A DNA stretch of 64,000 nt from a bacterium (GTDB taxonomy: Bacteria > Myxococcota_A > UBA9160 > UBA4427), in NCBI GenBank assembly GCA_024742285.1, contig JANSYR010000001.1:124001-188000 (forward strand). The letters are read 5' to 3'. The position numbers and the translations under genes are program-made. A model generated the notes under the pieces. The model was not told the origin of the DNA, did no database searches, and saw nothing but the letters and a program-made list of their open reading frames with translations. This document shows positions 1-64,000 of this stretch, piece by piece (within the stretch, counting starts at the first letter, position 1; each line of letters begins with the position of its first letter).

Positions 1-142
<142 letters not shown>

Positions 143-156
143 GAGACCCGCAGACC

Positions 157-1233
157 ATGCCCGAATCGAACACGCTTCCCGAGTCCATGCGCGCCTGGCG
201 CGTCCACGAGTGGGGCGACAACCCGAGCGAGGCTCTCCAGCTCGACACCGTCCCGCTCCCGGAGCCGCAGCCGGGCGAGGTCATGGTGCGCGTCGAGGGC
301 CTTGCCCTGAACCTGAACGACCTGGAGCGGATCAACGGCGAGAACATGATGGTCCGGCCGGAGCTCCCCTGTACGCCCGGCATGGAAGTGATGGGAACGA
401 TCGCCGCGTGCGGCGAAGGCGTTCCGGAAGACCAGCTCGGACGACGCGTCGTCGCGACCACCCGTCAGGCGACGGGCGGCTTCGCCGAGTACGCCTGCGG
501 TCCCGCGACCGCGGCCTTCGACATGCCGGAGGACATCGCTTTCCCCGATGCGGCCGCGCTCTATTTCCCCTTCCACCTCGCCTGGCTCGGACTCGTCGAC
601 CGGGCGGAGCTCGCGGCCGGGGAGAGCGTGCTGATCCACGCAGCCGCCGGCGGCGCCGGCTCCGCCGCGGTCCAGCTCGCCAAGAGCCTGGGCGCGACGG
701 TCTTCGCGACCTGCGGCGGACCGGAGAAGGTGAAGCTCGTCGAAGGGCTCGGTGCGGACGTGGTCATCGACTACGAGAGCGAGGACTTCAAGTCGATCGT
801 CCTCGAGAAGACCGCGAACCGCGGCGTCGACGTCGTGTTCGACGGCGTCGGGGAAGCCGTGATGGACGCGTCGATGGCCTGCACGGCGTACAACGGCCGA
901 TACCTCATGATGGGCTTCGCGTCGGACAAGAAGTACGTCGACGAGAAGTTCATCGTCCCGCGTAAGGTCTCCGCCGGAAACTTCCGACTCTGCGGCGTGC
1001 TGCTCTCCTACGCGAACCCGGTCATGGCGGGCGTCATGAAGCAGGCGACGGGCTGGAACTTCGCACCGGACTCCCTGGGTGCTGCGATCACCGCGGGTGT
1101 GGTCGAGAAGGTTCGTTCGGGCGACGTCAAGCCGGTGATCGGCGAGGTCGTCGAGTTCGAAGGCTTGCCCGACGCGATGACGCGGATGCGGGATCGCGGG
1201 ACGACGGGCCGCGTGGTCGTTCGCGTCGGCTGA
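157..1233 (+). CDS. zinc-independent MDR-family NADPH:quinone oxidoreductase-like protein
   Basis: A 358-aa medium-chain dehydrogenase/reductase. It has an N-terminal GroES-like half (about residues 10-130) and a Rossmann half with the nucleotide-binding loop AAAGGAGSAAVQLAKSLGA near residue 165, followed by VIDYESEDF and VDVVFDGVGE, as in QOR-type enzymes. The structural-zinc cysteine cluster of alcohol dehydrogenases is absent. The family reduces quinones, enones or enoyl-type carbonyls with NADPH; the substrate here is unknown. The ATG is preceded by AGGAG. It follows the SDR by 14 bp (likely operon) and is followed by a stem-loop at 1241-1260. Confidence 0.88.
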   Translation: MPESNTLPESMRAWRVHEWGDNPSEALQLDTVPLPEPQPGEVMVRVEGLALNLNDLERINGENMMVRPELPCTPGMEVMGTIAACGEGVPEDQLGRRVVATTRQATGGFAEYACGPATAAFDMPEDIAFPDAAALYFPFHLAWLGLVDRAELAAGESVLIHAAAGGAGSAAVQLAKSLGATVFATCGGPEKVKLVEGLGADVVIDYESEDFKSIVLEKTANRGVDVVFDGVGEAVMDASMACTAYNGRYLMMGFASDKKYVDEKFIVPRKVSAGNFRLCGVLLSYANPVMAGVMKQATGWNFAPDSLGAAITAGVVEKVRSGDVKPVIGEVVEFEGLPDAMTRMRDRGTTGRVVVRVG

Positions 1234-1240
1234 GCGCGGA

Positions 1241-1260
1241 TCCTCGACGGTCTTCGAGGA
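1241..1260. terminator. stem-loop terminator candidate
   Basis: TCCTCGA and TCGAGGA form a perfect 7-bp stem around a 6-nt loop, starting 7 nt after the stop of the MDR gene. The next gene converges from the other strand (ends 1311), so the hairpin could serve both. There is no T-run, so it would be a weak intrinsic terminator. Confidence 0.5.
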
Positions 1261-1310
1261 CCTGCCGGTCGCGCCGTCGATCCTGATTTCCCGGGCGGCG
1301 CGAGCGGCGG

Positions 1311-1991
1311 CTAACGCCAGCGGAACTCGCTGAAGCCGCCGCTGATCGCGCCGGCGAACTCGTAGAAGGTCGGCGTGTGTTCGATCATCTTCTTCGTGAC
1401 CGCGGGATCGCCGAAGTACCGCGTGTCGTCGACGAAGACCTCGAGCGAAGGGAAGCGCTCGATCACGATCCCGAGGTAGCGCGGCGCGTCGGGCGTGAGC
1501 GGCCGGGTGATCGCGTTCCGGATGTAGGAGTCGCGCTCCGGATGGAGATCGAAGGAGATCTCGGAGTGGACCGCCCACTCCCGGTAGAAGTCGTCGAGGG
1601 CGACGGCCTCGGGCTTGTCGTTGATCGTCCACTGCGAGACGCCGGGAACGCGCGCTCCCCCATCGAGATCGTGGGGACACGGATCCATCGTCGACTCGGT
1701 CACGAGATAGCCCCAGAGCGTCTCGCCGTGCTTCGCGAGCGCCTCTTCGATCTCACTGCGCCGATCGACGGTCGGCAGCCAGCACTCGAAGATCGCCGCC
1801 ACCCGACCGAACTCCCCCATCAGTCGCGCCGGACATCGGTCCGCGATCGCGTCGAACTCGTCCGGCAGCAGGAGCGCCATCCGCTCGCCGCCGACGCCGC
1901 GCGCCGCAGGAACGACGTCCGCCGCGAGTCGGTCGAATCGTCCTTCGATTGCGTCCGTGGCCCCGACCAGGACGTAGATCAACTTCTCCAT
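1311..1991 (-). CDS. EthD-like dimeric alpha-beta barrel protein
   Basis: A 226-aa soluble protein with two loosely similar halves. Each opens with a hydrophobic strand (LIYVLVGATD; YLGIVIERFP) and runs into a helix of the EthD/ABM ferredoxin-like type. The C-terminal part has DFYREWAVHSE and PTFYEFAGAISGGFSEFRW. EthD-like proteins assist oxidative catabolic enzymes or act on small carbonyl compounds, but the exact role here is unknown. The ATG follows a strong GGAGG, 5 nt upstream. It is transcribed alone, convergent with the MDR gene. An imperfect inverted repeat about 80 bp upstream (2074-2091) could be its operator. The family call is moderate, based on pattern only. Confidence 0.55.
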   Translation of the reverse strand: MEKLIYVLVGATDAIEGRFDRLAADVVPAARGVGGERMALLLPDEFDAIADRCPARLMGEFGRVAAIFECWLPTVDRRSEIEEALAKHGETLWGYLVTESTMDPCPHDLDGGARVPGVSQWTINDKPEAVALDDFYREWAVHSEISFDLHPERDSYIRNAITRPLTPDAPRYLGIVIERFPSLEVFVDDTRYFGDPAVTKKMIEHTPTFYEFAGAISGGFSEFRWR

Positions 1992-2073
1992 GCTTCCTCC
2001 CCTCGGCTTCGATCGGATCCCGCGACCTGCGGAATCGTCCGCCGCTCACGGAAACGAGGCCCGTCACCCCTGT

Positions 2074-2091
2074 GTGTACCGTCTGGTTCAC
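2074..2091. promoter_or_regulatory. imperfect inverted repeat, possible operator
   Basis: GTGTACC-GTCT-GGTTCAC is symmetric at 6 of 7 pairs and lies 83 bp upstream of the minus-strand start at 1991. Its size fits a TetR- or GntR-type dimer site. No adjacent regulator gene is visible. The rest of the 347-bp gap from 1992 to 2338 has no ORF I would call. Confidence 0.25.
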
Positions 2092-2239
2092 GCAACTCAC
2101 GAGCAAGTTCGCGTGACGAATCCGATCCGCCCACGCGGCGCGCGATCCGACGACCCTGTTCATGCGGCCGTTGACCAAAAGTCACGGGCGGTCCGATTCT
2201 GTCGCTTGACTCCCGCAACGAATAATGGCGAATTGGACT

Positions 2240-2301
2240 GGGTGGGTGCAGTGATGAGGCCGACCCCTGGGCTGACCTCACGAGGATCGCTGCACCCGCC
2301 C
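2240..2301. repeat. long-armed inverted repeat downstream of the MBL gene
   Basis: GGGTGGGTGCAG (2240-2251) pairs 11/12 with CTGCACCCGCCC (2290-2301) around a 38-nt interior that is itself partly self-complementary (GAGG...CCTC). It lies 37 nt past the stop of the minus-strand MBL gene, so a terminator is the simplest reading. The arms are unusually long for one, and there is no U-tract. Confidence 0.4.
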
Positions 2302-2338
2302 CTTTCGGGACCAGAAGCGCGCCGCGTCGCCGGATCCT

Positions 2339-3676
2339 CTACCGAGCGAGCGCTTCGAGCTTGCTCCGGGAGGCACGCAGGTCCGCCTCCAGCAGGCCGA
2401 TCTCGCTGTAGTTGCCGAGTCCTTCCCTCGCCCCGACGAGCAGGCGCTCGACCGCTTCGATTCGCGTCTCGAGCACGCACCGGCTCTCGTTCCCCGCGGC
2501 GACGTCGAGCAGACGGATCGCCTCGAGCGGCTTGTCCTTCTTCAGGTAGCGCCGCGCGCGGTCGGCGATCTGGTTCGGCCCCCCGGCCATGTCGACGAGG
2601 TCCTCGTGCACCGCGGTCGGTGGCACGTGATAGAGGTTCGCGATCGTGTCGTAGTAGTACCAGCCGGCCACGAGCTCCCAGGCGGCACGCACCGACCACG
2701 AGACCTTGCCGTGTCCCTGCGAAAGCTCGAGCTCCGGCGGGAGCTGGATGTCGCGCATCAGCTCCCACACGGTCTTCCCACCGTTCATCCCCTTCCGAAC
2801 CTCGTCCCACATGTACTGCACGGCGTCGCGCATCTTCGTCACGCTGGCCTGGATGTAGGCCTCACCCTCGGCGTTCCGGAAGTGTGAGTGGGCGATCGTC
2901 CGGGGCTTCAACTCGAGCACCCGGTCGAGCGCATCGATGTAGTCGAGGGGGTCCCGCACCTTCTCACCGCGCACCGTGTAGAGGTTCGGGAACATCGGAT
3001 AGAGCGTCCCGAAGAGATCCCCCGTGAAGAGGATGCGCGACTCCGGCAGCCAGACGAGAATGCCGTCCTCGCCTTCGCCGCCGTTCTCCGGCGCGATCAC
3101 GACGAATTTCACGCCGCCGAGCTCGAACGCGTAGTCGTACCCCGGGAAGACCGGACGGGTGGGCTCCATGTTCCAGTAGGGTCGCGGCTTCTCGGGACCG
3201 AGATCGACCCGGTTCGGATAGAGCACGTGATACCGCGTCTTGAAATAGGGCAGGAAGTCGTCCTGGAGGCGCGACATGTAGCCGTAGCGATGGTGGGCGA
3301 CGAACTCGATCTCGCCTGCGTCGATCCGGTCCTCGAACCGCGGCAACCCTCCGGAGTGGTCGCCGTGGGCGTGCGTCACGATCACCTTCCGGATCGGCCC
3401 GGACGCATGCTCCGCGACGAGGCGCATCTGCTCCTCGTTCTGGGGAAGCGACGTGCCGGTGTCGACGAGGACGGCGCCTTCGCTCGTGTTGATCAGAAAG
3501 AAGGCGCCCTCTCCCTCGATCCGGTAGACGAAGTCGTTCATCGGCACGGCCGCAGCACCCATCCGCTGCAGATCGTCGACCCGCACGTCGACGTCCTTCT
3601 CGACCTCCTGGGCCGGGAGCGCCGGCACGATCAGGAAGAAGCTCATCAGGCTGAGCACGAGCGATCGAATCCTCAT
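2339..3676 (-). CDS. secreted alkylsulfatase-like MBL-fold hydrolase
   Basis: A 445-aa protein with a signal peptide (MRIRSLVLSLMSFFLIVPALPAQ), so it is periplasmic or secreted. The MBL domain (about 40-280) carries the metal motif THAHGDHSGG. After it comes an alkylsulfatase-type dimerisation region, recognisable from EVRKGMNGGKTVWELMRDIQLPPELELSQGHG, split here as the 'KGMN' and 'LPPEL' signatures, and from VHEDLVDMAGG. SdsA1-type alkylsulfatases are about 650 aa and end in an SCP2-like domain; that domain is missing here. It likely cleaves a sulfate ester or related bond, but this is unproven. SD GGAGG lies 5 nt before the ATG. A cytoplasmic paralogue is at 32302-33570. Confidence 0.8.
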   Translation of the reverse strand: MRIRSLVLSLMSFFLIVPALPAQEVEKDVDVRVDDLQRMGAAAVPMNDFVYRIEGEGAFFLINTSEGAVLVDTGTSLPQNEEQMRLVAEHASGPIRKVIVTHAHGDHSGGLPRFEDRIDAGEIEFVAHHRYGYMSRLQDDFLPYFKTRYHVLYPNRVDLGPEKPRPYWNMEPTRPVFPGYDYAFELGGVKFVVIAPENGGEGEDGILVWLPESRILFTGDLFGTLYPMFPNLYTVRGEKVRDPLDYIDALDRVLELKPRTIAHSHFRNAEGEAYIQASVTKMRDAVQYMWDEVRKGMNGGKTVWELMRDIQLPPELELSQGHGKVSWSVRAAWELVAGWYYYDTIANLYHVPPTAVHEDLVDMAGGPNQIADRARRYLKKDKPLEAIRLLDVAAGNESRCVLETRIEAVERLLVGAREGLGNYSEIGLLEADLRASRSKLEALAR

Positions 3677-3793
3677 CGGGTCCTCCAGGCGGCGGTTCGA
3701 AATCTGCCGGAAGGGGCAGCGTAGCGCCCGCCGAGGCGCCTATGCTCGGGCGTCTGCGCGTCCTGGTTCGGCGAAGCGAACCGCGGAGGCTTC

Positions 3794-5149
3794 GTGCGAA
3801 CCCAGGATCGGCTCACCAGCTCGACGCTCTTCGGCTACGGCATCGCCGTCACGCCGGTCATGTACAGCTACGTACTGATCCTGATCATGTACATGAAGTA
3901 CGCGGCGGTCGAGCTCGGCGCGTCCACCGCTGCGGTCGGCACGGTCTTCCTCCTCGCGAAGGTCTGGGACGCCGTCACGGACCCCGCCGTCGGCAATCTG
4001 AGCGACCGGACCCGTCATCGCCTGGGAAGGCGAAGGCCCTGGATCATGGCGAGCGCGCCGCTGCTCGCCGTCTTCAGCGTGATGGCCTGGTCCCCGCCGA
4101 GTTCCCTGGACGGCGCCGCGCTGATCGCGTGGATCACCGTCGCGGTCTTCGGTTTCTACACCGCGTACACCGCTTTCGAGGTGCCGCATCTATCGCTGGG
4201 GGCGGAGCTCTCGCTCGATGGCGCCGAGCGCAATCGCCTCTTCGCCGTGCGTCAGTTCCTGAAGACCCTCGGACCGCTCTCGGCGGGACTCGCCGGGACG
4301 GCGATCGTCGCGATGGGCGCGGGACCGACGCGCTCGATGTCGTTGGTCGTCGCGGGCATCACCCTCGTGATGATTCTCGGGGGCGTGCGTCTCCTTCCTC
4401 CGGAGCGAGCCGAGTTCCAGGGCCGGGGCGGCGAGAACCCGTTCCGTGCCGTCGGCGACGTCCTCTCGAACCGGCACGCCCGTCTGCTCCTGCTCGTCGT
4501 GTTCATCGACGCGATCGGGACGGGCGGCATCGGCGTGCTGACACCCTTCGTGGTCGACTACGTCGTCGGCCGGGAGGACCTCATCCCGATCCTGCTCGGC
4601 GTCAACATGCTCGCGACCCTCGCTGCGATTCCGCTCTGGCTCTGGCTCGGACGGCATTTCGAGAAGCGCCGACTGATGATGGTCTCGATGTTCGGCAGCG
4701 CGCTCGGCTACGGCCTGATCACGCTGGTCGGCCCCGGCAACTGGCAGATCATCGCCATCTCGGGCCTGATCGCGGGCACCGCGTCGAGCTGCCCCAACGT
4801 CCTGGGCTACACGCTGAAATCCGAGATCGTCGACTGCGACCAGCACGCCACCGGAGAACGCAAGGAAGGCGCTTACTTCGCGGGCTGGAGCTTCGCCAAC
4901 AAGCTCGCCGCGGGCATCATGATCGGTGTCGTCGGTTGGGCCCTCGAGTGGTCGGGCTTCGACGGAGACGCGGAGACCCAGAGCGAGCTCGTGAACACGA
5001 CCATGATCGTCCTCATGGGCGGCTTCCCACTGGTCTGTTACCTGCTCGGCGCGCTGCTCTTCAGTCGCTTCAACCTGACCGAGGCCGAGCACGCGAGGAT
5101 CCGGGGCGAGCTCGATGCACGACTCCGGGACGACGCGACCCGCGCCTGA
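3794..5149 (+). CDS. GPH-family (MFS) cation symporter
   Basis: A 451-aa integral membrane protein with about 12 hydrophobic segments. The loop after TM2 reads KVWDAVTDPAVGNLSDRTRHRLGRRRPW, cited here in parts as 'DAVTDPAVGNLSD' and 'GRRRPW'. That is the hallmark of the glycoside-pentoside-hexuronide:cation symporter family. GPH members import sugars or glycosides with H+ or Na+; those in catabolic clusters of this kind of genome may carry other organic solutes. The start is GTG at 3794. It is followed after 46 bp by an acyl-CoA synthetase on the same strand, so uptake and activation of one substrate is plausible but unproven. Confidence 0.85.
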   Translation: MRTQDRLTSSTLFGYGIAVTPVMYSYVLILIMYMKYAAVELGASTAAVGTVFLLAKVWDAVTDPAVGNLSDRTRHRLGRRRPWIMASAPLLAVFSVMAWSPPSSLDGAALIAWITVAVFGFYTAYTAFEVPHLSLGAELSLDGAERNRLFAVRQFLKTLGPLSAGLAGTAIVAMGAGPTRSMSLVVAGITLVMILGGVRLLPPERAEFQGRGGENPFRAVGDVLSNRHARLLLLVVFIDAIGTGGIGVLTPFVVDYVVGREDLIPILLGVNMLATLAAIPLWLWLGRHFEKRRLMMVSMFGSALGYGLITLVGPGNWQIIAISGLIAGTASSCPNVLGYTLKSEIVDCDQHATGERKEGAYFAGWSFANKLAAGIMIGVVGWALEWSGFDGDAETQSELVNTTMIVLMGGFPLVCYLLGALLFSRFNLTEAEHARIRGELDARLRDDATRA

Positions 5150-5195
5150 TTGCCCTATTCTCCTCGGCTCCTGACAACCTTCCGGAGCCCCCCCG

Positions 5196-6776
5196 ATGAC
5201 CGCGCCCACCGATCTCCCCGAGAACCCGAACCACCCCGGAACCTGGGCCGCGCGCACGCCGGACAAGCCCGCCGTGATCATGGCTTCGAGCGGCGAGTCG
5301 ATGTCCTACGCGGAGCTCGAGGACAAGGCGAACCGCCTCGCCCAGCTCTTCCGCGCCGCGGGTCTCCAGCCCGGTGACCACATGGCCTTCTGCATGGAGA
5401 ACCGCCTCGAGTACCTCGCGGTCCTCTGGGGCGCCCACTACGCGGGCCTCTACTACACCGCGATCAGCTCCCGCCTCACGACCGACGAGCTCGGGTACAT
5501 CCTCGAGGACAGCGGCAGCCAGGCCTTCATCTCGAGCCCCTACAAGGCCGAATCGATCGCCGGGCTCGGTGACGTGCTCGACAAGATTCCGACGAAGCTC
5601 GCGATCGGTGGCGAGATCGAGGGCTTCGAGGACTTCGAGGCGGCGATCGCGAAGTACGACCCGACGCCGCTGCCGGATCGGATGGAAGCGCAGCCCATGC
5701 TCTACTCGTCCGGCACGACGGGTCGTCCGAAGGGCGTGAAGCCCGCCTTCTCGGGAGCGCCGCTCGGCGCGACGGACGGCTTCGCGATGATGATCCAGGC
5801 GCTCTTCGGGGCGACCTCGGATTCGGTCTACCTCTCGCCGGCGCCGCTCTACCACGCAGCCCCCCTCCGCTACTGCGCGACCTTCCAGCGCTTCGGCGCG
5901 ACGATCGTCGTGATGGAGCGCTTCGACGCGGAAGGAGCGCTGGCCGCGATCCAGAAGTACGAGGTCACCCACAGCCAGTGGGTGCCGACCATGTTCGTCC
6001 GAATGCTGAAGCTCGAAGACGAGGTGCGCAACCAGTACGACGTGAGCAGCCTGACTTTCGCGATCCACGCGGCGGCGCCCTGCCCGGTCGCGGTCAAGGA
6101 GAAGATGCTCGACTGGTGGGGACCGGTGATCCACGAGTACTACGCGGGAACCGAAGGCAACGGCATGTGTTACGCCTCGCCCCAGGACTGGCTCGCCCAC
6201 AAGGGAACCGTCGGCAAGGCCCTGACCGGCGAGGTCCACATCGTCGACGAGAACGGCAACGAGGTCCCGGTCGGCGAAGAAGGCGGGGTCTACTTCGGCG
6301 CCGGCAACATGCAGCAGTTCGAGTACCACAACGCCCCGGAGAAGACGAAGGACGCCTTCCTCGCGAACGGCTGGTCGACCCTCGGCGACATCGGCAAGCT
6401 CGACGAGGACGGCTTCCTCTACCTGACCGATCGCAAGGCCAACATGATCATCAGCGGCGGCGTCAACATCTATCCGCAGGAGACGGAGAACGTCCTCACG
6501 ATCCACCCGAAGGTCGCCGACGTCGCGGTCTTCGGCGTACCGAACGCCGACTTCGGCGAAGAGGTGAAGGCCGTCGTCCAGCTCGTCGACCCGTCACAGG
6601 CCAGCGAGGCGCTCGCGCTCGACCTGATCGCCTACTGCAAGGAGCACCTCGCCGACGTGAAGTGCCCCCGCTCGGTCGACTTCCGCGAAGAGCTTCCGCG
6701 GCATCCCACGGGCAAGCTCTACAAGCGTCTGCTCAAGGATGAGTATTGGGCGGGCCACGAAACTCGATTGCTCTGA
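5196..6776 (+). CDS. AMP-forming acyl-CoA synthetase
   Basis: A 526-aa ANL-superfamily ligase. The ATP P-loop YSSGTTGRPKGVK lies near residue 170, then YAGTEGNG (adenine/acid-activating motif, about 316), a hinge with GDIGKLDEDGFLYLTDRKANMI split as 'GDIGKLDEDG' and 'LTDRKANMI', and the C-terminal catalytic lysine region PTGKLYKRLLKDEYW. It makes acyl-CoA from a carboxylic acid, ATP and CoA via acyl-AMP in the cytoplasm. Substrate specificity cannot be read from sequence; short-to-medium, aromatic or steroid acids are all possible. ATG with GGAG 8 nt upstream. Probably co-transcribed with the transporter before it. Confidence 0.93.
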   Translation: MTAPTDLPENPNHPGTWAARTPDKPAVIMASSGESMSYAELEDKANRLAQLFRAAGLQPGDHMAFCMENRLEYLAVLWGAHYAGLYYTAISSRLTTDELGYILEDSGSQAFISSPYKAESIAGLGDVLDKIPTKLAIGGEIEGFEDFEAAIAKYDPTPLPDRMEAQPMLYSSGTTGRPKGVKPAFSGAPLGATDGFAMMIQALFGATSDSVYLSPAPLYHAAPLRYCATFQRFGATIVVMERFDAEGALAAIQKYEVTHSQWVPTMFVRMLKLEDEVRNQYDVSSLTFAIHAAAPCPVAVKEKMLDWWGPVIHEYYAGTEGNGMCYASPQDWLAHKGTVGKALTGEVHIVDENGNEVPVGEEGGVYFGAGNMQQFEYHNAPEKTKDAFLANGWSTLGDIGKLDEDGFLYLTDRKANMIISGGVNIYPQETENVLTIHPKVADVAVFGVPNADFGEEVKAVVQLVDPSQASEALALDLIAYCKEHLADVKCPRSVDFREELPRHPTGKLYKRLLKDEYWAGHETRLL

Positions 6777-6782
6777 AGTCGG

Positions 6783-6880
6783 CCGCCGCTAGCGGCGGAT
6801 CTTCGCGAGCTTCTCGCTGCGGCCTGCTCGCCGTACGGGAGTACGGCTGCGCGGGCCTTCGCTCCGAGGCTCGCGAATCT
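6783..6880. repeat. compound inverted-repeat element between convergent genes
   Basis: Three dyads lie in under 100 bp. First is a 16-bp perfect palindrome made of CCGCCGCT and AGCGGCGG (6783-6798). Second is an outer 9-bp stem, TTCGCGAGC (6802-6810) with GCTCGCGAA (6869-6877). Nested inside it is CCGTAC-GGGA-GTACGG (6831-6846). It sits between the stops of the synthetase (6776) and the BASS transporter (6943, minus). A bidirectional terminator would explain it; a REP/MITE-like element is an alternative. Confidence 0.55.
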
Positions 6881-6942
6881 CCACCCCTATCGACGCCCTC
6901 AGGCGGTTGGGGTTTGGTGGGCGTTCGGCGCGTTGCTGTTCG

Positions 6943-7806
6943 CTAGGCCGTCGGGCTTCGGCGGAAGGCGTAGGCGACTACGGCGCTGCAGGGGACGACG
7001 AGGACGCCGTAGAGCAGGGGGGCGACGAGGACTTCGGGGGCCTGATCGGCGGGGAAGCTCAGGGTGACGACGGCGAGGGCGAGGGGGGCGTTCTGGATGC
7101 CCGTCTCGAGGCAGACGGCGCGGCGCTGGGGCGTGTCCAGGGAGAGCAGACGGGCGCCGATCCAGCCGAGGCCGAAGCCGAGAGGGCCGAGGAGCGTCGC
7201 GGCGAGGTAGACCTCGGGCGGGATGCTCAGCAGGATGTCGGCGTCGCGGATCACGCCGCCGAGGATCACGAGGGCGAGCACGCCCCAGCCGCAGAGGCCC
7301 CCGAAGCGTTCCGCCCGGGAAGCCCAGAGCACGCTCCGAGACCGGAGCCAGACACCGAGGGCGACGGGTACGATCACGGCGACGAGCGTCGTCACGATGC
7401 TGGTGTACGGGATCTCGAGGTCGGGGCGCGTGAAGGGCCGCGTCCAGATGGAGAGCACGAGCGGGATCGCAACGACGCCGACGACCGTCGACGTCACGGT
7501 CATCGAGATCGACAGAGCGAGATCGGCGCGCGCGAACCAGGTGAAGAAGTTCGAGCTCGTTCCTCCCGTCGAGCACCCCATGATCACGAGCCCGATCGCG
7601 ACCGCGTCGGGGAGCTCGAGGGCCCGTGCGATCACGAAGGCCGCGAAGGGCATCCACAGGAACTGGCTCACCAGTCCGATCAGGAGCGGCCTCGGGGCCG
7701 CGACGACCGTCGCGAATCGTTCGCGTGACAGCGTCGCGCCCATCCCGAACATCAGGAGGAGCAGGAAAGCGGCGACGAGGGTCGACTGGAGCGCGGAGAG
7801 CGTCAC
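6943..7806 (-). CDS. bile acid:sodium symporter (BASS) family transporter
   Basis: A 287-aa membrane protein with nine or ten hydrophobic helices and the BASS signatures GCSTGGTSSNFFTW and LETGIQNAPLALAVV, the two Na+-site helix crossings. The family imports bile acids, steroid sulfates, pyruvate, pantothenate or other organic acids with Na+; the substrate here is unknown. I place the start at GTG 7806 because it overlaps the stop of the upstream lipoprotein gene (GTGA) and gives a normal family length. The longer open frame upstream is an antisense shadow. With an acyl-CoA synthetase nearby, an organic-acid substrate is reasonable. Confidence 0.85.
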   Translation of the reverse strand: MTLSALQSTLVAAFLLLLMFGMGATLSRERFATVVAAPRPLLIGLVSQFLWMPFAAFVIARALELPDAVAIGLVIMGCSTGGTSSNFFTWFARADLALSISMTVTSTVVGVVAIPLVLSIWTRPFTRPDLEIPYTSIVTTLVAVIVPVALGVWLRSRSVLWASRAERFGGLCGWGVLALVILGGVIRDADILLSIPPEVYLAATLLGPLGFGLGWIGARLLSLDTPQRRAVCLETGIQNAPLALAVVTLSFPADQAPEVLVAPLLYGVLVVPCSAVVAYAFRRSPTA

Positions 7807-8321
7807 GGCGCGAAGCTGGAGCGACCCCTGATCCCCCAGTGGGGCGCGCCGTGGGCACCGGCCTCCAGGGTGAGGACGTAGAGGGAGTCGAAGCGCTTGA
7901 TGACGCTGCCGTCGGCACGGAGTCGGACGAAGGTGGTCGCGACGTGAACCTTCTGGTCGTCGGCCTGCACGATGTCGCGGCGGGTCCATTCGCTTCGGAC
8001 CCAGTCGGGCTCGAGGACGGCGCGGACGGCTTCGAGGCGATCCGCCTCGGGCAGTGCGAGCACGGGCAGCGCTTCTTCGGGGGTCGCCCAGACGACGATC
8101 CGTCCGCTCGCGTGGCGATAGTGCGGAAAGTGGTAGGTCGACACGTGGCGTTCGAGGTCGAGCGCGTTCAGCCCGTCCATGTAGCGGTCGAGCACCGCCA
8201 TGATCGCCGCGTCGCGCTCCGCGTCCGGGGCCGCGAGCGGCGGACCGGACGAGGACACGCAGGCCGCCAGGAGACCGGTCGCCCAGAGTCCGAGCGCCAG
8301 GCGAACCCGTCGTCGATACAT
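7803..8321 (-). CDS. SnoaL-like (NTF2-fold) lipoprotein
   Basis: A 172-aa protein starting MYRRRVRLALGLWATGLLAAC, a lipoprotein signal with lipobox LLAAC. Mature part: a helix-strand pattern typical of SnoaL/DUF4440 NTF2-like domains (AAIMAVLDRYMDGLNALDLERH, split: 'VLDRYMDGLNALD' and 'YHFPHYRHASG'), ending HWGIRGRSSFAP. NTF2-like lipoproteins usually bind a small hydrophobic ligand; enzymatic activity is uncertain. Its TGA overlaps the GTG of the BASS gene, implying translational coupling, so it may serve as a periplasmic partner for that transporter. Confidence 0.75.
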   Translation of the reverse strand: MYRRRVRLALGLWATGLLAACVSSSGPPLAAPDAERDAAIMAVLDRYMDGLNALDLERHVSTYHFPHYRHASGRIVVWATPEEALPVLALPEADRLEAVRAVLEPDWVRSEWTRRDIVQADDQKVHVATTFVRLRADGSVIKRFDSLYVLTLEAGAHGAPHWGIRGRSSFAP

Positions 8322-8477
8322 GAAATGGCCCTCCGTCGTAGCCGATCGCGCTTCTCGCGCGACGGACGTCCGTCTCCGGGCCGCTTCGGGTCCGACCCGG
8401 CGTTGACGCCCGACTTCCCCATCGTACCGTCGATGCGGTTCCGAATCCTGCGCCCCACCCCATGCACGGAGACTCCG

Positions 8478-9707
8478 ATGTCCGAACCCTCTCGCGCCCA
8501 GAAGGCCTGGAACGAATTCGCCGACGCGCTGAAGCGCATCGGCGACAAGATCGTCGCACCGACCGGTGCCCGAGGCGAACGCGAACGCGCCGAGGGCTAC
8601 CGCTATCTGCTTCGTCTCATCTCCGCTGCCCACGACCTCGAGATGGAGTCCGACCGTCGATTCCCGGAGCTCAAGCGGATGATGACGCCGATCCGGAAGT
8701 TCAAAGGGGATGGAACGGACACGCTCTACCGCGAGGCGAAGCTCGACGAGAACCTCGTCTACAAGTACGCCATCCGACGCGGCGACGACCTGTTCTTCTC
8801 GGCGACCGTCTACGCCTACGACGAGGAGGACACCTACTACATCGTCGATCACCTGATCGACGACGATCTCGTTTGGGACAACGTCTTCGGGCAGCAGATC
8901 GCCGAGGTCTACCTGTCCGAGAAGCGCCCGGACGGTGCCCGGAACTGGATCGAGCTCAAGGGTCGGAACCCGATCCTCTTCACGCGAGAGTACTTCGACA
9001 CCTTCGTGGACGCGGTCGATCGCGGGGAGAAGCGATCGGCGGCGATGACCCTCGAGTGCCTCTCCGAGACCGCCCCCCTCGCCCACTACGACGAAGAGCA
9101 GCTGGAGAGCGGGCTCCGCCGGGTCGTCGACTTCGTCGAGGATGCGACGGACGTTTCCCTGGGCCTGTCGATCTTCATCGGCTTGAATCGGATCGAGTAC
9201 GAGGGAACGAGCGAACGCAGCGGGAGCATGACCCGGATCGAGGAGGGCGAGCTCGTCCTGGACGAAGCGTCGTCGGACGAGTACACGCCGGAAGAGCTCG
9301 CGGCCATGATCGACCCGAAGCTCGTCCGCAACAATCTGCCCGGGCCGGGGATCCAGTACATCGGCGGCACGTTCAAGATCGCCGCGGACGAAGTGATCCT
9401 GGTCGAGGGGAAGGACGTCCCGTGCCGCTATTGGAACCTGCAGATCCTGACCCGCTATCTCGAGAGCGGCGATTTCCGGCACTACAAGGTCGGCATCCAG
9501 GGCAGCGACGTCGTGTCGAACGCCGACGGCAGCTTCAGGATCTACGCCGCGCCCGAAGACCCGGGGACCCTCAACTGGATCACCACACAAGGCAACAAGA
9601 ACGGCCAGATCCTGATCCGTACCCTGCTCGCCGACCCCCTCATGGAGGCGACCTTCAAGGTCATCAAGGCCTCCGACATCCCCGCGGCGGACCGACGTCC
9701 CGCGTAG
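8478..9707 (+). CDS. DUF1214 domain protein (cytoplasmic paralogue)
   Basis: A 409-aa protein without a signal peptide. The last 100 residues fit DUF1214: FRIYAAPEDPGTLNWITT and ILIRTLLADP. They align with the end of the Tat-exported DUF1214 protein at 56563-57795 (FRIVIAHEDPGVPNWLDT). The N-terminal 300 residues (e.g. KYAIRRGDDLFFSATVYAY) carry the strand-rich part that precedes DUF1214 in this family. Its function is unknown; members often sit beside lipid, sterol and xenobiotic catabolism genes. ATG at 8478. Its last 44 nt overlap the 3' end of the convergent DUF35 gene. Confidence 0.8.
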   Translation: MSEPSRAQKAWNEFADALKRIGDKIVAPTGARGERERAEGYRYLLRLISAAHDLEMESDRRFPELKRMMTPIRKFKGDGTDTLYREAKLDENLVYKYAIRRGDDLFFSATVYAYDEEDTYYIVDHLIDDDLVWDNVFGQQIAEVYLSEKRPDGARNWIELKGRNPILFTREYFDTFVDAVDRGEKRSAAMTLECLSETAPLAHYDEEQLESGLRRVVDFVEDATDVSLGLSIFIGLNRIEYEGTSERSGSMTRIEEGELVLDEASSDEYTPEELAAMIDPKLVRNNLPGPGIQYIGGTFKIAADEVILVEGKDVPCRYWNLQILTRYLESGDFRHYKVGIQGSDVVSNADGSFRIYAAPEDPGTLNWITTQGNKNGQILIRTLLADPLMEATFKVIKASDIPAADRRPA

Positions 9708-10131
9708 CGCCCTCGCCGCCGGCGAAGACGCGAACCCGAAAATAGGGAAGGGTGATCTCTTCGGACATCTCCTCGAAGAACACTTCGAGCGGCGTGCCGA
9801 TCGCGACGTCCTCCGGCTCGACGCCGATCAGGTTCGAGAGCATGTGGTAGCCCTCTTCGAGCTCGACGATCACGACCGTGTAGGGCGTCTCGAAGACCGG
9901 CTGCTGGGGGCGATAGACCGTGGAGAAGCTGTAGAGCGAGCCGCGCCCGGTCGACTCGACCCACTCGAGGTTCTCGCCCATGCACTCGCCACAGCAGGGC
10001 TGCGGAATGAAGGTATAGGCGTCGCAGTCCTGGCATCGCTGGACCGTGAGGCGTCCTTTCTTGCAGGCGTCCCAGTACGGCTGCGAGATGGGCGTCGGAC
10101 GCGGGAGGGGGATCTGTTTCCCGGCGCTCAT
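9664..10131 (-). CDS. DUF35 OB-fold / zinc-ribbon acyl-CoA-binding protein
   Basis: A 155-aa protein with a rubredoxin-like zinc ribbon (RCQDCDAYTFIPQPCCGECMG: CxxC then CxxC) followed by an OB-fold (GRGSLYSFSTVYRPQQP, YTVVIVELEEG). DUF35 proteins partner with thiolase-fold enzymes, as in the Ltp2-ChsH2-type aldolase of steroid side-chain breakdown, or serve in HMG-CoA-synthase-type complexes. Its ATG overlaps the TGA of the thiolase gene upstream (ATGA), which supports a fixed 1:1 complex. The 3' end overlaps the DUF1214 gene on the other strand by 44 nt. Confidence 0.9.
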   Translation of the reverse strand: MSAGKQIPLPRPTPISQPYWDACKKGRLTVQRCQDCDAYTFIPQPCCGECMGENLEWVESTGRGSLYSFSTVYRPQQPVFETPYTVVIVELEEGYHMLSNLIGVEPEDVAIGTPLEVFFEEMSEEITLPYFRVRVFAGGEGATRDVGPPRGCRRP

Positions 10132-11282
10132 ACGGGCTCCTTTCCGAGGGCCATGACGTCGCAGAAGAGCGCGCCGGAACCGCCGTTCGTCGCCAGCGCG
10201 ACCTTCGGTTCGTGCAGTCGGAGTTCGGGGGTGATCTGTCCGCGCAGCTGCTGGACCGCCGCGATCGGCTTCTGGAGGAGCTGCGCCACGCCCGCGTGGG
10301 AGTAGGACATGATCCCGCCGTTGGTCGCGACGGGGAGGTCCCCGTCGATGCGGATCCGTCCCTCGAGCACGAAGTCGGCGCCCTCCCCTTCCTTGCAGAA
10401 CCCGAAGGCTTCGAGCTGGCGGATGATCTCGAAGGAGAAGGGGTCGTAGAACTCGGCGAAGTCGACGTCCTTGTGGGACAAACCGCTCTGCTCGAAGGTC
10501 ATCTCCATCGCGCGGCGCCCGACCCAGCCGTAGCGCTCCCAGACCGGCGCGGTCACGTAGGACATGCCCTGGCGATCCATCCCGCCGCCCAGGACGTAGA
10601 TCGGTTCGCAGTCGAGATCCTTCGCGCGCTCGGCGGTCGTGAGCACCATCGCCGCACCGCCCTCGGAGGCGATGCAGCAATCGAGGAGATGGAAGGGGTC
10701 CGCGACCATCCGCGAGGCTTCCACCTCCGCCGGCGAACACTCGCGACCGAAGAAGACCGCGTCGGGGTTCAGCGCGCCGTTGCTCCGGATCGAAGCGGCG
10801 ACCTCGGAGAGCGCGGCCCGGGGTGTGCCGTAGATGTGCATGTGCCGCTGGGCCATCAGCGCGAACTCCGCGGCCGTGTAGAGGCCCCAGCACTCGACGA
10901 ACTCGTTCTCGGGTCGCGTCCACGAGACGGTCGACTCACGGTCGGTGTACTCGCCGCACTGCGCCGTCGCGATCACGATCGTCTCGGCCTGCCCGGTCTG
11001 GATCGCGGCGGCGGCTTCGAGCACGCCCTCGACGCCCGGGGACGCCGTCCCCGTCCAGGCCGGTCGACCTCCGAACCACTGCGCCGTGGTGCGCGAAGCG
11101 ATTCGCGTGACCCAGCTCGAGATGTTCACGCCATCGACGTCGCCCGGGGTGAGGCCCGCGTCGGCGAGTGCGCCGCGGATCGCATCGAGGACGAGGCCCT
11201 GCTCCGTCCAGTTCGGCAGCTGCTTCGCCTGGACCGTGTTGTATGCGCCGACGATCGCGACGCCATCGAAGGGATTCCTCAT
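10128..11282 (-). CDS. thiolase-fold lipid-transfer protein, probable Ltp2-like aldolase
   Basis: A 384-aa SCP2-type thiolase-fold protein. Where true thiolases have the nucleophilic Cys in 'CASG', this one reads GTASPGVEGV, with Thr79 in the Cys position. The C-terminal Cys motif is also replaced (ATNGGSGALF), while the histidine loop is kept as YSHAG. Loss of both cysteines, plus translational coupling to a DUF35 protein, is the pattern of Ltp2-type retro-aldolases rather than of beta-ketothiolases. I chose ATG 11282 (MRNPFDGVAIVG) because the 14 residues upstream in frame are not family-like. It likely acts on a beta-hydroxyacyl-CoA in the cytoplasm. Confidence 0.85.
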   Translation of the reverse strand: MRNPFDGVAIVGAYNTVQAKQLPNWTEQGLVLDAIRGALADAGLTPGDVDGVNISSWVTRIASRTTAQWFGGRPAWTGTASPGVEGVLEAAAAIQTGQAETIVIATAQCGEYTDRESTVSWTRPENEFVECWGLYTAAEFALMAQRHMHIYGTPRAALSEVAASIRSNGALNPDAVFFGRECSPAEVEASRMVADPFHLLDCCIASEGGAAMVLTTAERAKDLDCEPIYVLGGGMDRQGMSYVTAPVWERYGWVGRRAMEMTFEQSGLSHKDVDFAEFYDPFSFEIIRQLEAFGFCKEGEGADFVLEGRIRIDGDLPVATNGGIMSYSHAGVAQLLQKPIAAVQQLRGQITPELRLHEPKVALATNGGSGALFCDVMALGKEPV

Positions 11283-11412
11283 GCGATCGATGTTGCCACA
11301 AAGCACCCGTCCGGACGTCCCCATCCAAGCCGTCGGAATCGAAGAGGAAAACGAGACGCCGGCCGCCTGGGTGTCCGACGGAGCGCCGTCGCTTCGCTTC
11401 GCTGCAGACGCG

Positions 11413-13707
11413 CTATTCGGCTTCGGGCTTGCGGTACAGGTGGAAGAAGCGGTCGGTTCGTCCGCGGAGCTCGGGGTCGAAGGCGCTCCGCGAGAGATCG
11501 TCGGCTGGATTGCGGAGGTGCGGGGACACGTCCTCCAGGACGAAGCCGGCGGCGGTGACTTCCTTCTCGACGACGCGTGGCGCGATCCGGTGGAGCGATT
11601 CGACCACCGACGTCCCGGCCGCGGCCTCCGCCCGGTGATCGATCACGACGAAGGTCCCCCCCGGTCGCAGCGCTTCGAAGATCCGCCGATTCATCTCGAC
11701 CCGGTCCAGCGCCATCCAGACCGTGTCGTGATAGAAGAGCGCGAGGAAGATCGAGTCGAAGCGCTGCGAGCCGAGATCGAGTTCGTCGAGCTCCTGCACC
11801 ACTTCCTCGACCCCCTCCAGGCCCCCCGTCGCTCGCCGTTCCGCGATCCGTTCGCCGTAGCGTTCTGCGACGAGCGCGCTGTTCTGGGAGACGACGTGGC
11901 CTTCCGGGCCGACCGCCGCAGCGAGGACCTCGCTCCACCAACCGTCGCCCGCCATGAGGTCCGCGACCCGATCGCCCGACTCGATCCCGGAGAGCGCAAT
12001 CGCGGTCAGGGGCTCACGCAGTCCATCCTTCTCCGGATCGGCGCCGACGCGCGCCTGGACACGTTCCGCCATTGCGTCCACCGGCCGCGCCCAGGGGCGG
12101 CTCAGCAGCAAGCCCCCGCTCGCACGCAGCGCCTTGCGATCCCCGGGAAGCAGACGATCCGCGAGCCCGTAGAGCGGCGCGACCCCCGACGTGAGCGCGG
12201 TCCCGAGGCTGCTCAGGATCGTGCCGTCCGCGAGCACGACGGTGATCCCGGTCGAATCGTCCGGGAGCTCGAGGAAGTCGCCGATTCCCCGGCCCGTCGC
12301 CCCATCGATCTCCACGAGCGCGGACTCGACCGGCCAGGGAATCGTCCGACCGAAGAGCTTCGTCTCGTAGCCGTAGACGACGGGGACGACGACGTTTCCG
12401 CCGACCACCGTCGGATTTCCGTTCCCGATCGCCTGCGGCTCGCCGAGCCAGAAGCTCTTCGGGAGCCTGGCCTTCGCGAGGTGGGCGAGCTCGCTCTCCC
12501 ACCGGACGGTTCCGTCCTCGCGCATCGCGATCAGCGCCGGCCCGAAGGCCTGCAGCGCGTAGACGTCTCCGTTCCCCCCGACCGCCGCCGCCGCGGAGGT
12601 CGCTTTCGTGTCGACCTGCCAGACGATCGATCCCGCGCGCGCATCGATCCCGTAGAAGACGCCGTTCTCGTCGGAGACGTAGACGCGATCCCTGGCCGGC
12701 GAGAGCGTCGGGCTCGAGCCGCTCCCGGGGCCCATGTCCGTGACGAAGGCCGTGCGGATGACGACCCGGCGCGCTTCGCCCTGCCCCTGCGTCTCGAGGT
12801 CCAGCGCGTGGAGGGCCCCGAGCCCCTCGGTCGTGGAGGTCGCGGCGACGAAGATGCGTCCCGTCTCGACGTCCACCGCCGGCGTGTTCGCCGACGGCAT
12901 CGCCCCGCCCGCCAACAGCTGCCAGGCCCACTCGCGGATCGCCTCCGCCACCAGCCCTCCTTCGAAGATCGAAGGCGGGCGCGGCATGACCCCGGACTCC
13001 GGCGGGACGTGGCCGGGAAGGCGGAGGTCATCGTTCAGGCGACGTCCGGTCGCGCGATCGAAGACGACGACGTCCCCGAAGTTCGTGACGCCGAAGACGT
13101 CGCCGTCCCGCGTGAACACCGCCGTCGTCAACGCATTGACCGGGAGCGCCTCGGACACGATCCAGTCCCCGTCCCGGGTCGGCGGGAGATCGACGGTCCA
13201 CTTCGATCGGCCGTCCGCGTGGAAGGCGAAGAGCTGGTTGCAGTCGCCGATGTAGACGTCGCCGGCCGCGTCGACGATCGGGCTCGAGAGGATCGCGCAG
13301 GGATCGACGCCAGCGGCCGGATCGGTCCAGGCCGGGGCACGCCAGAGCGGAGTCCCTTCGCGGTCGAAGGCGTGGAGGTTCGAGGCGCCCTCGCCCTGAC
13401 CGGTCGTGACGAAGAAAGTCTCGCCATCCGGCGTGAAAGTCGGCGCCGTCAGTATGGCGGCTCCCTCCAGCAGGTGGCGATCGGTCCGAGCGATCCGGAG
13501 CGGCGCCGACGGCACGAACTTCCGGTTCGCCGGACTCCGGTGGAGCGTCGACCAGCCGCCCTCGGCGTAGACGCCGCCGATCGGCGAGGCGTCCGCGTCG
13601 ACCGGTGCTTCTTCCGGCGCGATGAAGGTCGCGCTCGCCACGAGCGGCGCCAGGACGCCCCCCGCGACGAAGGCCACCGCCTGCCGAACCGAATGCCATC
13701 TCGTCAC
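11413..13707 (-). CDS. exported PQQ-type beta-propeller fused to a COG4798-like methyltransferase
   Basis: A 764-aa protein starting at a GTG with a signal-like N-terminus (AVAFVAGGVLAPLVASA). Residues about 45-520 are propeller repeats of the PQQ/WD type: GEGASNLHAFDREGTPLW, FHADGRSKWTVDLPP, GVFYGIDARAGSIVWQVDT, ALIAMREDGTVRWES. Residues about 560-760 are a class I SAM-methyltransferase: motif I VADLMAGDGWWSEVLA, then FDSIFLALFYHD, RRIFEALRPGGTFVVIDH and EVTAAGFVLEDVSPHLRNP, as in the COG4798 predicted methyltransferases, which also carry signal peptides. The joining of the two domains is unusual and its function is unknown. It is a single gene, with no close partner on its strand. Confidence 0.75.
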   Translation of the reverse strand: MTRWHSVRQAVAFVAGGVLAPLVASATFIAPEEAPVDADASPIGGVYAEGGWSTLHRSPANRKFVPSAPLRIARTDRHLLEGAAILTAPTFTPDGETFFVTTGQGEGASNLHAFDREGTPLWRAPAWTDPAAGVDPCAILSSPIVDAAGDVYIGDCNQLFAFHADGRSKWTVDLPPTRDGDWIVSEALPVNALTTAVFTRDGDVFGVTNFGDVVVFDRATGRRLNDDLRLPGHVPPESGVMPRPPSIFEGGLVAEAIREWAWQLLAGGAMPSANTPAVDVETGRIFVAATSTTEGLGALHALDLETQGQGEARRVVIRTAFVTDMGPGSGSSPTLSPARDRVYVSDENGVFYGIDARAGSIVWQVDTKATSAAAAVGGNGDVYALQAFGPALIAMREDGTVRWESELAHLAKARLPKSFWLGEPQAIGNGNPTVVGGNVVVPVVYGYETKLFGRTIPWPVESALVEIDGATGRGIGDFLELPDDSTGITVVLADGTILSSLGTALTSGVAPLYGLADRLLPGDRKALRASGGLLLSRPWARPVDAMAERVQARVGADPEKDGLREPLTAIALSGIESGDRVADLMAGDGWWSEVLAAAVGPEGHVVSQNSALVAERYGERIAERRATGGLEGVEEVVQELDELDLGSQRFDSIFLALFYHDTVWMALDRVEMNRRIFEALRPGGTFVVIDHRAEAAAGTSVVESLHRIAPRVVEKEVTAAGFVLEDVSPHLRNPADDLSRSAFDPELRGRTDRFFHLYRKPEAE

Positions 13708-13857
13708 GCGTCCCCTCCTCGTCCCGCGTGCCTACGCGGGTCGCGAGCATAGACGAAGGGATCAGCAGACGACGCGCGACGTCGGCTCGCCGATCTGTCT
13801 CGCGAGTTCGAAGAGGCGATGGGCCTCGCGATCGGTCCCCGCGGCGGGCGGATCCGC

Positions 13858-14481
13858 TCAGTCCGCGTCGCGATGCCGGGCGAGGAATCCGGGCCACCCC
13901 TTCTCCGCCGCGCGCATCATCGCCGGGTAGACGATCGCGTGGCGGAACGGCCCGATCGCCGCCATGTACAACCGACCGAATACGCCCCGCGGCTTGACGT
14001 AGACCGCCATCTGCGGGGACCAACCGCCCTCGACTTCCACGCGACCCAGGTGCATCAGGGCGTGGACCGTCGCGTTCCGGATCTCGCCGAGGCTCTCGTT
14101 CTCGTTCCGATAGATCGCGTCGAAGCCGATGTCGCCGTCGATCCGCAGATCCGCCATCGGGTCCGCCGCGTCCCGGTCCGCCGCCGGGAGCCGGGCCCGA
14201 AGGGACTCGCGTTGCGGCGTATCCTCGTCGGGCCTGCTCTCTTCGCGATCCCAGCCGAAGCGCTCCCCGAGCCATCCGCGCAGGCGGAAGAGGCGGGCCG
14301 CCGGCCCGTTTCCAGAGACGAGGGCTCGCTGGGACTCGACCATGAACTCGAGGAAAGTCGCGAAGGCGACGTCCTTCGGCGCGACGATCGGGTAGCGCCA
14401 GACGTCGAGCAGCTCGAAGTCCGGCGCGAGGGCGTGCACGCGATAGGGCTGGGCGAGGTGGTCGTCGTTCGGTCGTCGCAT
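13858..14481 (-). CDS. DUF2867 family protein
   Basis: A 207-aa protein with DUF2867 features: an N-terminal YRVHALAPDFELLDVWRYPI region (cited in parts as 'HALAPDFELLDVWRYPI'), DIGFDAIYRNENESLG in the middle, and PRGVFGRLYMAAIGPFRHAIVYP at the end, split as 'GRLYMAAIGPFRH' and 'IVYPAMM'. DUF2867 domains often stand alone or follow NmrA-like NAD-binding domains; the biochemical role is unknown. The upstream 150 bp (14482-14630) is shared with the divergent LLM gene, so the two promoters lie back to back. Confidence 0.78.
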   Translation of the reverse strand: MRRPNDDHLAQPYRVHALAPDFELLDVWRYPIVAPKDVAFATFLEFMVESQRALVSGNGPAARLFRLRGWLGERFGWDREESRPDEDTPQRESLRARLPAADRDAADPMADLRIDGDIGFDAIYRNENESLGEIRNATVHALMHLGRVEVEGGWSPQMAVYVKPRGVFGRLYMAAIGPFRHAIVYPAMMRAAEKGWPGFLARHRDAD

Positions 14482-14630
14482 GGCGGGACGACTCCTTCGG
14501 GCGCTCTCCGAAGGTAGGGAAGGCTTGCGCGGCGCCAGTGCAGCGAATCGGGGCGTCCGGGACGGGACTTGCGCCGGACCGTCGATCGACGACGATCGAG
14601 CCGAGGCCCGGAACGAGGAGGAGATCCGAC

Positions 14631-15485
14631 ATGCTGCGAGGTGCGATCATCGGCTTCGACGGCAGCCGGGACCCCGGATTCGTCCGGGACGCGGGTGCGC
14701 TGATCGAAGAGCTCGGCTTCGACTCGCTCTGGGTCCCGGAGCATGTCCTCTTCTTCCCGGAGTACGAAGCGAAATATCCCTACTCGGACGACGGTCGGTT
14801 GCGTGGCGATCCGAAGGGCGTGCTGGATCCCTTCGCGGCCCTCACCTTCCTCGCCGCCACCACCTCCCGCATCCGCCTCGCAACCGGCATCTGCATCGTC
14901 CCCCAGCGTCACCCCGTCTACCTCGCCAAGGCCGTCGCCGATCTCGATCGTCTCTCCGGCGGCCGCTTCGACTTCGGTGTCGGCGTCGGCTGGCAACGCG
15001 AAGAGTACGAAGCCCTCGGTTTCCCCTTCGAAGAGCGCGGACGACGCATGGACGAATCGCTCGAGGCGATGAAGGTGCTCTGGACCGACGAGGTGTTGAC
15101 CTTCGAAGGCGAGTTCCATTCCTTCCGCGGCGCCTGGGCGCATCCGAAGCCCGTGCAGACGCCCTATCCGCCGATCCTCGTCGGCGGCGAGAGCCCCGCA
15201 GCCCTCCGCCGCGTCGCCACCCACGCCGACGGTTGGTTCGGCTTCGACCTCACCCCGACCCGCTGCGCCGAGCATCTCGAGCACCTGTCCGAACGTCTCT
15301 CGCGCGTCGGTGCATCCCTCGCAGACCGGCGGATCATCGCGTCACCCTCGAAGGACGCGAAGAGCGCCGCCGCGGTCGCCGAGTTCGCGAAGCTCGGCGT
15401 CGAGCAGATCGTCGTACCGGTCGTCGGTCGCGATCTCGACGGGCTGCGCGCCCACGGCGAGCGCATCCTCGACTGGCTCGGCTGA
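14631..15485 (+). CDS. LLM-class flavin/F420-dependent oxidoreductase
   Basis: A 284-aa TIM-barrel luciferase-like protein of the TIGR03619 type. It has ELGFDSLWVPEHVLF near the N-terminus, then IRLATGICIVPQRHPVYLAK, GGRFDFGVGVGWQREEYEALG (split: 'FDFGVGVGW' and 'REEYEALGF'), PILVGGESPAALRR, and a closing VRGDLDGLRAHGERILDWL-like helix. Such enzymes use F420 or FMN to oxidise or reduce alcohols, enones or nitro compounds. The ATG is preceded by GAGGAGGAG, an excellent SD, which rules out the longer upstream frame. A paralogue is at 53640-54545. The cofactor choice (F420 versus FMN) is inferred from the subfamily. Confidence 0.88.
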   Translation: MLRGAIIGFDGSRDPGFVRDAGALIEELGFDSLWVPEHVLFFPEYEAKYPYSDDGRLRGDPKGVLDPFAALTFLAATTSRIRLATGICIVPQRHPVYLAKAVADLDRLSGGRFDFGVGVGWQREEYEALGFPFEERGRRMDESLEAMKVLWTDEVLTFEGEFHSFRGAWAHPKPVQTPYPPILVGGESPAALRRVATHADGWFGFDLTPTRCAEHLEHLSERLSRVGASLADRRIIASPSKDAKSAAAVAEFAKLGVEQIVVPVVGRDLDGLRAHGERILDWLG

Positions 15486-15506
15486 GCTCGGATCGGAGCC
15501 CCGGCG

Positions 15507-17921
15507 TCAGTCCCGGTCGAGGCGTTCGATCGTGCCCCGATCGCCGTCGAGGACCACGCGTTCGCCGGTCCGGAGGATCTCGGTCGCGTTCCCCGTGTTG
15601 AGGACGGCGGGCAGGCCGTACTCCCGCGCCACCACGGCGCCATGGGACACGGCGCTCCCCACGTCCGTCACGAGGCCGCCGATCACGGCGAAATAGGGCG
15701 TCCAGCCCACATCCGTGATCGGAGCGACCAGGATTTCGCCCGGTTTCAGGGATTCGGCCTCCTCGAGGCGCTTCACCACCCGGACCCGGCCCTCGACCCT
15801 TCCCCGGCTGACCGGCTTGCCGACCACGACGCGGTCGTCCCCACCCGAGAGGTCGATCGGCTCCGGCTGCGGATGTCCGACGGCGACCTCCGGGAACCGG
15901 AGCGTCTCCTGATAGGCCAACGCCTCACGACGACCGAGGGCTTCGTCTCGCAACGGGTGTCCCGGCGCAGCCGCGGCGAGCGCCTCGAGCTCTTCGTGCA
16001 GCAGGAAATAGACGGCATCGGCGTCGGGCAAGCGCCCCTCCGCGACGAGCTGCGCGCCGAGCGCGCGATAGGCGCGCTTGAAGAGCGCCGTCGTCTCGAC
16101 GAGGAGCGACTTGGTCCGCTCGCGATTGCGGACCGCAGCGTGCGCGAGGAACTGGAAGCGATCGAAGCGTGCCGCCCCGGCCGGTCGCTGGGCGGGCGCG
16201 CTCGCGCGCGTTGGCGTCGACCCGGCCTGCGAATCGAGACGACCCCGCACCTGCGTCTGCAGCGATCGGAGGACCGGCGTCGGGTCTTCGCGCCACTCGG
16301 GCTGACGGATGTCGAGCTCCCGGAGGCTGCGATGGCCGTGGCGCGCCAGATAGTCCCGGAAGGCGGTGCCGGCCCCGCCCGACACGTCGCCCGAAAGCCA
16401 GGCCTGCGCCGACTCGAGCGTCGAGGCCGCGAAGGTCGCCGCCGACTCGGGCTCTGCGAGGATCGCCTCGAGCACGCGCTCGGCGCCGAGCGCGATGTCG
16501 GCGCTCTCGACGTCGGTCGCCCCCGAGAGAACGGACGCCACGACGGCATGGTGCTCGTCGCTCGGCGCTTCGCCCCGCGCGAGGATCTGCAGGAGGATCG
16601 GCGACAGGGCTCCGGCGGTGGACGAGACGACGAGGTGAAGCTGATAGGCCTCGAAGAGCTCCCCGATGCGTGCATCGATCGCGCGCCAGGACGCGAGCCC
16701 GTCCTCCCCGGCCGGAACCGGCCCCTTCGCGACGAGCGCCTCCATCCGGCGGATCCGCGGACCCGGTCGGAGCATCGACGTGATCTGGCGCAGCAGGCGC
16801 GGAATCCGCTGCCAGAGCGGCGCCGCGGGAGGCTCGACGATCTCGGGCACGATCCGGCCACAGAGCGCGAGGCTCTGTTGATCCGCCGTCCCGCCGCTGA
16901 CGCCGGAGGCGAAGCGCACCCCCTCGCTCATGTTGATGAAGAGGTGGCCATGGGACATCGCGAGATAGGGCTCGGCGGGGAAACGATCCCGCGGCATGCG
17001 CAGATCGTCCTTGATGCGCTGCCAGCCTTCGTCGATCCCGCGCGCGCAGGTCGAGTAGGTGAGCGGAGACACGGCCCCCGGCATCATCTCGCCGACGTTG
17101 CAACGGGTGTGCACGTCGGAGGCGAAGCGCAGCGGCGTATCGAGCGCCTGCGGATCGGGGCCGAGGGTCGTGATCGGCCGCGCCTGCAGCCACCAGAGGG
17201 TGCCTTCGCGATCGATGGACCACTCGAGATCGAGGGGGAGACCGACCGTCTCTTCGGCGCGGATCGCGTCCGTCGCGATCGCGCGACGTTCGGCGTCCTC
17301 GAGAACCGCCTTCTCCCCGGCACATTGGGTCGGCGCGAAGATCTCTTCGCGGCGCAGGAGCTCTTCATGGTCCGGACTCGCCGCCCCCGAGACCAGCGCT
17401 TCCCCGAGACCCAGCGCGGCATCGATCACGAGGCGGTTTCGACGATGGGTGACCGGGCAGGCCGTGAAGCAGACCCCCGACACCCGTGCGTCGACCATCC
17501 GTTGAACGACCAGGGACATGACGGGCTCGCCCTCGTCCGCCGATTCGTCCTGCGTCTCGCGATAGGCGCTGGCCCGTGCGTTGTGGGCGGAGGCCAGACA
17601 TCGTTCGATCGCCGCAACGAGCGCAGCCTCGCCCTCCACCTCGAGCACCGTCTCGTACTGCCCCGCGAAGGACGTCTCCGCACCGTCCTCCCCGATCGCC
17701 GAAGAGCGCACCGCCAGCCGACCCGGACCGAATCGCGCGAGGATCGCTTGCGCACATCGCGCGCGCGCCGCCGAGTCGCTGTCCTCGCCGAGCCCCACGA
17801 CCGCGATCGCGTCCGGCACCCGCAGCCCCATGGCCATCAGCCGGGCGAGCCCCTCCGCCTTGCCACCGACGGGCGCACCCGCGATCGCATCGAGCTCGAG
17901 GAGTTGGATGGAGGAGGACAA
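15507..17921 (-). CDS. PEP synthase / rifampicin phosphotransferase-like enzyme
   Basis: An 804-aa protein with the dikinase layout. The N-terminal PEP/pyruvate-binding ATP-grasp domain is at about 10-320 (GGKAEGLARLMAMGLRVPD, RLAVRSSAIGEDGAETSFAG split as 'RSSAIGEDGAETSFAG', VSGVCFTACP). A helical middle part (330-700) follows. A C-terminal swivelling domain carries the phospho-histidine (VGSAVSHGAVVAREYGLPAV, His760). Its size and domain order, without a C-terminal TIM barrel, match rifampicin phosphotransferase-like proteins more than true PEP synthase. It would transfer phosphate from ATP via His to a hydroxyl or pyruvate. I use TTG 17921 as start because the frame before it is not family-like; this is uncertain. 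Divergent from the TPR gene. Confidence 0.82.
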   Translation of the reverse strand: MSSSIQLLELDAIAGAPVGGKAEGLARLMAMGLRVPDAIAVVGLGEDSDSAARARCAQAILARFGPGRLAVRSSAIGEDGAETSFAGQYETVLEVEGEAALVAAIERCLASAHNARASAYRETQDESADEGEPVMSLVVQRMVDARVSGVCFTACPVTHRRNRLVIDAALGLGEALVSGAASPDHEELLRREEIFAPTQCAGEKAVLEDAERRAIATDAIRAEETVGLPLDLEWSIDREGTLWWLQARPITTLGPDPQALDTPLRFASDVHTRCNVGEMMPGAVSPLTYSTCARGIDEGWQRIKDDLRMPRDRFPAEPYLAMSHGHLFINMSEGVRFASGVSGGTADQQSLALCGRIVPEIVEPPAAPLWQRIPRLLRQITSMLRPGPRIRRMEALVAKGPVPAGEDGLASWRAIDARIGELFEAYQLHLVVSSTAGALSPILLQILARGEAPSDEHHAVVASVLSGATDVESADIALGAERVLEAILAEPESAATFAASTLESAQAWLSGDVSGGAGTAFRDYLARHGHRSLRELDIRQPEWREDPTPVLRSLQTQVRGRLDSQAGSTPTRASAPAQRPAGAARFDRFQFLAHAAVRNRERTKSLLVETTALFKRAYRALGAQLVAEGRLPDADAVYFLLHEELEALAAAAPGHPLRDEALGRREALAYQETLRFPEVAVGHPQPEPIDLSGGDDRVVVGKPVSRGRVEGRVRVVKRLEEAESLKPGEILVAPITDVGWTPYFAVIGGLVTDVGSAVSHGAVVAREYGLPAVLNTGNATEILRTGERVVLDGDRGTIERLDRD

Positions 17922-18150
17922 GCGGAATCCGGAGGGAGGACGAGGGAGGCACGCCCGCGGCAGGGCATCGGCGCGGCGGGAGTATGCCCCAGCTGCCGGC
18001 GCGAGCGACGCCGCGAAGGCCACCCGCGCGGACCGGCAGACGCCGCGCGGAAGCCCGGCACCGGTGATCGCCGTCACCCGCACCGGCCCCGCGACGCCGA
18101 TCCGTCCAGAACCACCCGATCGACCGGCGCGGACCGGTCCGGAGATTCCC

Positions 18151-18903
18151 GTGGCGACGCCCCTGCGCCCCGTGCGCTCTCGCGAGTACCAGCTCCTGAC
18201 CGACGCCCATCGCGCCCGCACCCGGGGCAAGGCGCGCGCCGCGATCCGGCTCTATCGCCGCCTCCTCGTCGAAAACCCGGCGAACCTCGAGGTCGCGCTT
18301 CGGGTCGCACCGATGCTCGCCTGCGCGGGGGAGCCCTTCGAGGCCTGGCAGCTCTATCGCCGGGCCGCGATGGACTACGCCCGCGCGCGACAGTACTCCG
18401 AGTGCCTCGCGGTCTATCGCGAGGCCTGCCGATTCGTTCCCGGCGAGTTCGAGGCCTGGCGACTCTGCGCCGAGCTCCAGCTCAAGATGAAGAAGCCGGA
18501 AGGCGCCTTCGAGACCTTGATCGAAGGGCGCATGCATTTCGGTGGACCGAACCAGCGCGGCCAGGCGATCGCGCTGCTCACCCGCGCGCGGGAGATCGAG
18601 CCCTGGGACGATGACCTGCTGATCGATCTCGCGGCGCTCTACGCCGCGAGCGATCAGCCGGAGCTCGCCCTCGAGCTGCTGGCGACGCTGGCGCTTCGCG
18701 TGCGAGGGACGATGCTCCGCCGCGTGCGCGCGCTGCAGCTCCGACTCACCGGATCCCCGCGCTTCGCCTGGCTCTGGCTGCGCAGCTTCGGACGGAGCGA
18801 GTCGCTTCCCCCGATCGTCGAGCGGGACTTCGAACCGCTCGTCGAATCGCTGGCCGAAGTGATCGAGTCGCCCCCGCGACTGCGTCGCGTTTCGACGGGC
18901 TGA
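18151..18903 (+). CDS. tetratricopeptide-repeat protein
   Basis: A 250-aa soluble protein made of degenerate TPR helices throughout: ARTRGKARAAIRLYRRLLVENP, split as 'KARAAIRLYRRLLVENPAN', then MLACAGEPFEAWQLYRRAA, SECLAVYREACRFVPGEFEA, LLTRAREIEPWDDDLLIDLA and ALYAASDQPELALELLATLA. No enzyme domain, signal peptide or membrane helix is visible. GTG 18151 was chosen for its GGAG 6 nt upstream; the frame is open further upstream but Pro/Thr-rich and unlike protein. TPR proteins mediate protein contacts; the partner is unknown. It is divergent from the PEP-synthase-like gene across about 230 bp (17922-18150). Confidence 0.75.
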   Translation: MATPLRPVRSREYQLLTDAHRARTRGKARAAIRLYRRLLVENPANLEVALRVAPMLACAGEPFEAWQLYRRAAMDYARARQYSECLAVYREACRFVPGEFEAWRLCAELQLKMKKPEGAFETLIEGRMHFGGPNQRGQAIALLTRAREIEPWDDDLLIDLAALYAASDQPELALELLATLALRVRGTMLRRVRALQLRLTGSPRFAWLWLRSFGRSESLPPIVERDFEPLVESLAEVIESPPRLRRVSTG

Positions 18904-18925
18904 CCCCCTCCGACGGGAGGCGCGG

Positions 18926-19612
18926 CTACTCGGGCCGCGACCCCTCCCAGCGATTCCAGTGCGTGACCTCCGCCGCACCCTTCCGATCGGCGGGTCGAAG
19001 AACCGCTCCCTTCGTCCAGGCCACGGGCAGCAGGATCGTCTGCGTCACGTCCTCCGGAATCCCGAGCGCCTGCGCGACGCGCTCCTCCTCGCTCACGAGC
19101 AGCGTCGTCCAGGTCGTCCCGAGCCCCGACGCGCGCAGCGCGAGCATGAGCGACCAGGCCGCCGGCAGGACCGAGCCGTAGAACGCGACCTGCATCGCGG
19201 TATTCGCGGGGTCCGGCCGACCGAGCGAGCAGACCAGGATCAGCGCCGGCATCCGCTGGAGATTCTCGGCGAGCCCCACGTACGTCGGCCGCTCACTCGG
19301 GAGCTTCGCGCCCTTCATGGCCTCCGGGAGCCGGTTGGCCATCCGCTCGGCCAGCTGGGCCATGCTCTCGCGATAGAGCTCGGCGACCGCTCGCTTCGGT
19401 TCCGGATCCGTCAGCACGACGAAGCGCCAGGCCTCGCGGTCGAGCCCGGTCGGCGCCTGGACCGCCGCGTCGATGCAACGTTCGATCAACGACGGCGCCA
19501 CCGGGCGATCGAAATCGAGTCGCCGCCGCACCGATCGCGCCGTCGACACGACCTCGAAGAAGTCATCGCTGGCGGTCCCCTCCTCGAGCCCCGCGTCCGT
19601 TCCGTCGCTCAT
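18926..19612 (-). CDS. nitroreductase family protein
   Basis: A 228-aa FMN enzyme fold. It has the N-terminal STARSVRRRLDFDRPV (FMN-phosphate Arg/Ser), DAAVQAPTGLDREAWRFVVL, and the C-terminal LALRASGLGTTWTTLLVSEEERV and PEDVTQTILLPVAW, all standard for oxygen-insensitive nitroreductases. The family reduces nitroaromatics, quinones or enones with NAD(P)H, or in some cases performs iodotyrosine or flavin chemistry. The physiological substrate is not evident. The ATG follows GGAAGAGG. It is convergent with the TPR gene (22 bp apart) and divergent from the dienelactone hydrolase gene. Confidence 0.9.
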   Translation of the reverse strand: MSDGTDAGLEEGTASDDFFEVVSTARSVRRRLDFDRPVAPSLIERCIDAAVQAPTGLDREAWRFVVLTDPEPKRAVAELYRESMAQLAERMANRLPEAMKGAKLPSERPTYVGLAENLQRMPALILVCSLGRPDPANTAMQVAFYGSVLPAAWSLMLALRASGLGTTWTTLLVSEEERVAQALGIPEDVTQTILLPVAWTKGAVLRPADRKGAAEVTHWNRWEGSRPE

Positions 19613-19690
19613 CCTCTTCCCTCGCCGAGCCGTTGCTCCCGGACCCTAGACTAGGCGATGCTCCGCGCTCCACGAGGAGCAGCCCCACCG

Positions 19691-20431
19691 ATGACCGCGC
19701 GCATCCGATCGATCGACTACGACCACGACGGCCACCCGCTCCGAGGCGAGCTCGCCTGGGACGACGCGTGGACGGAGCCGCGGCCCTGCGTCGTCGTCGT
19801 GCACGACGCGATGAAGAGCAACCAGGGATTCGAAGAGGAACGCGCCGTGACCCTCTCCGGCCTGGGCTACGCCGGCTTCGCCCTCGACGTCTACGGAGCG
19901 GACGTGAAGGGCACGGACGACCAGGAGGCCTATCAGCTGATGGAGCCCTTCCAGGCGGACCGACGCCACCTCCAGGCGCGACTGCGCGCCGGCCTGGAAG
20001 CCGCCGCAGCGCTCCCGGAGGTCGACGCCACGCGGATGGCCGCGATCGGGTACTGCTTCGGCGGGATGTGCGTGCTCGACCTCGCGCGCATGAACGCCGA
20101 CCTCGCCGGCGTTGCGAGCTTTCACGGTCTGCTCGCCGCCCCCGCGCTTCCGGACGGAAGCGAAGCGCTCGCCGGGCCGATCGAGCCGAAGGTGCTCGTC
20201 CTGCACGGCTGGGACGACCCCTACGTCCCGCCGGAGGCGATCCCGGACTTCGCCGCGGAGATGAGCGCGCGAGACGCCGACTGGCAGCTCGTCGCCTACG
20301 GGAACACCGTGCACGCCTTCACGAACGCGCGATACCAGGAGCCCGGCGGCGCCGCCCTCTACTCCCCGTCCGCCGATCGCCGCTCCTGGCAGACGCTGAC
20401 GGATTTCCTCGCCGAGCTCTTCCCGTCCTGA
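19691..20431 (+). CDS. dienelactone hydrolase family protein
   Basis: A 246-aa alpha/beta hydrolase. The nucleophile elbow is GYCFGGMC, with Cys as nucleophile as in dienelactone hydrolase. The acid is in LHGWDDPYVPP and the histidine in NTVHAFTN, so the triad is complete. It hydrolyses lactones or esters in the cytoplasm; members also act on carboxymethylenebutenolide in chlorocatechol pathways. No catechol genes are nearby, so the true substrate is open. ATG 19691 (MTARIRSIDY) is preferred over an in-frame ATG 33 nt upstream because the domain begins there. The sugar isomerase-like gene follows after 37 bp. Confidence 0.88.
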   Translation: MTARIRSIDYDHDGHPLRGELAWDDAWTEPRPCVVVVHDAMKSNQGFEEERAVTLSGLGYAGFALDVYGADVKGTDDQEAYQLMEPFQADRRHLQARLRAGLEAAAALPEVDATRMAAIGYCFGGMCVLDLARMNADLAGVASFHGLLAAPALPDGSEALAGPIEPKVLVLHGWDDPYVPPEAIPDFAAEMSARDADWQLVAYGNTVHAFTNARYQEPGGAALYSPSADRRSWQTLTDFLAELFPS

Positions 20432-20468
20432 CCCGGCGGACGCGGCGCGCGCCCCCTAGACTGGCCCC

Positions 20469-21323
20469 ATGTCCGACCTCGGCCCCCACGACCTCGTCTT
20501 CAACACGACCAACATCCTGGGAGGCGGCGTCCGCGAGATCGTCGCCGCCGCCGTCGCCGGCGAGTACCAGGGCATCACGATCTGGCCCTCGGACGTGGCC
20601 CGCGCGGAGTCGGAGGGCCTGTCCCTTCGCGACGTGAAGGCCTTCATCCACGATCACGGGCTCGTCGTGACGGACGTCGATTGTCTGCTCGGCTGGACCG
20701 AGCAGGCGCTGCCGAAGCCCGGAGAGGCGATGGTGGAGATCGTCGGAACCGATCGCTTCCTCGAGATCGCCGAGGCCCTCGACGCGGACGCGATCAACGT
20801 GGCGCAGGGGTTCGGCAGCGAGCTCGACCGCGACCGCGCCGCAGAAGATCTCGCGAAGATCGCCCGGCGGGCCGGCGAGCAGGGGCGGAACGTCAACTTC
20901 GAGTTCCTGCCCTGGTGCGGCGTGCCCGACGTGACGACGGCCCTCGACCTCCTCGAACGCACGGGCTGCCCGAACACCACGATCATGTTCGATTCGTGGC
21001 ACTGGTTCCGCGGCGCGCGGGATCTCGAGGCTTTGGCGAAGATCCCGGGCGAACGGATCGGCAGCACCCAGTTCAACGACGCGCCGGAGCGACCGGGCGA
21101 GAACCTGATGGTCGAGGCGATGGAGGCGCGACGGCTTCCCGGCGACGGGGACATCCCGCTCGTCGACCTCGTGCAGACGCTCGACTCGATCGGGTCGCTC
21201 GCGCCGATCGGCGTCGAAGTCATCCAGAAGGACCACGAGACGATGTCGCCCGAGGAGGTCGGTCGTCGGACGGCGGACGCGATGCGCGCGGTTCTCCGGG
21301 AAGCGCGCGGAGAGAGCGCTTGA
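20469..21323 (+). CDS. sugar phosphate isomerase/epimerase-like TIM barrel
   Basis: A 284-aa protein of the xylose-isomerase/AP-endonuclease-2 TIM-barrel superfamily. Metal-ligand type residues appear in order: VNFEFLPWCGVPDV (Glu), TTIMFDSWHWFRGA (Asp, His), GSTQFNDAPERPG and PIGVEVIQKDH (Glu). Family members isomerise, epimerise or dehydrate sugars and inositols using a divalent metal. It overlaps the MaoC-like gene by 4 nt (TTGA), so the two products probably act in one pathway; a MaoC partner argues for an acyl or inositol-derived substrate rather than a plain sugar. Confidence 0.83.
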   Translation: MSDLGPHDLVFNTTNILGGGVREIVAAAVAGEYQGITIWPSDVARAESEGLSLRDVKAFIHDHGLVVTDVDCLLGWTEQALPKPGEAMVEIVGTDRFLEIAEALDADAINVAQGFGSELDRDRAAEDLAKIARRAGEQGRNVNFEFLPWCGVPDVTTALDLLERTGCPNTTIMFDSWHWFRGARDLEALAKIPGERIGSTQFNDAPERPGENLMVEAMEARRLPGDGDIPLVDLVQTLDSIGSLAPIGVEVIQKDHETMSPEEVGRRTADAMRAVLREARGESA

Positions 21324-21814
21324 GCGACGAGATCAACGCCCTGGCCGCCGATCCGGAGCTCTGGCATCTCGAGGACTACGCGGAGGCCCTCGAGGCGGGC
21401 CGGCGACTCGAAGGCGGACGCTACGTCGTGACCGAGGAGGAGATCCTCGAATTCGGCCGCCGCTTCGACCCGCAGCCGATGCACACCGACCCGGTCGCCG
21501 CGAAGGACGGCCCGTTCGGGGGACTCGTCGCGCCGGGCTGTCTCACCTTCGCGATCCGGAACGCACTCCACAACCAGCTGCCCGTCCGGCCGGCCCTCTA
21601 CGCCGGACTCGGCCTCGACCAGCTGCTCCTGCCGAGCCCCGTGCGTCCGGGCGACGTCCTCAGCCTGCGCCTCGAGGTCGTCGAGGCGCGGCGCTCGAAG
21701 TCGCGTCCCGAGACCGGCGTCGTCCAGACCCGCCAGACCGTGCTGAACCAGGCGGAAGAGACCGTCCTGACGATGGACGCGAAGATGATCGTCCGCGCGA
21801 GAAACGCGAGCTAG
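21320..21814 (+). CDS. MaoC-like (R)-enoyl-CoA hydratase/dehydratase
   Basis: A 164-aa hot-dog-fold protein. The hydratase-2 region is FGRRFDPQPMHTDPVAA (Asp/His catalytic pair), followed by FGGLVAPGCLTFAI; the C-terminal strands LSLRLEVVEARRSKSRPETG and VVQTRQTVLNQ match MaoC-like proteins. It would hydrate or dehydrate an enoyl-CoA-type substrate in the cytoplasm. I place the start at TTG 21320, overlapping the previous TGA as TTGA, since it gives the whole domain and no ATG lies nearby. The stop codon sits inside a 19-bp sequence repeated 22 bp downstream. Confidence 0.8.
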   Translation: MSDEINALAADPELWHLEDYAEALEAGRRLEGGRYVVTEEEILEFGRRFDPQPMHTDPVAAKDGPFGGLVAPGCLTFAIRNALHNQLPVRPALYAGLGLDQLLLPSPVRPGDVLSLRLEVVEARRSKSRPETGVVQTRQTVLNQAEETVLTMDAKMIVRARNAS

Positions 21815-21845
21815 GCGCTTCCGAGCCGCGAGCTAGGCGCTTCCG
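21805..21845. repeat. 22-bp-period tandem duplication over two convergent stops
   Basis: The 19-mer CGCGAGCTAGGCGCTTCCG occurs at 21805-21823 and again at 21827-21845. The first copy contains the TAG of the plus-strand MaoC gene. The second, read on the minus strand, contains the TAG ending the DUF985 gene. Each copy has a stop in both directions because of the shared CTAG. Confidence 0.9.
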
Positions 21846-22327
21846 CCGGATCCGTCGTCCAGCATCTCGAAGTCGTCGAAGTCGAAGCCCGGCGAGACGA
21901 CGCAGCCGACCAGGGCGTAGCCCGCCGGACCCTCGAGCGCCCGGGCCGTCTGCCAGTGCCCCGCCGGCACGATCGCCTGCAGCACGGCGGCCGGATCCTG
22001 CCCGAGCGTCGAACGTCCGGCCTCTGCCCTCGCGGCCTCGATCGTCGGTCCGATCCCGAGCTCGACGGCGTCCCCCTGATGATGGAGCCACAGCTCCTCG
22101 GAGCGGACGCGATGGAGCGCCGACGACGCTCCCGTCGGCAGCAGGAAGAGGATCGACGTCATCGCCGCCCGCGGTCCCGGGTAGCCCTCGGGCAGGGACT
22201 CCGCCGCGAGCTCGATCGGCGATCGCCAGGTCTCGCGAAAGAAGCCGCCTTCCGGATGCGGCACGAGCGCCAGGCGCTCGACGAGCTCGCGGACCGCGGG
22301 CGCGAGGGAGGTCGCCGCGTCGCTCAT
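21833..22327 (-). CDS. DUF985 cupin protein
   Basis: A 164-aa cupin of the DUF985 (COG3542) type. It has HPEGGFFRETWRS near the start, TSILFLLPTGASSALHRVRSEELW (split: 'SILFLLPTGASSALHRV' and 'SEELWLHHQGD'), then VPAGHWQTARAL and YALVGCVVSPGFDFDDFEML. The His and Glu in the cupin motif suggest metal or sugar-nucleotide binding; the activity of DUF985 is not established. Its ATG overlaps the TGA of the upstream MBL gene (ATGA), so the two are co-translated. Confidence 0.88.
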   Translation of the reverse strand: MSDAATSLAPAVRELVERLALVPHPEGGFFRETWRSPIELAAESLPEGYPGPRAAMTSILFLLPTGASSALHRVRSEELWLHHQGDAVELGIGPTIEAARAEAGRSTLGQDPAAVLQAIVPAGHWQTARALEGPAGYALVGCVVSPGFDFDDFEMLDDGSGGSA

Positions 22328-23232
22328 GCGGCCTGGTAGCGGCCCGGCTCGACCTCGCTGGCCTCGCCGCGTTCGAGCATGCGCGCGATGTGGAGCTCGG
22401 CGCTCCGGCGTTCGACCGGGTCGGCGATCGGCGTCTCCGCCGTCGGTCGGTAAATGAAGCGGTGGCGGACCATCTCGTCGATCGAGCGCGGTTCGGCGAG
22501 GAACTCGAGCATGGCCCCGTGGCGCCGGTCGATCACGCCCGCGAATCCGTCGAGTCGCCTCAGGAAGTCTTCACGTCCTTCGATCACACCCTTCTGGTGG
22601 AAGGTCACGTAGTAGGCGGCTTCTTCGTCACGGACGCAGCGCAGGCTCTCCTCGAACTGATCGAGGTCGCTCCAGGCGTCCCCGTAGTAGGGACCGAAGC
22701 CGGTCAGGTCGATGTCGGCGAGGAAGAACACCTCGCCCTCGATCCGGAAGCCGCTGTGGCCCCGGGTGTGTCCGGGGAGATGGACGGCTTCGATCGCGAT
22801 CCCGCCGAGGTCGAAGCGATCGCCGCCGGCGAAGCCCTGCGCGTCGGGCCGAGGCTCGAAGTGGAACTCTTCGAGGACCATCTTCTCGAATCCTGCGGCG
22901 ACGCCGGGATCCTCGATTCCGTAGATGCCCATCAGACCGTCGACGCTCTGGATCCCGACCAGATCCCGTTCGTGGATGTGGACCCGTGCGTCGGGAAAGA
23001 GGCGGTTGCCGCACATGTGGTCTTCGTGGGCGTGGCTGTGCAGGAGCGCGTCGACCGCGGCCGGGGCCCCGCCTTTCGAGACGACGGTCACGGACGGATC
23101 GATCAGGAAAGTCTCGCTCGTACCGCGAACGAGGACGGAGTTGCCGTGCGGATAGCCGCCGCCCTTCTCCCCGATCAACACGCTGACCCGATCCGTCAGC
23201 TCGCGTTCCTGTTCGCCCCAGTCGATGGCCAT
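22324..23232 (-). CDS. MBL-fold hydrolase with C-terminal helical domain
   Basis: A 302-aa metallo-beta-lactamase fold. The metal motif is LLHSHAHEDHMCGN, followed by a second His in LPGHTRGHSGFRIEG and ADIDLTGFGPYYGD (Asp). The final 80 residues are a helical or winged module (IDEMVRHRFIYRP, RMLERGEASEVEPGRY), as found in beta-lactamase-like/LACTB2-type hydrolases. Possible substrates are thioesters, lactones or glyoxalase-type adducts. First gene of the MBL-DUF985 pair. It is divergent from the ECF sigma gene, with 176 bp between. Confidence 0.85.
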   Translation of the reverse strand: MAIDWGEQERELTDRVSVLIGEKGGGYPHGNSVLVRGTSETFLIDPSVTVVSKGGAPAAVDALLHSHAHEDHMCGNRLFPDARVHIHERDLVGIQSVDGLMGIYGIEDPGVAAGFEKMVLEEFHFEPRPDAQGFAGGDRFDLGGIAIEAVHLPGHTRGHSGFRIEGEVFFLADIDLTGFGPYYGDAWSDLDQFEESLRCVRDEEAAYYVTFHQKGVIEGREDFLRRLDGFAGVIDRRHGAMLEFLAEPRSIDEMVRHRFIYRPTAETPIADPVERRSAELHIARMLERGEASEVEPGRYQAA

Positions 23233-23408
23233 CGCGGGGAGGCTAACCGGCCGTCCCCGGGCCTGCGACGCGCGCCGCGGTCGCCCCCCCCGCGGGCTGC
23301 GTGCCCGTGTATCGAAGAAGGGGATCCGTTCCCACCAAAAAGATGACCTTCGGACGCAAATGAACGGGCACGGGCCGCAGACGGGAGATCACCCATTCTC
23401 CGAACCCC

Positions 23409-24086
23409 ATGGGAGTCGAGTACGCCATGCGTGCCAGCGAGAACGAAATCGAAACCACCGTCCCGACGCAGCTGGAAGACAGCCCGGCGCGCTTCGAGGA
23501 CCCCGACGCGGAGCTCGTCCGACGCTGCCAGGCGGGAGGCCCGGACGCCGCTCTGGCCTTCTCGCTCCTCGTCGAGCGCCACGCGGGCCGGATCAAGGGC
23601 CGCGCCACCCGCATCCTCGGGGACGAGAGCGAAGCCGAGGACGTCGTCCAGGAAGTGTTCGTGAACGTCCACCGCTTCCTCCATCGCTACCGCCCCGACC
23701 GGCCCTTCTCCCATTGGCTCTCCGTCGTGACCCTGAACGCCTGCCGCATCGAGCTCCGCCGACGCGCCGGCCGCGATCGCCGCCACGAGGCCTACCGGCT
23801 CGATCCGGGCCGCGACAGCGAAACGCACATCGACGGCGATCCGCTCCTTCGCGACTGGCTCGATTCCGCCCTCGACGAGCTCCATCCCCTCACGCGGCAG
23901 GCGATCCTGCTGCGGGCCCTCGACGGCCTCGGCTACCGCGCGATCGCGGAGCGCCTCGGCCTCTCCGAGCCCGCCACGAAGATGCGCGTCCTGCGCGGAC
24001 TCAAGGATCTGCGCGCGCGCTACGACGCGGCGGACGGCGACGGAAAGAAGCGCGCGGCCCGACGGCGGAGCCCCGTCGCCGCCTGA
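23409..24086 (+). CDS. ECF-type RNA polymerase sigma factor without adjacent anti-sigma
   Basis: A 225-aa sigma-70-family protein. Region 2 is SEAEDVVQEVFVNVHRFLHRY, cited as 'AEDVVQEVFVNVHRFL'. Region 4 is LHPLTRQAILLRALDGLGYRAIAERLGL, cited as 'GYRAIAERLGLSEPATKMRV', a clear helix-turn-helix. It directs RNA polymerase to a specific promoter set. The start could also be ATG 23427 (MRASENEIE), which has GGGAG upstream. No anti-sigma gene follows. It converges on the subtilase of the second ECF operon with a 51-bp gap, so the two sigma systems face each other. The basic C-terminal tail (KKRAARRR) is unusual. Confidence 0.88.
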   Translation: MGVEYAMRASENEIETTVPTQLEDSPARFEDPDAELVRRCQAGGPDAALAFSLLVERHAGRIKGRATRILGDESEAEDVVQEVFVNVHRFLHRYRPDRPFSHWLSVVTLNACRIELRRRAGRDRRHEAYRLDPGRDSETHIDGDPLLRDWLDSALDELHPLTRQAILLRALDGLGYRAIAERLGLSEPATKMRVLRGLKDLRARYDAADGDGKKRAARRRSPVAA

Positions 24087-24137
24087 CCTACGGGGGCCGC
24101 CTGCGGGACCCTGCGATCCCGACCGTCTCGCGCCGCT

Positions 24138-25577
24138 TCAGTCTGCCGCGGGCGCCGTGGACGTTGCGGGGGCCGCAGACGTCGTGGGCGCTGCGGGCGC
24201 CGCAGACGTCGTGGGCGCCGCAGGCGCTGCGGGCGCGGGTGCCTCGCAGGCACGCTCGAGGCGCGCCAGGACCTCGCACACCGGGGGAATCGAGCGACCC
24301 GCCGCGCCGGCGCCCGCCGCACGGAAGAGCTCGCCGCGCGCGAGCTTCGGATCCCCGGTCACGCTCGTGAGCACGGCCAGCGAGCCGGTCACGTGGGCGG
24401 CTGCGAGGCTCGTCCCGTTCCCGAACGCGAAGGCGCTCCCAGGGACCGTCGAGAGGACATCGACGCCGGGCGCCATCAGCTCGACCCAGGGTCCGCGATT
24501 ACTCGCCTCGAAGAGCCGGCCCTCGCGATCCACTGCGCCCACCCCGATCACGGAGGGATAGGCCGCGGGATAGCGGCGATCGCGCGTCCCTTCGTTCCCG
24601 GCGGCGGCCACGACGACGGCCCCGAGCTCCTCGAGGCGGGCGACACCCCGCTCGAGCAGGACGTTCGCCGGCCCCGAGAGCGAGAGGTTCACGATCTGCG
24701 CCTGGGCGTCCCAGGCCTGGTCGAGGCCCTGGAGCAGGTCGTAGATCGTACAGCGCCCGCCCGCGCCGGCCGTCGGACGGCAGACGGGGATCGAGACGAG
24801 CGCCGCCCCCGGAGCGACCCCGGCGATTCCGAAGCCGTTGTCTTCGATCGCGTTGATCACGCCGGCCATCAGCGTGCCGTGGACGCCGACCTCTCGCGCC
24901 GGTCCGCTGGCGAGCGGCACGATCCGGGCGGCGGAGAGGTCGCGGTGCTCGGTTTCCGGTGCGGAGTCGAGGAGCGCGACGGTCACGCCCTCGCCGCTCG
25001 AGATCATGCGTGCCTCGCGCACGCCGGTGACCGCCAGGCCGTATTGCAGGCTGGCGTAGGGGTCGGGCTCGACCTCCGCGGTGTCGGGCGCGTCGAGGGT
25101 CTCGATCTCCGCCGCAGCGCTCGCGTAGACGTCGTTCGGCACGAGGGCGCTGCCGTCGGGCAGGACGGTCACGAGCTGGTCGATCGGCGTTCCGGGCGGG
25201 CCGGCGATCCTCGCCACCGTCGCGCAGACCACCGGGCTCCAGTAGCTGTCGGCGACGCGGGTGTCGGGCGCGAGCTCGAGGTCCTGCGGAAGCTGACCCG
25301 ACGGGTCCTTCGGCAGCGCGAGGATCGCTTCGCTCGGACCGCCCGCCGCGGGCGAAGCACCCGTCGTTCCCGGCGCCGGCAGCGGCACGATCGAGCCGGG
25401 ATCGCCGGCCGTACGGCCCGCGCTGATCCCGGGTTCGGCGAGCTCGCTCACCGCCTGCGCGGCGGCGCCCAGCGCGAACGGACCACAAAGGGAATCGTCC
25501 CCTGCAAACGCGACGAACGGCGTGCCGAAGAGGCACGCCGCTGCGACGAGCGCGAGCTGCAGGGAACGTCGGATCAT
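24138..25577 (-). CDS. secreted S8 subtilisin-like serine protease
   Basis: A 479-aa protein with a signal peptide (MIRRSLQLALVAAACLFG...AFA). The catalytic domain is at about 190-445: Asp204 in TVALLDSAPETEH, His233 in VGVHGTLMAGVI, oxyanion Asn328 in AAAGNEG and Ser390 in GNGTSLAAAHVTG, so it should be active. Residues 27-185 are Pro/Ala-rich and show no I9 or fervidolysin-type prodomain pattern. The tail is an Ala-Pro-Thr-Ser repeat. It is the third gene of an ECF sigma/anti-sigma/protease operon; its ATG overlaps the anti-sigma stop (ATGA). The anti-sigma factor may supply the missing prodomain in trans (inference). Confidence 0.92.
   Translation of the reverse strand: MIRRSLQLALVAAACLFGTPFVAFAGDDSLCGPFALGAAAQAVSELAEPGISAGRTAGDPGSIVPLPAPGTTGASPAAGGPSEAILALPKDPSGQLPQDLELAPDTRVADSYWSPVVCATVARIAGPPGTPIDQLVTVLPDGSALVPNDVYASAAAEIETLDAPDTAEVEPDPYASLQYGLAVTGVREARMISSGEGVTVALLDSAPETEHRDLSAARIVPLASGPAREVGVHGTLMAGVINAIEDNGFGIAGVAPGAALVSIPVCRPTAGAGGRCTIYDLLQGLDQAWDAQAQIVNLSLSGPANVLLERGVARLEELGAVVVAAAGNEGTRDRRYPAAYPSVIGVGAVDREGRLFEASNRGPWVELMAPGVDVLSTVPGSAFAFGNGTSLAAAHVTGSLAVLTSVTGDPKLARGELFRAAGAGAAGRSIPPVCEVLARLERACEAPAPAAPAAPTTSAAPAAPTTSAAPATSTAPAAD
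24172..24218. repeat. 27-bp coding repeat in the protease tail
   Basis: The 20-mer GCCGCAGACGTCGTGGGCGC occurs at 24172-24191 and 24199-24218, a 27-nt period that codes for the 9-residue unit AAPTTSAAP near the C-terminus of the subtilase. Weaker copies flank it. Such Ala/Pro/Thr tails act as flexible linkers or wall-spanning segments, and the number of copies may vary between strains. Confidence 0.8.
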
Positions 25578-26407
25578 GGCGAGGCAGGCTCCGCGAAGAG
25601 GGCGAGCGGCGTCGGCCCCTCCCTGAGTCGGGACGCGATCACCTGGAGGTCCGCCTCGGCTTCGGGCCCTTCGATGCCCGTCGCGCGCAGACGGTACCGA
25701 CCCACGCTGGACGGACCGGACACGATCTCGAGCCCCGCCGCGCGCAGCCCTTCCCCGATCTCCCGGGCGGTCACGCCTTCGACGAAGACCACGTCGAGGA
25801 GCGCGCCGGAAGCGACTTCCGCCGGCGCCGACGCGAGGGTGTAGTCGGCGCTCTGCACGAAGGGGTTCTCGACCACGGCGCCGCCGAGGAGGCCGAGGCC
25901 GAAGATCGCGGCGGCCGCGGCGGCGATCTGAACCGGACGGATGCCCCAGGGGCCGCGGACGACGTCGTCCACCGCGGAATCCGTTCGGATCTCCGCTTCC
26001 CGCTCACGCTCTTCGCTCAGCACCCAGCGGGTCAGCTCGCGGACTTCGTCCTCGGTCAGCGGCGCGGCGGCTTCGATCGGGACGACCTCCGCCTCGGCGG
26101 GCGAGGCGGACGGCGCGGGAAACGGGGGGGCCGTGTCGACTCCATCGGCCTCGCCGGCGTCGATTCGCGCCGTGATCTCGTCGAAGACCCGGTCGGGATC
26201 CGGCAGGGCGACATCGATCTCGAAGGGCGCGCCGGAGATCATGTCGAGCTCGGCGCGACAGTCCGCGCACTCCGCGGCGTGGGCCTCGACGGCGCCCCGC
26301 TGCCGGGCGTCGAGCAGGCGTTCGCCTCGCTCGTCGGTCTCCCCGTACCAGGGAATCCAGCCGAGAACGCTCTGCGGACAGCGAATCGATCGCGCCTCTC
26401 TCGTCAT
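25574..26407 (-). CDS. membrane anti-sigma factor with a subtilase-prodomain-like periplasmic domain
   Basis: A 277-aa protein. It has the zinc-binding anti-sigma motif His43-x3-Cys47-x2-Cys50 (EAHAAECADC) and one membrane helix at about 156-178 (PVQIAAAAAAIFGLGLLGGA). Its periplasmic part at 203-275 has a strand-helix-strand-strand-helix-strand order: LLDVVFVEG, TAREIGEGLRAAG, LEIVSGPSSVGRYRLRAT, ADLQVIASRLREG, LALFAEPAS. That order and the closing 'FAEP' resemble the I9/fervidolysin prodomains that fold and inhibit subtilases. It would hold the ECF factor at the membrane. ATGA overlaps join it to the sigma gene before and the protease gene after. The prodomain call is inference. Confidence 0.85.
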   Translation of the reverse strand: MTREARSIRCPQSVLGWIPWYGETDERGERLLDARQRGAVEAHAAECADCRAELDMISGAPFEIDVALPDPDRVFDEITARIDAGEADGVDTAPPFPAPSASPAEAEVVPIEAAAPLTEDEVRELTRWVLSEEREREAEIRTDSAVDDVVRGPWGIRPVQIAAAAAAIFGLGLLGGAVVENPFVQSADYTLASAPAEVASGALLDVVFVEGVTAREIGEGLRAAGLEIVSGPSSVGRYRLRATGIEGPEAEADLQVIASRLREGPTPLALFAEPASP

Positions 26408-27009
26408 GCCCCCTCCTGATCCATCGCGCCCTCCGGCGCCGAGCCCATCATCCGTCGGAGCGCGCGTCGCGCCCGCGAAACCCGGGTCTTCACGGTCTCC
26501 CGCGTGACCCGCTGCCGCTCCGCCACTTCTTCCAGGGACTGCCCCTCGATCACCGTCCAGAGGAGCGCATCCCGCTGATCGGAAGGGATCCGGTCGAGCA
26601 TCCGCCCGACGCGCCGCAATTCTTCCCGTGCATCCAGCTGAGTCGCCGATGCACGCTCTTCCGGGACCTGCGCGATCACCTCGTCTTCGGTCGCGATCAC
26701 CCGCGAACGCTTCAAGCGGCCGCGTTGGCGCAGGGCCTCGAGGCACTTGAAGCGCGCGATGCCGAAGATCCAGCTCGAGATCTTCGATTCGCCCCGAAAG
26801 GTCGGGGCGCTCGCCCAGACCTCGAGAAAGACGTCGCTGGTGATCTCTCGCGCCAGTTCCTGATCCTCCAACCTACGACGTACAAAGACGAAAACGCGCG
26901 GGTAGTAACGGTCGAAGAGCGACCGGTACGCGTCCCGGTCCCGACGGGCGGCCACGGCCTCGAGCAGCTGCGCGTCCTGGTCGTTCCGGCCCTCCGCCTT
27001 CTGATTCAT
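26404..27009 (-). CDS. ECF-type RNA polymerase sigma factor (protease operon)
   Basis: A 201-aa sigma factor. Region 2: ELAREITSDVFLEVWASAPTF, cited as 'AREITSDVFLEVWASAP', and SWIFGIARFKCLEALRQRGR. Region 4: DQRDALLWTVIEGQSLEEVAERQRVTRETVKTRV, cited as 'SLEEVAERQRVTRETVKTRV'. The product recruits RNA polymerase to its target promoters once released by the anti-sigma factor encoded next (ATGA overlap at 26404-26407). It heads the sigma/anti-sigma/subtilase operon, and autoregulation is likely. I could not identify a convincing ECF -35/-10 pair in the 182 bp upstream (27010-27191). Confidence 0.92.
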   Translation of the reverse strand: MNQKAEGRNDQDAQLLEAVAARRDRDAYRSLFDRYYPRVFVFVRRRLEDQELAREITSDVFLEVWASAPTFRGESKISSWIFGIARFKCLEALRQRGRLKRSRVIATEDEVIAQVPEERASATQLDAREELRRVGRMLDRIPSDQRDALLWTVIEGQSLEEVAERQRVTRETVKTRVSRARRALRRMMGSAPEGAMDQEGA

Positions 27010-27191
27010 CCGAGTCGTTTCCGTAGGTCGTCGCGAGCGGCGATCGGGTGCCCGAAACCGCTCCGGTCCGTGAAGAAAACCCGCCCCTCCGGAAGGGCCG
27101 GCTCACACGACCGAGGTTACCCGGAAACGCGCGAGCAGCGGACCTCGCGGACGTTGGGACCCGGCCCGTCCCGGATGATTGCCCCGCGGGT

Positions 27192-27659
27192 CTAGCGTGC
27201 GCGGGCGGGGCGGCCACCGGGGACGACCGGTCGCGGTTCGGGCGGCGGCGGGGCGCCGGGCAGGCCGAAGCCGGGCTCGGTCGAGCCGCCGCGCGGTCCC
27301 GGGATCACGGGGCGAGTCCCGGGCGAATCCGCGAGGGCTCGCTGGCAGGCGGAGCCCCCAGCCTCGCAGGCGCCCGGATAGCGAACCGCCGTGGCGGCGC
27401 TCGGCGCCGGGCGTGCCGGCGCCCCGGGCGCCGCAGCGACGTCGTTCGGGCTGAAGAAGCTCTGGAGCGGACCGACCATGTCCATCGGAGAGGCGCTCCC
27501 ACTCCCGGGAGCCGCCGTTCCCGACACCGCTTCCCGCGGCTCCGCGCAGGGGCCGGGCGGGGCCAGACCCGCAGGCAGCTCGGCGGTGGCGCTCGACGCG
27601 ATCCAGAAGATCGAGGCCGCGACGAAGGCGCACTTCCGCGTCAGGAGGGAGGGTCGCAT
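27192..27659 (-). CDS. small secreted proline-rich protein
   Basis: A 155-aa protein with a signal peptide (RKCAFVAASIFWIASSATA) and a mature part very rich in Pro, Gly and Ala (GPRGGSTEPGFGLPGAPPPP), with no recognisable domain. Two Cys pairs are present (GPCAEP; GACEAGGSACQRAL). Function unknown. It is on the same strand and directly upstream of the ECF sigma operon (182 bp), so it could be a surface target or part of the same regulon. The coding call rests on the signal peptide and the reasonable length. Confidence 0.55.
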   Translation of the reverse strand: MRPSLLTRKCAFVAASIFWIASSATAELPAGLAPPGPCAEPREAVSGTAAPGSGSASPMDMVGPLQSFFSPNDVAAAPGAPARPAPSAATAVRYPGACEAGGSACQRALADSPGTRPVIPGPRGGSTEPGFGLPGAPPPPEPRPVVPGGRPARAR

Positions 27660-27722
27660 GCCGGCATCCTAGCAGGACCTGGGGCCCATATGGGTGCAAA
27701 AACCACCATTTCAACCACCACT

Positions 27723-29375
27723 TCAGCCACCGAGGCCGACCCGGACCGAGAGCCCGAAGAGATCCCGGGTGTAGTCGAAGACTTCGGCGCTCGAGCGATT
27801 GCGGGTCCGGCTGTAGCGGGCCGTGACCCGCAGGTGCTCGCCGATCGCCCGCGAGAGGGAGATCCGAACGCCCGTCTCGTGCTCTTCGCGATCGTCGTCG
27901 TCTGGTACGAGCGTGCCCGGATCCGGGAAGACCGTCGGATTGCCATAGGGCACCCAGGCGTAGCGACCGCTCACCCGCAGACCGATCTCGAAGGGCAGCG
28001 TCGCACCGACCCCGACCTCGATCTGGTGGCGTTGATGGTCGTATTCGCTGCCCTCGCTCCAATAGCGCTGGTAACGGTACTCGCCTTCGAGCCACCCGTC
28101 TTCGACGCCGGGAACCCGTAGCGCGAGCGGGGCGTGGTGGAGCGCGCTCGCGCTCACGCCGACCCCGTCGCGGTCGGTCGCCTCCTCCTCGTTCCGGTCG
28201 GGCGGCGGCAGCGCGAGATCGAAGCGCTCGTACTTGTAGTCGTCGACGCCGACGGAGGTCCCCAGGATCGTGTACTGCCCGCCCTTCCACGGCTTGAAGA
28301 TCGAGGCACCGACGACGTGGCTGATCACGAAGGGGTCGAGGTTCTGGTCGCGCGGCGCGTCGATGAACGGCGCGTCGAAGTCGTACTGCAGACGCAGCGA
28401 GGCGTCGGTCTCCGGGATCGCGCGATCGAGCCAGAAGGTGAGTCCGGGGGCGAGCGTGTCGAACTGCTCGAGATCGACGTGCTCGGAGCCGGCGAAGCGG
28501 AGCGTCCCGCCACCGGTCACCTCCTCGAACTCGAGGAAAGAAGCGCCGGCGTCGAGGAACCAGAAACCACGAACGTCGCTCTGGCCGGACACTTCGCTCG
28601 GCAGGCCGACGCCGCGTCCGCGGAGAAGCGCATTGTCATCGACCTCGAGGCCGAGCTCCGCCGTCACCCACCAGGGAACGTCGCCCCCGCTCTCCATCTC
28701 TTCGAGCGCCCGCGCCGCTTCGGTCGCCCACGGCGTTCCGGGATGCTCCTGCACGACCTTCTCGAAGGCCTCGCGCGCACGCACCGGTTCCTCGGCACCC
28801 AGCCGCGCGCGCCCCAGGAAGAACGAGGCCATCGGCTCGACCGGCGCCTCCGACAGCTGCGAGGCCGCGTCGAGCCGACCCACCGATGCCACGTAGTCGG
28901 TCTGTGCGTAGGCCACGAGTCCCGAGTAGAGCAGGAACTCCGCGCGATCCCCGTCGCTCGCCCCCGCCCGCGTCAGGGCCTCCGCCGCGTCGTCGATCCG
29001 ACCCGCGTGGTAGTAGGCCATCCCCAGAAAGAGATCGACCCCAGGGACGAGCGGGTCGAGGTCCCGGGCGTCCTCGAGACTCGCGATCGCACGACGGAAG
29101 TCCTGGAGACGGATCGAGCAGAGCCCGTCGCGAAGCGCGACTTCCGCGTCGTCGGCCGGGTCGCCCTGCACCCGCGCGAGCACCTCGAGGGCCGGCCCGC
29201 ATCGTCCCTCGTCGGCGAGCCGCAGTCCGAGCGAACGCTCCGCCTCGTCTGCGACGGCCGTGAACGCGACGAAACCGATCGTCACGACGACGAGGGTCGC
29301 GAGCCGAACGGCGCCGACGGGGAAGACGGCGACGCATCCGTCAGCGGGTCGCTTCACGGGAGCGGCGGGGAGCAT
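27723..29375 (-). CDS. TPR / outer-membrane beta-barrel protein
   Basis: A 550-aa exported protein. After the signal segment (LATLVVVTIGFVAFTAVA) come TPR-like helices at about 50-245: LRDGLCSIRLQDFRRAIASLE, cited as 'CSIRLQDFRRAIASLEDA', LGMAYYHAGRIDDAAEALTRA and ASFFLGRARLGAEEPVRAREAF in part. Residues 255-550 are alternating amphipathic strands of a predicted beta-barrel (WVTAELGLEVDDNAL, GWLEGEYRYQRYWSEGSEY, GLRVSGRYAWVPYGNP, HLRVTARYSRTRNRSS). The architecture recalls surface-lipoprotein-assembly-modifier proteins, but the match is loose. I chose ATG 29375, just before the signal peptide. Divergent from the kinase gene over 253 bp without other features. Confidence 0.72.
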   Translation of the reverse strand: MLPAAPVKRPADGCVAVFPVGAVRLATLVVVTIGFVAFTAVADEAERSLGLRLADEGRCGPALEVLARVQGDPADDAEVALRDGLCSIRLQDFRRAIASLEDARDLDPLVPGVDLFLGMAYYHAGRIDDAAEALTRAGASDGDRAEFLLYSGLVAYAQTDYVASVGRLDAASQLSEAPVEPMASFFLGRARLGAEEPVRAREAFEKVVQEHPGTPWATEAARALEEMESGGDVPWWVTAELGLEVDDNALLRGRGVGLPSEVSGQSDVRGFWFLDAGASFLEFEEVTGGGTLRFAGSEHVDLEQFDTLAPGLTFWLDRAIPETDASLRLQYDFDAPFIDAPRDQNLDPFVISHVVGASIFKPWKGGQYTILGTSVGVDDYKYERFDLALPPPDRNEEEATDRDGVGVSASALHHAPLALRVPGVEDGWLEGEYRYQRYWSEGSEYDHQRHQIEVGVGATLPFEIGLRVSGRYAWVPYGNPTVFPDPGTLVPDDDDREEHETGVRISLSRAIGEHLRVTARYSRTRNRSSAEVFDYTRDLFGLSVRVGLGG

Positions 29376-29628
29376 CGGGCGCGGCAAGGGCAAACGGGGT
29401 CGGATCCTCGGGTCGGGTGCAGAGTCGTGAGCGATCCCGATCCTGGCCTCGGGTTCGTCGCGCGAAGGTACCCCGGTCGGGACAGCGAGACACATCGATG
29501 CGAAACCGGGAAGGCGACGGAATGCCAAGACTTTCGTGGGCTAAGTTCCGATCCAGGACACCAAGGGCCGGCGCACGCCCCCGCTTCCGCCCGGTCCGCT
29601 CACCGTCGCCAGGAGGGCGCCGCACATC

Positions 29629-30621
29629 ATGGCCAGGCTCTTCCCGCATCCCCAGGACAAGTATCCCGTCATCCACATCGAGGACACGGACCTCGATCTG
29701 CCGAAGCACGTCCGCAACACAGACATGCGGTACACGCAGTTCAAGACGATCGCGAAGGGCGGCAAGTGCCTGATCCAATCCTGCAAGGACTATCACCTTT
29801 CCCGGGTCGTGGCCTACAAGAGCCTGCTGAAGGAGATCGCCGACGACCCCTTCGAACAGAACCGCTTCCTGCGCGAGGCGCGGGTCACGGCGATGCTCCA
29901 GCATCCCAACACGATCCCGATCTACGAACTCTCCCGAGACAACCGCGGCCACTACTACTTCACGATGAAGCTCGTCGAGGGCTACACGCTTCGCGAGGTG
30001 ATCGACCTCTCGATCGAAGAGGGCACCCAGGCGGTCGACGGATACGGCTTCCACCGCATGGTGACGCTCCTCATCCAGGTCGCGAACGCCCTCGACTACG
30101 CCCATAGCCACGGCGTCGTCCATCGTGACGTGAAGCCCGCCAACATCCTGATGGGCCCCTTCGGCGAGGTCCTGCTCCTCGACTGGGGCCTCGCGAAGGT
30201 CTGGAGCGAAGCGCCGGAGGAGACGCCGGAGATGCCGCTCCTCGGCGACGCCGACCCGTCGCTCACGGCCCAGGGCAAGCTGCAGGGCACCGCCCACTAC
30301 ATGTCGCCGGAGCAGGTCGAGCAGTCGAAGGACCTCGACCATCGCTCCGACGTCTACTCGATGGGCGCCGTGCTCTACGAGATCCTCGCCGGCCGCACGA
30401 CCTTCGAGGGCGAGAAGGTTTCCGAGGTGCTCGCCCAGGTCCGCAACGACCTGCCGCCGAAACCCTCCGAAGTCGCCCCGGACCGCGACATCCCTCAGGC
30501 GCTCGAAGACATCTGCATGCAGTGCATCGCCAAGGACCCCGACGAGCGAATCCAGTCGGCCCGCCGCCTCGTCGCCCAGCTCCGCAGCTGGCGCCTCCGC
30601 TGGGCCTCCGAGACGAGTTAG
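29629..30621 (+). CDS. Hanks-type serine/threonine protein kinase
   Basis: A 330-aa soluble kinase. Lys64 in VVAYKSLL, Glu83 in the C-helix EARVTAMLQHPN, catalytic loop HRDVKPANIL (Asp167, Asn172), LLLDWGLAK (metal Asp185; DWG instead of DFG, common in bacteria) and the activation segment GTAHYMSPEQ are all present. The Gly-rich loop is atypical: TIAKGGKCLIQS lacks the last glycine of GxGxxG. No membrane helix or sensor domain follows the kinase fold, so it is cytoplasmic. It phosphorylates Ser/Thr of unknown targets. It is divergent from the TPR/beta-barrel gene, which may be functionally linked. Confidence 0.9.
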   Translation: MARLFPHPQDKYPVIHIEDTDLDLPKHVRNTDMRYTQFKTIAKGGKCLIQSCKDYHLSRVVAYKSLLKEIADDPFEQNRFLREARVTAMLQHPNTIPIYELSRDNRGHYYFTMKLVEGYTLREVIDLSIEEGTQAVDGYGFHRMVTLLIQVANALDYAHSHGVVHRDVKPANILMGPFGEVLLLDWGLAKVWSEAPEETPEMPLLGDADPSLTAQGKLQGTAHYMSPEQVEQSKDLDHRSDVYSMGAVLYEILAGRTTFEGEKVSEVLAQVRNDLPPKPSEVAPDRDIPQALEDICMQCIAKDPDERIQSARRLVAQLRSWRLRWASETS

Positions 30622-30716
30622 GCGTTCGCCGAACCCGCCGATCCGAGACCCGAGCCCTCAGCGCGAGTCGCGTCCCAGAAAGGACGCGACGAGAGGCGCT
30701 TCGCGCCGACCGATAA

Positions 30717-31469
30717 TCAGTGAATCGTCCGCCCACCCGTGACGAGCAGGTGCTCTCCCGTGACGTACGAGGCGCCCGGGCTCGCGAGGAACGAGACGGC
30801 GTGGGCGATGTCCTCGGGCTCACCGATCCGGCCGGCCGGGACGGAGGCGATCGACTTCTCGATGCGCTCCTTCGGCATCGCGTCGGTGAGCGGCGTGCGG
30901 ATGATGCCGGGGCAGACGGCGTTCACGGTGATGCCGTGCTTCGCGACGTCGAGCGCCAGGGCCTTCGTGAAGCCGAGCAGACCCGCCTTCGCCGCGGAGT
31001 ACTCGGTCATCCCCGGCGCGGACAGGAAAGCCCGCTCCGAGCTGGTGTTGATGATCCGACCGGCACCCCGCTCGATCATCTCCGGAAGAACCAGCCGGCT
31101 GCAATCCGCGGCGACGCGTAGATTGAGATCGAGATAGGCGTCCCACTGCGCCGCATCGGCCTTCGGGAACGTCTTCGGCGTCCCACCGGCGGCGCCGCCC
31201 GCGTTGTTGTGCAGGATCTCGAGGAAGCCGAGCGCCTCCCGCAGGCGATCGAAGGCCGCCGAGGTCGCCTCGCGATCGGTCAGATCGACCGCGATTGCCT
31301 CACAGCGTCGCCCCTCCTGCTCGACCAGCGACTGCGTCTCGGCGAGCGCCTCCTCCTTCAGGTCGAGCACGCCGACCTCCGCCCCGTCGCGGGCCAGGCG
31401 GATCGCGCAGGCACGCCCGATGCCCCCGGCGGATCCGGTGACGACGGCGACCTTGCCTTCGAGACTCAT
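30717..31469 (-). CDS. SDR family oxidoreductase
   Basis: A 250-aa classical short-chain dehydrogenase. NAD(P) motif TGSAGGIGRA, Asp in VLDLKEEAL (suggests NAD+), LHNNAGG, catalytic YSAAKAG, and the end VTGEHLLVTGGRTIH. It oxidises an alcohol or reduces a ketone in the cytoplasm; the substrate is unknown. It is the last of a three-gene minus-strand run (alkylsulfatase-like MBL protein, SDR, SDR) with gaps of 69 and 19 bp, so it likely acts on the same compound as the other two. No gene is seen in the 95 bp between it and the kinase gene. Confidence 0.92.
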   Translation of the reverse strand: MSLEGKVAVVTGSAGGIGRACAIRLARDGAEVGVLDLKEEALAETQSLVEQEGRRCEAIAVDLTDREATSAAFDRLREALGFLEILHNNAGGAAGGTPKTFPKADAAQWDAYLDLNLRVAADCSRLVLPEMIERGAGRIINTSSERAFLSAPGMTEYSAAKAGLLGFTKALALDVAKHGITVNAVCPGIIRTPLTDAMPKERIEKSIASVPAGRIGEPEDIAHAVSFLASPGASYVTGEHLLVTGGRTIH

Positions 31470-31488
31470 CGCGATCCTCCTCGGCCCT

Positions 31489-32232
31489 TCAGCAGCACGA
31501 CTGCCCGCCGTCGACGCAGATCGTCTGACCGGTGATGAACTTCGCGAGCGGGCTCGCCAGGAAGACGTAGAGCGGCGCCACGTCCTCCGGCGTCCCCCAA
31601 CGCTTCATGGGCGTGCGTTCGATCTCGGGATCCTCGAACTCGGTTCCCCTCATGCCTTCGGTCATGTTGCTCAGGACGAGACCCGGCGCGGCAGCGTTCA
31701 CGCGGACGTTCTCCTGCGCCCAGGCCGCCGCCATGTTCTTCGTCATCTGCACGACCGCCGCCTTCGCCGCGCCGTAGCCCGGCACGACGGTCACGGCGCG
31801 GAACGCGGACATGCTCGCCATGTTCAGCACGCTCCCCCCGCCCTCGATCGCGCTCTGCGAGATCCGGTCCTTGAGCCTCACCGCGAGTCGGAACGACCCG
31901 AAGAGATGGAGCGACACCGCGCGCTGGAACACCTCGGGCTCCCACTCGTTCTCCGCCATGAGCGACGCCCCCGCGTTGTTCACGAGTACGTCGAGGGAAT
32001 CGAAGGAAGCCGCGAGCTCGTCGAGCCCCGCCTCGTCGGTCATCTCCGCCTGCCGGTAGCCGAAGCCCGAGAGGTCCGATTCGTATTCCGAAGCGCTGGC
32101 GCGCCGGCCGGTCACGGTCACCTGCGCGTTGGCTTCCGCGAAGGCCCGGGCGATTCCCAGGCCGATCCCGTTCGAGCCACCGGTGACGAGGACCGTCGCC
32201 CCGCCGAAATCGAAGCTCGTCTCAACCTTCAT
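31489..32232 (-). CDS. SDR family oxidoreductase
   Basis: A 247-aa classical SDR. TGGSNGIGLG at the N-terminus, then VTGRRASASE (Arg after the second strand, suggests NADP), LVNNAGAS, catalytic YGAAKAA and TGQTICVDGGQSCC at the end. GAGG lies 5 nt before the ATG. It is the middle gene of the MBL-SDR-SDR run. Having two different SDRs, with NADP- and NAD-type pockets, could allow two successive redox steps or an epimerisation; this is inference. Confidence 0.92.
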   Translation of the reverse strand: MKVETSFDFGGATVLVTGGSNGIGLGIARAFAEANAQVTVTGRRASASEYESDLSGFGYRQAEMTDEAGLDELAASFDSLDVLVNNAGASLMAENEWEPEVFQRAVSLHLFGSFRLAVRLKDRISQSAIEGGGSVLNMASMSAFRAVTVVPGYGAAKAAVVQMTKNMAAAWAQENVRVNAAAPGLVLSNMTEGMRGTEFEDPEIERTPMKRWGTPEDVAPLYVFLASPLAKFITGQTICVDGGQSCC

Positions 32233-32301
32233 CGTTCCCTCGCCTCCCGCCCCGGCGCCGTCGCGCGGCGCCGCGTCGTTTCTCGTCCATGCCCGTCGGT
32301 T

Positions 32302-33570
32302 CTAGAGCGCCTTCAGGCGCTCGCCGAGCTTTCCCGTCTCGTTCCGAAGCCAGGCGGAGAGCCAGAAATTCGTGCTCTCGGGCTGCAGCGCTTCGTGGAT
32401 CTCGATCCCGAGCTCGAGCGCCGCCGCGCTCGGCTCCTCCTGCGAGAAGAGGACATCCAGCAGATGCAGTGCTTCCTCCCGATCCCCCGCCCCGAAGCGC
32501 GCGCGAGCGCGTTCGACGATCGCGTCCTGCCCGCCCGCGAGCTCGATCAGGTCGCCGTGGATCGACCGCTGGGGAACCGAGTAGAGCTCGGTCGTGGATT
32601 CGTGGTGGAACCAGCCGGCGTAGTGCTCCCAGATCGCCTGCACGTCCCAGCGCACCATGCCGTAGCCTTCGCCGACGGCGAGCTCCGGCGGGAGCTGGAT
32701 CTCCTGCTTGAGGGTGAAGAGGTCCTTGCCCTCGTTCATCCCCTTCACCGTCTCGTCGTGCACGTAGAGCGTCGCGTCGCGAATCCGAGCGAGCTCGCGC
32801 TGGATCAGCGCCTTGCCCTCGATCGGGCCGTGGTGGCCCGGCAGCAGGAGCTTCGGCTGGAGCGCCGCCACGACGTCGCAGGCCGCGGCGCAGGTCAGCG
32901 CGTCCCGGTAGCGATCGCCGCGAACGGTCACGAGGTTCGGGATGTGACCGATCAGGCAGCCGAAGAGATTGCCCACGAAGCAGATCTCGTGGTCGGGCAG
33001 CCAGACGATCAGCGAGTCGTTGGTCTCGGCGCCCGGGACGGCGATCAGCTCGACGCGCAGGCCGCCGAGGGTGAAGGCGTATTCGTCCTCGAAGGTGATG
33101 TCCGGGACCGGCTCCGCCTGTGCGGGCAGCTCGCCGTAGTCCGCCATCGCCTGTCGGATCGTCGCGCCGTTCTTCTGCAGGAACGCGAAGCCCGATCGGG
33201 AGGCACGGAACCTGAACAGCCGCTTGTCGTATGCCTGGTGCTCGACGTTGCCGGCCTGCGCGATGACCTCGGTCGAGTCGTCGCGCAGGAAGTCGGTCCC
33301 CCCGACGTGATCGACGTGTCCCTGCGTGAAGATGATGTACCGGGTCTCCGCCTGACTGACGGCGCGATAGCTGTCCCGGTGATAGGGCGCTTCGAAGAAC
33401 ATCCCGGTGTTGACGATGATGTTCCCTTCGTCGGTCGTGATCAGGAAGCTGTTGGACAGCCCCTCGGAGAGGTGGATGAAGTCGTTGATCTTCTCGGTCC
33501 CGACGACCGCAGCGAACATCTCGCCCGGACGGGATTTCCAGATCGGCTCTTCGTCGACGAGGGCAGACAT
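32302..33570 (-). CDS. cytoplasmic alkylsulfatase-like MBL-fold hydrolase
   Basis: A 422-aa MBL protein without signal peptide. Metal motif FTQGHVDHVGG, then LLLPGHHGPIEG (His), and an alkylsulfatase dimerisation region (VKGMNEGKDLFTLKQEIQLPPEL, cited as 'KGMNEGKDLF' and 'IQLPPELAVGEGYG'; IHGDLIELAGGQDAI). The end (FWLSAWLRNETGKLGERLKAL) corresponds to the close of the dimerisation domain, and no SCP2-like domain follows. It is related to the secreted protein at 2339-3676 but lacks its export signal, so the pair would act in two compartments. SD GGAGG lies 7 nt before the ATG. It heads the operon with two SDRs. Confidence 0.82.
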   Translation of the reverse strand: MSALVDEEPIWKSRPGEMFAAVVGTEKINDFIHLSEGLSNSFLITTDEGNIIVNTGMFFEAPYHRDSYRAVSQAETRYIIFTQGHVDHVGGTDFLRDDSTEVIAQAGNVEHQAYDKRLFRFRASRSGFAFLQKNGATIRQAMADYGELPAQAEPVPDITFEDEYAFTLGGLRVELIAVPGAETNDSLIVWLPDHEICFVGNLFGCLIGHIPNLVTVRGDRYRDALTCAAACDVVAALQPKLLLPGHHGPIEGKALIQRELARIRDATLYVHDETVKGMNEGKDLFTLKQEIQLPPELAVGEGYGMVRWDVQAIWEHYAGWFHHESTTELYSVPQRSIHGDLIELAGGQDAIVERARARFGAGDREEALHLLDVLFSQEEPSAAALELGIEIHEALQPESTNFWLSAWLRNETGKLGERLKAL

Positions 33571-33632
33571 GCGGAACCTCCGGCAACGACCCGCGCGGGG
33601 CCGGAAAACAGGAGGACCATTGATACAACGAC

Positions 33633-33647
33633 GGCCAGAAGCTGGCC
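33633..33647. terminator. short hairpin after the 33743 gene
   Basis: GGCCAG-AAG-CTGGCC forms a 6-bp perfect stem in the 172-bp gap (33571-33742) between two minus-strand genes. It lies 96 nt past the stop of the upstream gene and could end its transcript. A (GGAGAT)n-like stretch at about 33716-33740 is the only other pattern in this gap. Confidence 0.35.
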
Positions 33648-33742
33648 AAGCGGGCGGGATCGAGCGCGTCCGTCCAGGCGCTCGGGAACGAGGAGACTTC
33701 GGCGAGCACCCACCGGCGATGGAGATGGAGATGGAGGGAGGA

Positions 33743-35143
33743 TCAGTCTCCGCTGTAGCCGAAGAGACGGCCCTTGCGGATCACCTCGGCGACGCCCGGC
33801 TCGACGTGCTTCTCCCAACGCGGGTTTCCGTCGCGAATCCACTGGTAGATGTGGTCGGACTTCACCCGGAGCGCGTCGTCCGAGAGGCCCTCGAGCGGCT
33901 GGACGTAGCCGCGATCGCGGAGGTAGTCGAAGAGCTGCCGGACGGTGTCGGGCATTTCGATCGTGTCCAGCGCGAGTCGCTTCCCCGTCTCGGAGTCGAG
34001 CCAGGGATAGACGTAGACCTTCACGCCCTGCCCCATCAGCCGGCCGGTCGCCTCGAGGAGCCCACCCGGGAGGTGCTCGTATCTCGATTCGCGGATCAGC
34101 TCCGTGAAGTTTCCGATGCCCATCGGGAGCGCGATCTGCGTCGCCGAGTAGCGCGCGAGGTACTCGGCGACGAGGTAGTACTCCGGATAGTCGGAGACGA
34201 TCACCGATTGGTTGCTCGCGGTCAGCGCGTCGAGTCGATCGAGGAAGTCCTGCACGCCGACCTCGGCGGTCTTCCGGAGCTCACCGACCGAGATCTCGAG
34301 CAGCGACACGATCTTCGACGCGTCGACCTCCGGATCGGCCGCGAAGCGCTCGAAGGCCCGGCGCTGGATGTCGGCGTGAACCAGGTTCGGAGGACGGAAG
34401 CGACCCCGCTGGAGGATCACCGGCTTCTTGTAGAGCATCTCCGAAGGGCGCAGGACTTCGCCCTTGGCCGAGAACATCGCGGCCTTCGACAAGCCGTACT
34501 CGACGAGCCGCAGGCTCAGCAGCCGGTGGTCGATGTCCTCGAAGGCCCGCCCGCTGAACTCGATCATGTCGATCTCGATCCGGCGTCGACCCAGGTTGTC
34601 GAGGAGCGAACCGAGGAGGATCTCGGGTCGGTCGTGGTGCTTGAAGGCGCCGTAGATCAGGTTCACGCCGAGGATGCCGAGGGCCTCCTGCTGCATGATT
34701 CCATCCGGGTCGAGCATCCGGGTGTGGAGGATGATCTGGTTCGATTCGGACTGGGGATGGTCCTGGAAGCGGATCCCCATCCATCCGTCGCAGTCTGCGT
34801 CCCCGCGATAGTTCTGGGCCGTGACCGTGTCGGCGAAGGCGAAGAACGCGCTCTCCTCTCCGCGCTCGGGGTCGAGGCGCTCGATGAGCAGATCGTACTC
34901 GTGGTCGAGCATGGCGATCAGCCGACCGCTCGAGACGTAGCGTTCGGCGGTCCCGTAGATCGCGTCGCTGACCTTCTTGTCGTAGGCCGACATGGTCTTC
35001 GCGATCGTCCCGGCGGCACCCCCCACGCGGAAGAACCAGCGGCCGACCTCCTGACCGGCGCCGATCTCCGCGAAGCTGCCGTAGATCCCGGGATCGAGAT
35101 TGAGCGCGAGCGCCTTCGCCTGCGTTGTCATCGGCTCGGACAC
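33743..35143 (-). CDS. conserved protein of unknown function (often mislabelled TonB receptor / NadD)
   Basis: A 466-aa soluble protein. The N-terminus (LNLDPGIYGSFAEIGAGQEV, then GRWFFRVGGAAGTIAKTMSAYD) and RYVSSGRLIAMLDHEYDLLI identify a family I know from Bacteroidota and cyanobacteria, where records carry unsupported names. No catalytic motif, signal peptide or membrane helix is visible, so TonB-receptor labels cannot be right. Conserved blocks include GWMGIRFQDHP, ALGILGVNLIYGAF and VYVYPWLDSETGKRL. I choose GTG 35143 (MSEPMTTQAK) because GGAGG lies 4 nt before it; the ATG at 35131 has no SD at proper distance. Single gene, 89 bp from the PLP enzyme gene on the same strand. Confidence 0.85.
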   Translation of the reverse strand: MSEPMTTQAKALALNLDPGIYGSFAEIGAGQEVGRWFFRVGGAAGTIAKTMSAYDKKVSDAIYGTAERYVSSGRLIAMLDHEYDLLIERLDPERGEESAFFAFADTVTAQNYRGDADCDGWMGIRFQDHPQSESNQIILHTRMLDPDGIMQQEALGILGVNLIYGAFKHHDRPEILLGSLLDNLGRRRIEIDMIEFSGRAFEDIDHRLLSLRLVEYGLSKAAMFSAKGEVLRPSEMLYKKPVILQRGRFRPPNLVHADIQRRAFERFAADPEVDASKIVSLLEISVGELRKTAEVGVQDFLDRLDALTASNQSVIVSDYPEYYLVAEYLARYSATQIALPMGIGNFTELIRESRYEHLPGGLLEATGRLMGQGVKVYVYPWLDSETGKRLALDTIEMPDTVRQLFDYLRDRGYVQPLEGLSDDALRVKSDHIYQWIRDGNPRWEKHVEPGVAEVIRKGRLFGYSGD

Positions 35144-35232
35144 GTCACCTCCACAATGGGCCCATCGGCTGGAAAGTGCCATGCCCGAAGCAGGATTCCC
35201 ATCCGAACGAGCGAGAAGGGGCGCCGAGCGCG

Positions 35233-36393
35233 CTACCCGAGGCCGGTGAGCCCCGCGGAGGCGAGCGCCTGATCGAGATCGTCGAGCAGATCGTCGACGT
35301 GCTCGATCCCGACCGAGAGCCGCACGAGCCCGTCCCGGATGCCCACCTTCTCCCGTTCGGGCCGCGGGATGCTCGCGTGGGTCATCGACGCCGGATGGTC
35401 GATCAGGCTCTCGATCCCGCCGAGGCTCTCGGCCAGGGCGAAGACCTCCAGTCCGGAGACGAAGGCCGTCGTCGTTTCGAGATCCGCATCGAGCTCGAGG
35501 GTCACGATCCCGGAGCCCCCGCTCATCTGCTTCTTCGCCACGTCCACGTGCGGGTGCGAGGCCAGGAAGGGATGGCGTACCCACTTCACCGAAGCGCAGC
35601 CCTCGAGCTTCTCGGCGATCGCCAGGGCGTTCGCGTGGTGCTGGTTCATCCGGAGGGCCAGCGTCTTGACGCCACGCTGGACGAGCCAGGTATCGAAGGG
35701 CGACGGATTCAGGCCGACCGCCTTCTGGGCGAAGATCATCTTCTCCTGCCAGGCGGGATCGTTGGTCACGACGACGCCCCCCAGACAATCCGAGTGCCCG
35801 TTCACGTACTTCGTCGTGCTCGAGAGCGAGAGCGTCGCCCCGAGCTCGAGGGGACGCTGGAAATAGGGAGAGGCGAAGGTGTTGTCGACGAGGACGGGCG
35901 CCCCGACCTTCGCCGCCTCCGCCGAGATCGCCGCGATGTCGAGGATCTTGAGCATCGGGTTCGTCGGCGACTCGAGCCAGACGAGGGCCGGCGCCTCCTC
36001 CGCGATCGCCGCGTGCTGCGATTCGTCCGCGAAGTCGACGTAGCGCACGCGCAGGCCGAACTTCTCGAAGACCTGCGCGAAGATGCGGAAGGTGCAGCCG
36101 TAGACGTTCTCCTCCGCGAGGACGAGATCGCCGCTCGACAGCGTCGACAGGACGGCGGTGATGGCGGCCATCCCGTTCCCGAACACGGTCGCGAACTCAC
36201 CGCCTTCGAGGCTCGCGAGGGTCCGGCCCAGGCGCGTGAAGTTGGGGTTGCCGGAACGCGTGTAGTCGTAGCCGCGGGTCTCGCCGGGGCCGGTCTGCGC
36301 GAAGGTCGACGTGGCATAGATCGGCGGCATGACGGCACCGGTCTGCTCGTCGGGCTCCTGGCCAACGTGGATCGCGCGGGTCTCGAACTTCAT
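35233..36393 (-). CDS. cystathionine gamma-synthase/lyase family PLP enzyme
   Basis: A 386-aa fold-type I PLP enzyme of trans-sulfuration. Signatures in order: YDYTRSGNPNFTRLGRTLASLEGG (cited as 'YTRSGNPN' and 'LASLEGG'), FGNGMAAITAVLSTL, VWLESPTNPMLKI, VLVDNTFASPYFQRPL, and the PLP-lysine site SLSSTTKYVNGHSDCLGG. The end is SIPRPEREKVGIRDGLVRLSVG in part. It makes or cleaves cystathionine, or uses O-acetyl- or O-succinyl-homoserine; these activities cannot be separated by sequence. ATG 36393 (MKFETRAIHVG) starts the domain exactly; the frame upstream is spurious. It is divergent from the K+ channel gene over 182 bp. Confidence 0.92.
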   Translation of the reverse strand: MKFETRAIHVGQEPDEQTGAVMPPIYATSTFAQTGPGETRGYDYTRSGNPNFTRLGRTLASLEGGEFATVFGNGMAAITAVLSTLSSGDLVLAEENVYGCTFRIFAQVFEKFGLRVRYVDFADESQHAAIAEEAPALVWLESPTNPMLKILDIAAISAEAAKVGAPVLVDNTFASPYFQRPLELGATLSLSSTTKYVNGHSDCLGGVVVTNDPAWQEKMIFAQKAVGLNPSPFDTWLVQRGVKTLALRMNQHHANALAIAEKLEGCASVKWVRHPFLASHPHVDVAKKQMSGGSGIVTLELDADLETTTAFVSGLEVFALAESLGGIESLIDHPASMTHASIPRPEREKVGIRDGLVRLSVGIEHVDDLLDDLDQALASAGLTGLG

Positions 36394-36550
36394 GAGGGCC
36401 TTGCTCCCGACCCCGCGCGTCGTGCGGGGTCCGATCGAAGCGCCGGACGATAGCGAAGGCGCGTCGTCCCTTGACCCGACTCCCGCTCCGGAGAAACCCG
36501 CAGGCGCGCCCCCGTTCCCGGGCATGGAACGCATCCACGCTTGCGTTGGA

Positions 36551-36576
36551 TGTCCGGCGGGCCGAAAGCCCGGACA
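36551..36576 (+). promoter_or_regulatory. hairpin ending on the start codon of the channel gene
   Basis: TGTCCGG (36551-36557) and CCGGACA (36570-36576) form a 7-bp stem whose last base is the A of the likely ATG at 36576. An inner GGGC/GCCC pairing is also possible. There is no SD before this ATG, so the structure might control translation, or the true start may lie elsewhere (TTG 36546 or 36471). Confidence 0.35.
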
Positions 36577-37538
36577 TGGAGTCCCTGGCGGCCGTTCGCA
36601 GACGCACGTTCGAGGTCCTCGAGACGGGCGCCGAGGGCGACGAGCTCTCGCGCACGATCGACGTGATGATCATGGGCCTCGTGCTCGGGAACGTCGTCGC
36701 GGTCGTGCTCGAGTCGGTCCCCTCGATCGGGCGCGCCTATCAGGATCTCTTCATCGCCTTCGAGAAAGTCTCCGTCGCGGCCTTCTCGGCCGAGTTCCTG
36801 CTGCGCTTCTGGTCCGTGGCCTCCGATGCGTCCCCTCGCGAACACGCCCTCGCTCGGCGCCTCCGCTACCTCGGCTCGCCGATGGCGATCGTCGACGTGC
36901 TCGCGATCGCCCCCTTCTATCTCTCCGCGTTCTTCGCCCTCGACCTTCGATTCCTTCGCGTCCTACGCCTGCTCCGAATCGTGAAGCTGACCCGCTACTC
37001 GGCGGCGCTCGGTCGCCTCTCCGAGGTCTACCGCCTCCAGCGCGCCGCCCTGACCGCGTCCTTCTTCGTGATGGCGGTCGCGATCGTCCTCTCGGCGAGC
37101 TTCGTGTACGTCGCCGAGAACCGCGCCCAGCCCGATGCGTTCGGCTCGATCCCCGCGGCGATGTGGTGGGCCGTCTGCACGCTGACGACCGTCGGCTACG
37201 GCGACGTCACCCCGACCACGCCCCTCGGCAAGATCCTCGCGTCCGCGATCCAGATGGTCGGCATCGCGATGGTCGCCCTCCCGACCTCCCTCTTCGCCTC
37301 CGGGTTCGCGCACATCATGGACCGGAACGAGGAGACCCTGAAGGAGGAGGCGATCGAGGCGGCAGCGGACGGCATCGTGACCGCGGACGAAGCCCACGCC
37401 TACGCCGAGCTCGCGGAGCAGCTCTACGTGGAGCCCGAGGTCGCGGAAGAGATCATCGCCGCTGCGATGCGCCGCCAGGACCTGATGGACCACACCGGCG
37501 CCTGCCCCCACTGCGGCAAGGCCCTGGGCGGGTCGTAG
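36576..37538 (+). CDS. voltage-gated-type potassium channel with C-terminal zinc-ribbon-like tail
   Basis: A 320-aa inner-membrane protein with six helices: S1 about 25-45, S2 about 55-75, S3 MAIVDVLAIAPFYLSAFF, S4 with regular arginines LDLRFLRVLRLLRIVKLTRY, then S5 and S6 around the selectivity filter TLTTVGYGDVTPTT. The Arg-rich S4 indicates voltage sensing and the TVGYGD filter potassium selectivity. The cytoplasmic tail is helical and ends HTGACPHCGKALGGS, one CxxC of a zinc-ribbon type. A longer start (TTG 36471) is possible but adds a non-conserved Arg-rich stretch. It forms a tetramer in the inner membrane. Confidence 0.9.
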   Translation: MESLAAVRRRTFEVLETGAEGDELSRTIDVMIMGLVLGNVVAVVLESVPSIGRAYQDLFIAFEKVSVAAFSAEFLLRFWSVASDASPREHALARRLRYLGSPMAIVDVLAIAPFYLSAFFALDLRFLRVLRLLRIVKLTRYSAALGRLSEVYRLQRAALTASFFVMAVAIVLSASFVYVAENRAQPDAFGSIPAAMWWAVCTLTTVGYGDVTPTTPLGKILASAIQMVGIAMVALPTSLFASGFAHIMDRNEETLKEEAIEAAADGIVTADEAHAYAELAEQLYVEPEVAEEIIAAAMRRQDLMDHTGACPHCGKALGGS

Positions 37539-37707
37539 GCTTTTCGACGCGACGAAGCGTCCTCGCCGGCCGGGTCGCCCGGATACGGCAAGCGACGCCC
37601 AATCTCCCCGTCCGCGCTCACGAATCCGGTTCAGTTCGCGGTCTCCCGGTCGATGTAGAAGGCGGGGAGCCGGCCTCTGTGCACGTCCCCCAGACGGGAG
37701 CCCGGAC

Positions 37708-40197
37708 GTGTCCGAAAAAGAGCCGAACCAGACGGTCGAGGAAGCGCGAGCGGCGGACTTCGTCCTGCTGACGCTCGCGATGGTCGTCTCGCCTCTGGCC
37801 TTTCGGGGCTTGCAGGCCGCTCACGCGAACGTCTCGATCGGCTACGGCGACGTCCGCGGCCTGCTCGCCGACCTCGGGCTCGCCCTCGCCCTCGCCGGCC
37901 TCGTCGCCGGCGCGAACCTGCTGCTCGGTCGAACCCGTGCCCTGGCCGTCGCGGTGCCGCTCGTCGCGCTCTGGGTCTTCGGCAACAACGCCAACCTCGA
38001 GCACGTGCGCAATCTGGGCACGCTGCTCGGTGCGGCGAACATCGCCTTCCTCTTCGACGACACCTTCGTCTCCGGGTCGGCGACGCACCTGAGCCATCCC
38101 CTCGCTCTCGCCCTCCTCTTCGCCGCGACGGCCGCCGCCGGCTTCGCATCCACGCGACGCCGCTTCGATGGACACCGCGCAACCGCCCTCGTCGCGATCG
38201 GCGCCGTGGTCCTCGGCCTGCGCCTCGCGCTCCCGGCCGCGAGCGACGCGGCGACCTGGCGCCAGACGCACTTCGTGCTCGAGAACCTGCGCTGGCTGAC
38301 GAGCGCCGGGGGCACGGCCGTCGCCGCCCCGGAGCGACCGATCCCGGGGCTCTTCCCTGCGACCCTCGACGGACAGGCGATCCTTCCGCTCGATCATCGC
38401 GGCGAGAACGTCTTGCTCGTCGTCCTCGAAGGCGTCTCCGGCGCCTACGTCGATCGTCTGGCGGCGATGCAGGGCCTCGACGGCGAACGCCCCCGCCTGC
38501 CCTCCCTCGACCGGGCGAGTCGCCGAGGCGTCACCCTCGTCAACTTCGCCAACCAGCAGCGACAGACGAACCGCGGGCTCTACGCCCTCGTCTGTGGCGA
38601 CCTCCCGAAGCAGACGACCGCCGCTCCCAAGATGTCGGACGTCGGCGCGATCGGGCAGGACGCCGAGTGCCTCCCCCGCGCGCTGGCCCGCAACGGCTAC
38701 GCGACCGCCTTCCTCCAGTCGGCGCCACTCTCGTTCATGGCGAAGGACAAGTTCATGCCCTTCGCCGGCTTCGAACGCTTCCACGGGATCGAGTTCTTCG
38801 ACGCCTCGAGCGAGAAGCAGGCCTGGGGCGTCGACGATCGCGCGTTCCTGCAACAGTCGATGCGTTTGATCGACGAGCTCGACCGGGGCGAGAAACCGTG
38901 GTTCCTCACCCTGCTGTCCAGCGGGACGCACCACCCCTTCCACGTGCCGACAGATCTGCTCGAGGAGGGCGAGGTCCCGAGCTTCTCCCGCGCGATCGAG
39001 TACCTCGACTTCGCGTTGGACGAGTTCCTTTCGAACCTCGAACGCGAAGGCGTCCTCGAAGACACCGTCGTCGTCCTCACGAGCGACGAGTCCTTCGGAC
39101 TCGACACCCGGAGCGGCGACCTGAGCGATCCCGAGCTGATGCTGTCGCAGGCCTGGGGCGTCCTCGTCACGCTCCTCCCGTCCGGCGAGCAGATGGACGT
39201 GACCACACCCACCTCGCAGACGGACGTCGCGGTCTCGATCCTCGATCTCCTCGGACTCCAGCACGAGACGCGACACTTCCGCGGGCGCAGCGTCTTCCGC
39301 GAATACGCCCAGCCGCGGGCGGTCCCCTTCGCGAACACCTACATGCGCATGAGCGCACTCGCCGAAGCGGACGACACGCTCCTCTTCTGCAGCGAGGACC
39401 GCAGCGACTGTGAACGCGCGCGCCTCACGAATCCGCCCTTTCTCTTCGCGGGACACGAACGGATCGAGAGCGCAGTCCCGACGACCGACCCCGGTCGGGC
39501 CCTGCTCGCCCGGATCCAGGCGCGGAGCCTCGAGCTTCCGGTCCTGCAGGATGCGAACGCCGCCCAGAAGCGGATCGAGTACGCGCTGATCGAAACGCCC
39601 TCGACGATGATCCTGGACGCGGACCACTTCCGGGAAGAGCTCGCGCGGACTCGCAGCGAGCGGAACCAACAGGGTCGCGACACCATCGACTTCCTGAGCT
39701 TCCAGCCGGTCTTCGCGAACCAGTACCTGGCCCTGCCGAAGGGGTACGTCGCCCGCGTCGAGATCGAGGCGGAGGTGAAGGGGAACGTTCCGCTCGACCT
39801 CTACCACTCGCTCCGGGCGGTCCCGCTTCGTGCGATGCCGTCGACCGCCGAATACCGGTCGGCGGCCGCCGCGGGCGCGGAGATCCGCGGCCTCTCGGAC
39901 ACGTTCGGCATGCGGCCCCGATTCCTCGAGCGAACCGTGGACCTCGCCCTCACGGGCCGCTCGGTGGCGCCCGACGAGCCCTTCGTCCTCGTCTACGAGT
40001 ACTCCGCCGCCGAGGACTTCGAGCGACTGAACGCACGCATGGGCGCACGCAACGACCTCGAGGGCATCGCGGGACTCGTCCTCCGCCGGGCCCAGCTGAC
40101 GATCGAGCCCCTGCCGGAAGGCCAGGCGCCTCGTGGCCTCGAGATCCTCGAGTACAGCCACCGCAACGATCGCAACAGCGTGGCGGCGAGGCGCTGA
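37708..40197 (+). CDS. LTA-synthase-like membrane sulfatase/phosphoglycerol transferase
   Basis: An 829-aa protein from a GTG start. About five N-terminal membrane helices (18-175) precede an extracytoplasmic alkaline-phosphatase-superfamily domain (230-540): NVLLVVLEGVSGAYVD (metal Glu241), nucleophile Thr287 in QQRQTNRGLYALVCGDLP in part, LSSGTHHPFHVP, VVVLTSDESFG, QTDVAVSILDLLGL. In LtaS the last metal site reads 'SDHGE'; here His is replaced by Glu (SDES). A further 280 residues after the domain have no match I know. It likely transfers a phospho-alcohol group to a surface glycan or lipid. Together with the MshEN-like gene 7 bp downstream it forms a likely operon. Confidence 0.85.
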   Translation: MSEKEPNQTVEEARAADFVLLTLAMVVSPLAFRGLQAAHANVSIGYGDVRGLLADLGLALALAGLVAGANLLLGRTRALAVAVPLVALWVFGNNANLEHVRNLGTLLGAANIAFLFDDTFVSGSATHLSHPLALALLFAATAAAGFASTRRRFDGHRATALVAIGAVVLGLRLALPAASDAATWRQTHFVLENLRWLTSAGGTAVAAPERPIPGLFPATLDGQAILPLDHRGENVLLVVLEGVSGAYVDRLAAMQGLDGERPRLPSLDRASRRGVTLVNFANQQRQTNRGLYALVCGDLPKQTTAAPKMSDVGAIGQDAECLPRALARNGYATAFLQSAPLSFMAKDKFMPFAGFERFHGIEFFDASSEKQAWGVDDRAFLQQSMRLIDELDRGEKPWFLTLLSSGTHHPFHVPTDLLEEGEVPSFSRAIEYLDFALDEFLSNLEREGVLEDTVVVLTSDESFGLDTRSGDLSDPELMLSQAWGVLVTLLPSGEQMDVTTPTSQTDVAVSILDLLGLQHETRHFRGRSVFREYAQPRAVPFANTYMRMSALAEADDTLLFCSEDRSDCERARLTNPPFLFAGHERIESAVPTTDPGRALLARIQARSLELPVLQDANAAQKRIEYALIETPSTMILDADHFREELARTRSERNQQGRDTIDFLSFQPVFANQYLALPKGYVARVEIEAEVKGNVPLDLYHSLRAVPLRAMPSTAEYRSAAAAGAEIRGLSDTFGMRPRFLERTVDLALTGRSVAPDEPFVLVYEYSAAEDFERLNARMGARNDLEGIAGLVLRRAQLTIEPLPEGQAPRGLEILEYSHRNDRNSVAARR

Positions 40198-40204
40198 GAT
40201 CGTC

Positions 40205-40570
40205 GTGTTCGGGAAGTACCTCGTCGACCGCGGCCTGCTCCGCGAAGAAGCCCTCCTCGAGGCGCTCGAGAAGCAGGCGAAGATGACCGTCTCCTTCGGT
40301 CGCCTCGCGCACCAGCTCGGATTGATGACCCTCGACCAGGTCGTCGACGTGCTCCGCACCCAGGAGAAAGAGCCCGTCCGGTTCGGCGTCCTCGCCGTCG
40401 CGAAGGGCTACCTCGAGCCGCAGCAGGTCGACGCGATCCTCGAGACCCAACGCGAGACCCATCTCCCGCTCGGCCAGGTCCTCGCCCAGCTCGGACTCCT
40501 CGACCCGGAGACCCTCGACCGGGAGCTCGGTCGCTACCTGGAGCAGCTCCGCGCCGAAGACGGGACCTAG
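40205..40570 (+). CDS. stand-alone double MshEN-like protein (four 29-residue repeats)
   Basis: A 121-aa protein made almost only of four repeats starting at residues 2, 31, 60 and 89, exactly 29 apart: FGKYLVDRGLLREEALLEAL, FGRLAHQLGLMTLDQVVDVL, FGVLAVAKGYLEPQQVDAIL and LGQVLAQLGLLDPETLDREL. Each fits the MshEN motif (RLGxxLVxxG...LxxxLxxQ) of 24 residues plus a 5-residue spacer, the c-di-GMP-binding module at the N-terminus of PilB/MshE/GspE-type ATPases. No ATPase follows. Start GTG 40205, 7 nt after the LTA-synthase-like stop. It may be a c-di-GMP sensor acting on that enzyme; this is inference. Arg of RLG is kept only in repeat 3. Confidence 0.8.
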   Translation: MFGKYLVDRGLLREEALLEALEKQAKMTVSFGRLAHQLGLMTLDQVVDVLRTQEKEPVRFGVLAVAKGYLEPQQVDAILETQRETHLPLGQVLAQLGLLDPETLDRELGRYLEQLRAEDGT

Positions 40571-40627
40571 CGCGTCGCCGGGGCGAGGCGTGGGCTAGCC
40601 TCCCCCTTCCCGCGCCGGAGTCCCTGC

Positions 40628-41248
40628 TTGTCCGACACGTCCCGCCCCCGCGAAATCGACGTGGTGCTCTTCGATCTCGGAGGCGTCCTGATCCGCCTCG
40701 GCGGCATGGGCGACATGGCGATGCTCGCCGACGAGCCGGACGAGGACGAGATCTGGCGCCGCTGGCTCTCCTGCCCCTGGGTCCGCCGCTACGAGCGCGG
40801 CGAGTGCGGGGAGATGGAGTTCGCACGCGGGATGGTCGAGACCTGGGCGATGCCCGCCTCCCCCCACGAGTTCCTCGATGCGTTCATCTCCTGGCCGAAG
40901 GGACTCCTGCCCGGCGCGCGCGAGCTCGTCGCCGACCTCCACGGCCGGACCCGACTCGCGTGCCTGTCGAACACCAACCGCGCCCACTGCGAACGCTACG
41001 AAGAGCAGTTCGGCCTGATGACGCTCTTCGACGAGCAGTACCTCTCGTACGAGATGGGGCTCGTGAAGCCCGATCGCGAAGCCTTCGACCACACCGTCGA
41101 AGGACTCGGCTGCGACCCGCGACGCGTGCTCTTTCTCGACGACAACCAGATCAACGTCGAGGGCGCGCGAAGCGCCGGATTGACGGCCGAAAAGGCCGTC
41201 GGTCCCGAGGAAGCGCGCGTGGTGCTCACGCGATACGGGGTCTTCTAG
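40628..41248 (+). CDS. HAD-IA family phosphatase (YihX-like)
   Basis: A 206-aa haloacid-dehalogenase-like hydrolase. Motif I VVLFDLGGVLIRLGG has the nucleophile Asp, with Gly at D+2 as in YihX-type enzymes; motif II ACLSNTNRAH; motif III with Lys in EMGLVKPDREAFD; motif IV VLFLDDNQINVEGARSAG. The all-helical cap lies between I and II. It probably dephosphorylates a small sugar or nucleoside phosphate in the cytoplasm. The start is TTG 40628 with GGAG 8 nt upstream. Its TAG and the TAG of the convergent MBL gene share the palindrome CTAG (41245-41248). Confidence 0.87.
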   Translation: MSDTSRPREIDVVLFDLGGVLIRLGGMGDMAMLADEPDEDEIWRRWLSCPWVRRYERGECGEMEFARGMVETWAMPASPHEFLDAFISWPKGLLPGARELVADLHGRTRLACLSNTNRAHCERYEEQFGLMTLFDEQYLSYEMGLVKPDREAFDHTVEGLGCDPRRVLFLDDNQINVEGARSAGLTAEKAVGPEEARVVLTRYGVF

Positions 41249-42234
41249 GGCGTCTCCGCGCCGAAGCCCGGGTGGGTCTCTTCCCAGCGCGCGAGCCAGG
41301 CGGGCTCGGCCAGGAGGTCGATCCGCTCGTTGACCCGGTAGGAGACGGGATACGTTCCGGTGCCCGAATGCTCGCCGCGGGACAGCGCCTGCAACGTCGC
41401 GCCGAGATCGTGGACGTCCTCCATCGCGAGCCGAGGAGCGCCCGGCGGCTCGACGCGATGCGCACCGAAGAGACGCGCGTCCGGGGCGACGCGCGCCAGC
41501 ACCGTGCTGGCGGCGCGCTGGTAGTCGCCGAGGCTGCTGTTCGACAGGAACGCGAAGAGCGGCCCCGGGTAGAGGAAATCGCCCGTGAAGAGCAGGGACG
41601 CTTCGCGATCGAGGAGGGAGATCGAGTCGGGCGTGTGTCCGGGCGTGTAGAGCACCTCGAGGCGCCGCCCGCCGAGCTCGATCGACTCCCCGGGCGAGAG
41701 CCAGCGGTCGACCTCGAGGGGGACGGGCGCGACGCCCTCGGTCACCCCCAGATGTTCCTCCCAGGAGAGGGCCAGGCGTCCGTCCGGCGCCCGCTCTCGC
41801 AATCCGGGCAGGTCGATCACCGCCACGTCCTCGAACGTGACCTCGTTGCCGACGTGGTCGTAGTGGAAGTGCGAGGGGATGAAGAGGATGGGGCGCATCG
41901 TGAGCGAGCGCGCGACCGGGCGCAAATCCCGTACGCCGGGTCCTGCGTCGAAGAGCACGGCCCGATCCGCCCCCTCGATCAGGTAGCTGAAGTTGAACTG
42001 GGCGTACCGGGGCTCGCCGATCGCCCAGGTGCCGCCCGCGAGCTCCTCGACGGTGAACCAGTCGTCGAACCAACGAACGCCGGGCCCCTCGTCGGTCTTC
42101 GGAAGCGGAGGGGGCGGGCCGTCCGTCGCGATGGCGCGGACGATCAGCGCATGGCGGTTGTGGATCGCCAGCCCGAAGGCCATGGCCAGCACGAGAACCA
42201 GGCCGACCGAGATCAGGAGAGGACGTCTAGGCAT
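41245..42234 (-). CDS. membrane-anchored MBL-fold hydrolase
   Basis: A 329-aa protein with an N-terminal signal/anchor (LLISVGLVLVLAMAFGLAI), placing the domain in the periplasm. Metal motif PSHFHYDHVGNE, then YTPGHTPDSISLL (His) and LLFTGDFLYPGPLF (Asp) complete a binuclear MBL site. The ending is RVNERIDLLAEPAWLARWEE. Substrate class (thiol ester, lactone, phosphodiester) cannot be told. It lies 47 bp downstream of the PEP-CTERM gene on the same strand, so the two may be co-expressed at the surface. Confidence 0.82.
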   Translation of the reverse strand: MPRRPLLISVGLVLVLAMAFGLAIHNRHALIVRAIATDGPPPPLPKTDEGPGVRWFDDWFTVEELAGGTWAIGEPRYAQFNFSYLIEGADRAVLFDAGPGVRDLRPVARSLTMRPILFIPSHFHYDHVGNEVTFEDVAVIDLPGLRERAPDGRLALSWEEHLGVTEGVAPVPLEVDRWLSPGESIELGGRRLEVLYTPGHTPDSISLLDREASLLFTGDFLYPGPLFAFLSNSSLGDYQRAASTVLARVAPDARLFGAHRVEPPGAPRLAMEDVHDLGATLQALSRGEHSGTGTYPVSYRVNERIDLLAEPAWLARWEETHPGFGAETP

Positions 42235-42281
42235 GCGTCGCGCGTGCTCCGGACCGCGCGCCCGACCGTCCGATCGTTCGC

Positions 42282-43100
42282 TCAGCCAGGACGACGAAGC
42301 CTGCGGGCGCGGACGGCGAGGAGCACGGCACCGAAGCAGATCGCGCCGCCGACGGCCGGCTCCGGCACGTACTTCCGCTCGAGAGCCTGGAAGCCCGAGA
42401 TGAACTCGTAGTCGCGCCCCATCGCGCTCGTCCGACCGTCTCCGAGGAAGTAGGCGTCGATGAACGAGACCTCGTGGATGTAGGTGTTGCCGGGCACGAT
42501 CCCGTTCGGGGTCCAGCTCGTCGCGGCCGGGTTCGTGAAGAGCGCCTCGTCGATCCCGTCGTCGATCGCGGCATCGACGAGATCGACCGAGATCAGCTCG
42601 GTCCAGGCGGGCGCGGTCGCCCAGACGAACGTATTCCCGGGCGGCAGGTTCGTGTCGCCGGCGGCGGGAGCGACCATCACGGGCCCACCCGGCTGCCCTG
42701 CGCCGTTCTCGTAGTCCGCGACGGGCACGACGATCGTGTCGAGCTCACCGAACTCGCCCAGGAAGTCGAAGGTCAGCGCGCCCAGCGCGTCGATCTCCGC
42801 GAGCGAGTCGAAGCGGCGACAGAAGTCGCCGGCCGGGTCGTCCCAGACGAACTCGTCGTCCTCGACCTCGGTCATCGGCAGGGTCGCGCCGGATCCCGTG
42901 TCGAGCGCGACGCCCGCGATCCCGCTCCCGAAGACGACCGGGTCGAAGAAGAAGCCTTCGTGGACGCCGTCGAGGGTGCAGGGCCCCGACGTCACGATGA
43001 CTTCGTCGATCACCATCTGCGCGCCGGCGCCGGGCGCGAGCACGAGCGAGGCGAGACCGAGCGCTGCGAGCCCGGGGCCGAGTCGGAGAGAGCCGTTCAT
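42282..43100 (-). CDS. PEP-CTERM surface protein
   Basis: A 272-aa exported protein. It has an N-terminal signal peptide (LAALGLASLVLAPGAGAQ) and a C-terminal sorting tail VPEPAVGGAICFGAVLLAVRARRLRRPG in parts: the PEP motif (VPEP), a hydrophobic helix and an Arg cluster. Exosortase (EpsH-type) cleaves such tails in Gram-negatives that make exopolysaccharide. The middle is Asp/Glu-rich with strands (EFVWDDPAGDF, IVVPVADYENGAG) and no known domain. No exosortase is in the window. ATG 43100 gives the complete signal peptide. It is divergent from the acyl-CoA dehydrogenase gene with 235 bp between. Confidence 0.8.
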   Translation of the reverse strand: MNGSLRLGPGLAALGLASLVLAPGAGAQMVIDEVIVTSGPCTLDGVHEGFFFDPVVFGSGIAGVALDTGSGATLPMTEVEDDEFVWDDPAGDFCRRFDSLAEIDALGALTFDFLGEFGELDTIVVPVADYENGAGQPGGPVMVAPAAGDTNLPPGNTFVWATAPAWTELISVDLVDAAIDDGIDEALFTNPAATSWTPNGIVPGNTYIHEVSFIDAYFLGDGRTSAMGRDYEFISGFQALERKYVPEPAVGGAICFGAVLLAVRARRLRRPG

Positions 43101-43225
43101 GCGGAACCCCTCGTGGTCGCGGCGCGCCCCTCGCCCTGGGCCGCTCCGCACACACCGCCAGTCTACCGGGCCTCGTCCGGCCGCTCGAATACCCCGCGGG
43201 AGCCTATACAGAACGGTGCGTCTCG

Positions 43226-43231
43226 TATATA
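43226..43231 (+). promoter_or_regulatory. possible -10 element for the acyl-CoA dehydrogenase gene
   Basis: TATATA, flanked by CTCG and GTCGG, stands out in a very GC-rich 235-bp divergent gap, about 105 bp before the ATG at 43336. A second AT-rich hexamer (TATACA, 43205-43210) lies 15 bp upstream and could be a poor -35. AGGAG at 43323-43327 is the likely SD. Confidence 0.35.
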
Positions 43232-43335
43232 GTCGGCGGGCGCGGTTCGCACGGAATCGCCCCTCCACCCCCCGCCGCACGCCCCTCGCCACGATCGATG
43301 GCGACCCGTACGCGGCGGCCCCAGGAGTCCACGTC

Positions 43336-44517
43336 ATGGATTTTGATTTCAGCCCCGAAGAACAGAAGTTCGCCGAAGAGGTCGACGCCTGGCTGGTCGA
43401 GAATCGCGACCCGGTCGTGATGGACCACCACCGCGAGAACTTCACGCAGCTCTCCGACACCCCCGAGCGACGCGCCTTCATGAAGAAGCTCGCCGCGAAG
43501 GGCTGGCTCGGCATGTCCTGGCCGAAGGAATTCGGCGGCCAGGAGATCGAAGGCGTCTACGAGTACATCCTCAACGAGGCCCTCTCGAAGCACGCCGCGC
43601 CGCAGATCGGCAAGGGCGTCGGCATCATCGGCAAGACGCTGATCCGCCACGGCAACGACTTCCTCAAGCAGAAGTTCCTGCCGCTGATCCTCGACGCCGA
43701 GATCGAGTTCGCGGTCGGCTACTCCGAGCCGGAAGCGGGTTCGGACGCCGCGAACATGCAGCTTCGCGCGGACAAGGTCGAAGGCGGCTGGCTCCTGAAC
43801 GGCCAGAAGATGTGGACGACCTCCGCGCACTTCGCGGACTGGTACTGGGTCGGCGCGCGGACCGACCAGGACAAGCCGAAGCACGACGGCCTCTCCCTCT
43901 TCCTGATCGACATGGACAACCCGAACCTCGAGGTCCAGAGCCTGCCGACGATCGGCAAGGACACGACCAACCAGGTCTTCTTCGACGACGTGTTCGTGCC
44001 CGACGAGTATCTCGTCGGCCAGCAGGGCAAGGGTTTCCAGATGATCTCGGAAGCCCTCGACCTCGAGCGCTTCACGATGTTCACCCTCTCCCCGATCGCG
44101 AACCGCTCCGAGGTTCTCGTCGACTGGGTGAAGGAAGCGAAGCGCGACGACGAGCCGCTGAAGGACGACACGAACGTGCGCCGCACGATCGCCCACATCA
44201 TGACCGATACTGCGGTCGCGAAGGCGCTCTCGACGCGCTTCGTCTGCGCGGCGAAGTCCGGCGGCAAGCCGCCGACGATCGAGTCGTCGCAGTACAAGCT
44301 CTTCACGACCTCCCTCTCCCAGCGAGTCTGCAAGGACGCGCTCGATATCCAGGGTCACGAGGGAACGATCATGGAAGGCCAGGACGACGCACCGCTTCGC
44401 GGACGTTTCGAGGGTGCGTATCGCGCCACGATGAACGAGACGGTCGGTGGTGGTTCTTCGGAGATCCAGAAGAACATCATCGCGCGGCGACATCTCGGAC
44501 TGCCCAAGAATTTTTGA
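43336..44517 (+). CDS. acyl-CoA dehydrogenase, catalytic-type subunit
   Basis: A 393-aa flavoenzyme of the acyl-CoA dehydrogenase superfamily. It has LGMSWPKEFGGQEI, the FAD/substrate region FAVGYSEPEAGSDAANMQLR (cited as 'GYSEPEAGSD'), GWLLNGQKMWTTSAH, and the C-terminal TVGGGSSEIQKNIIARRHLGLP. It dehydrogenates acyl-CoA at alpha-beta, passing electrons to ETF. A second, more degenerate dehydrogenase gene follows after 124 bp; in steroid side-chain pathways such adjacent genes encode alpha2beta2 heterotetramers. Its stop codon lies in a perfect palindrome (44515-44527). Confidence 0.94.
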   Translation: MDFDFSPEEQKFAEEVDAWLVENRDPVVMDHHRENFTQLSDTPERRAFMKKLAAKGWLGMSWPKEFGGQEIEGVYEYILNEALSKHAAPQIGKGVGIIGKTLIRHGNDFLKQKFLPLILDAEIEFAVGYSEPEAGSDAANMQLRADKVEGGWLLNGQKMWTTSAHFADWYWVGARTDQDKPKHDGLSLFLIDMDNPNLEVQSLPTIGKDTTNQVFFDDVFVPDEYLVGQQGKGFQMISEALDLERFTMFTLSPIANRSEVLVDWVKEAKRDDEPLKDDTNVRRTIAHIMTDTAVAKALSTRFVCAAKSGGKPPTIESSQYKLFTTSLSQRVCKDALDIQGHEGTIMEGQDDAPLRGRFEGAYRATMNETVGGGSSEIQKNIIARRHLGLPKNF

Positions 44518-44527
44518 CAGACTGTCA
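44515..44527. promoter_or_regulatory. 13-bp perfect palindrome over a stop codon
   Basis: TGACAG-A-CTGTCA begins with the TGA stop of the first acyl-CoA dehydrogenase and lies 115 bp upstream of the second. Its size and symmetry suit a TetR-type regulator of fatty-acid genes, but a 6-bp stem with one-base loop is too tight for a terminator. No regulator gene is adjacent. Confidence 0.5.
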
Positions 44528-44641
44528 GCCATGGCGTCCGGTATGGGCGCGATCTCCCCAGCTGGCGGTTTCCCGGGAAGCAGCAACGTCCCGTTCGCTC
44601 GACTCGGATAGCCACCGGCTCCGGACATAGGAGAATCCAAG

Positions 44642-45757
44642 ATGGATCTCGAACTCGCAGAAGAACAGCAGATGGTGATCGACATGGCGAAGGCGATGCT
44701 CGAAGAGCATTGCCCGACCCAGCTCGTTCGCGACATGGAAGACGATGCGCACGGCGTCCCGGCCGAGCTCTGGAGCCAGATGAGCGACCTCGGCCTGAAC
44801 GGCCTGCTCATCCCGGAGGAGTACGGCGGCGGCGGCCTCGGTCTCCTCGAAGGCGCGTTCGTGTACGAGGAGCTCGGCCGCGCGATGGCGCCGGTCCCGC
44901 ACTTCGTGTCCTGCGTGCTGAGCGCGAAGGTGCTCCTCGCCGCGGGCAGCGACGCCCAGAAGGAAGCCTGGCTCGGCAAGATCGCCGACGGCTCGGCGAT
45001 CCTGACCCCCGCATGGCTCGAGCCCGAACGGGGCCAGGGCGAGAAGGGCATCGCCCTCGAAGCCAAGTCCGAGGGCGCCACCTTCAAGCTCACCGGCCGC
45101 AAGCGCTCCGTGCCCTACGCCTCCGCCGCGGACCAGCTGGTCGTCCTCGCGCGCACGGACGCGGGCGTCGACCTCTTCCTGGTCGATCCAAACGCTTCGG
45201 GCGTCACCATGAAGCAGCTGCTCTCCCAGGGCCGCGAACCCCAGTACCAGATCGACTTCGACGGCGTGGCCGTCTCGGCCGAGAACCGGATCGGCGAAGC
45301 CGGTACGGGCTGGGCGACCTGGAACGCGGCGATGCACGAGGGGATCATCCTCCTCGCGGCGCAGGCGATCGGCGGCGCGGATCGATGTCTCGTGGAGACG
45401 GTCGACTACGCGAACCAGCGCATCCAGTTCGACAAGCCCCTCGGTGCTTTCCAGGCGCTGGCCCACTACATGGCCGATGCCTCGACGCGCATCGACGGCG
45501 GGCGCGTGCTGGTACACGAGGCCGCCTGGAACGCGGACCAGGGCCGCACCATCGCGCGCTTCGCGCCGATGGCGAAGCTCTTCTGCTGCGAGGCGTACCG
45601 CGAGACGACGCGGGTCTGCGCCCAGATCTGGGGCGGCGTCGCCTTCACGATCGAGTACGACCAGCAGATGTTCTTCCGCCGCGCCAAGGCGCTCCAGCTC
45701 TCCTGGTGGGACACGCCCTACCTCGAAGAGCTGATCGCCAGCGACGTCCTGGACTAA
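44642..45757 (+). CDS. acyl-CoA dehydrogenase, second (probable non-FAD-typical) subunit
   Basis: A 371-aa acyl-CoA dehydrogenase fold. It has LNGLLIPEEYGGGGLGLLE, a middle domain reading GATFKLTGRKRSVPYASAADQ in part, and the C-terminal WGGVAFTIEYDQQMFFRRAK, the 'GGxxFTxExDxxxxxRRA' form found in FadE27-like partner subunits. The GGSSEIQ motif at the end of the first dehydrogenase is absent. It probably forms an alpha2beta2 complex with the product at 43336-44517, jointly binding FAD. ATG with GGAG upstream (TAGGAGAATCCAAG). It is followed by a strong hairpin at 45814-45863. Confidence 0.9.
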   Translation: MDLELAEEQQMVIDMAKAMLEEHCPTQLVRDMEDDAHGVPAELWSQMSDLGLNGLLIPEEYGGGGLGLLEGAFVYEELGRAMAPVPHFVSCVLSAKVLLAAGSDAQKEAWLGKIADGSAILTPAWLEPERGQGEKGIALEAKSEGATFKLTGRKRSVPYASAADQLVVLARTDAGVDLFLVDPNASGVTMKQLLSQGREPQYQIDFDGVAVSAENRIGEAGTGWATWNAAMHEGIILLAAQAIGGADRCLVETVDYANQRIQFDKPLGAFQALAHYMADASTRIDGGRVLVHEAAWNADQGRTIARFAPMAKLFCCEAYRETTRVCAQIWGGVAFTIEYDQQMFFRRAKALQLSWWDTPYLEELIASDVLD

Positions 45758-45802
45758 TCCTCCGGCTGCGGGCGCTCGCCGGGGTCCTCCGACTGCGGGC
45801 GC
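45758..45802. repeat. 27-bp-period direct repeat after the second dehydrogenase
   Basis: TCCTCCGGCTGCGGGCGC (45758-45775) and TCCTCCGACTGCGGGCGC (45785-45802) differ at one base. They directly follow the stop codon and precede the terminator hairpin. Non-coding; probably a local duplication. Confidence 0.8.
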
Positions 45803-45813
45803 CTCGATCGGAT

Positions 45814-45863
45814 CGAACGAAGGAACGCCTCGGGTCCTCTGGGTCCGGGGCGTTCTTCGTTCG
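45814..45863. terminator. strong bidirectional stem-loop
   Basis: CGAACGAAGGAACGCC (45814-45829) pairs with GGCGTTCTTCGTTCG (45849-45863) over 15 bp with one bulged G and a 19-nt loop. It sits between the convergent second dehydrogenase (stop 45757) and a lipoprotein gene (stop 45882), so it can serve both. This is the clearest terminator in the window, although it lacks a U-tract. Confidence 0.75.
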
Positions 45864-45881
45864 GGAGCGGAGCCGGCTCGA

Positions 45882-46364
45882 CTAGTGCTTGCTCACGAAG
45901 ACGCGGACGCGTCCGTCGGACTGCGCCGAGCGTTCCGAGAGCAGGTGGACATAGGGGACGCTCGTCGTCGTGATCACGAACGCGTCGTAGTTCGAGAGCG
46001 ACCGCGGCGCGTACCAGGGCCGGATCGGCTCCGCCTTGCGCGCCTCGACGGCCCCGATCGATCCGGCCGCCGGTCCGAGCCGCAGCTTCTCCTTCTGGCG
46101 TTCCACCCAGCTCCTCGGCGCCACGATCTCGAACGCCCAGTCGTCGGTCGTGACGATCCCGATCCGGAAGCCGTAGGTCACGACGACCGAGTGGACGACG
46201 TCGACGCCCGGCGGAACCGCCTCCCGGAAGATGCGCTGGTAGTTGGCCGCGTCGTCGGACTCGAGGACCGTCGCCGGCGTCGAGTTCGCGTACTGCTGAC
46301 AGCCCCCGAGAACCGCGAGCAGGAAGAGCGCGACGAGCCCGGAACGGCCCCCGCGATCACGCAT
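45882..46364 (-). CDS. hypothetical lipoprotein
   Basis: A 160-aa protein with a lipoprotein signal (SGLVALFLLAVLGGC) and a mature domain I do not recognise (FREAVPPGVDVVHSVVVTYG, split as 'PPGVDVVHSVVVTYGFRIG'; WAFEIVAPRSWVERQKEKL). The mixed strand/helix pattern suggests a compact alpha/beta domain. Its ATG lies within the last codons of the SDR gene upstream, with an 8-nt overlap in another frame, so it is translationally coupled to that SDR. Function unknown. Confidence 0.65.
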   Translation of the reverse strand: MRDRGGRSGLVALFLLAVLGGCQQYANSTPATVLESDDAANYQRIFREAVPPGVDVVHSVVVTYGFRIGIVTTDDWAFEIVAPRSWVERQKEKLRLGPAAGSIGAVEARKAEPIRPWYAPRSLSNYDAFVITTTSVPYVHLLSERSAQSDGRVRVFVSKH

Positions 46365-47331
46365 TCATGCTGCCCAGCCGCCACTCGGTGGACTCGAGCA
46401 GCCGGTCGTAGAAGGCCTGCGTATAGGCACCCTCGGGATCCTCGCGGAGCATCCGGTCCAGGACGTGCGCATCGTCGCCGACGAGGATCCGCCAGCGCCC
46501 GGCCTTCACGCCGTCGAGGATGATCGCTGCAGCCTCGCCCGCGGTCGTCGGCGCGTCGTCGCGGAACGACTCGCCCTGCATGATCAGGCCCTGTCGGATC
46601 TGGTCGTTCGTCGCGTTGCCGAGGTCGAGGCCACGCCGTTCCAGTCCTGCACGCATCTCGTCGAGCTGCTCGTCCGACATCTCCTTCGGGTCGTTCCCGA
46701 GGACCTTGCCCGAGTTCGCGATGATCGAAGTGCCGATGTGGCCCGGCATCACGACCGAGGCCTTCACGTGAGGCGCGTTCAGCTCGAGGTCGTTGATCAA
46801 CGCCTCGGTGAACCCGCGCACGGCAAACTTCGCGGAGGCGTAGGCGGAGTGGGGAATCCCGGGGCCGAGGGCCGCCCAGAGGCCGTTCACGCTGCTCGTG
46901 TTGACGATGTGCCCCTCCTCGGCGGCGACGAGCATCGGGAGGAAGGTCCGGGTGCCGTAGTACACGCCGTACCAGCAGATGCCGAACGTGCGCTCCCAGG
47001 TCTCGCGATCGCCGTCGATCATGCTGACCATCGCGCCGATTCCGGCGTTGTTGAAGACGAGGTGGACGCAGTCGGTCTCGTGGTCGCGCATCACCTGGTC
47101 GCGGAACCGGAGCAGGTCCTCCTCTCTCGAGACGTCGGCGACGCAGGTCGTGACGCGGATGCCTTCCGGACTCTCCGCGTCACACAGCGCCTTGGTCTGG
47201 GCCATGTTGTCGTCGGACACGTCGCAGATCGCCACGTGGCAGCCCGCGGCGGCGAGCTGTCGGGCGAGCTCCCGACCCATGCCGGTTCCGCCGCCGGTGA
47301 TGACCGCGATCTTGTCGTCGAAGGAGTCCAT
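46357..47331 (-). CDS. SDR family oxidoreductase with C-terminal extension
   Basis: A 324-aa short-chain dehydrogenase, longer than the usual 250. TGGGTGMGRE cofactor loop, ICDVSDDNM (Asp, suggests NAD), LVFNNAGIG, catalytic YASAKFA, then a 75-residue helical extension (LDEMRAGLERRGLDLGNA; AEAAAIILDGVKAGRWRILVGDD in part) typical of the cd05233-type SDRs that act on bulky lipid substrates. AAAGG before the ATG. It follows the double CoA-transferase by 78 bp on the same strand and overlaps the lipoprotein gene. A lipid-CoA or hydroxy-steroid-like substrate is a guess. Confidence 0.9.
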   Translation of the reverse strand: MDSFDDKIAVITGGGTGMGRELARQLAAAGCHVAICDVSDDNMAQTKALCDAESPEGIRVTTCVADVSREEDLLRFRDQVMRDHETDCVHLVFNNAGIGAMVSMIDGDRETWERTFGICWYGVYYGTRTFLPMLVAAEEGHIVNTSSVNGLWAALGPGIPHSAYASAKFAVRGFTEALINDLELNAPHVKASVVMPGHIGTSIIANSGKVLGNDPKEMSDEQLDEMRAGLERRGLDLGNATNDQIRQGLIMQGESFRDDAPTTAGEAAAIILDGVKAGRWRILVGDDAHVLDRMLREDPEGAYTQAFYDRLLESTEWRLGSMNA

Positions 47332-47409
47332 CGTTGCCTTTCGTCCCGGGCGCAGACCGGGCAGCGCGCCGCGGCGCGTTGGTGTCGGGGTGCGCGACGC
47401 CCCGCGTGA

Positions 47410-49884
47410 TCATCCCCCGGATGCCTCGATCGCGCCGCTCGCGACGAAGCGATCGATCTCGTCCCGGGAGAGGCCCAGGATCTCCGTGAAGACGCTTTCG
47501 TTGTCGTGGCCGATCGACGACCCGGAGTGGGTCGTCTGCCCCGGCGTTCCGGTCAGCCCGAGCGGAATCCCCGAAGCCGTGACGCGGCCCCGCTTGAAGT
47601 GCGGGATCTCCTCGAAGAAATCTCGCGCGGCGAGCTGGGGGTCGCGGCGAAACATGTCCTCGGTGTTCTGGACGACGCCCGCGACCAGTCCGAGCTCGCG
47701 CGCATCGTCGACGATCGCGTAGTCGTTCCGGCTCGACGTCCACTCGGCGAGATGCGCGTCGATCGCCTCGCGATCGGCGACGCGGCCGGCGGCTTCGTCG
47801 TAGCGCGGGTCGCGCGCCCAGTCCGGATCGCCGACCAGTCGGCGCAGCCGGCCCCAGTCCTCGTCGTCCTCGACACAGAGCACGACCCAGCGATCGTCGC
47901 CCTCGCACGGGAAGCAGCCATAGGGCGCCCGGTCCGCCTCCCCGTTCCCGAGCCGCGAAGGCTCCCGCCCCGTGCCCGCGAACCCCGTCATCAGGCGGCC
48001 GATCGACGCGACCGTCGTCTCGAGCTGGGAGAGGTGGATCACCTGGCCCTCGCCGGTGCGGTCCCGCGACGCGAGGGCCGCCATCAGTGCGACCAGCCCG
48101 TGCAGCGCCGAGAGCGGATCCGGGTAGGCGAAGTGGGAGATCGTGCACTCGTTCTCGGGAAAGCCAGACAGACTGCAGAGCCCGGAGAGCGCCTCGATGT
48201 TCGGGCCCCAGGTCACGTACTTCGAGAGCGGTCCGGATTCGCCGTAGCCGCTCGACTCGAGCATCACGAGCGCGGGATTGCGCTTCGCCAGGGTCTGGTA
48301 GCCGACGCCCAGCTTCTCGAGCACACCGGTGCTGTAGTTCGCGATGACCGCATCGCTCTCGTCGATGAGTCGCCGAGCGAGCTCCGCGCCGTCCTCGTTG
48401 CGCAGGTCGAGGGAGACGAAGCGCTTGCCCGCGCTCCAGTCGGTGAACCAGGGCGAGCACTCCGGCTGCGTGCCCTCTTCCGGAGAGCGCGGAGGAACGA
48501 AGAGACGCGGCACGTCGGGATGGCCGTGGGACTCGACCTTGATGACCTCGGCCCCGGCCCAGGCCAGGATCCGACCGATCCAGGGTGCGGCGAGGCCCGT
48601 CCCGAACTCGACGACGCGCAGGCCTTCGAGGGCACCTCCATTGCGCGGCCCGCGGGTCGCCGACGGCCGATCGACGAGAGGGCGCGGCGGGGGTCTCACC
48701 TCGGCGCGCACCGCCTCGCCGTGCTCGTCGGGGGCCGGCAATCCGCGCGCCTGGCGCCAGGGCTGCTTCGCCGGGCGATACGGCGCCCCCGGCACGGCAA
48801 TCGTTCCGGCCGCGCCGTCCTCGATCTCGACGAAGAAGCCCCGCGCCTCGAGCTGCGGATCCTTGGCGAGGCGGGCAGCGGTCTGCACCGGAGTGAACGC
48901 GATGTGGCGGCGCTGGCCTTCGTGATAGGCCTCGTCGACGGTGAGCGTCGCCGTCAGATCGCTGATGAAGAGGTCGAGCAGCTCGCGATAGGGAAGGCGC
49001 GCCGAGGAGGGTCCGTGGAACACGTCCATCAGGACTTCCTCGTTGCCGGTCACCTCGTGGATCCAGTTCGCCAGGGCGAGCCAATGGGCCGGGCGATTCA
49101 CCATGAGATAGACGAGACCGTCCTTGCAGCGATAGGCGCCGGAGGGCACCGAGGCCACGAGCCCGGTCCCGACCCGTTTCGGGATCACGTCGTCCTCGAG
49201 CCACTTCCCGACGCCCGCGATGTGCGTGATCGCCGCGATCGTCTCGAGGCTCGACACGTCGACGACCTGCCCTCGCCCCGACCGCGCGGCGTGGTGGAGG
49301 GCGACGAGGGAAGCCGCCGCGGCGTTCGTCGCGGTGATGACGTCGGCCTGGTGGCTCGCGAGCCGGACGGGGGGATCCGCGGGATCCCCGATCGACGTCA
49401 TGGCGCCACCGAGCGCGCTCGCCACCAGATCGTTCGAGCGCAAGCCGGCCAGCGGCCCGGTCCGTCCGAAGCCCGAGAGCGAGGTGACGACGAGGCGCGG
49501 GTTCTCCGCGGACAGGATCTCGAAGCCGAGCCCGAGCCCCGACAGACCGTCGCCGGGCAGCGCTTCCAGCACCAGGTCGGCGTCCCGCGCCAGGGCACGA
49601 AACGCCTCCGCGCCCTCGCTGCGCCCGAGGTCGAGCACGAGGCTCCGCTTGTTCGTGTTCTCGTACCGGAACGGAAGGCTCGTGCCGTCCGGGCCGAGGG
49701 GCGCCTCCCGGCGCGCGGGGTCACCGCCCGGCGGCTCGACCTTGATCACGTCGGCGCCGAGATCGGCCAGCAGCTTGCCCGCGTAGGCGGCGCTCGCACT
49801 GGTCGCGTCGAGCACGCGAAGGTGGGAGAGCGCGCCCGCCGTGGCTTCGGCGAGCCCGGTCGCAGCAACCGATCCCCCGTTCAT
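47410..49884 (-). CDS. tandem fused family III CoA-transferase (CaiB/BaiF)
   Basis: An 824-aa protein holding two complete class III CoA-transferase units. Unit 1 is about 20-400 (LRVLDATSASAAYAGKLLADLGADVIKVEPP, cited as 'YAGKLLADLGADVIKVEPP'). Unit 2 is about 430-824 (LRVVEFGTGLAAPWIGRILA, WAGAEVIKVESHG, SYGESGPLS-type loop). The usual catalytic Asp of formyl-CoA transferase is Glu in both ('VDVSSLE' and 'IHLSQLE'), as in many members. It transfers CoA between acyl-CoA donors and carboxylates. Normal genes make about 400-aa homodimers; the fusion would be a built-in dimer. I start at ATG 49884 (MNGGSVAATG); the frame upstream is not family-like. Confidence 0.9.
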   Translation of the reverse strand: MNGGSVAATGLAEATAGALSHLRVLDATSASAAYAGKLLADLGADVIKVEPPGGDPARREAPLGPDGTSLPFRYENTNKRSLVLDLGRSEGAEAFRALARDADLVLEALPGDGLSGLGLGFEILSAENPRLVVTSLSGFGRTGPLAGLRSNDLVASALGGAMTSIGDPADPPVRLASHQADVITATNAAAASLVALHHAARSGRGQVVDVSSLETIAAITHIAGVGKWLEDDVIPKRVGTGLVASVPSGAYRCKDGLVYLMVNRPAHWLALANWIHEVTGNEEVLMDVFHGPSSARLPYRELLDLFISDLTATLTVDEAYHEGQRRHIAFTPVQTAARLAKDPQLEARGFFVEIEDGAAGTIAVPGAPYRPAKQPWRQARGLPAPDEHGEAVRAEVRPPPRPLVDRPSATRGPRNGGALEGLRVVEFGTGLAAPWIGRILAWAGAEVIKVESHGHPDVPRLFVPPRSPEEGTQPECSPWFTDWSAGKRFVSLDLRNEDGAELARRLIDESDAVIANYSTGVLEKLGVGYQTLAKRNPALVMLESSGYGESGPLSKYVTWGPNIEALSGLCSLSGFPENECTISHFAYPDPLSALHGLVALMAALASRDRTGEGQVIHLSQLETTVASIGRLMTGFAGTGREPSRLGNGEADRAPYGCFPCEGDDRWVVLCVEDDEDWGRLRRLVGDPDWARDPRYDEAAGRVADREAIDAHLAEWTSSRNDYAIVDDARELGLVAGVVQNTEDMFRRDPQLAARDFFEEIPHFKRGRVTASGIPLGLTGTPGQTTHSGSSIGHDNESVFTEILGLSRDEIDRFVASGAIEASGG

Positions 49885-50059
49885 GCCGCCCGCCCCGCTC
49901 ACCGGTCGCTGGTCCTCCCGCCGTCCTATGGGGCGTCGACGTGGTCGCCCGGCAACGCCGTGACCCGCAGGGTAGATCGCGCGGATGCGGACCTGCCACC
50001 GACGGATTCTCATCAATCTAGAGGGAATACCCCAGGAAGAAGTCGGAGAAAAACCATTC

Positions 50060-50094
50060 GAGAACCAGAAAACCCGGAGCCTCTCAGGGTTCTC
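50060..50094 (+). promoter_or_regulatory. nested inverted repeats in a relatively AT-rich leader
   Basis: GAGAACC (50060-50066) can pair with GGTTCTC (50088-50094), while AACCC (50071-50075) can pair with GGGTT (50087-50091). The two helices exclude each other. They lie 72 nt before the lipoprotein ATG at 50166, in the only clearly A-rich stretch of the 281-bp gap (49885-50165). A leader attenuator or regulator site is possible. Confidence 0.35.
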
Positions 50095-50165
50095 CCCCAT
50101 GGCAGGCTCGGGGAATTCCATAGCTTCGTGACCAGCGCCTGAACGCCACGCAGGGAGGAAGCGAC

Positions 50166-50882
50166 ATGACTTCCGACGCTCTGGTCTTCCGTGCCCCCCG
50201 AACGGCCGCCGTCCTGGCGACCCTGTTCCTCGTCACCGCGGGCTGCGCCGCGCTCCGAATGCCGGACGCGACCGCCCCCGCCCCGACCGCCCCTCCGCCC
50301 CTCGTGGGCATGATGGAGGTCGACACCGGCGGCCGCGGCCTCTTCCTCCTGCGACCGGACCACGAGCTCGGCCGCTACGACGACGTGCTGATCGAAGAGG
50401 TCGGCTTCCGCTACAGCCCGAACCAGCGATGGCTCTCGTACCGCGACGAGGACCGCATCAACGCGATGCTGACCGCGGCGGTCCAGGGCACGCAGGACGG
50501 CACCGTCGGCGTCGTCGACGAGGCGGGGCCCTGTGTGCTCGGCGTCCGCTTCTACGTGACCGATCTCGAGCTCCATACACCGGACGTCGAAACGGGCTCG
50601 AACGTCAGCTTCGTTCGGTCCTTCGGGCAGGCGACGATGATCCTCGAGCTGACGGACAGCGAGACGGAAACTCCGATCGCGCGCTTCCTGCAACGCCGGG
50701 ACCTCGGCGGTGGGACCGCGCACGGCATCACGGGCACGAGCATCAGCAGGCTCGGCTCCGTCGTGGGCGTCGCAATGCGCGACATGGGACGTCAGCTCCA
50801 GAGGATCACGCCACCCACTTCCAGCGGCTGGAACGCCGAGTGCAAGGGGAGCATGGCGAAGGCCGCCAACGGCTTCCGCTGA
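50166..50882 (+). CDS. DUF3313-like lipoprotein
   Basis: A 238-aa lipoprotein (signal AAVLATLFLVTAGC). The mature part begins with a Pro/Ala linker, then RYDDVLIEEVGFRYSPNQRW, cited as 'DDVLIEEVGFRYSPNQRWL', and DEDRINAMLTAAVQGT, and later LGVRFYVTDLELHTPDVET and ATMILELTDSETETPIARFL, split. This strand-helix plan is close to DUF3313, a family of outer-membrane-associated lipoproteins without known function. GGAGGAAGCGAC precedes the ATG, a strong SD. Single gene, ended by a hairpin at 50931-50946. Confidence 0.72.
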   Translation: MTSDALVFRAPRTAAVLATLFLVTAGCAALRMPDATAPAPTAPPPLVGMMEVDTGGRGLFLLRPDHELGRYDDVLIEEVGFRYSPNQRWLSYRDEDRINAMLTAAVQGTQDGTVGVVDEAGPCVLGVRFYVTDLELHTPDVETGSNVSFVRSFGQATMILELTDSETETPIARFLQRRDLGGGTAHGITGTSISRLGSVVGVAMRDMGRQLQRITPPTSSGWNAECKGSMAKAANGFR

Positions 50883-50930
50883 ATCCCGACGAGGAGACAC
50901 GCAGGGTCACGGATCGCAGACAGGCATCCA

Positions 50931-50946
50931 CCGCGGTACGCCGCGG
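50931..50946. terminator. GC hairpin with TACG tetraloop
   Basis: CCGCGG-TACG-CCGCGG, a 6-bp all-GC stem, lies 48 nt after the lipoprotein stop in the 215-bp convergent gap 50883-51097. Probable terminator. The rest of the gap shows no gene. Confidence 0.5.
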
Positions 50947-51097
50947 AGGTCCGGCGCGAGTGCGCGCCCGACCGAGGAAGGGCCGCGACCCACCCCGCGT
51001 CCACGCCCCGGCGCCGACTCGATCCCCGTCGAGCGGCGACCGGGGCATTCGTCTCTTCACGCGTGGCCCCGTCCGGGCCCGGCGAAAGGCGGCCGGC

Positions 51098-51535
51098 TCA
51101 GGCGCGGCCCTTCGTCTTCTGCATGTCCTGGATCGCCTTCATGCCGCGCCAGTCCGAGATCCCCACGATCGGCCGCTCGCCACCCTCGCCGGGATCCTCA
51201 CCGTAGAACGCGATCGCCCCGTGGACGTTGGCGAGATAGACGGTCTCCTCCGGATGACTCGTCGCTTCGTGAACCGCGCCGTTCGGCTCGTAGATCCAGT
51301 CCCCCGCCTTGGAGCTGCCGCCGCGATAGTCCATCGCGCCCGAGAGGACATAGAAATCCGCCGGGCCGAGGTGGATGTGCGGCGGGTTGACGGTCCCCTT
51401 CTCCGCCTTGAAGAGCGCCGTGTAGGAACCGGTCTCTTCCGAGACCCGCAAGACCTTGATCGAGTTGCCTCCGGGCGTCTCGAACCACTCGATTTCGTCC
51501 GGGTCGACCAGGGTTCCGAAGCCTTCGATCTCCAT
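51098..51535 (-). CDS. cupin-domain protein (ChrR-like)
   Basis: A 145-aa single cupin. Motif 1: NPPHIHLGPADFYVLSGAMDYRGG, cited as 'PPHIHLGPADFYVLSG' (two His, an acidic residue). Motif 2: GDWIYEPNGAVHEATSHPEE (Pro-Asn-Gly-x-x-His). That is a complete mononuclear metal site, as in ChrR/2,4'-dihydroxyacetophenone dioxygenase-like cupins. It could be an oxygenase or a small-molecule binder. SD GGAAGAG lies before the ATG. It is divergent from the amidohydrolase-like gene with a 124-bp shared regulatory gap, which suggests a common substrate. Confidence 0.85.
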   Translation of the reverse strand: MEIEGFGTLVDPDEIEWFETPGGNSIKVLRVSEETGSYTALFKAEKGTVNPPHIHLGPADFYVLSGAMDYRGGSSKAGDWIYEPNGAVHEATSHPEETVYLANVHGAIAFYGEDPGEGGERPIVGISDWRGMKAIQDMQKTKGRA

Positions 51536-51659
51536 TTCTTCTCTTCCTCGTGAGCGGACGCACCGCGGGGTCGAGCCAGTCTATCACCGGCCGGAACCCG
51601 CGCCGGCCACCCCCGCCGGCGCCGTACGGGGCCCATTTCGCTGTGATAACGTCGATCGC

Positions 51660-52532
51660 ATGGGAATGCCGACCGACGCACCGATCATCGACCTCATGCT
51701 CTCCTTCCCGATCCTCGACCTCGAGAAGACCTACGGGAATCTGCGCGCCGCCGCGAAGGACAAGGACTCGAAGGAGTTCGAGTTCCCGGCGCAGTACATG
51801 TTCAAGGGCGTCCCACACGGCTGGGGCGAAGGGCGCGACCCGGTCGAAGTCACCCTCGAAGAAATGGACAAGTGGTCGATCAAGCAGGCCCTCGTCGGCG
51901 TCGGACCGCTCGGCGGCCCCTCCGCAAAGGCGCTCGCGAACCACCCCGATCGTTTCCTCGGCAACGTCCACGTCGATCCGAACGACGTGATGGGCGCCGT
52001 GCGACAGATCGAGGAGGCTCACCAGGAGTTCGACGTGCGCATGGCGACCACGTTCCCGGCCGGAAACCTGCCGCAGATCATGGTCGACGATCCGCAGATG
52101 TATCCGATGTACGCGAAGTGCTGCGAGCTCGACATCGCAGTCGGTCTCAACATGGGCGTGCCCGGTCCGCGGCTGCCGATGGACCCGCAGAAGGTCGAGC
52201 GCCTCGACCGCATCTGTTACGACTTCCCCGAGCTTCGGATCGTGACCTACCACGGCTGCGAGCCGTGGGAGGATCTCGCGGTCAAGCTGATGCTCAAGTG
52301 GCCCGGACTCCACTACTGCACGAGCGCCTTCGCGCCGAAGCACTATCCGGAAGCCATCATCAAGTACGCGAACACCCGCGGTGCCGACAAGATCCTCTAC
52401 GCCGGCTACTTCCCGATGGGCCTCTCCCTCGAGCGGATCATGACCGAGATGAAGGACGTCCCCTTCCGCGACCACGTCTGGCCGAAGTTCCTCTACGAGA
52501 ACGCGCGGCGCGTCCTCAAGATCGAGGACTGA
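51660..52532 (+). CDS. amidohydrolase-2-like TIM barrel lacking the N-terminal metal motif
   Basis: A 290-aa protein with the amidohydrolase_2 fold: APIIDLMLSFP at the start, WSIKQALVGVGPLGG, HPDRFLGNVHVDPND, LNMGVPGPRLPMDP, ELRIVTYHGCEPWEDL and DKILYAGYFPMGLSLERI. The usual DxHxH metal motif is absent ('IDLMLSF'), and the C-terminal 'GSDFP' Asp is replaced ('YAGYFP'), while the histidine of strand 6 is kept (TYHG). It may therefore be a metal-independent lyase or a non-enzymatic barrel. ATG 51660 starts the domain; the longer upstream frame runs into the divergent cupin gene. Confidence 0.82.
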   Translation: MGMPTDAPIIDLMLSFPILDLEKTYGNLRAAAKDKDSKEFEFPAQYMFKGVPHGWGEGRDPVEVTLEEMDKWSIKQALVGVGPLGGPSAKALANHPDRFLGNVHVDPNDVMGAVRQIEEAHQEFDVRMATTFPAGNLPQIMVDDPQMYPMYAKCCELDIAVGLNMGVPGPRLPMDPQKVERLDRICYDFPELRIVTYHGCEPWEDLAVKLMLKWPGLHYCTSAFAPKHYPEAIIKYANTRGADKILYAGYFPMGLSLERIMTEMKDVPFRDHVWPKFLYENARRVLKIED

Positions 52533-52566
52533 GGCGGACCCGGCGGGCGAGACGGAGTCGATCGGG

Positions 52567-53592
52567 GTGACCAGCGAGAGCGAAGCGGGAGACGCTGGCC
52601 CGACCGATTCGATGGACGCGGCGGCTTCGACGAATGGGGCGGGGCTTCGCGCGCGCGCGAAGACGGTCCTGCCCTGGCTCGTCGCCGCCGGCCTCGTCTA
52701 CTACGTCTTCACCCGTGTTCCCTTCGCGCAGGCGTGGGAGGCGGCGCGAGAGGCGGACCTCGTGCGCTTCGCCGGCGTCGTCGGAGCCGCCGTCCTCGCC
52801 TGGTTCGCGATCGAGTCGACGCTCTACGCCTGGCTCTTCACGCGCTTCAACGCCCCCGTCGACCGCGCGGAGGCCCGCGCGCTCCGCGGCATGTCCTACC
52901 TGCTCACGCCGATCAACTGGAACGTGGGCAAGGCCGCGGTGATCCTTCGACTCAAGCAGACGAAGGACGTGCCGCTCCTCGAGTCGACGAGCACCGTCAT
53001 GTTCTACCAGTCCGTCGACGGAATCATCCTCGCGGGATTCGCGACGGCGGGGATGACGCTGCTCCCGACGCTCGTGGTCGGCGCCGAGGATCTGTCGGAG
53101 GCGCGCGGGTGGGCACTCCTCGTGATCGGACTGACGATCGTGAACCTGGTGATCCTGCGCGCGAACTGGCCGACCTTCCGCTGGCTCCGCTGGTGGCGCG
53201 AGATCGCCCTCCATCAGGCCCATCGCCGCTTCGCGCCCCGCGACCTCGGGATCCTGCTCGCCGGCAAGGCCACCTACCACTTCCTCTACATCCTCGTCTT
53301 CTACTTCGGCACCCGAGCCTTCGGAATCGACCTGCCCTTCCCCCTCGCCCTCGCCGCGACGCCGATCATCCAGGCGGTCGGGGGGCTCCCCATCTCTCCG
53401 GCCGGCCTCGGGACCCAACAGGCCGCGATGCTCTACTTCTTCGGGACCCGCTTCGGCGGCTCGGATTCGGAGGCAGCGATCGTCGCCTTCGGATTCAGCT
53501 TCCCCGTCGCCTTGATCGTCGGCCGCTGCCTCGTCGGCGTCTTCTATCTCAAGGAGTTCGCCGCGGTCCGGTCGAGCACGAGCCCGGCCTAG
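52567..53592 (+). CDS. UPF0104/LPG-synthase-TM-domain family membrane protein
   Basis: A 341-aa inner-membrane protein with about eight helices. The family core (AglD/MprF flippase-like) is visible in LRGMSYLLTPINWNVGKAAV, FYQSVDGIILAGFATAGM, and the C-terminal QAVGGLPISPAGLGTQQAAM, cited as 'GGLPISPAGLGTQQAA'. Such proteins are linked to flipping or transfer of lipid-linked groups; no MprF synthase domain is present. GTG start 52567. It is 34 bp downstream of the amidohydrolase-like gene and 47 bp upstream of the LLM gene, a likely three-gene transcript. Confidence 0.82.
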   Translation: MTSESEAGDAGPTDSMDAAASTNGAGLRARAKTVLPWLVAAGLVYYVFTRVPFAQAWEAAREADLVRFAGVVGAAVLAWFAIESTLYAWLFTRFNAPVDRAEARALRGMSYLLTPINWNVGKAAVILRLKQTKDVPLLESTSTVMFYQSVDGIILAGFATAGMTLLPTLVVGAEDLSEARGWALLVIGLTIVNLVILRANWPTFRWLRWWREIALHQAHRRFAPRDLGILLAGKATYHFLYILVFYFGTRAFGIDLPFPLALAATPIIQAVGGLPISPAGLGTQQAAMLYFFGTRFGGSDSEAAIVAFGFSFPVALIVGRCLVGVFYLKEFAAVRSSTSPA

Positions 53593-53639
53593 AACCGCCC
53601 GACCCCCTACTCTCTCCGAGTCACTCGCTCCAGGAGCCC

Positions 53640-54545
53640 ATGATGACCACGCCCGCCCTCGGCTACATCCCGCCCATGACCAAGGGGATCACCGACGACC
53701 CCGCCTACGTGATCGCGCTCGTCGAGATGCTCGAAGAAGAGGGCGTCGAGAGCGTCTGGACCGTCGAGCACGTGATCATGGCCGACCAGTACGAGCCGCT
53801 CTATCCCTACTCCGAAGACGGCCGGGCGCCGACCGCGCCCGATACCTTGATGCCCGACCCGCTCGAGTGGCTGGCCTTCGCCGCGGCTCGGACCGAGCAC
53901 CTCCGCCTCGGAACCGCCGTCGTAGTCGCCTCTCAGCACAGCGCGGCGATCCTCGCCAAGCGGGTCGCGACCCTCGACGCCCTCTCCCGCGGGCGCCTTC
54001 GCCTCGGCGTCGGGATCGGCTGGCAGCGCGAGGAGTACGAAGCGATCGGCGTGCCCTATCGTGATCGCGGGCGGCGACTCGACGAGACGATCGAGGCGAT
54101 GCGCATTCTCTGGCGCGAGGAATTCGCGACCTACCAGGGCAAGCACGTGACCTTCGAGAACGTCCACATGGACGCCAAGCCTGCCAACGGCGAGAGCGTC
54201 CCGATCCTGATCGGAGGCAGCTCCGAGTTCGCCGCCCGGCGCGCCGGCCGGCTCGGCGACGGCTGGTATCCCTACGTGATCTCGCCCGAAGCCTTCACGG
54301 AGGGCGCCGAGACGATCGCGCGGACCGCGAACGACGCGGGCCGAGACCCCGCCGAGATCGAGCTCACGATCTGGCCGGCCAGCTTCGACTTCATGCGGAC
54401 GATGGACGTCCCCTTCGTCCGGTCCTACGTCGACGCCGGCGCCAGCCGCGTGATGATCAGCCAGGGCGAGTCCCAGACGATCGAGATCGAAGGCCAGCGC
54501 GCCTTCGTCAAGCGCTACCAGGACGAGGTGCTCGCGAAGCTGTAG
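53640..54545 (+). CDS. LLM-class flavin/F420-dependent oxidoreductase (second copy)
   Basis: A 301-aa luciferase-like protein. EEGVESVWTVEHVIMADQY, LRLGTAVVVASQHSAAILAK, GRLRLGVGIGWQREEYEAIG (split 'RLGVGIGW' and 'REEYEAIGV'), PILIGGSSEFAARRAGR and FVRSYVDAGASRVMIS mark the TIGR03619 group. It is clearly homologous to the protein at 14631-15485. Two adjacent ATGs (53640, 53643) follow CAGGAG; the second has the better spacing. It reduces or oxidises an unknown substrate with F420H2 or FMN. It converges on the amidohydrolase gene (27 bp). Confidence 0.88.
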   Translation: MMTTPALGYIPPMTKGITDDPAYVIALVEMLEEEGVESVWTVEHVIMADQYEPLYPYSEDGRAPTAPDTLMPDPLEWLAFAAARTEHLRLGTAVVVASQHSAAILAKRVATLDALSRGRLRLGVGIGWQREEYEAIGVPYRDRGRRLDETIEAMRILWREEFATYQGKHVTFENVHMDAKPANGESVPILIGGSSEFAARRAGRLGDGWYPYVISPEAFTEGAETIARTANDAGRDPAEIELTIWPASFDFMRTMDVPFVRSYVDAGASRVMISQGESQTIEIEGQRAFVKRYQDEVLAKL

Positions 54546-54572
54546 AGGCCGAGACGGCGCGTCGCGCGGGAC

Positions 54573-55991
54573 TCAGAGCGCCTTGACGGCCTCTGCGACG
54601 ACGGTGTCGTCGAAGAAGGACGGGTTCGCTTCGCGCCACATGCTCGCCGCGTTCACGAAGGTGAAGTCCCGGAAGTCCTCTTCCGAGAGGAGTCCCTCGT
54701 CGACGAGCTCCCAGGCCTCCTCGACGGTCTCGGACATGTCGGTCACGTCCCAGTGGCCGATGTCGGAGCTGAAGATCGCGCGGATCTGCGCGCCCATGGG
54801 ATTCACCGAGCGGTTGAAGCCGACCGCGTTCATCGGGTCGTCCGCCTCGCATCCGAACCGGAAGTTCCGCTCGAAGATCGTCTTGATGTCCTCGGCGCTC
54901 CCGATCCCGCTCGCCTCGAAGTCGTCGCGGAAGAGCCCGGGTCCCGACAGGTGGGAAAGGCCTTCCTCGAGCTCGTCGAGGTGCTTCTTGAAACGCGCCG
55001 AGCCGTGGCTCTCGAAGAGCGCTCGGATCATGTCACGGTCGATCTTGTCCGGATCGTAGGCGTGGACGCCGGGCACCCCGCGCTTCTCGAAGTGGCCCAC
55101 GAAATCCGAGTAGAGGTTCGCTGCCCAGGCGACGCCGCCTTCGAGGAACGCGCAGCGCAGCGCGGGGAAGCGCATGGGCACCCCGTGCATCACCAGCGAC
55201 CGACAGGTCGCTTCACCGGCCTGCGCGAAGTTCCCCAGATGGTTGTAGACGTAGTTCGTCTGGGACATCCGCGAGCCCCAGCCCATCGCGCTCGAATGGA
55301 AGGTCGGCGCGACCCCGAGCTCGACGCATCTGGCCCAGACCGGGTCGTAGTCGTAGGGGCTCTCGGGCCCGAAGGTGTCGACCCATCGCGCGCCCCTCGG
55401 CGCCGCGGCGTCGTCGACGAGCGGTCGGTACACGAGTCCGTTCAGGAGCACCGCCTTCAGCCCGAGCTCGGTCACGCAGTACTCGAGCTCGTCGATCGCC
55501 TCCCCGGGGTCGTACATCGGGATCATCGCCACCGGCGACAGACGATCCGAGTAGGGCGCGTACATCTCCGCAGCGCAGCGATTGAACGCGCGGATCGACG
55601 CGCGGCGCAGGTCGGTCTGATCGAGGCTCATGCCCGTGAGCCCCATCGTCGGATAGAGCACGGCGTAGTCGATGCCGAACTCGTCGAGTCGGTCGTAGAG
55701 CAGACCCGGCAGCATTCCCGTGGCGCGGTCGCGGGTGTTCTCCGCCGGATAGGGCCACCAGGTGAGCTTGAAGGCCCCCATCGCCCGCCGGTCGTCGATC
55801 GACAGCGACTCGAGCGCACGCCCCGCTTCGACGACCTGATCGAACTGCGCCGCGAGTTCCCGGCCTCCTTCCTCGACGAGGAAGTCCCGGACCGCGGGCA
55901 GGAACTCGATGATGTGTCCGTCGGCGTCGATCACCGGATGATCGAGGCGGGCGCGGATCTCCTGGGACGTGGCATGGGGCGTGCTGGACAT
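54573..55991 (-). CDS. amidohydrolase-2 family metal-dependent hydrolase
   Basis: A 472-aa TIM-barrel hydrolase or decarboxylase. VIDADGHIIEFLPAVRDFL holds one His of the N-terminal metal site. The others appear as GVAPTFHSSAMGWGS (His), RCAFLEGGVAW (Glu) and AIFSSDIGHWDV (Asp). The family contains gamma-resorcylate/ACMSD-type decarboxylases and many uncharacterised 'amidohydrolases' beside LLM and SDR genes. Activity on a carboxylic acid or ester is likely. The ATG follows GGAGG (ATGTCC after AGGTCCC). It is convergent with the LLM gene and followed on its strand by nothing closer than the end of that gene. Confidence 0.9.
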   Translation of the reverse strand: MSSTPHATSQEIRARLDHPVIDADGHIIEFLPAVRDFLVEEGGRELAAQFDQVVEAGRALESLSIDDRRAMGAFKLTWWPYPAENTRDRATGMLPGLLYDRLDEFGIDYAVLYPTMGLTGMSLDQTDLRRASIRAFNRCAAEMYAPYSDRLSPVAMIPMYDPGEAIDELEYCVTELGLKAVLLNGLVYRPLVDDAAAPRGARWVDTFGPESPYDYDPVWARCVELGVAPTFHSSAMGWGSRMSQTNYVYNHLGNFAQAGEATCRSLVMHGVPMRFPALRCAFLEGGVAWAANLYSDFVGHFEKRGVPGVHAYDPDKIDRDMIRALFESHGSARFKKHLDELEEGLSHLSGPGLFRDDFEASGIGSAEDIKTIFERNFRFGCEADDPMNAVGFNRSVNPMGAQIRAIFSSDIGHWDVTDMSETVEEAWELVDEGLLSEEDFRDFTFVNAASMWREANPSFFDDTVVAEAVKAL

Positions 55992-56041
55992 GGGACCTCC
56001 GGAGTCGGTCCTTCGACGCTACCGCGTCGCGCCCTCTCGCG

Positions 56042-56554
56042 TCACGGCTCCTGCCGGGCAACGCCGCCCGAGATCGGCCCGGGCCCCGCGAGCGGCGCCG
56101 AGGGTTCTCCCTCTTCCGGCAGGTTGTGCGCCCAGACCCGCTGGTTCCGCCGTTCGACGATCGCCCAGGATCCGTCGCGCAAGGCGAAGCGATCCTCGTA
56201 GCGCGTCCCGCTCACGTTCTGCATCACGAGCCCCGCGGCGTCGGGCGGATAGGTCGCGGAGTTGATCGAGTAGGTGTCGACCCGGGCCTCCCCCGCTTCG
56301 AGGTCGAGCTCGATCCAGGGCGTCCCGAAGACATGGAGCGTCGACTCGAGCTCGGGCAGCGATGCGGACAGGAACGACATCGTCGCGTCGAGGTCGCCCG
56401 TGAAGAAGTCGCCGTAGTGGACGCGCGCGTCCGCGTGGAAGCAGGCGCGGACCGCCTCGAAGTCCCGCGCGTCCACCGCGCGTGCGTAGCGCTGGATCAC
56501 CCGCGTGATCGCCCGCTCCGCGAGCAGGATCGCCAGCGCTTCGCCCTCTCCCAT
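56042..56554 (-). CDS. SnoaL-like nuclear-transport-factor-2 fold protein
   Basis: A 170-aa cytoplasmic protein. AERAITRVIQRYARAVDARDFEAVRACFHADARVHYG (cited in parts: 'IQRYARAVDARDFEAVRACF' and 'HADARVHYG') is the signature of SnoaL_4-type NTF2-fold proteins, followed by STLHVFGTPWIELDLEAGEA, split, and DGSWAIVERRNQRVWAHNL. Members include steroid isomerases, scytalone dehydratase-like and dioxygenase beta-subunit-like proteins. It lies 8 bp downstream of the DUF1214/Tat gene on the same strand and is surely co-expressed with it. Confidence 0.88.
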   Translation of the reverse strand: MGEGEALAILLAERAITRVIQRYARAVDARDFEAVRACFHADARVHYGDFFTGDLDATMSFLSASLPELESTLHVFGTPWIELDLEAGEARVDTYSINSATYPPDAAGLVMQNVSGTRYEDRFALRDGSWAIVERRNQRVWAHNLPEEGEPSAPLAGPGPISGGVARQEP

Positions 56555-56562
56555 GCCCGATC

Positions 56563-57795
56563 TCAGCCCAGCTTCGACGTCTTCACGACCTTCGTCCGGA
56601 CCCGCTTGGGTTTCGAGGTCGGGAAGATGTAGCGCCAGTAGATCGTGCCGGCGCCCTGCCCTTCCGTGTCGAGCCAGTTCGGCACGCCCGGGTCCTCGTG
56701 GGCGATCACGATCCGGAACGAACCATCGTCCTCGTAGGTGATCTGGTTCCGGTTGAGCGAGATCTGGCGATTCGCGTAGTCGTAGCTCTGCATGAACGCG
56801 TTCCAGAGCACGACGTTCGCGAAGCGGCAACCCGGGAAGCGGCCGGTCATGACGAGGGCCTCGTCCGGTGCGAGTTCGTACTTCGTCTGCGCGTACCAGG
56901 CGTGGGTGTTCCCGTAGGCCTGGTCGCCGGACGCGCTCGCCCACTGGCCCGGCGCCGTGAACTCGTTCTTCTCGAGCGAGACCCAGCCGAGCTTCTTCGC
57001 CATCTCCGGGCTCGTCTTCTGGAACGTCATCGCAGAATGCTCGCGCACGAAGTTGGCGACCCACTCGAGATGCTTCGCGACGCCCTCGTCCCCTTCGTTC
57101 GGCGGAAGCGGTTCGGGATCGATCACCTCGAGGTTGATCGGGATCACGCGACCCGGGATCGCCGCCACGTTCTGGCGCGCTTCGTGGTAGTGGCGCGTCG
57201 TGATCTGGCTGGCGCCGTCCTCGAGCTTCATCCAGTTGCCCTTCGCGGGCTTGTCGCGGCTGACGATGATCTCGTAGCTGCCGTCGCCGTTGATCTCCAT
57301 GTCGAGATCACTGAGCGCCGAGATCGAGCCACGGGCGGCGTGACCCTCGTGGCTGCCGCGTTCGATCGTGAAGGACGTGAAGACCGCCGCCCCGACGTTG
57401 CCGGTGACGCGATAGGCCATGTCGTCCCGGATCGGCGCGAAGTAGTAGACCGAATCGGGATTGCAGCCGAGCAGCTTCCGGGTCGGCGTGACGTACGGAC
57501 GGAAGACCGGACGGTGGGGCTTCGCCTCGAGCCAGAAGTCCAGCGCCGTATAGAGGATGTGCGCGAGCGAGCGCTCCGCCTCCGCGAGCTCCGCCTGCGT
57601 GAAGCCGCGATCGGCGCGAATCAGCTGGTCCTCGACGCCGCGGATCGTGTCGAGGAGACCGCGCATCGCCGCCCGGGCAGCCGTCCCGCTTCCCTCGGCG
57701 TGTCCGTCGGCGCTCGCCATTTCGGCCAGGCCCCCCGTCATCATCGACAGGCCCCCGGCTGCTCCGACACTCTTCATGAAATCCCGTCGATCCAC
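56563..57795 (-). CDS. Tat-exported DUF1214 protein
   Basis: A 410-aa protein with a twin-arginine signal (DRRDFMKSVGAAGGLSM), so it is folded in the cytoplasm and exported, probably with a cofactor or in a complex. The mature part contains SVYYFAPIRDDMAYRVTGN, MEINGDGSYEIIVSRDKP and the DUF1214 C-terminus FRIVIAHEDPGVPNWLDT, then IYWRYIFPTSKPKRVRTKV. The related DUF1214 protein at 8478-9707 has no signal. GTG 57795 gives the whole Tat motif. Function of DUF1214 is unknown. It is followed closely by the SnoaL gene and divergent from the alpha/beta hydrolase gene (100 bp). Confidence 0.85.
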   Translation of the reverse strand: MDRRDFMKSVGAAGGLSMMTGGLAEMASADGHAEGSGTAARAAMRGLLDTIRGVEDQLIRADRGFTQAELAEAERSLAHILYTALDFWLEAKPHRPVFRPYVTPTRKLLGCNPDSVYYFAPIRDDMAYRVTGNVGAAVFTSFTIERGSHEGHAARGSISALSDLDMEINGDGSYEIIVSRDKPAKGNWMKLEDGASQITTRHYHEARQNVAAIPGRVIPINLEVIDPEPLPPNEGDEGVAKHLEWVANFVREHSAMTFQKTSPEMAKKLGWVSLEKNEFTAPGQWASASGDQAYGNTHAWYAQTKYELAPDEALVMTGRFPGCRFANVVLWNAFMQSYDYANRQISLNRNQITYEDDGSFRIVIAHEDPGVPNWLDTEGQGAGTIYWRYIFPTSKPKRVRTKVVKTSKLG

Positions 57796-57895
57796 GGCGC
57801 CTTCCTCCTCGGTTCCGGTGGATGGCCTACGATGGACACCTCCGTCGGGAATTGCAAGTCGCGCGCGCCCGCGCGGCGTAGGCAGGAGTTCTCTC

Positions 57896-59050
57896 ATGAA
57901 GGTCCTTCGTCTCCTCCTCGTGCTCGCCGTCCTCACCGCCGCTGGCGTCGGTATCGCCCTCGTCGCGACGCGGCCCACGCCCCTCGACCCCGGCACGACG
58001 AGCGCCGCCCGCCTCGAGCCCGGCCCCTACGCCGTCTCGACGACCGACTTCACGTGGGTCGACGAGACCCGGCCGACGGCAGCGAACGGCGACTTCGCAG
58101 GCAGTGCCGATCGGACCTTCGCCGTGACCCTCTGGTCGCCCGAGGACGCGCCGGGGCCGCATCCGCTGCTCGTCTACAGCCACGGCTTCATGTCGAATCG
58201 CCACGGCGGAAGCCACCTCGCGGAGCACATGGCGAGCCACGGCTACGTCGTCGTCGCGACGGACTACCCGCTCTCCCACTTCGGCGCGCCCGGCGGCCCG
58301 AACGCGATGGACGTGGTGAACCAGCCCGGCGACGTCTCGTTCCTGATCGACTCCGTGCTCGGGCTGACCGCCGACGCGCGCCCCTTCGAAGGCGGCATCG
58401 ATCGCGGACGCATCGGCGTGATGGGCCTCTCCCTCGGCGGCCTGACCACGACCCTCGCCGCCTTCCACCCGGACCTCGGGGATCCACGGATCGCCGTCGC
58501 GATCTCGATCGCGGGCCCGTCGGCGATGTTCGGTCCCGACTACTTCGATCAGGCGGACGTCCCCTTCCTGATGATCGCCGGGACCCACGACGCGATGATC
58601 CGCTACGAGGAGAACGGCGCACCGATTCCGGACCGGATCGCCGACGGCGGCCTCGTCACCCTCGACGAAGCCAGCCACGCTGCGTTCTCGAGCATCGCGG
58701 CGGGACCGATGCGGCTCCTGGGCAACCCGGACGGCCTCGGCTGCCAGAGCCTCGTCGCGAACCTCGACCTCGAGCCGGGGGACGACCCCTTCCCGAACCT
58801 GGGCGGCCCGGACGAGGGGCTGCTCGATGCATCGGACGCGACGATGCCCTGCGAGGTCACCTTCGACGACGCGATGAGCGCCGGGCGACAGCACTGGCTC
58901 ACGACGCTCGCGGTCCGCGCCTTCTTCGGCCAGCACTTCGCGGCCGATCCCAGGGAACGGGCCGGGCACGCGACCTTCCTATCCGAGACCTTCCCCGCGG
59001 AGCACGACGACGTGCACTACGCGTCGGCGCGGCGCGCGACCCGAAGCTGA
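57896..59050 (+). CDS. membrane-anchored alpha/beta hydrolase (PAF-acetylhydrolase/chlorophyllase-like)
   Basis: A 384-aa hydrolase with an N-terminal anchor (LRLLLVLAVLTAAGVGIALVA). HPLLVYSHGFMSNRHG (oxyanion loop), nucleophile elbow IGVMGLSLGGLTT (Ser), FLMIAGTHDAMIRYEENG (Asp), and the histidine in LDEASHAAFSS complete a triad. It hydrolyses esters in the periplasm; the domain is closest to the dienelactone-hydrolase-like and PAF-acetylhydrolase groups. Further residues after 290 (LDLEPGDDPFPNLGGPDEG) form a lid-type insertion. GGAG lies 8 nt before ATG 57896. It is convergent with the DUF4197 gene. Confidence 0.87.
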   Translation: MKVLRLLLVLAVLTAAGVGIALVATRPTPLDPGTTSAARLEPGPYAVSTTDFTWVDETRPTAANGDFAGSADRTFAVTLWSPEDAPGPHPLLVYSHGFMSNRHGGSHLAEHMASHGYVVVATDYPLSHFGAPGGPNAMDVVNQPGDVSFLIDSVLGLTADARPFEGGIDRGRIGVMGLSLGGLTTTLAAFHPDLGDPRIAVAISIAGPSAMFGPDYFDQADVPFLMIAGTHDAMIRYEENGAPIPDRIADGGLVTLDEASHAAFSSIAAGPMRLLGNPDGLGCQSLVANLDLEPGDDPFPNLGGPDEGLLDASDATMPCEVTFDDAMSAGRQHWLTTLAVRAFFGQHFAADPRERAGHATFLSETFPAEHDDVHYASARRATRS

Positions 59051-59102
59051 AGGTCCGTCCACGCGCCGCCCGCACGCCCGGATCGGCCGGGGCGCGCACC
59101 GA

Positions 59103-59894
59103 TCACATCGCGCCGGGCCCCCGCGCTTCCGGCGTCCCGACCGCGCCGAAGACGCGACGGAGCAGCGCCGTCGATCGCGCGGCAGGATCTTCCCGGATCC
59201 GCCCCTCCTCCTTCGCGATCTCGGTGAAGAGCGCTGCCAGGGTCTGATCCGCGACGTAGCCCTCGAGATCGACCGCCGGCGGCTTCGTGAAGGGGATCTG
59301 GTCGTATCGCGCGACGATCTCCGTGTAGATGCTGTAGAGCCCGACCTCTCGCATCGCGTTCGTGGCGACCGGGCGAAACCGCGCTCGAAGCGCCTCGCTC
59401 GTCCGCTCCCGGAAATACTGCGTCGCCGCGTCGTCGGGTCCGTTCAGGATCTGGAACGCATCGGCGATCGTCATCTGGGTGATCGCGCCGGTGAAGACCG
59501 GAACCGCCTGCGCCGCCGCTTCTTCTGCCGCCCGGTTCATCGAGTTCTCGAGCGCATCGACCTGCGCCCCGAACCCGACCCCCCGGAGCACTTCGGCGAC
59601 CCGCCCGAGCTCGCCGGGCAGGCGCAGCCGCAGAATCGGATCGTTCCCGAACGCGCCCGGACGCGAGAGCGTCGTCGTCGTCCGCTGGGTCCCGACCTCG
59701 AGCGCCTGCTTCAATCCGGTCGCCACCGTCGGACCGTCGAGGGGCGCGCCGGCCACGAGGATGTCGTTCATGTCGATCCCGGCGGCCTCCATCCGGGCCT
59801 GCATCTCGGCGCAGCCTAGGAACGAGAGTCCGACGAGAGCAAGGATGCCGGCGCGGAAGGCGTGGGAGCGAGGACGGCGAGCGAAAGCGTGCAT
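59103..59894 (-). CDS. DUF4197 lipoprotein
   Basis: A 263-aa protein with a lipoprotein signal (ILALVGLSFLGC) and a DUF4197 domain: VATGLKQALEVGTQRTTTTL, FGNDPILRLRLPGELGRV, NRAAEEAAAQAVPVFTGAIT (split), MTIADAFQILNGPDDAATQYF, and DLEGYVADQTLAALFTEIAKEE (cited as 'LEGYVADQTLAALFTEIA'). Function is unknown; the fold is helical, and members are periplasmic lipoproteins in Gram-negatives. ATG 59894 gives the lipobox at Cys28. It is divergent from the SDR gene with 136 bp between. Confidence 0.88.
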   Translation of the reverse strand: MHAFARRPRSHAFRAGILALVGLSFLGCAEMQARMEAAGIDMNDILVAGAPLDGPTVATGLKQALEVGTQRTTTTLSRPGAFGNDPILRLRLPGELGRVAEVLRGVGFGAQVDALENSMNRAAEEAAAQAVPVFTGAITQMTIADAFQILNGPDDAATQYFRERTSEALRARFRPVATNAMREVGLYSIYTEIVARYDQIPFTKPPAVDLEGYVADQTLAALFTEIAKEEGRIREDPAARSTALLRRVFGAVGTPEARGPGAM

Positions 59895-60030
59895 GAGAAC
59901 CCCTCTGGGCGTGCGGTGGGACGAAGGAGGGCCGAGCCTAGCCCGAAGCCGGACTCGCGCTCGTTTCGAGTCGGACGGAAAGCGGCGCAGAGCGTTGATC
60001 CGAAGCCGGGACACGCCATCCTCGCGCGCC

Positions 60031-60897
60031 ATGAGCGAATCGCAAACGCCTGCTTCGAAGACCGCCCTCGTGACCGGCGCCAGCTCCGGGATCGGCGAGG
60101 CCGCCGCCCGCGCCCTGGCCGAGAAGGGCTACGACGTCGCCCTGGTCGCCCGCCGCACCGACCTCCTGGATCTGTGCGCGAAGCGCGTCGAGGAGCTGGG
60201 ACGCCGGGCGATTCCGATCGCCGCGGACCTCGCGGACGAGGTCCAGACCGAGCGGGTGGTCGCAGAGGCCCACGAGCGGCTCGGTCGGATCGATCTGCTC
60301 GTGAACAATGCGGGGTATTCGCCGGGGGCAGCGATCGAGCAGTTCTCCCGCGCCGAGCTGCGACACATCTTCGACGTGAACCTGCTCTCGGCCCTTCAGC
60401 TGATCGGCCACGTCACACCGATCATGCGAGAACAGGGCGGAGGCCGGATCGTCAACGTCGGCTCCGTCGCCGGCATGATCCCGGCGCCCCTCGCGATCCC
60501 CTACGCCGCGACCAAGGTCGGGATGCACGCGGCGACGGACGCCCTCCGCCTCGAGCTCCTGCCCTTCGGCATCCGGCTCTCCCTGGTCATCCCGGGCTTC
60601 GTCGATACCGCGGTCTTCGACAACGCCCGCGACGGCGCGCAGCACCTGCGCGAGGATCCGGACAATCCGTACCGCAAGACCATGTTCGACCTCGACGAGC
60701 TGGCCAAGAAGAACCTCGAGAACCCGCTCTCGCCGGAGGACGTCGCGAAGGTGATCGTCCGCGCGGCCGAGGCCCGACGCCCGAAGGAGCGCTACTACAC
60801 GCCCTTCTCGGCCCACGTGCAGGCGGTCGCGATGCACCTGATGCCCGCGCGTCTCAAGGACCGGGTCCTCTCGAGGGTCTATTCGCTGACGACCTAG
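60031..60897 (+). CDS. SDR family oxidoreductase
   Basis: A 288-aa classical SDR. TGASSGIGEA cofactor loop, ALVARRTDLL (Arg after strand 2, suggests NADP), LVNNAGYS, catalytic YAATKVG, and a C-terminal extension SPEDVAKVIVRAAEARRPKERYY of the type seen in SDRs acting on membrane lipids. It reduces or oxidises an unknown carbonyl or alcohol. ATG 60031 (MSESQTPASK). It is followed by a 24-bp perfect palindrome 67 bp after its stop, before the DUF2339 gene. No other gene of a pathway is adjacent. Confidence 0.92.
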   Translation: MSESQTPASKTALVTGASSGIGEAAARALAEKGYDVALVARRTDLLDLCAKRVEELGRRAIPIAADLADEVQTERVVAEAHERLGRIDLLVNNAGYSPGAAIEQFSRAELRHIFDVNLLSALQLIGHVTPIMREQGGGRIVNVGSVAGMIPAPLAIPYAATKVGMHAATDALRLELLPFGIRLSLVIPGFVDTAVFDNARDGAQHLREDPDNPYRKTMFDLDELAKKNLENPLSPEDVAKVIVRAAEARRPKERYYTPFSAHVQAVAMHLMPARLKDRVLSRVYSLTT

Positions 60898-60964
60898 TCG
60901 GATCGCGGGGCACGCGCACCCGGGAAGCGTTCGATCCAAGGCGCGCACCTGGAGCGGCTCGAGA

Positions 60965-60988
60965 CCGCGTGTCCGATCGGACACGCGG
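60965..60988. promoter_or_regulatory. 24-bp perfect palindrome upstream of DUF2339 gene
   Basis: CCGCGTGTCCGA is immediately followed by its exact reverse complement, with no spacer. It lies in the 181-bp gap 60898-61078, 67 bp past the SDR stop and 90 bp before the DUF2339 ATG. A dimer-binding operator is favoured over a terminator because there is no loop and no U-tract. Confidence 0.65.
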
Positions 60989-61078
60989 CCGGACCTGAGC
61001 GCGCCCGAACCCCACCGGGACTCGATTCCCCACGGTGGTCTGCCTACTCTGCACGCCTGAGCCTGAGGGGGGCGAGGC

Positions 61079-62932
61079 ATGCCGGAGAACGATCCGCGAC
61101 TCGAAGCGATCGAAGCGCGACTGGCCCGAATCGAGGCGGCCCTCGGGCTCCACGACGCGGAGGAAGGAGCGGCATCGGCCTCCGCCACCACCTCGGCGAC
61201 CGCGACCTCCGCCGACGACGGTCGCGCCGCTCGCCGCGAGCCCGCGCGCCGTCCGCGCCCGAGCGGGCCGCGCCTCGATCCGACGCAGCTGATGGCCTGG
61301 GGCGCCAGCTTCGCGTTCATCCTGGCCGCGGGCTACTTCGTGAAGCTCGTCTACGACGCGGGTTGGCTGACGCCCGAACGTCAGATCGGCCTCGCCGGAC
61401 TCTGCGGCATCGCCCTGATCGGTGGAGGCCTGGCCTTCGCCCGCGTCGATCGAAGCTATGCCGCCTATCTCCCGGCGGTCGGAACCGTCGTCCTCTACCT
61501 GGCCGTCTTCTCGGGCCACGTCTTCTACGACTTCTTCGGTCTGATGACCGCGCTCGCCGCCGTCGCCGCGATCACGTTGACGGCGATCTGGCTGGGTCGA
61601 CGACTCGGGAACAGCGCCTACTCCCTGCTGGCCGCGACGGGCACGTACCTCACGCCGCTGCTCATCGACGCGGCCCGCGCCGACATCATTGACCTCGTCG
61701 TGTACTTCTCGGCCTGGGGTCTGCTCTTCTCGTTCGTCGCCCTGCAGGAAGGTCGCCGAACCACCTATCTCGCCGCGCTCTACTTCGCCCTCTTCGGCTT
61801 CGACATCGCGTTCCGCATGACCGACGAGTCGGCCTGGGCGCTCGCGGCCGGCTATCAGCTCCTGCAGTTCGCCGTCTTCTCGGCGACTTCCGTCGCCTTC
61901 ACGATCCGCCACGAACGACCGATGACCTCGGGCGAGGCGGCGACGCACGGACTCGCACTCTTCTACTTCTACGCGATCGAGTTCCTCGTGCTGAAGGAGC
62001 ACGCACCGGCGCTGGCGCCATGGCTCGCCCTGGCGAGCGTGGCCGCGGTCGTCGTGCTCTATCTCTTCGCCCGCTCGCGGATGGACGACGCCGGTCGTCT
62101 CGAGGCGGGTGCGCTCCTCACGAGCACCTACGCGTCGGTCGTCACGGCACACATCGTCTACGTCGAGCTGATGCCCGACGGATGGCATGCCTGGGCCGGC
62201 CTGCTGGTTCCGCTTGCCTTCGGGTTCGTGCTCCGCACGACGCCCCGTCCGAGTCGCGCGCTCCTCCCCGCGGCCGCCGTCTCGGGGATCGTCTTCGTGG
62301 TGTCCTTCTTGCGAGCCATCTTCGGCCCCGAAGGTGGCGACGACGTCCCGATGCCGGCGCTCCTCCTGATGCTCTACGCCGCCGCGCTCTACGGGATCTA
62401 CGGCGTCTTCCGTTCGCGCCCGGAGGGCTTCCGCGCGGCGCCGCTCTCGCTCTACGCCGGACACGGCGCCCTGCTGACGGCGAGCGTACGCTTCCTCGAC
62501 AGCGCGATGGCCATCTCCGTCGCGTGGGCGGTGCTCGCGATCCTGCTCCTGCTCTACTCGATCAAGCGCCTCGATCGTACGGTGGGCCAGTCTTCGCTCG
62601 TGATCTTCACGGCCTCGAGCCTCAAGGTCCTGATCCACGACCTGTCGGACAGCACGCCGATCGTGCGCGTCGTCACCCTCGTCGTGCTCGCGGCGAGTCT
62701 CTACGCGGGAGGCTGGCTCTACCAGAAGATCGGCGGCAACGACGACGCCTATCATCCCGATCCTCGCGTGAACGAACAGCTCAACCTCATCCGACGACTC
62801 GCAGGCCCCGACCGGAGCGACGAGGACGTCGCGGCGGAGCTGGTCCGGCGCGGCGTCGAGTGCCTCGACCCCGGCAAGGAGTGGACGGCCGACCTGGTCG
62901 CGCGCATTCGCCAGGAATTCGGCTTCCGCTGA
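61079..62932 (+). CDS. DUF2339 polytopic membrane protein
   Basis: A 617-aa inner-membrane protein. The N-terminus has a short coiled-coil-like helix (RLEAIEARLARIEAALGLHD) and an Ala/Arg-rich linker, followed by about 14-16 membrane helices (for example MAWGASFAFILAAGYFVKLV, GIALIGGGLAFA, AISVAWAVLAILLLLYSIKR). That layout, a coiled coil then GAxxLxxGxxFFLKYA-type first helix, is typical of DUF2339. The family is of unknown function, possibly in envelope or transport. The C-terminal 50 residues are hydrophilic (VNEQLNLIRRLAGPDRSDED). The ATG follows GGGGCGAGGC. It is preceded by a perfect palindrome. Confidence 0.88.
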   Translation: MPENDPRLEAIEARLARIEAALGLHDAEEGAASASATTSATATSADDGRAARREPARRPRPSGPRLDPTQLMAWGASFAFILAAGYFVKLVYDAGWLTPERQIGLAGLCGIALIGGGLAFARVDRSYAAYLPAVGTVVLYLAVFSGHVFYDFFGLMTALAAVAAITLTAIWLGRRLGNSAYSLLAATGTYLTPLLIDAARADIIDLVVYFSAWGLLFSFVALQEGRRTTYLAALYFALFGFDIAFRMTDESAWALAAGYQLLQFAVFSATSVAFTIRHERPMTSGEAATHGLALFYFYAIEFLVLKEHAPALAPWLALASVAAVVVLYLFARSRMDDAGRLEAGALLTSTYASVVTAHIVYVELMPDGWHAWAGLLVPLAFGFVLRTTPRPSRALLPAAAVSGIVFVVSFLRAIFGPEGGDDVPMPALLLMLYAAALYGIYGVFRSRPEGFRAAPLSLYAGHGALLTASVRFLDSAMAISVAWAVLAILLLLYSIKRLDRTVGQSSLVIFTASSLKVLIHDLSDSTPIVRVVTLVVLAASLYAGGWLYQKIGGNDDAYHPDPRVNEQLNLIRRLAGPDRSDEDVAAELVRRGVECLDPGKEWTADLVARIRQEFGFR

Positions 62933-63059
62933 GGCGCGGAAGCCTGGGGAGCGACGCGCTCGCGAGGCCTCTCCCGGGTCTGCCCGATCTCGCCCCGGTC
63001 GGGACGCCGAGTGCGGAATCGGCGCGGGCCGCGACCGATCGTCAGCTCCTCCGGGCGCC

Positions 63060-64000
63060 CTAGCGGAACACGCCCAACAACATGACCGAGTCGTAGAGCT
63101 GGCTCGACGAGGGCGGCGGGCTGTATCCCGGATCCTGTGCCCAGCCGAGCGTGTGATCGCCCGCCTCCAGGAGCGCGCTTCCCGCGTAGGCGCGTCCGTC
63201 ATGGAAATCCGTGATCGGCTGGGTCGGGTTCGCGTAGGTCGTCAGCCCGTCGCCGACGGGTACGGAGTCGATCGCAGCGCTCGAGGAGAGAAAGCTGAGC
63301 ACGATCGACTCGGTCGTCAACGTCACGTCGAGGGTCACCTCGAGGACAGAGGGCGACTCGTCGGTCACCAGCACCCGGTCCTGCTCCAGGGCCGAAGCGC
63401 CCGCCAGGGTGACGGCGGACAGCGTGGGGCGCCGCGCCCTCCCGCCGACGAAGTCGACCTGGATCGTCCCCGAGTCGCCGCGCAGGACGGGCAGCATGTA
63501 CATCGCGCCGTGGGTGAGTCGCAGGCCGGGCGTCGCGGTCTCGCCCTCGGCCACGAACGTCATCGGCGTCCCACCGAAAGTCGGCGTGAGCGCCTCGGAC
63601 GGGTCGTACCAGCTGACCGTGAGCACGAGGAGTCCGTCGCTCTCGACCGAGTAGGGGAGCGAGATCGCCGACACGCCCCAGGTCGGAATCCCCGCGGTCC
63701 GGACGTTGTCGAGGAAGAGAGGGCCGCCGGTCGGCGCCGTGCACGTGAAGCCGTTGCCCACCATTCCCGCCGGGCATTCGCATCGGAAGCTGCCCGGCGT
63801 GTTCGTGCAGAACGCGACAGGGTCGCAGCCCGCCGTGCCCGTCGCGCACTCGTCGACGTCGGCGCAGTCGTAGCCGTCTCCGGAGTAGCCCGGCGCGCAG
63901 GCGCAGCTGAAGTTGCCCGGCGTATTCGTGCAGATGGCGTTGGCGCGGCAGTCGTCCGTGTCGAGCGTGCACTCGTCGATGTCCGCGCAGCTCCGTCCGC
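63060..64000 (-). CDS. EGF-repeat extracellular protein, C-terminal part (partial)
   Basis: The frame is open to the window end, so the N-terminus is missing. Read from 64000 downward it gives two calcium-binding EGF units: CADIDECTLDTDDCRANAIC and CACAPGYSGDGYDCADVDEC (split), then CATGTAGCDPVAFCTNTPG, each with the 'D-I/V-D-E-C' calcium motif. About 220 residues follow as an unannotated beta-rich domain (GTPMTFVAEGETATPGLRL, split; LGVFR end). Such EGF_CA proteins occur in myxobacteria and related groups and are secreted. Ends at 63060, convergent with the DUF2339 gene (127 bp). Confidence 0.85.
   Translation of the reverse strand, partial: GRSCADIDECTLDTDDCRANAICTNTPGNFSCACAPGYSGDGYDCADVDECATGTAGCDPVAFCTNTPGSFRCECPAGMVGNGFTCTAPTGGPLFLDNVRTAGIPTWGVSAISLPYSVESDGLLVLTVSWYDPSEALTPTFGGTPMTFVAEGETATPGLRLTHGAMYMLPVLRGDSGTIQVDFVGGRARRPTLSAVTLAGASALEQDRVLVTDESPSVLEVTLDVTLTTESIVLSFLSSSAAIDSVPVGDGLTTYANPTQPITDFHDGRAYAGSALLEAGDHTLGWAQDPGYSPPPSSSQLYDSVMLLGVFR

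Follow-up and report, generated by a model that had tools for sequence, protein, structure and literature searches.

A candidate subtilase site-1 protease encoded beside a zinc anti-sigma factor with a prodomain-like periplasmic domain in a Myxococcota ECF operon

For most pairs of ECF sigma factor and anti-sigma factor (ASF), to our knowledge, the site-1 protease is not known. In the RseA/DegS/RseP and RsiV/SipS/RasP systems, as is expected at the locus described here, an ECF sigma factor is held by a single-pass membrane ASF, and the RIP of RseA and RsiV finds a parallel here in the presence of both a periplasmic protease gene and a genomic M50 protease. The site-1 proteases given as identified in a 2020 review are DegS/DegP, signal peptidases and Prc, with no subtilase among them (PMC7593790). 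ECF sigma genes are likewise paired with subtilase genes in a conserved context in the ECF54 group, which is described as having no ASF and as occurring with CHAT and carboxypeptidase proteins, and for which proteolysis of the sigma factor itself has been proposed (PMC8999054). The literature that we searched showed no link between S8 proteases or their prodomains and anti-sigma factors; the main ECF classification paper lay outside this scope and may mention one.

The window, that is, the whole stretch of 64,000 nucleotides that was analysed, encodes on its minus strand, as are all features given below, an ECF sigma factor (201 aa, 26404..27009), a membrane ASF (277 aa, 25574..26407) and a secreted S8 subtilase (479 aa, 24138..25577), in this order. 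The two ATGA overlaps by which the initial annotation had joined the three genes into an operon can be read in the DNA, at 26404-26407 between sigma and ASF and at 25574-25577 between ASF and protease. The first product was correctly named as an ECF sigma factor, since it matches Sigma70_r2 (5.1e-14) and r4_2 (3.3e-12), and regions 2 and 4 are the only ones present by Pfam, as in the ECF class. Upstream of the sigma gene no convincing bipartite motif of a common ECF promoter was found in this GC-rich DNA. The conserved neighbourhood reaches beyond the trio that had been noted, taking in two genes upstream: a probable operon neighbour for a small secreted Pro/Gly-rich protein (155 aa, 27192..27659), which has no Pfam family and has relatives in the same position at five loci, and a gene for a TPR protein (27723..29528; TPR_16, 1e-12) with a beta-barrel-like C-terminus, for which barrel families reach only E 0.12-0.15. 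Homologues of the TPR protein stand upstream of about 19 related operons.

The cytoplasmic part of the ASF agrees with its earlier description as a ZAS-type factor. His43, Cys47 and Cys50 are nearly invariant in the alignment of relatives and form, in the N-terminal cytoplasmic domain, the HxxxCxxC motif of the class I zinc anti-sigma (ZAS) factors. The corresponding segment (residues 32-51, 26255..26314) gives a weak zf-HC2 match in the window's own protein (PF13490 at 31-51, E 0.003), and 17 of 18 relatives carry the family. A hydrophobic stretch at residues 156-178 (25874..25942), aligned in all relatives, is the putative single transmembrane helix that had been placed there. From the gene overlap and the conserved order, the ASF would be expected to bind and inhibit its cognate sigma factor.

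The protease belongs to the S8 family (PF00082, 8.3e-35), with a catalytic domain at residues 172-442 (24252..25064) by Pfam and structural alignment. The triad that had been read as intact (Asp204, His233, Ser390) is invariant in 14 orthologues, together with the oxyanion Asn N328. A putative signal peptide covers residues 1-26 (AFA/GD, here and below with a slash at the predicted cleavage point; 25500..25577), as read from the sequence, with a helix at 3-17 in the model. The initial annotation held that residues 27-185 show no prodomain of the I9/fervidolysin pattern and that the ASF seems to carry one in its stead. Our model contradicts both statements: the protease bears a prodomain of its own at the canonical position, about residues 80-155 (25113..25340). 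Residues 82-155 are conserved among orthologues and fold at pLDDT > 90, and from residue 80 onward the model can be superposed on pro-Tk-subtilisin and pro-subtilisin E over 327-336 residues (Z about 34), with lower values against mature subtilisins (Z about 28 over about 250 residues). Such a prodomain had been named in advance as a finding that would count against the earlier reading. PF05922, PF22148 or any other Pfam family matched the N-terminal part in none of the 14 orthologues; of the two approaches, the comparison of folds carries more weight. The prodomain ends in a tail with a predicted autoprocessing site (residues 151-156, YASA/AA, 25110..25127), in which Y151 is invariant among orthologues; residues 150-153 form a strand in the model, as do residues 300-302, which correspond to the substrate strand of subtilisin.

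Because the protease has a prodomain of its own, the periplasmic module of the ASF is a second, prodomain-like one rather than the missing part. This C-terminal domain (ASF-C; residues 202-277, 25577..25804) was modelled by AlphaFold as beta-alpha-beta-beta-alpha-beta with a mean pLDDT of 92, the order of strands and helices that had been read from the sequence. Profile and structure comparisons with I9/FPP prodomains, proposed together with that reading, bear out an S8-prodomain-like fold. PF22148, the fervidolysin prodomain family, is recognised in 15 of 24 relatives, with E-values down to 1.9e-6, and in 11 of 18 and 19 of 35 in other sets of relatives; the window's own domain alone has no Pfam match. 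Among structures, PC1/3 prodomains rank highest, at Z 7.8 and 7.1, followed by subtilisin propeptides at about 6, values of 6-8 being also reached by unrelated proteins of ferredoxin-like fold, several of them at Z 6. The ASF-C profile also retrieves a genuine subtilase prodomain (L124). PDB sequence searches with this profile or that of the protease prodomain returned nothing useful. Taken together, profile and fold support an I9/FPP-like identity for the domain. SPOR was weighed as another identity and set aside, as it matches 5 of 24 members with a best E of 0.0019, against three times more members and far better E-values for PF22148. In the window's own genome no I9 domain (PF05922) was found, nor any PF22148 match above the cut-off. 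By hhalign the protease prodomain and ASF-C show no similarity (probability 0.5%), which lends no support to a recent duplication of the former into the ASF. A P4-P1 tail reaching into the active site is absent from the C-terminus of ASF-C, as Myxococcota ASFs stop two to five residues past the AE motif, so that the domain is prodomain-like without the full anatomy of an inhibitor.

A tail-like motif sits instead before the domain. Between the membrane and ASF-C lies the proposed site-1 cleavage motif (residues 189-194, YTLA/SA, 25826..25843), with Y189 and A192 nearly invariant; it reads Y189-T-L-A192/S here and usually YxTA/[AS], and it resembles the predicted autoprocessing tail of the protease, Y151-A-S-A154/A. 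A leave-one-out profile of protease tails scores highest at Y189 for 22 of the 24 Myxococcota ASFs, and this block ranks first of about 330 control blocks (control median 5). Across 40 non-redundant sigma-ASF-S8 pairs from Myxococcota and Gammaproteobacteria, with the P4 anchors of divergent proteases placed by hand, each tail fits its own linker better than permuted partners (z 6.0). Within lineages the covariation amounts to z 3.5 (p <= 0.0005 by permutation, such p-values being inflated by phylogeny, which the offset controls share without removing it). It holds in Gammaproteobacteria alone (z 4.1) and in Myxococcota alone (p 0.006), and it stays when Tyr is left out (z 4.45). Its maximum is at P4 among 69 offsets and, along the ASF, in the linker; at other offsets and in other ASF segments it is weak or absent. 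Matched motifs of protease and ASF are, respectively, FATL/T and YTTL/T, YRPM/G and YQPL/G, FRPA/G and YQPA/G, and LELL/A and LEML/G. The signal lies at the family level, the window's own pair (YASA/A and YTLA/S) being a weak example. An unguided search for the best 6-mer in each pair joined tail and linker in only 3 of 40, with chance matches dominating.

The likeness of the linker to a processing site suggests that the protease cleaves the ASF, instead of the two simply binding each other. In this regard, the periplasmic binding of protease and ASF that had been proposed at the outset is upheld insofar as the covariation suggests an interaction. An explanation close to that first idea is that domain and linker form an uncleaved inhibitor that tethers or silences the mature protease, occupancy and not cleavage altering sigma release. 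I9/FPP domains do inhibit subtilases in trans, the fold of ASF-C is prodomain-like, and the linker agrees with the P4-P1' tail filling the active site in zymogens. We nevertheless regard an uncleaved inhibitor as unlikely, considering that the shared motif extends across the scissile bond to P1', as that of a substrate would, and that the Myxococcota domain ends short of the P4-P1 tail of subtilisin BPN' and is thus itself without a product-like inhibitory tail.

Somewhat more doubtful is a generic ferredoxin-like or SPOR-like sensor beside a protease that is an ordinary target of the regulon, with the motif reflecting shared composition (Ala-rich, with an aromatic residue at the membrane). 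The SPOR matches, the unrelated folds at similar Z and the existence of ASFs with no adjacent S8 gene would agree with such a sensor; the stronger PF22148 matches do not, nor does a covariation that survives removal of the aromatic residue and fades at other offsets and segments. Signal peptidase makes the site-1 cut in RsiV (PMC7593790), and the membrane-proximal A-S-A of the window's ASF, all small residues, could suggest a site of that type, with an accidental likeness to the protease tail. This seems very improbable, as YTTL/T, YQPL/G, YQPA/G and LEML/G are not A-x-A sites and yet follow their cognate protease.

We therefore favour, with a probability of roughly 0.6, the reading in which the S8 protease is the dedicated site-1 protease of the ASF encoded beside it and the periplasmic part of the ASF acts as a zymogen mimic. 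Gene order, both prodomain-like folds, the intact triad, the shared motif and the covariation provide the computational support for this model. The protease would be exported with its own prodomain, cut itself at Y151-A-S-A154/A and mature. ASF-C would then dock on the mature enzyme in the place of the enzyme's own prodomain, and the linker would be cut at Y189-T-L-A192/S, just outside the membrane. Once it had lost its periplasmic domain, the ASF would become accessible to an M50 site-2 protease, and the sigma factor would be set free. Candidates for this step are encoded in the same genome (M50, 3.9e-57), although M50 proteases are near-universal and thus weak evidence for RIP control of the ASF. 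A plausible signal would be mature protease rising in the periplasm. Cleavage would probably activate the sigma factor rather than tune it, which suggests a protease serving as a dedicated cutter that switches a gene programme on.

The linkage of the three genes had been singled out for checking, and it proved to be conserved. The sigma-ASF-S8 order recurs at most loci of the window's taxonomic order and also in Gammaproteobacteria, and an S8 gene adjoins about 47 of 60 ASFs of the same kind with enough flank. The domain also occurs in about 13 ASFs that lack an adjacent S8 gene, some of which (L114, L128, L209) keep a YxT-like motif, and the genomes G038, G307 and G056 contain no close homologue of the window's S8 protease; both observations count against the model. 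Genome contigs were scanned with the N-terminal block of the protease as query. The hits L120 and L121, which lie in long reverse frames, were regarded as artefacts. We put at about even odds that subtilase site-1 proteases and zymogen-mimic ASFs, with a coevolving processing motif, make up a widespread signalling class in Myxococcota and Gammaproteobacteria.

ASF-C has fold and profile in common with the I9/PF22148 prodomains of S8 proteases and with stand-alone I9-like inhibitors such as POIA1. In contrast to these, it is fused to a zinc ASF behind a membrane anchor, and its versions from the Myxococcota clade stop short of an active-site tail, the tail-like motif preceding the domain. In eukaryotes, the subtilase MBTPS1 cuts the membrane-tethered regulators SREBP and ATF6 before an M50 enzyme does; the likeness is one of analogy, with no claim of homology in substrate or docking module. 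If our model is true, the operon would offer a bacterial counterpart of the subtilase and M50 cascade of SREBP processing, and an example of a signalling protein whose parts were copied from a protease zymogen. For a group of ECF circuits from two phyla, the site-1 protease and its docking module would then be identified, and the scissile bond could be predicted from the operon's own sequence, after A192 in the window's ASF and after the equivalent residue elsewhere. The RseA and RsiV systems differ in that here an S8 subtilase of the same operon is proposed to make the site-1 cut, and the ASF itself would carry the module on which it docks.

The three genes lie on the minus strand, the ECF sigma factor gene (27009-26404) standing first, followed by the gene for the 277-aa membrane anti-sigma factor (ASF; 26407-25574) and that for the 479-aa S8 protease (25577-24138), and the ASF gene shares an ATGA overlap with each of its neighbours. 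The zinc motif of the ASF (His43, Cys47, Cys50) and the catalytic triad of the protease (Asp204, His233, Ser390) are kept in relatives; the genome is of 6.5 Mb, and the named relatives are Myxococcota/'Deltaproteobacteria' metagenome-assembled genomes. Genes, overlaps and ASF domain are as described in the initial annotation, but its claim that the protease lacks a prodomain does not hold, and sequence comparison and structural models point to a finding more specific than the initial claim: a subtilase encoded in the operon, together with an ASF that would mimic its zymogen.

No Pfam family is called in the window's own ASF C-terminal domain. Among its relatives, the dominant match is PF22148 (fervidolysin N-terminal prodomain), present in 11 of 18 full-length ASFs (best 2.1e-5), in 15 of 24 isolated C-terminal domains (best 1.9e-6) and in 19 of 35 members of a wider ASF-domain set. 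The AlphaFold model of the domain is beta-alpha-beta-beta-alpha-beta, with a mean pLDDT of 92. The best Foldseek E of 0.03 is by itself not decisive, and a structural aligner places PC1/3 prodomains at the top (Z 7.8, 2.4 A over 70 residues, and Z 7.1), with subtilisin propeptides at Z ~6, mixed with other ferredoxin-like folds. Searching with a profile made from ASF domains also retrieves an ordinary subtilase, by its prodomain (L124). Family matches, model and ranking together bear out the prodomain-like character ascribed to this domain.

The prodomain of the protease looks absent by eye because no Pfam family is called in the N-terminus of any of 14 orthologues. Residues 82-155 are, in fact, well conserved and predicted at pLDDT > 90, and from residue 80 the model aligns along unprocessed Tk-subtilisin and subtilisin E (Z ~34, 327-336 residues), as against Z ~28 over ~250 residues for mature subtilisins. 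Residues 150-153 (V-Y-A-S) and 300-302 are strands in the model; the latter is, by alignment of conserved residues, the predicted counterpart of the subtilisin substrate-binding strand, and the pair would fit a prodomain tail sitting in the active site. Position-wise comparison with the subtilisin BPN' tail predicts self-processing at Y151-A-S-A154↓A155 (arrow, predicted scissile bond). Since the protease has its own prodomain, the idea that the ASF carries it is unsupported; the models instead give two prodomain-like domains, one on each protein. Across 14 orthologues the protease keeps six invariant cysteines (31, 118, 266, 276, 434, 444), of which one lies in the prodomain; this suggests disulphides that may tie prodomain to mature enzyme. 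The protease ends in an Ala/Pro/Thr-rich tail (~residues 445-479; 24138-24245, minus strand), missing from most orthologues, which may represent repeats or a wall/linker segment.

The ASF linker, between membrane helix and C-terminal domain, is variable apart from a short motif in which Y189 and A192 are near-invariant. This motif is similar to the protease's own prodomain tail. Typical forms are V-Y-[RT]-T-A↓A in the protease tail (the prodomain end with the predicted processing site) and [VIAS]-Y-[RT]-T-A↓[AS] in the linker. For 22 of 24 Myxococcota ASFs, a leave-one-out protease-tail profile scores best, over the whole ASF, at the linker motif; this profile ranks first in coincidence and score against ~330 profiles from other protease blocks (median 5/24).

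Tail and linker also covary. Across 40 non-redundant protease-ASF pairs from Myxococcota and Gammaproteobacteria, own tails match own linkers better than non-own ones (permutation, z 6.0); when the ASF is scanned along its length, the match is strongest in the linker (z 6.0) and declines to both sides. It peaks at P4, the fourth residue before the bond, among 69 offsets, a peak that relatedness alone does not explain, because other offsets share the same phylogeny. The permutation p-values are optimistic, and the P4 anchor was placed by hand in divergent proteases. The z value is 3.5 (p 0.0005) when permuting within lineages and 2.7 (p 0.006) in Myxococcota alone, while the eight FPP-type gammaproteobacterial pairs alone fall short of significance (p 0.06). 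Gammaproteobacteria alone give z 4.1, and omission of the aromatic P4 residue still leaves z 4.45. Examples from related loci, protease before ASF, are FATL↓T and YTTL↓T (L214), FKVL↓A and YRTL↓A (L223), YRPM↓G and YQPL↓G (L212), FRPA↓G and YQPA↓G (L221), YRLQ↓G and MRLA↓G (L213), LELL↓A and LEML↓G (L113), and YEPG↓S and YRPA↓S (L127); the window pair, YASA↓A and YTLA↓S, is a weak example. An unguided best-6-mer search per pair recovers the tail-linker site in only 3 of 40, and the sequence evidence is family-level, not lodged in any single pair.

Most simply, the mature protease would cut its cognate ASF at the juxtamembrane linker motif, which lies ~10 residues outside the membrane; in most pairs some 3-13 residues separate it from the prodomain-like domain that follows. 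Ferredoxin-like folds place the beginning of strand 1 next to the end of strand 4, so the linker entering strand 1 begins near the point at which a prodomain tail would exit. In the Myxococcota clade the ASF domain stops 2-5 residues past the AE motif, before the would-be active-site-filling residues, and such a short end would leave the protease cleft open to the linker. We consider it less likely that the ASF, with its prodomain-like domain and linker motif, is instead an uncleaved inhibitor or tether of the protease. Under cleavage at the linker, loss of the periplasmic ASF domain would let an M50 site-2 protease act on the ASF; an M50-family protease is present in the genome. The analysis itself gives the anatomy, the fold predictions, the linkage, the motif and the covariation, while docking, cleavage, the order of events and the sign of regulation are what we infer for this circuit.

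The three-gene order is conserved. An order-level search of 80 genomes finds it again at nearly every locus with a sufficiently long contig, and it is present in a Burkholderiaceae genome (L077) and in many Gammaproteobacteria, where the ASF domain occurs in 24 of 369 genomes. By our count, an S8 gene adjoins ~47 of 60 ASFs with C-terminal domain and enough flank. Exceptions include two genomes without a close homologue of the window protease (G038, G307) and the loci L114-L116 and L160, from an ASF orthogroup of one genus. This second anti-sigma orthogroup, of a Myxococcota genus (with L162 also a member), shares the prodomain-like domain and carries a linker motif resembling YGT[AV]G, with no S8 gene within the flank examined. 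A second ASF branch, without zinc ligands, belongs to one genus (L110-L113, L161). At locus L045 (411-1436), sigma region 2, without region 4, is fused in frame to the ASF; this may reflect a deletion, an artefact of assembly or a genuine fusion.

Some 20 Myxococcota loci, among them the one in the window (27723-29528, minus strand), encode, upstream of sigma, a TPR protein whose C-terminus is beta-barrel-like, and in the window the gene for a small secreted Pro/Gly-rich protein without Pfam family (27192-27659, minus strand) lies between the TPR and sigma genes. In Gammaproteobacteria, other envelope-type genes, judged by eye, adjoin the trio; a role in the envelope or at the surface is probable for the circuit. 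L208, L213 and L219, the three loci examined in the gammaproteobacterial branch, all have two similarly sized genes (~650-670 aa and 380-420 aa) ahead of the trio. A second ECF sigma gene (23409-24086, plus strand) is convergent with the protease gene; L037 (3047-3883, plus) and L055 (3007-4089, plus) each have a weakly similar sigma gene at that place and in that orientation.

In the literature searched, no anti-sigma factor is described as bearing a prodomain-like domain, nor any cognate subtilase as site-1 protease of an ASF, and earlier notice in the main ECF classification is possible. According to a 2020 review (PMC7593790), the site-1 proteases identified in bacteria comprise DegS/DegP, signal peptidases and Prc. 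ECF54 is likewise associated with subtilases, but it is described without an anti-sigma factor (PMC8999054).
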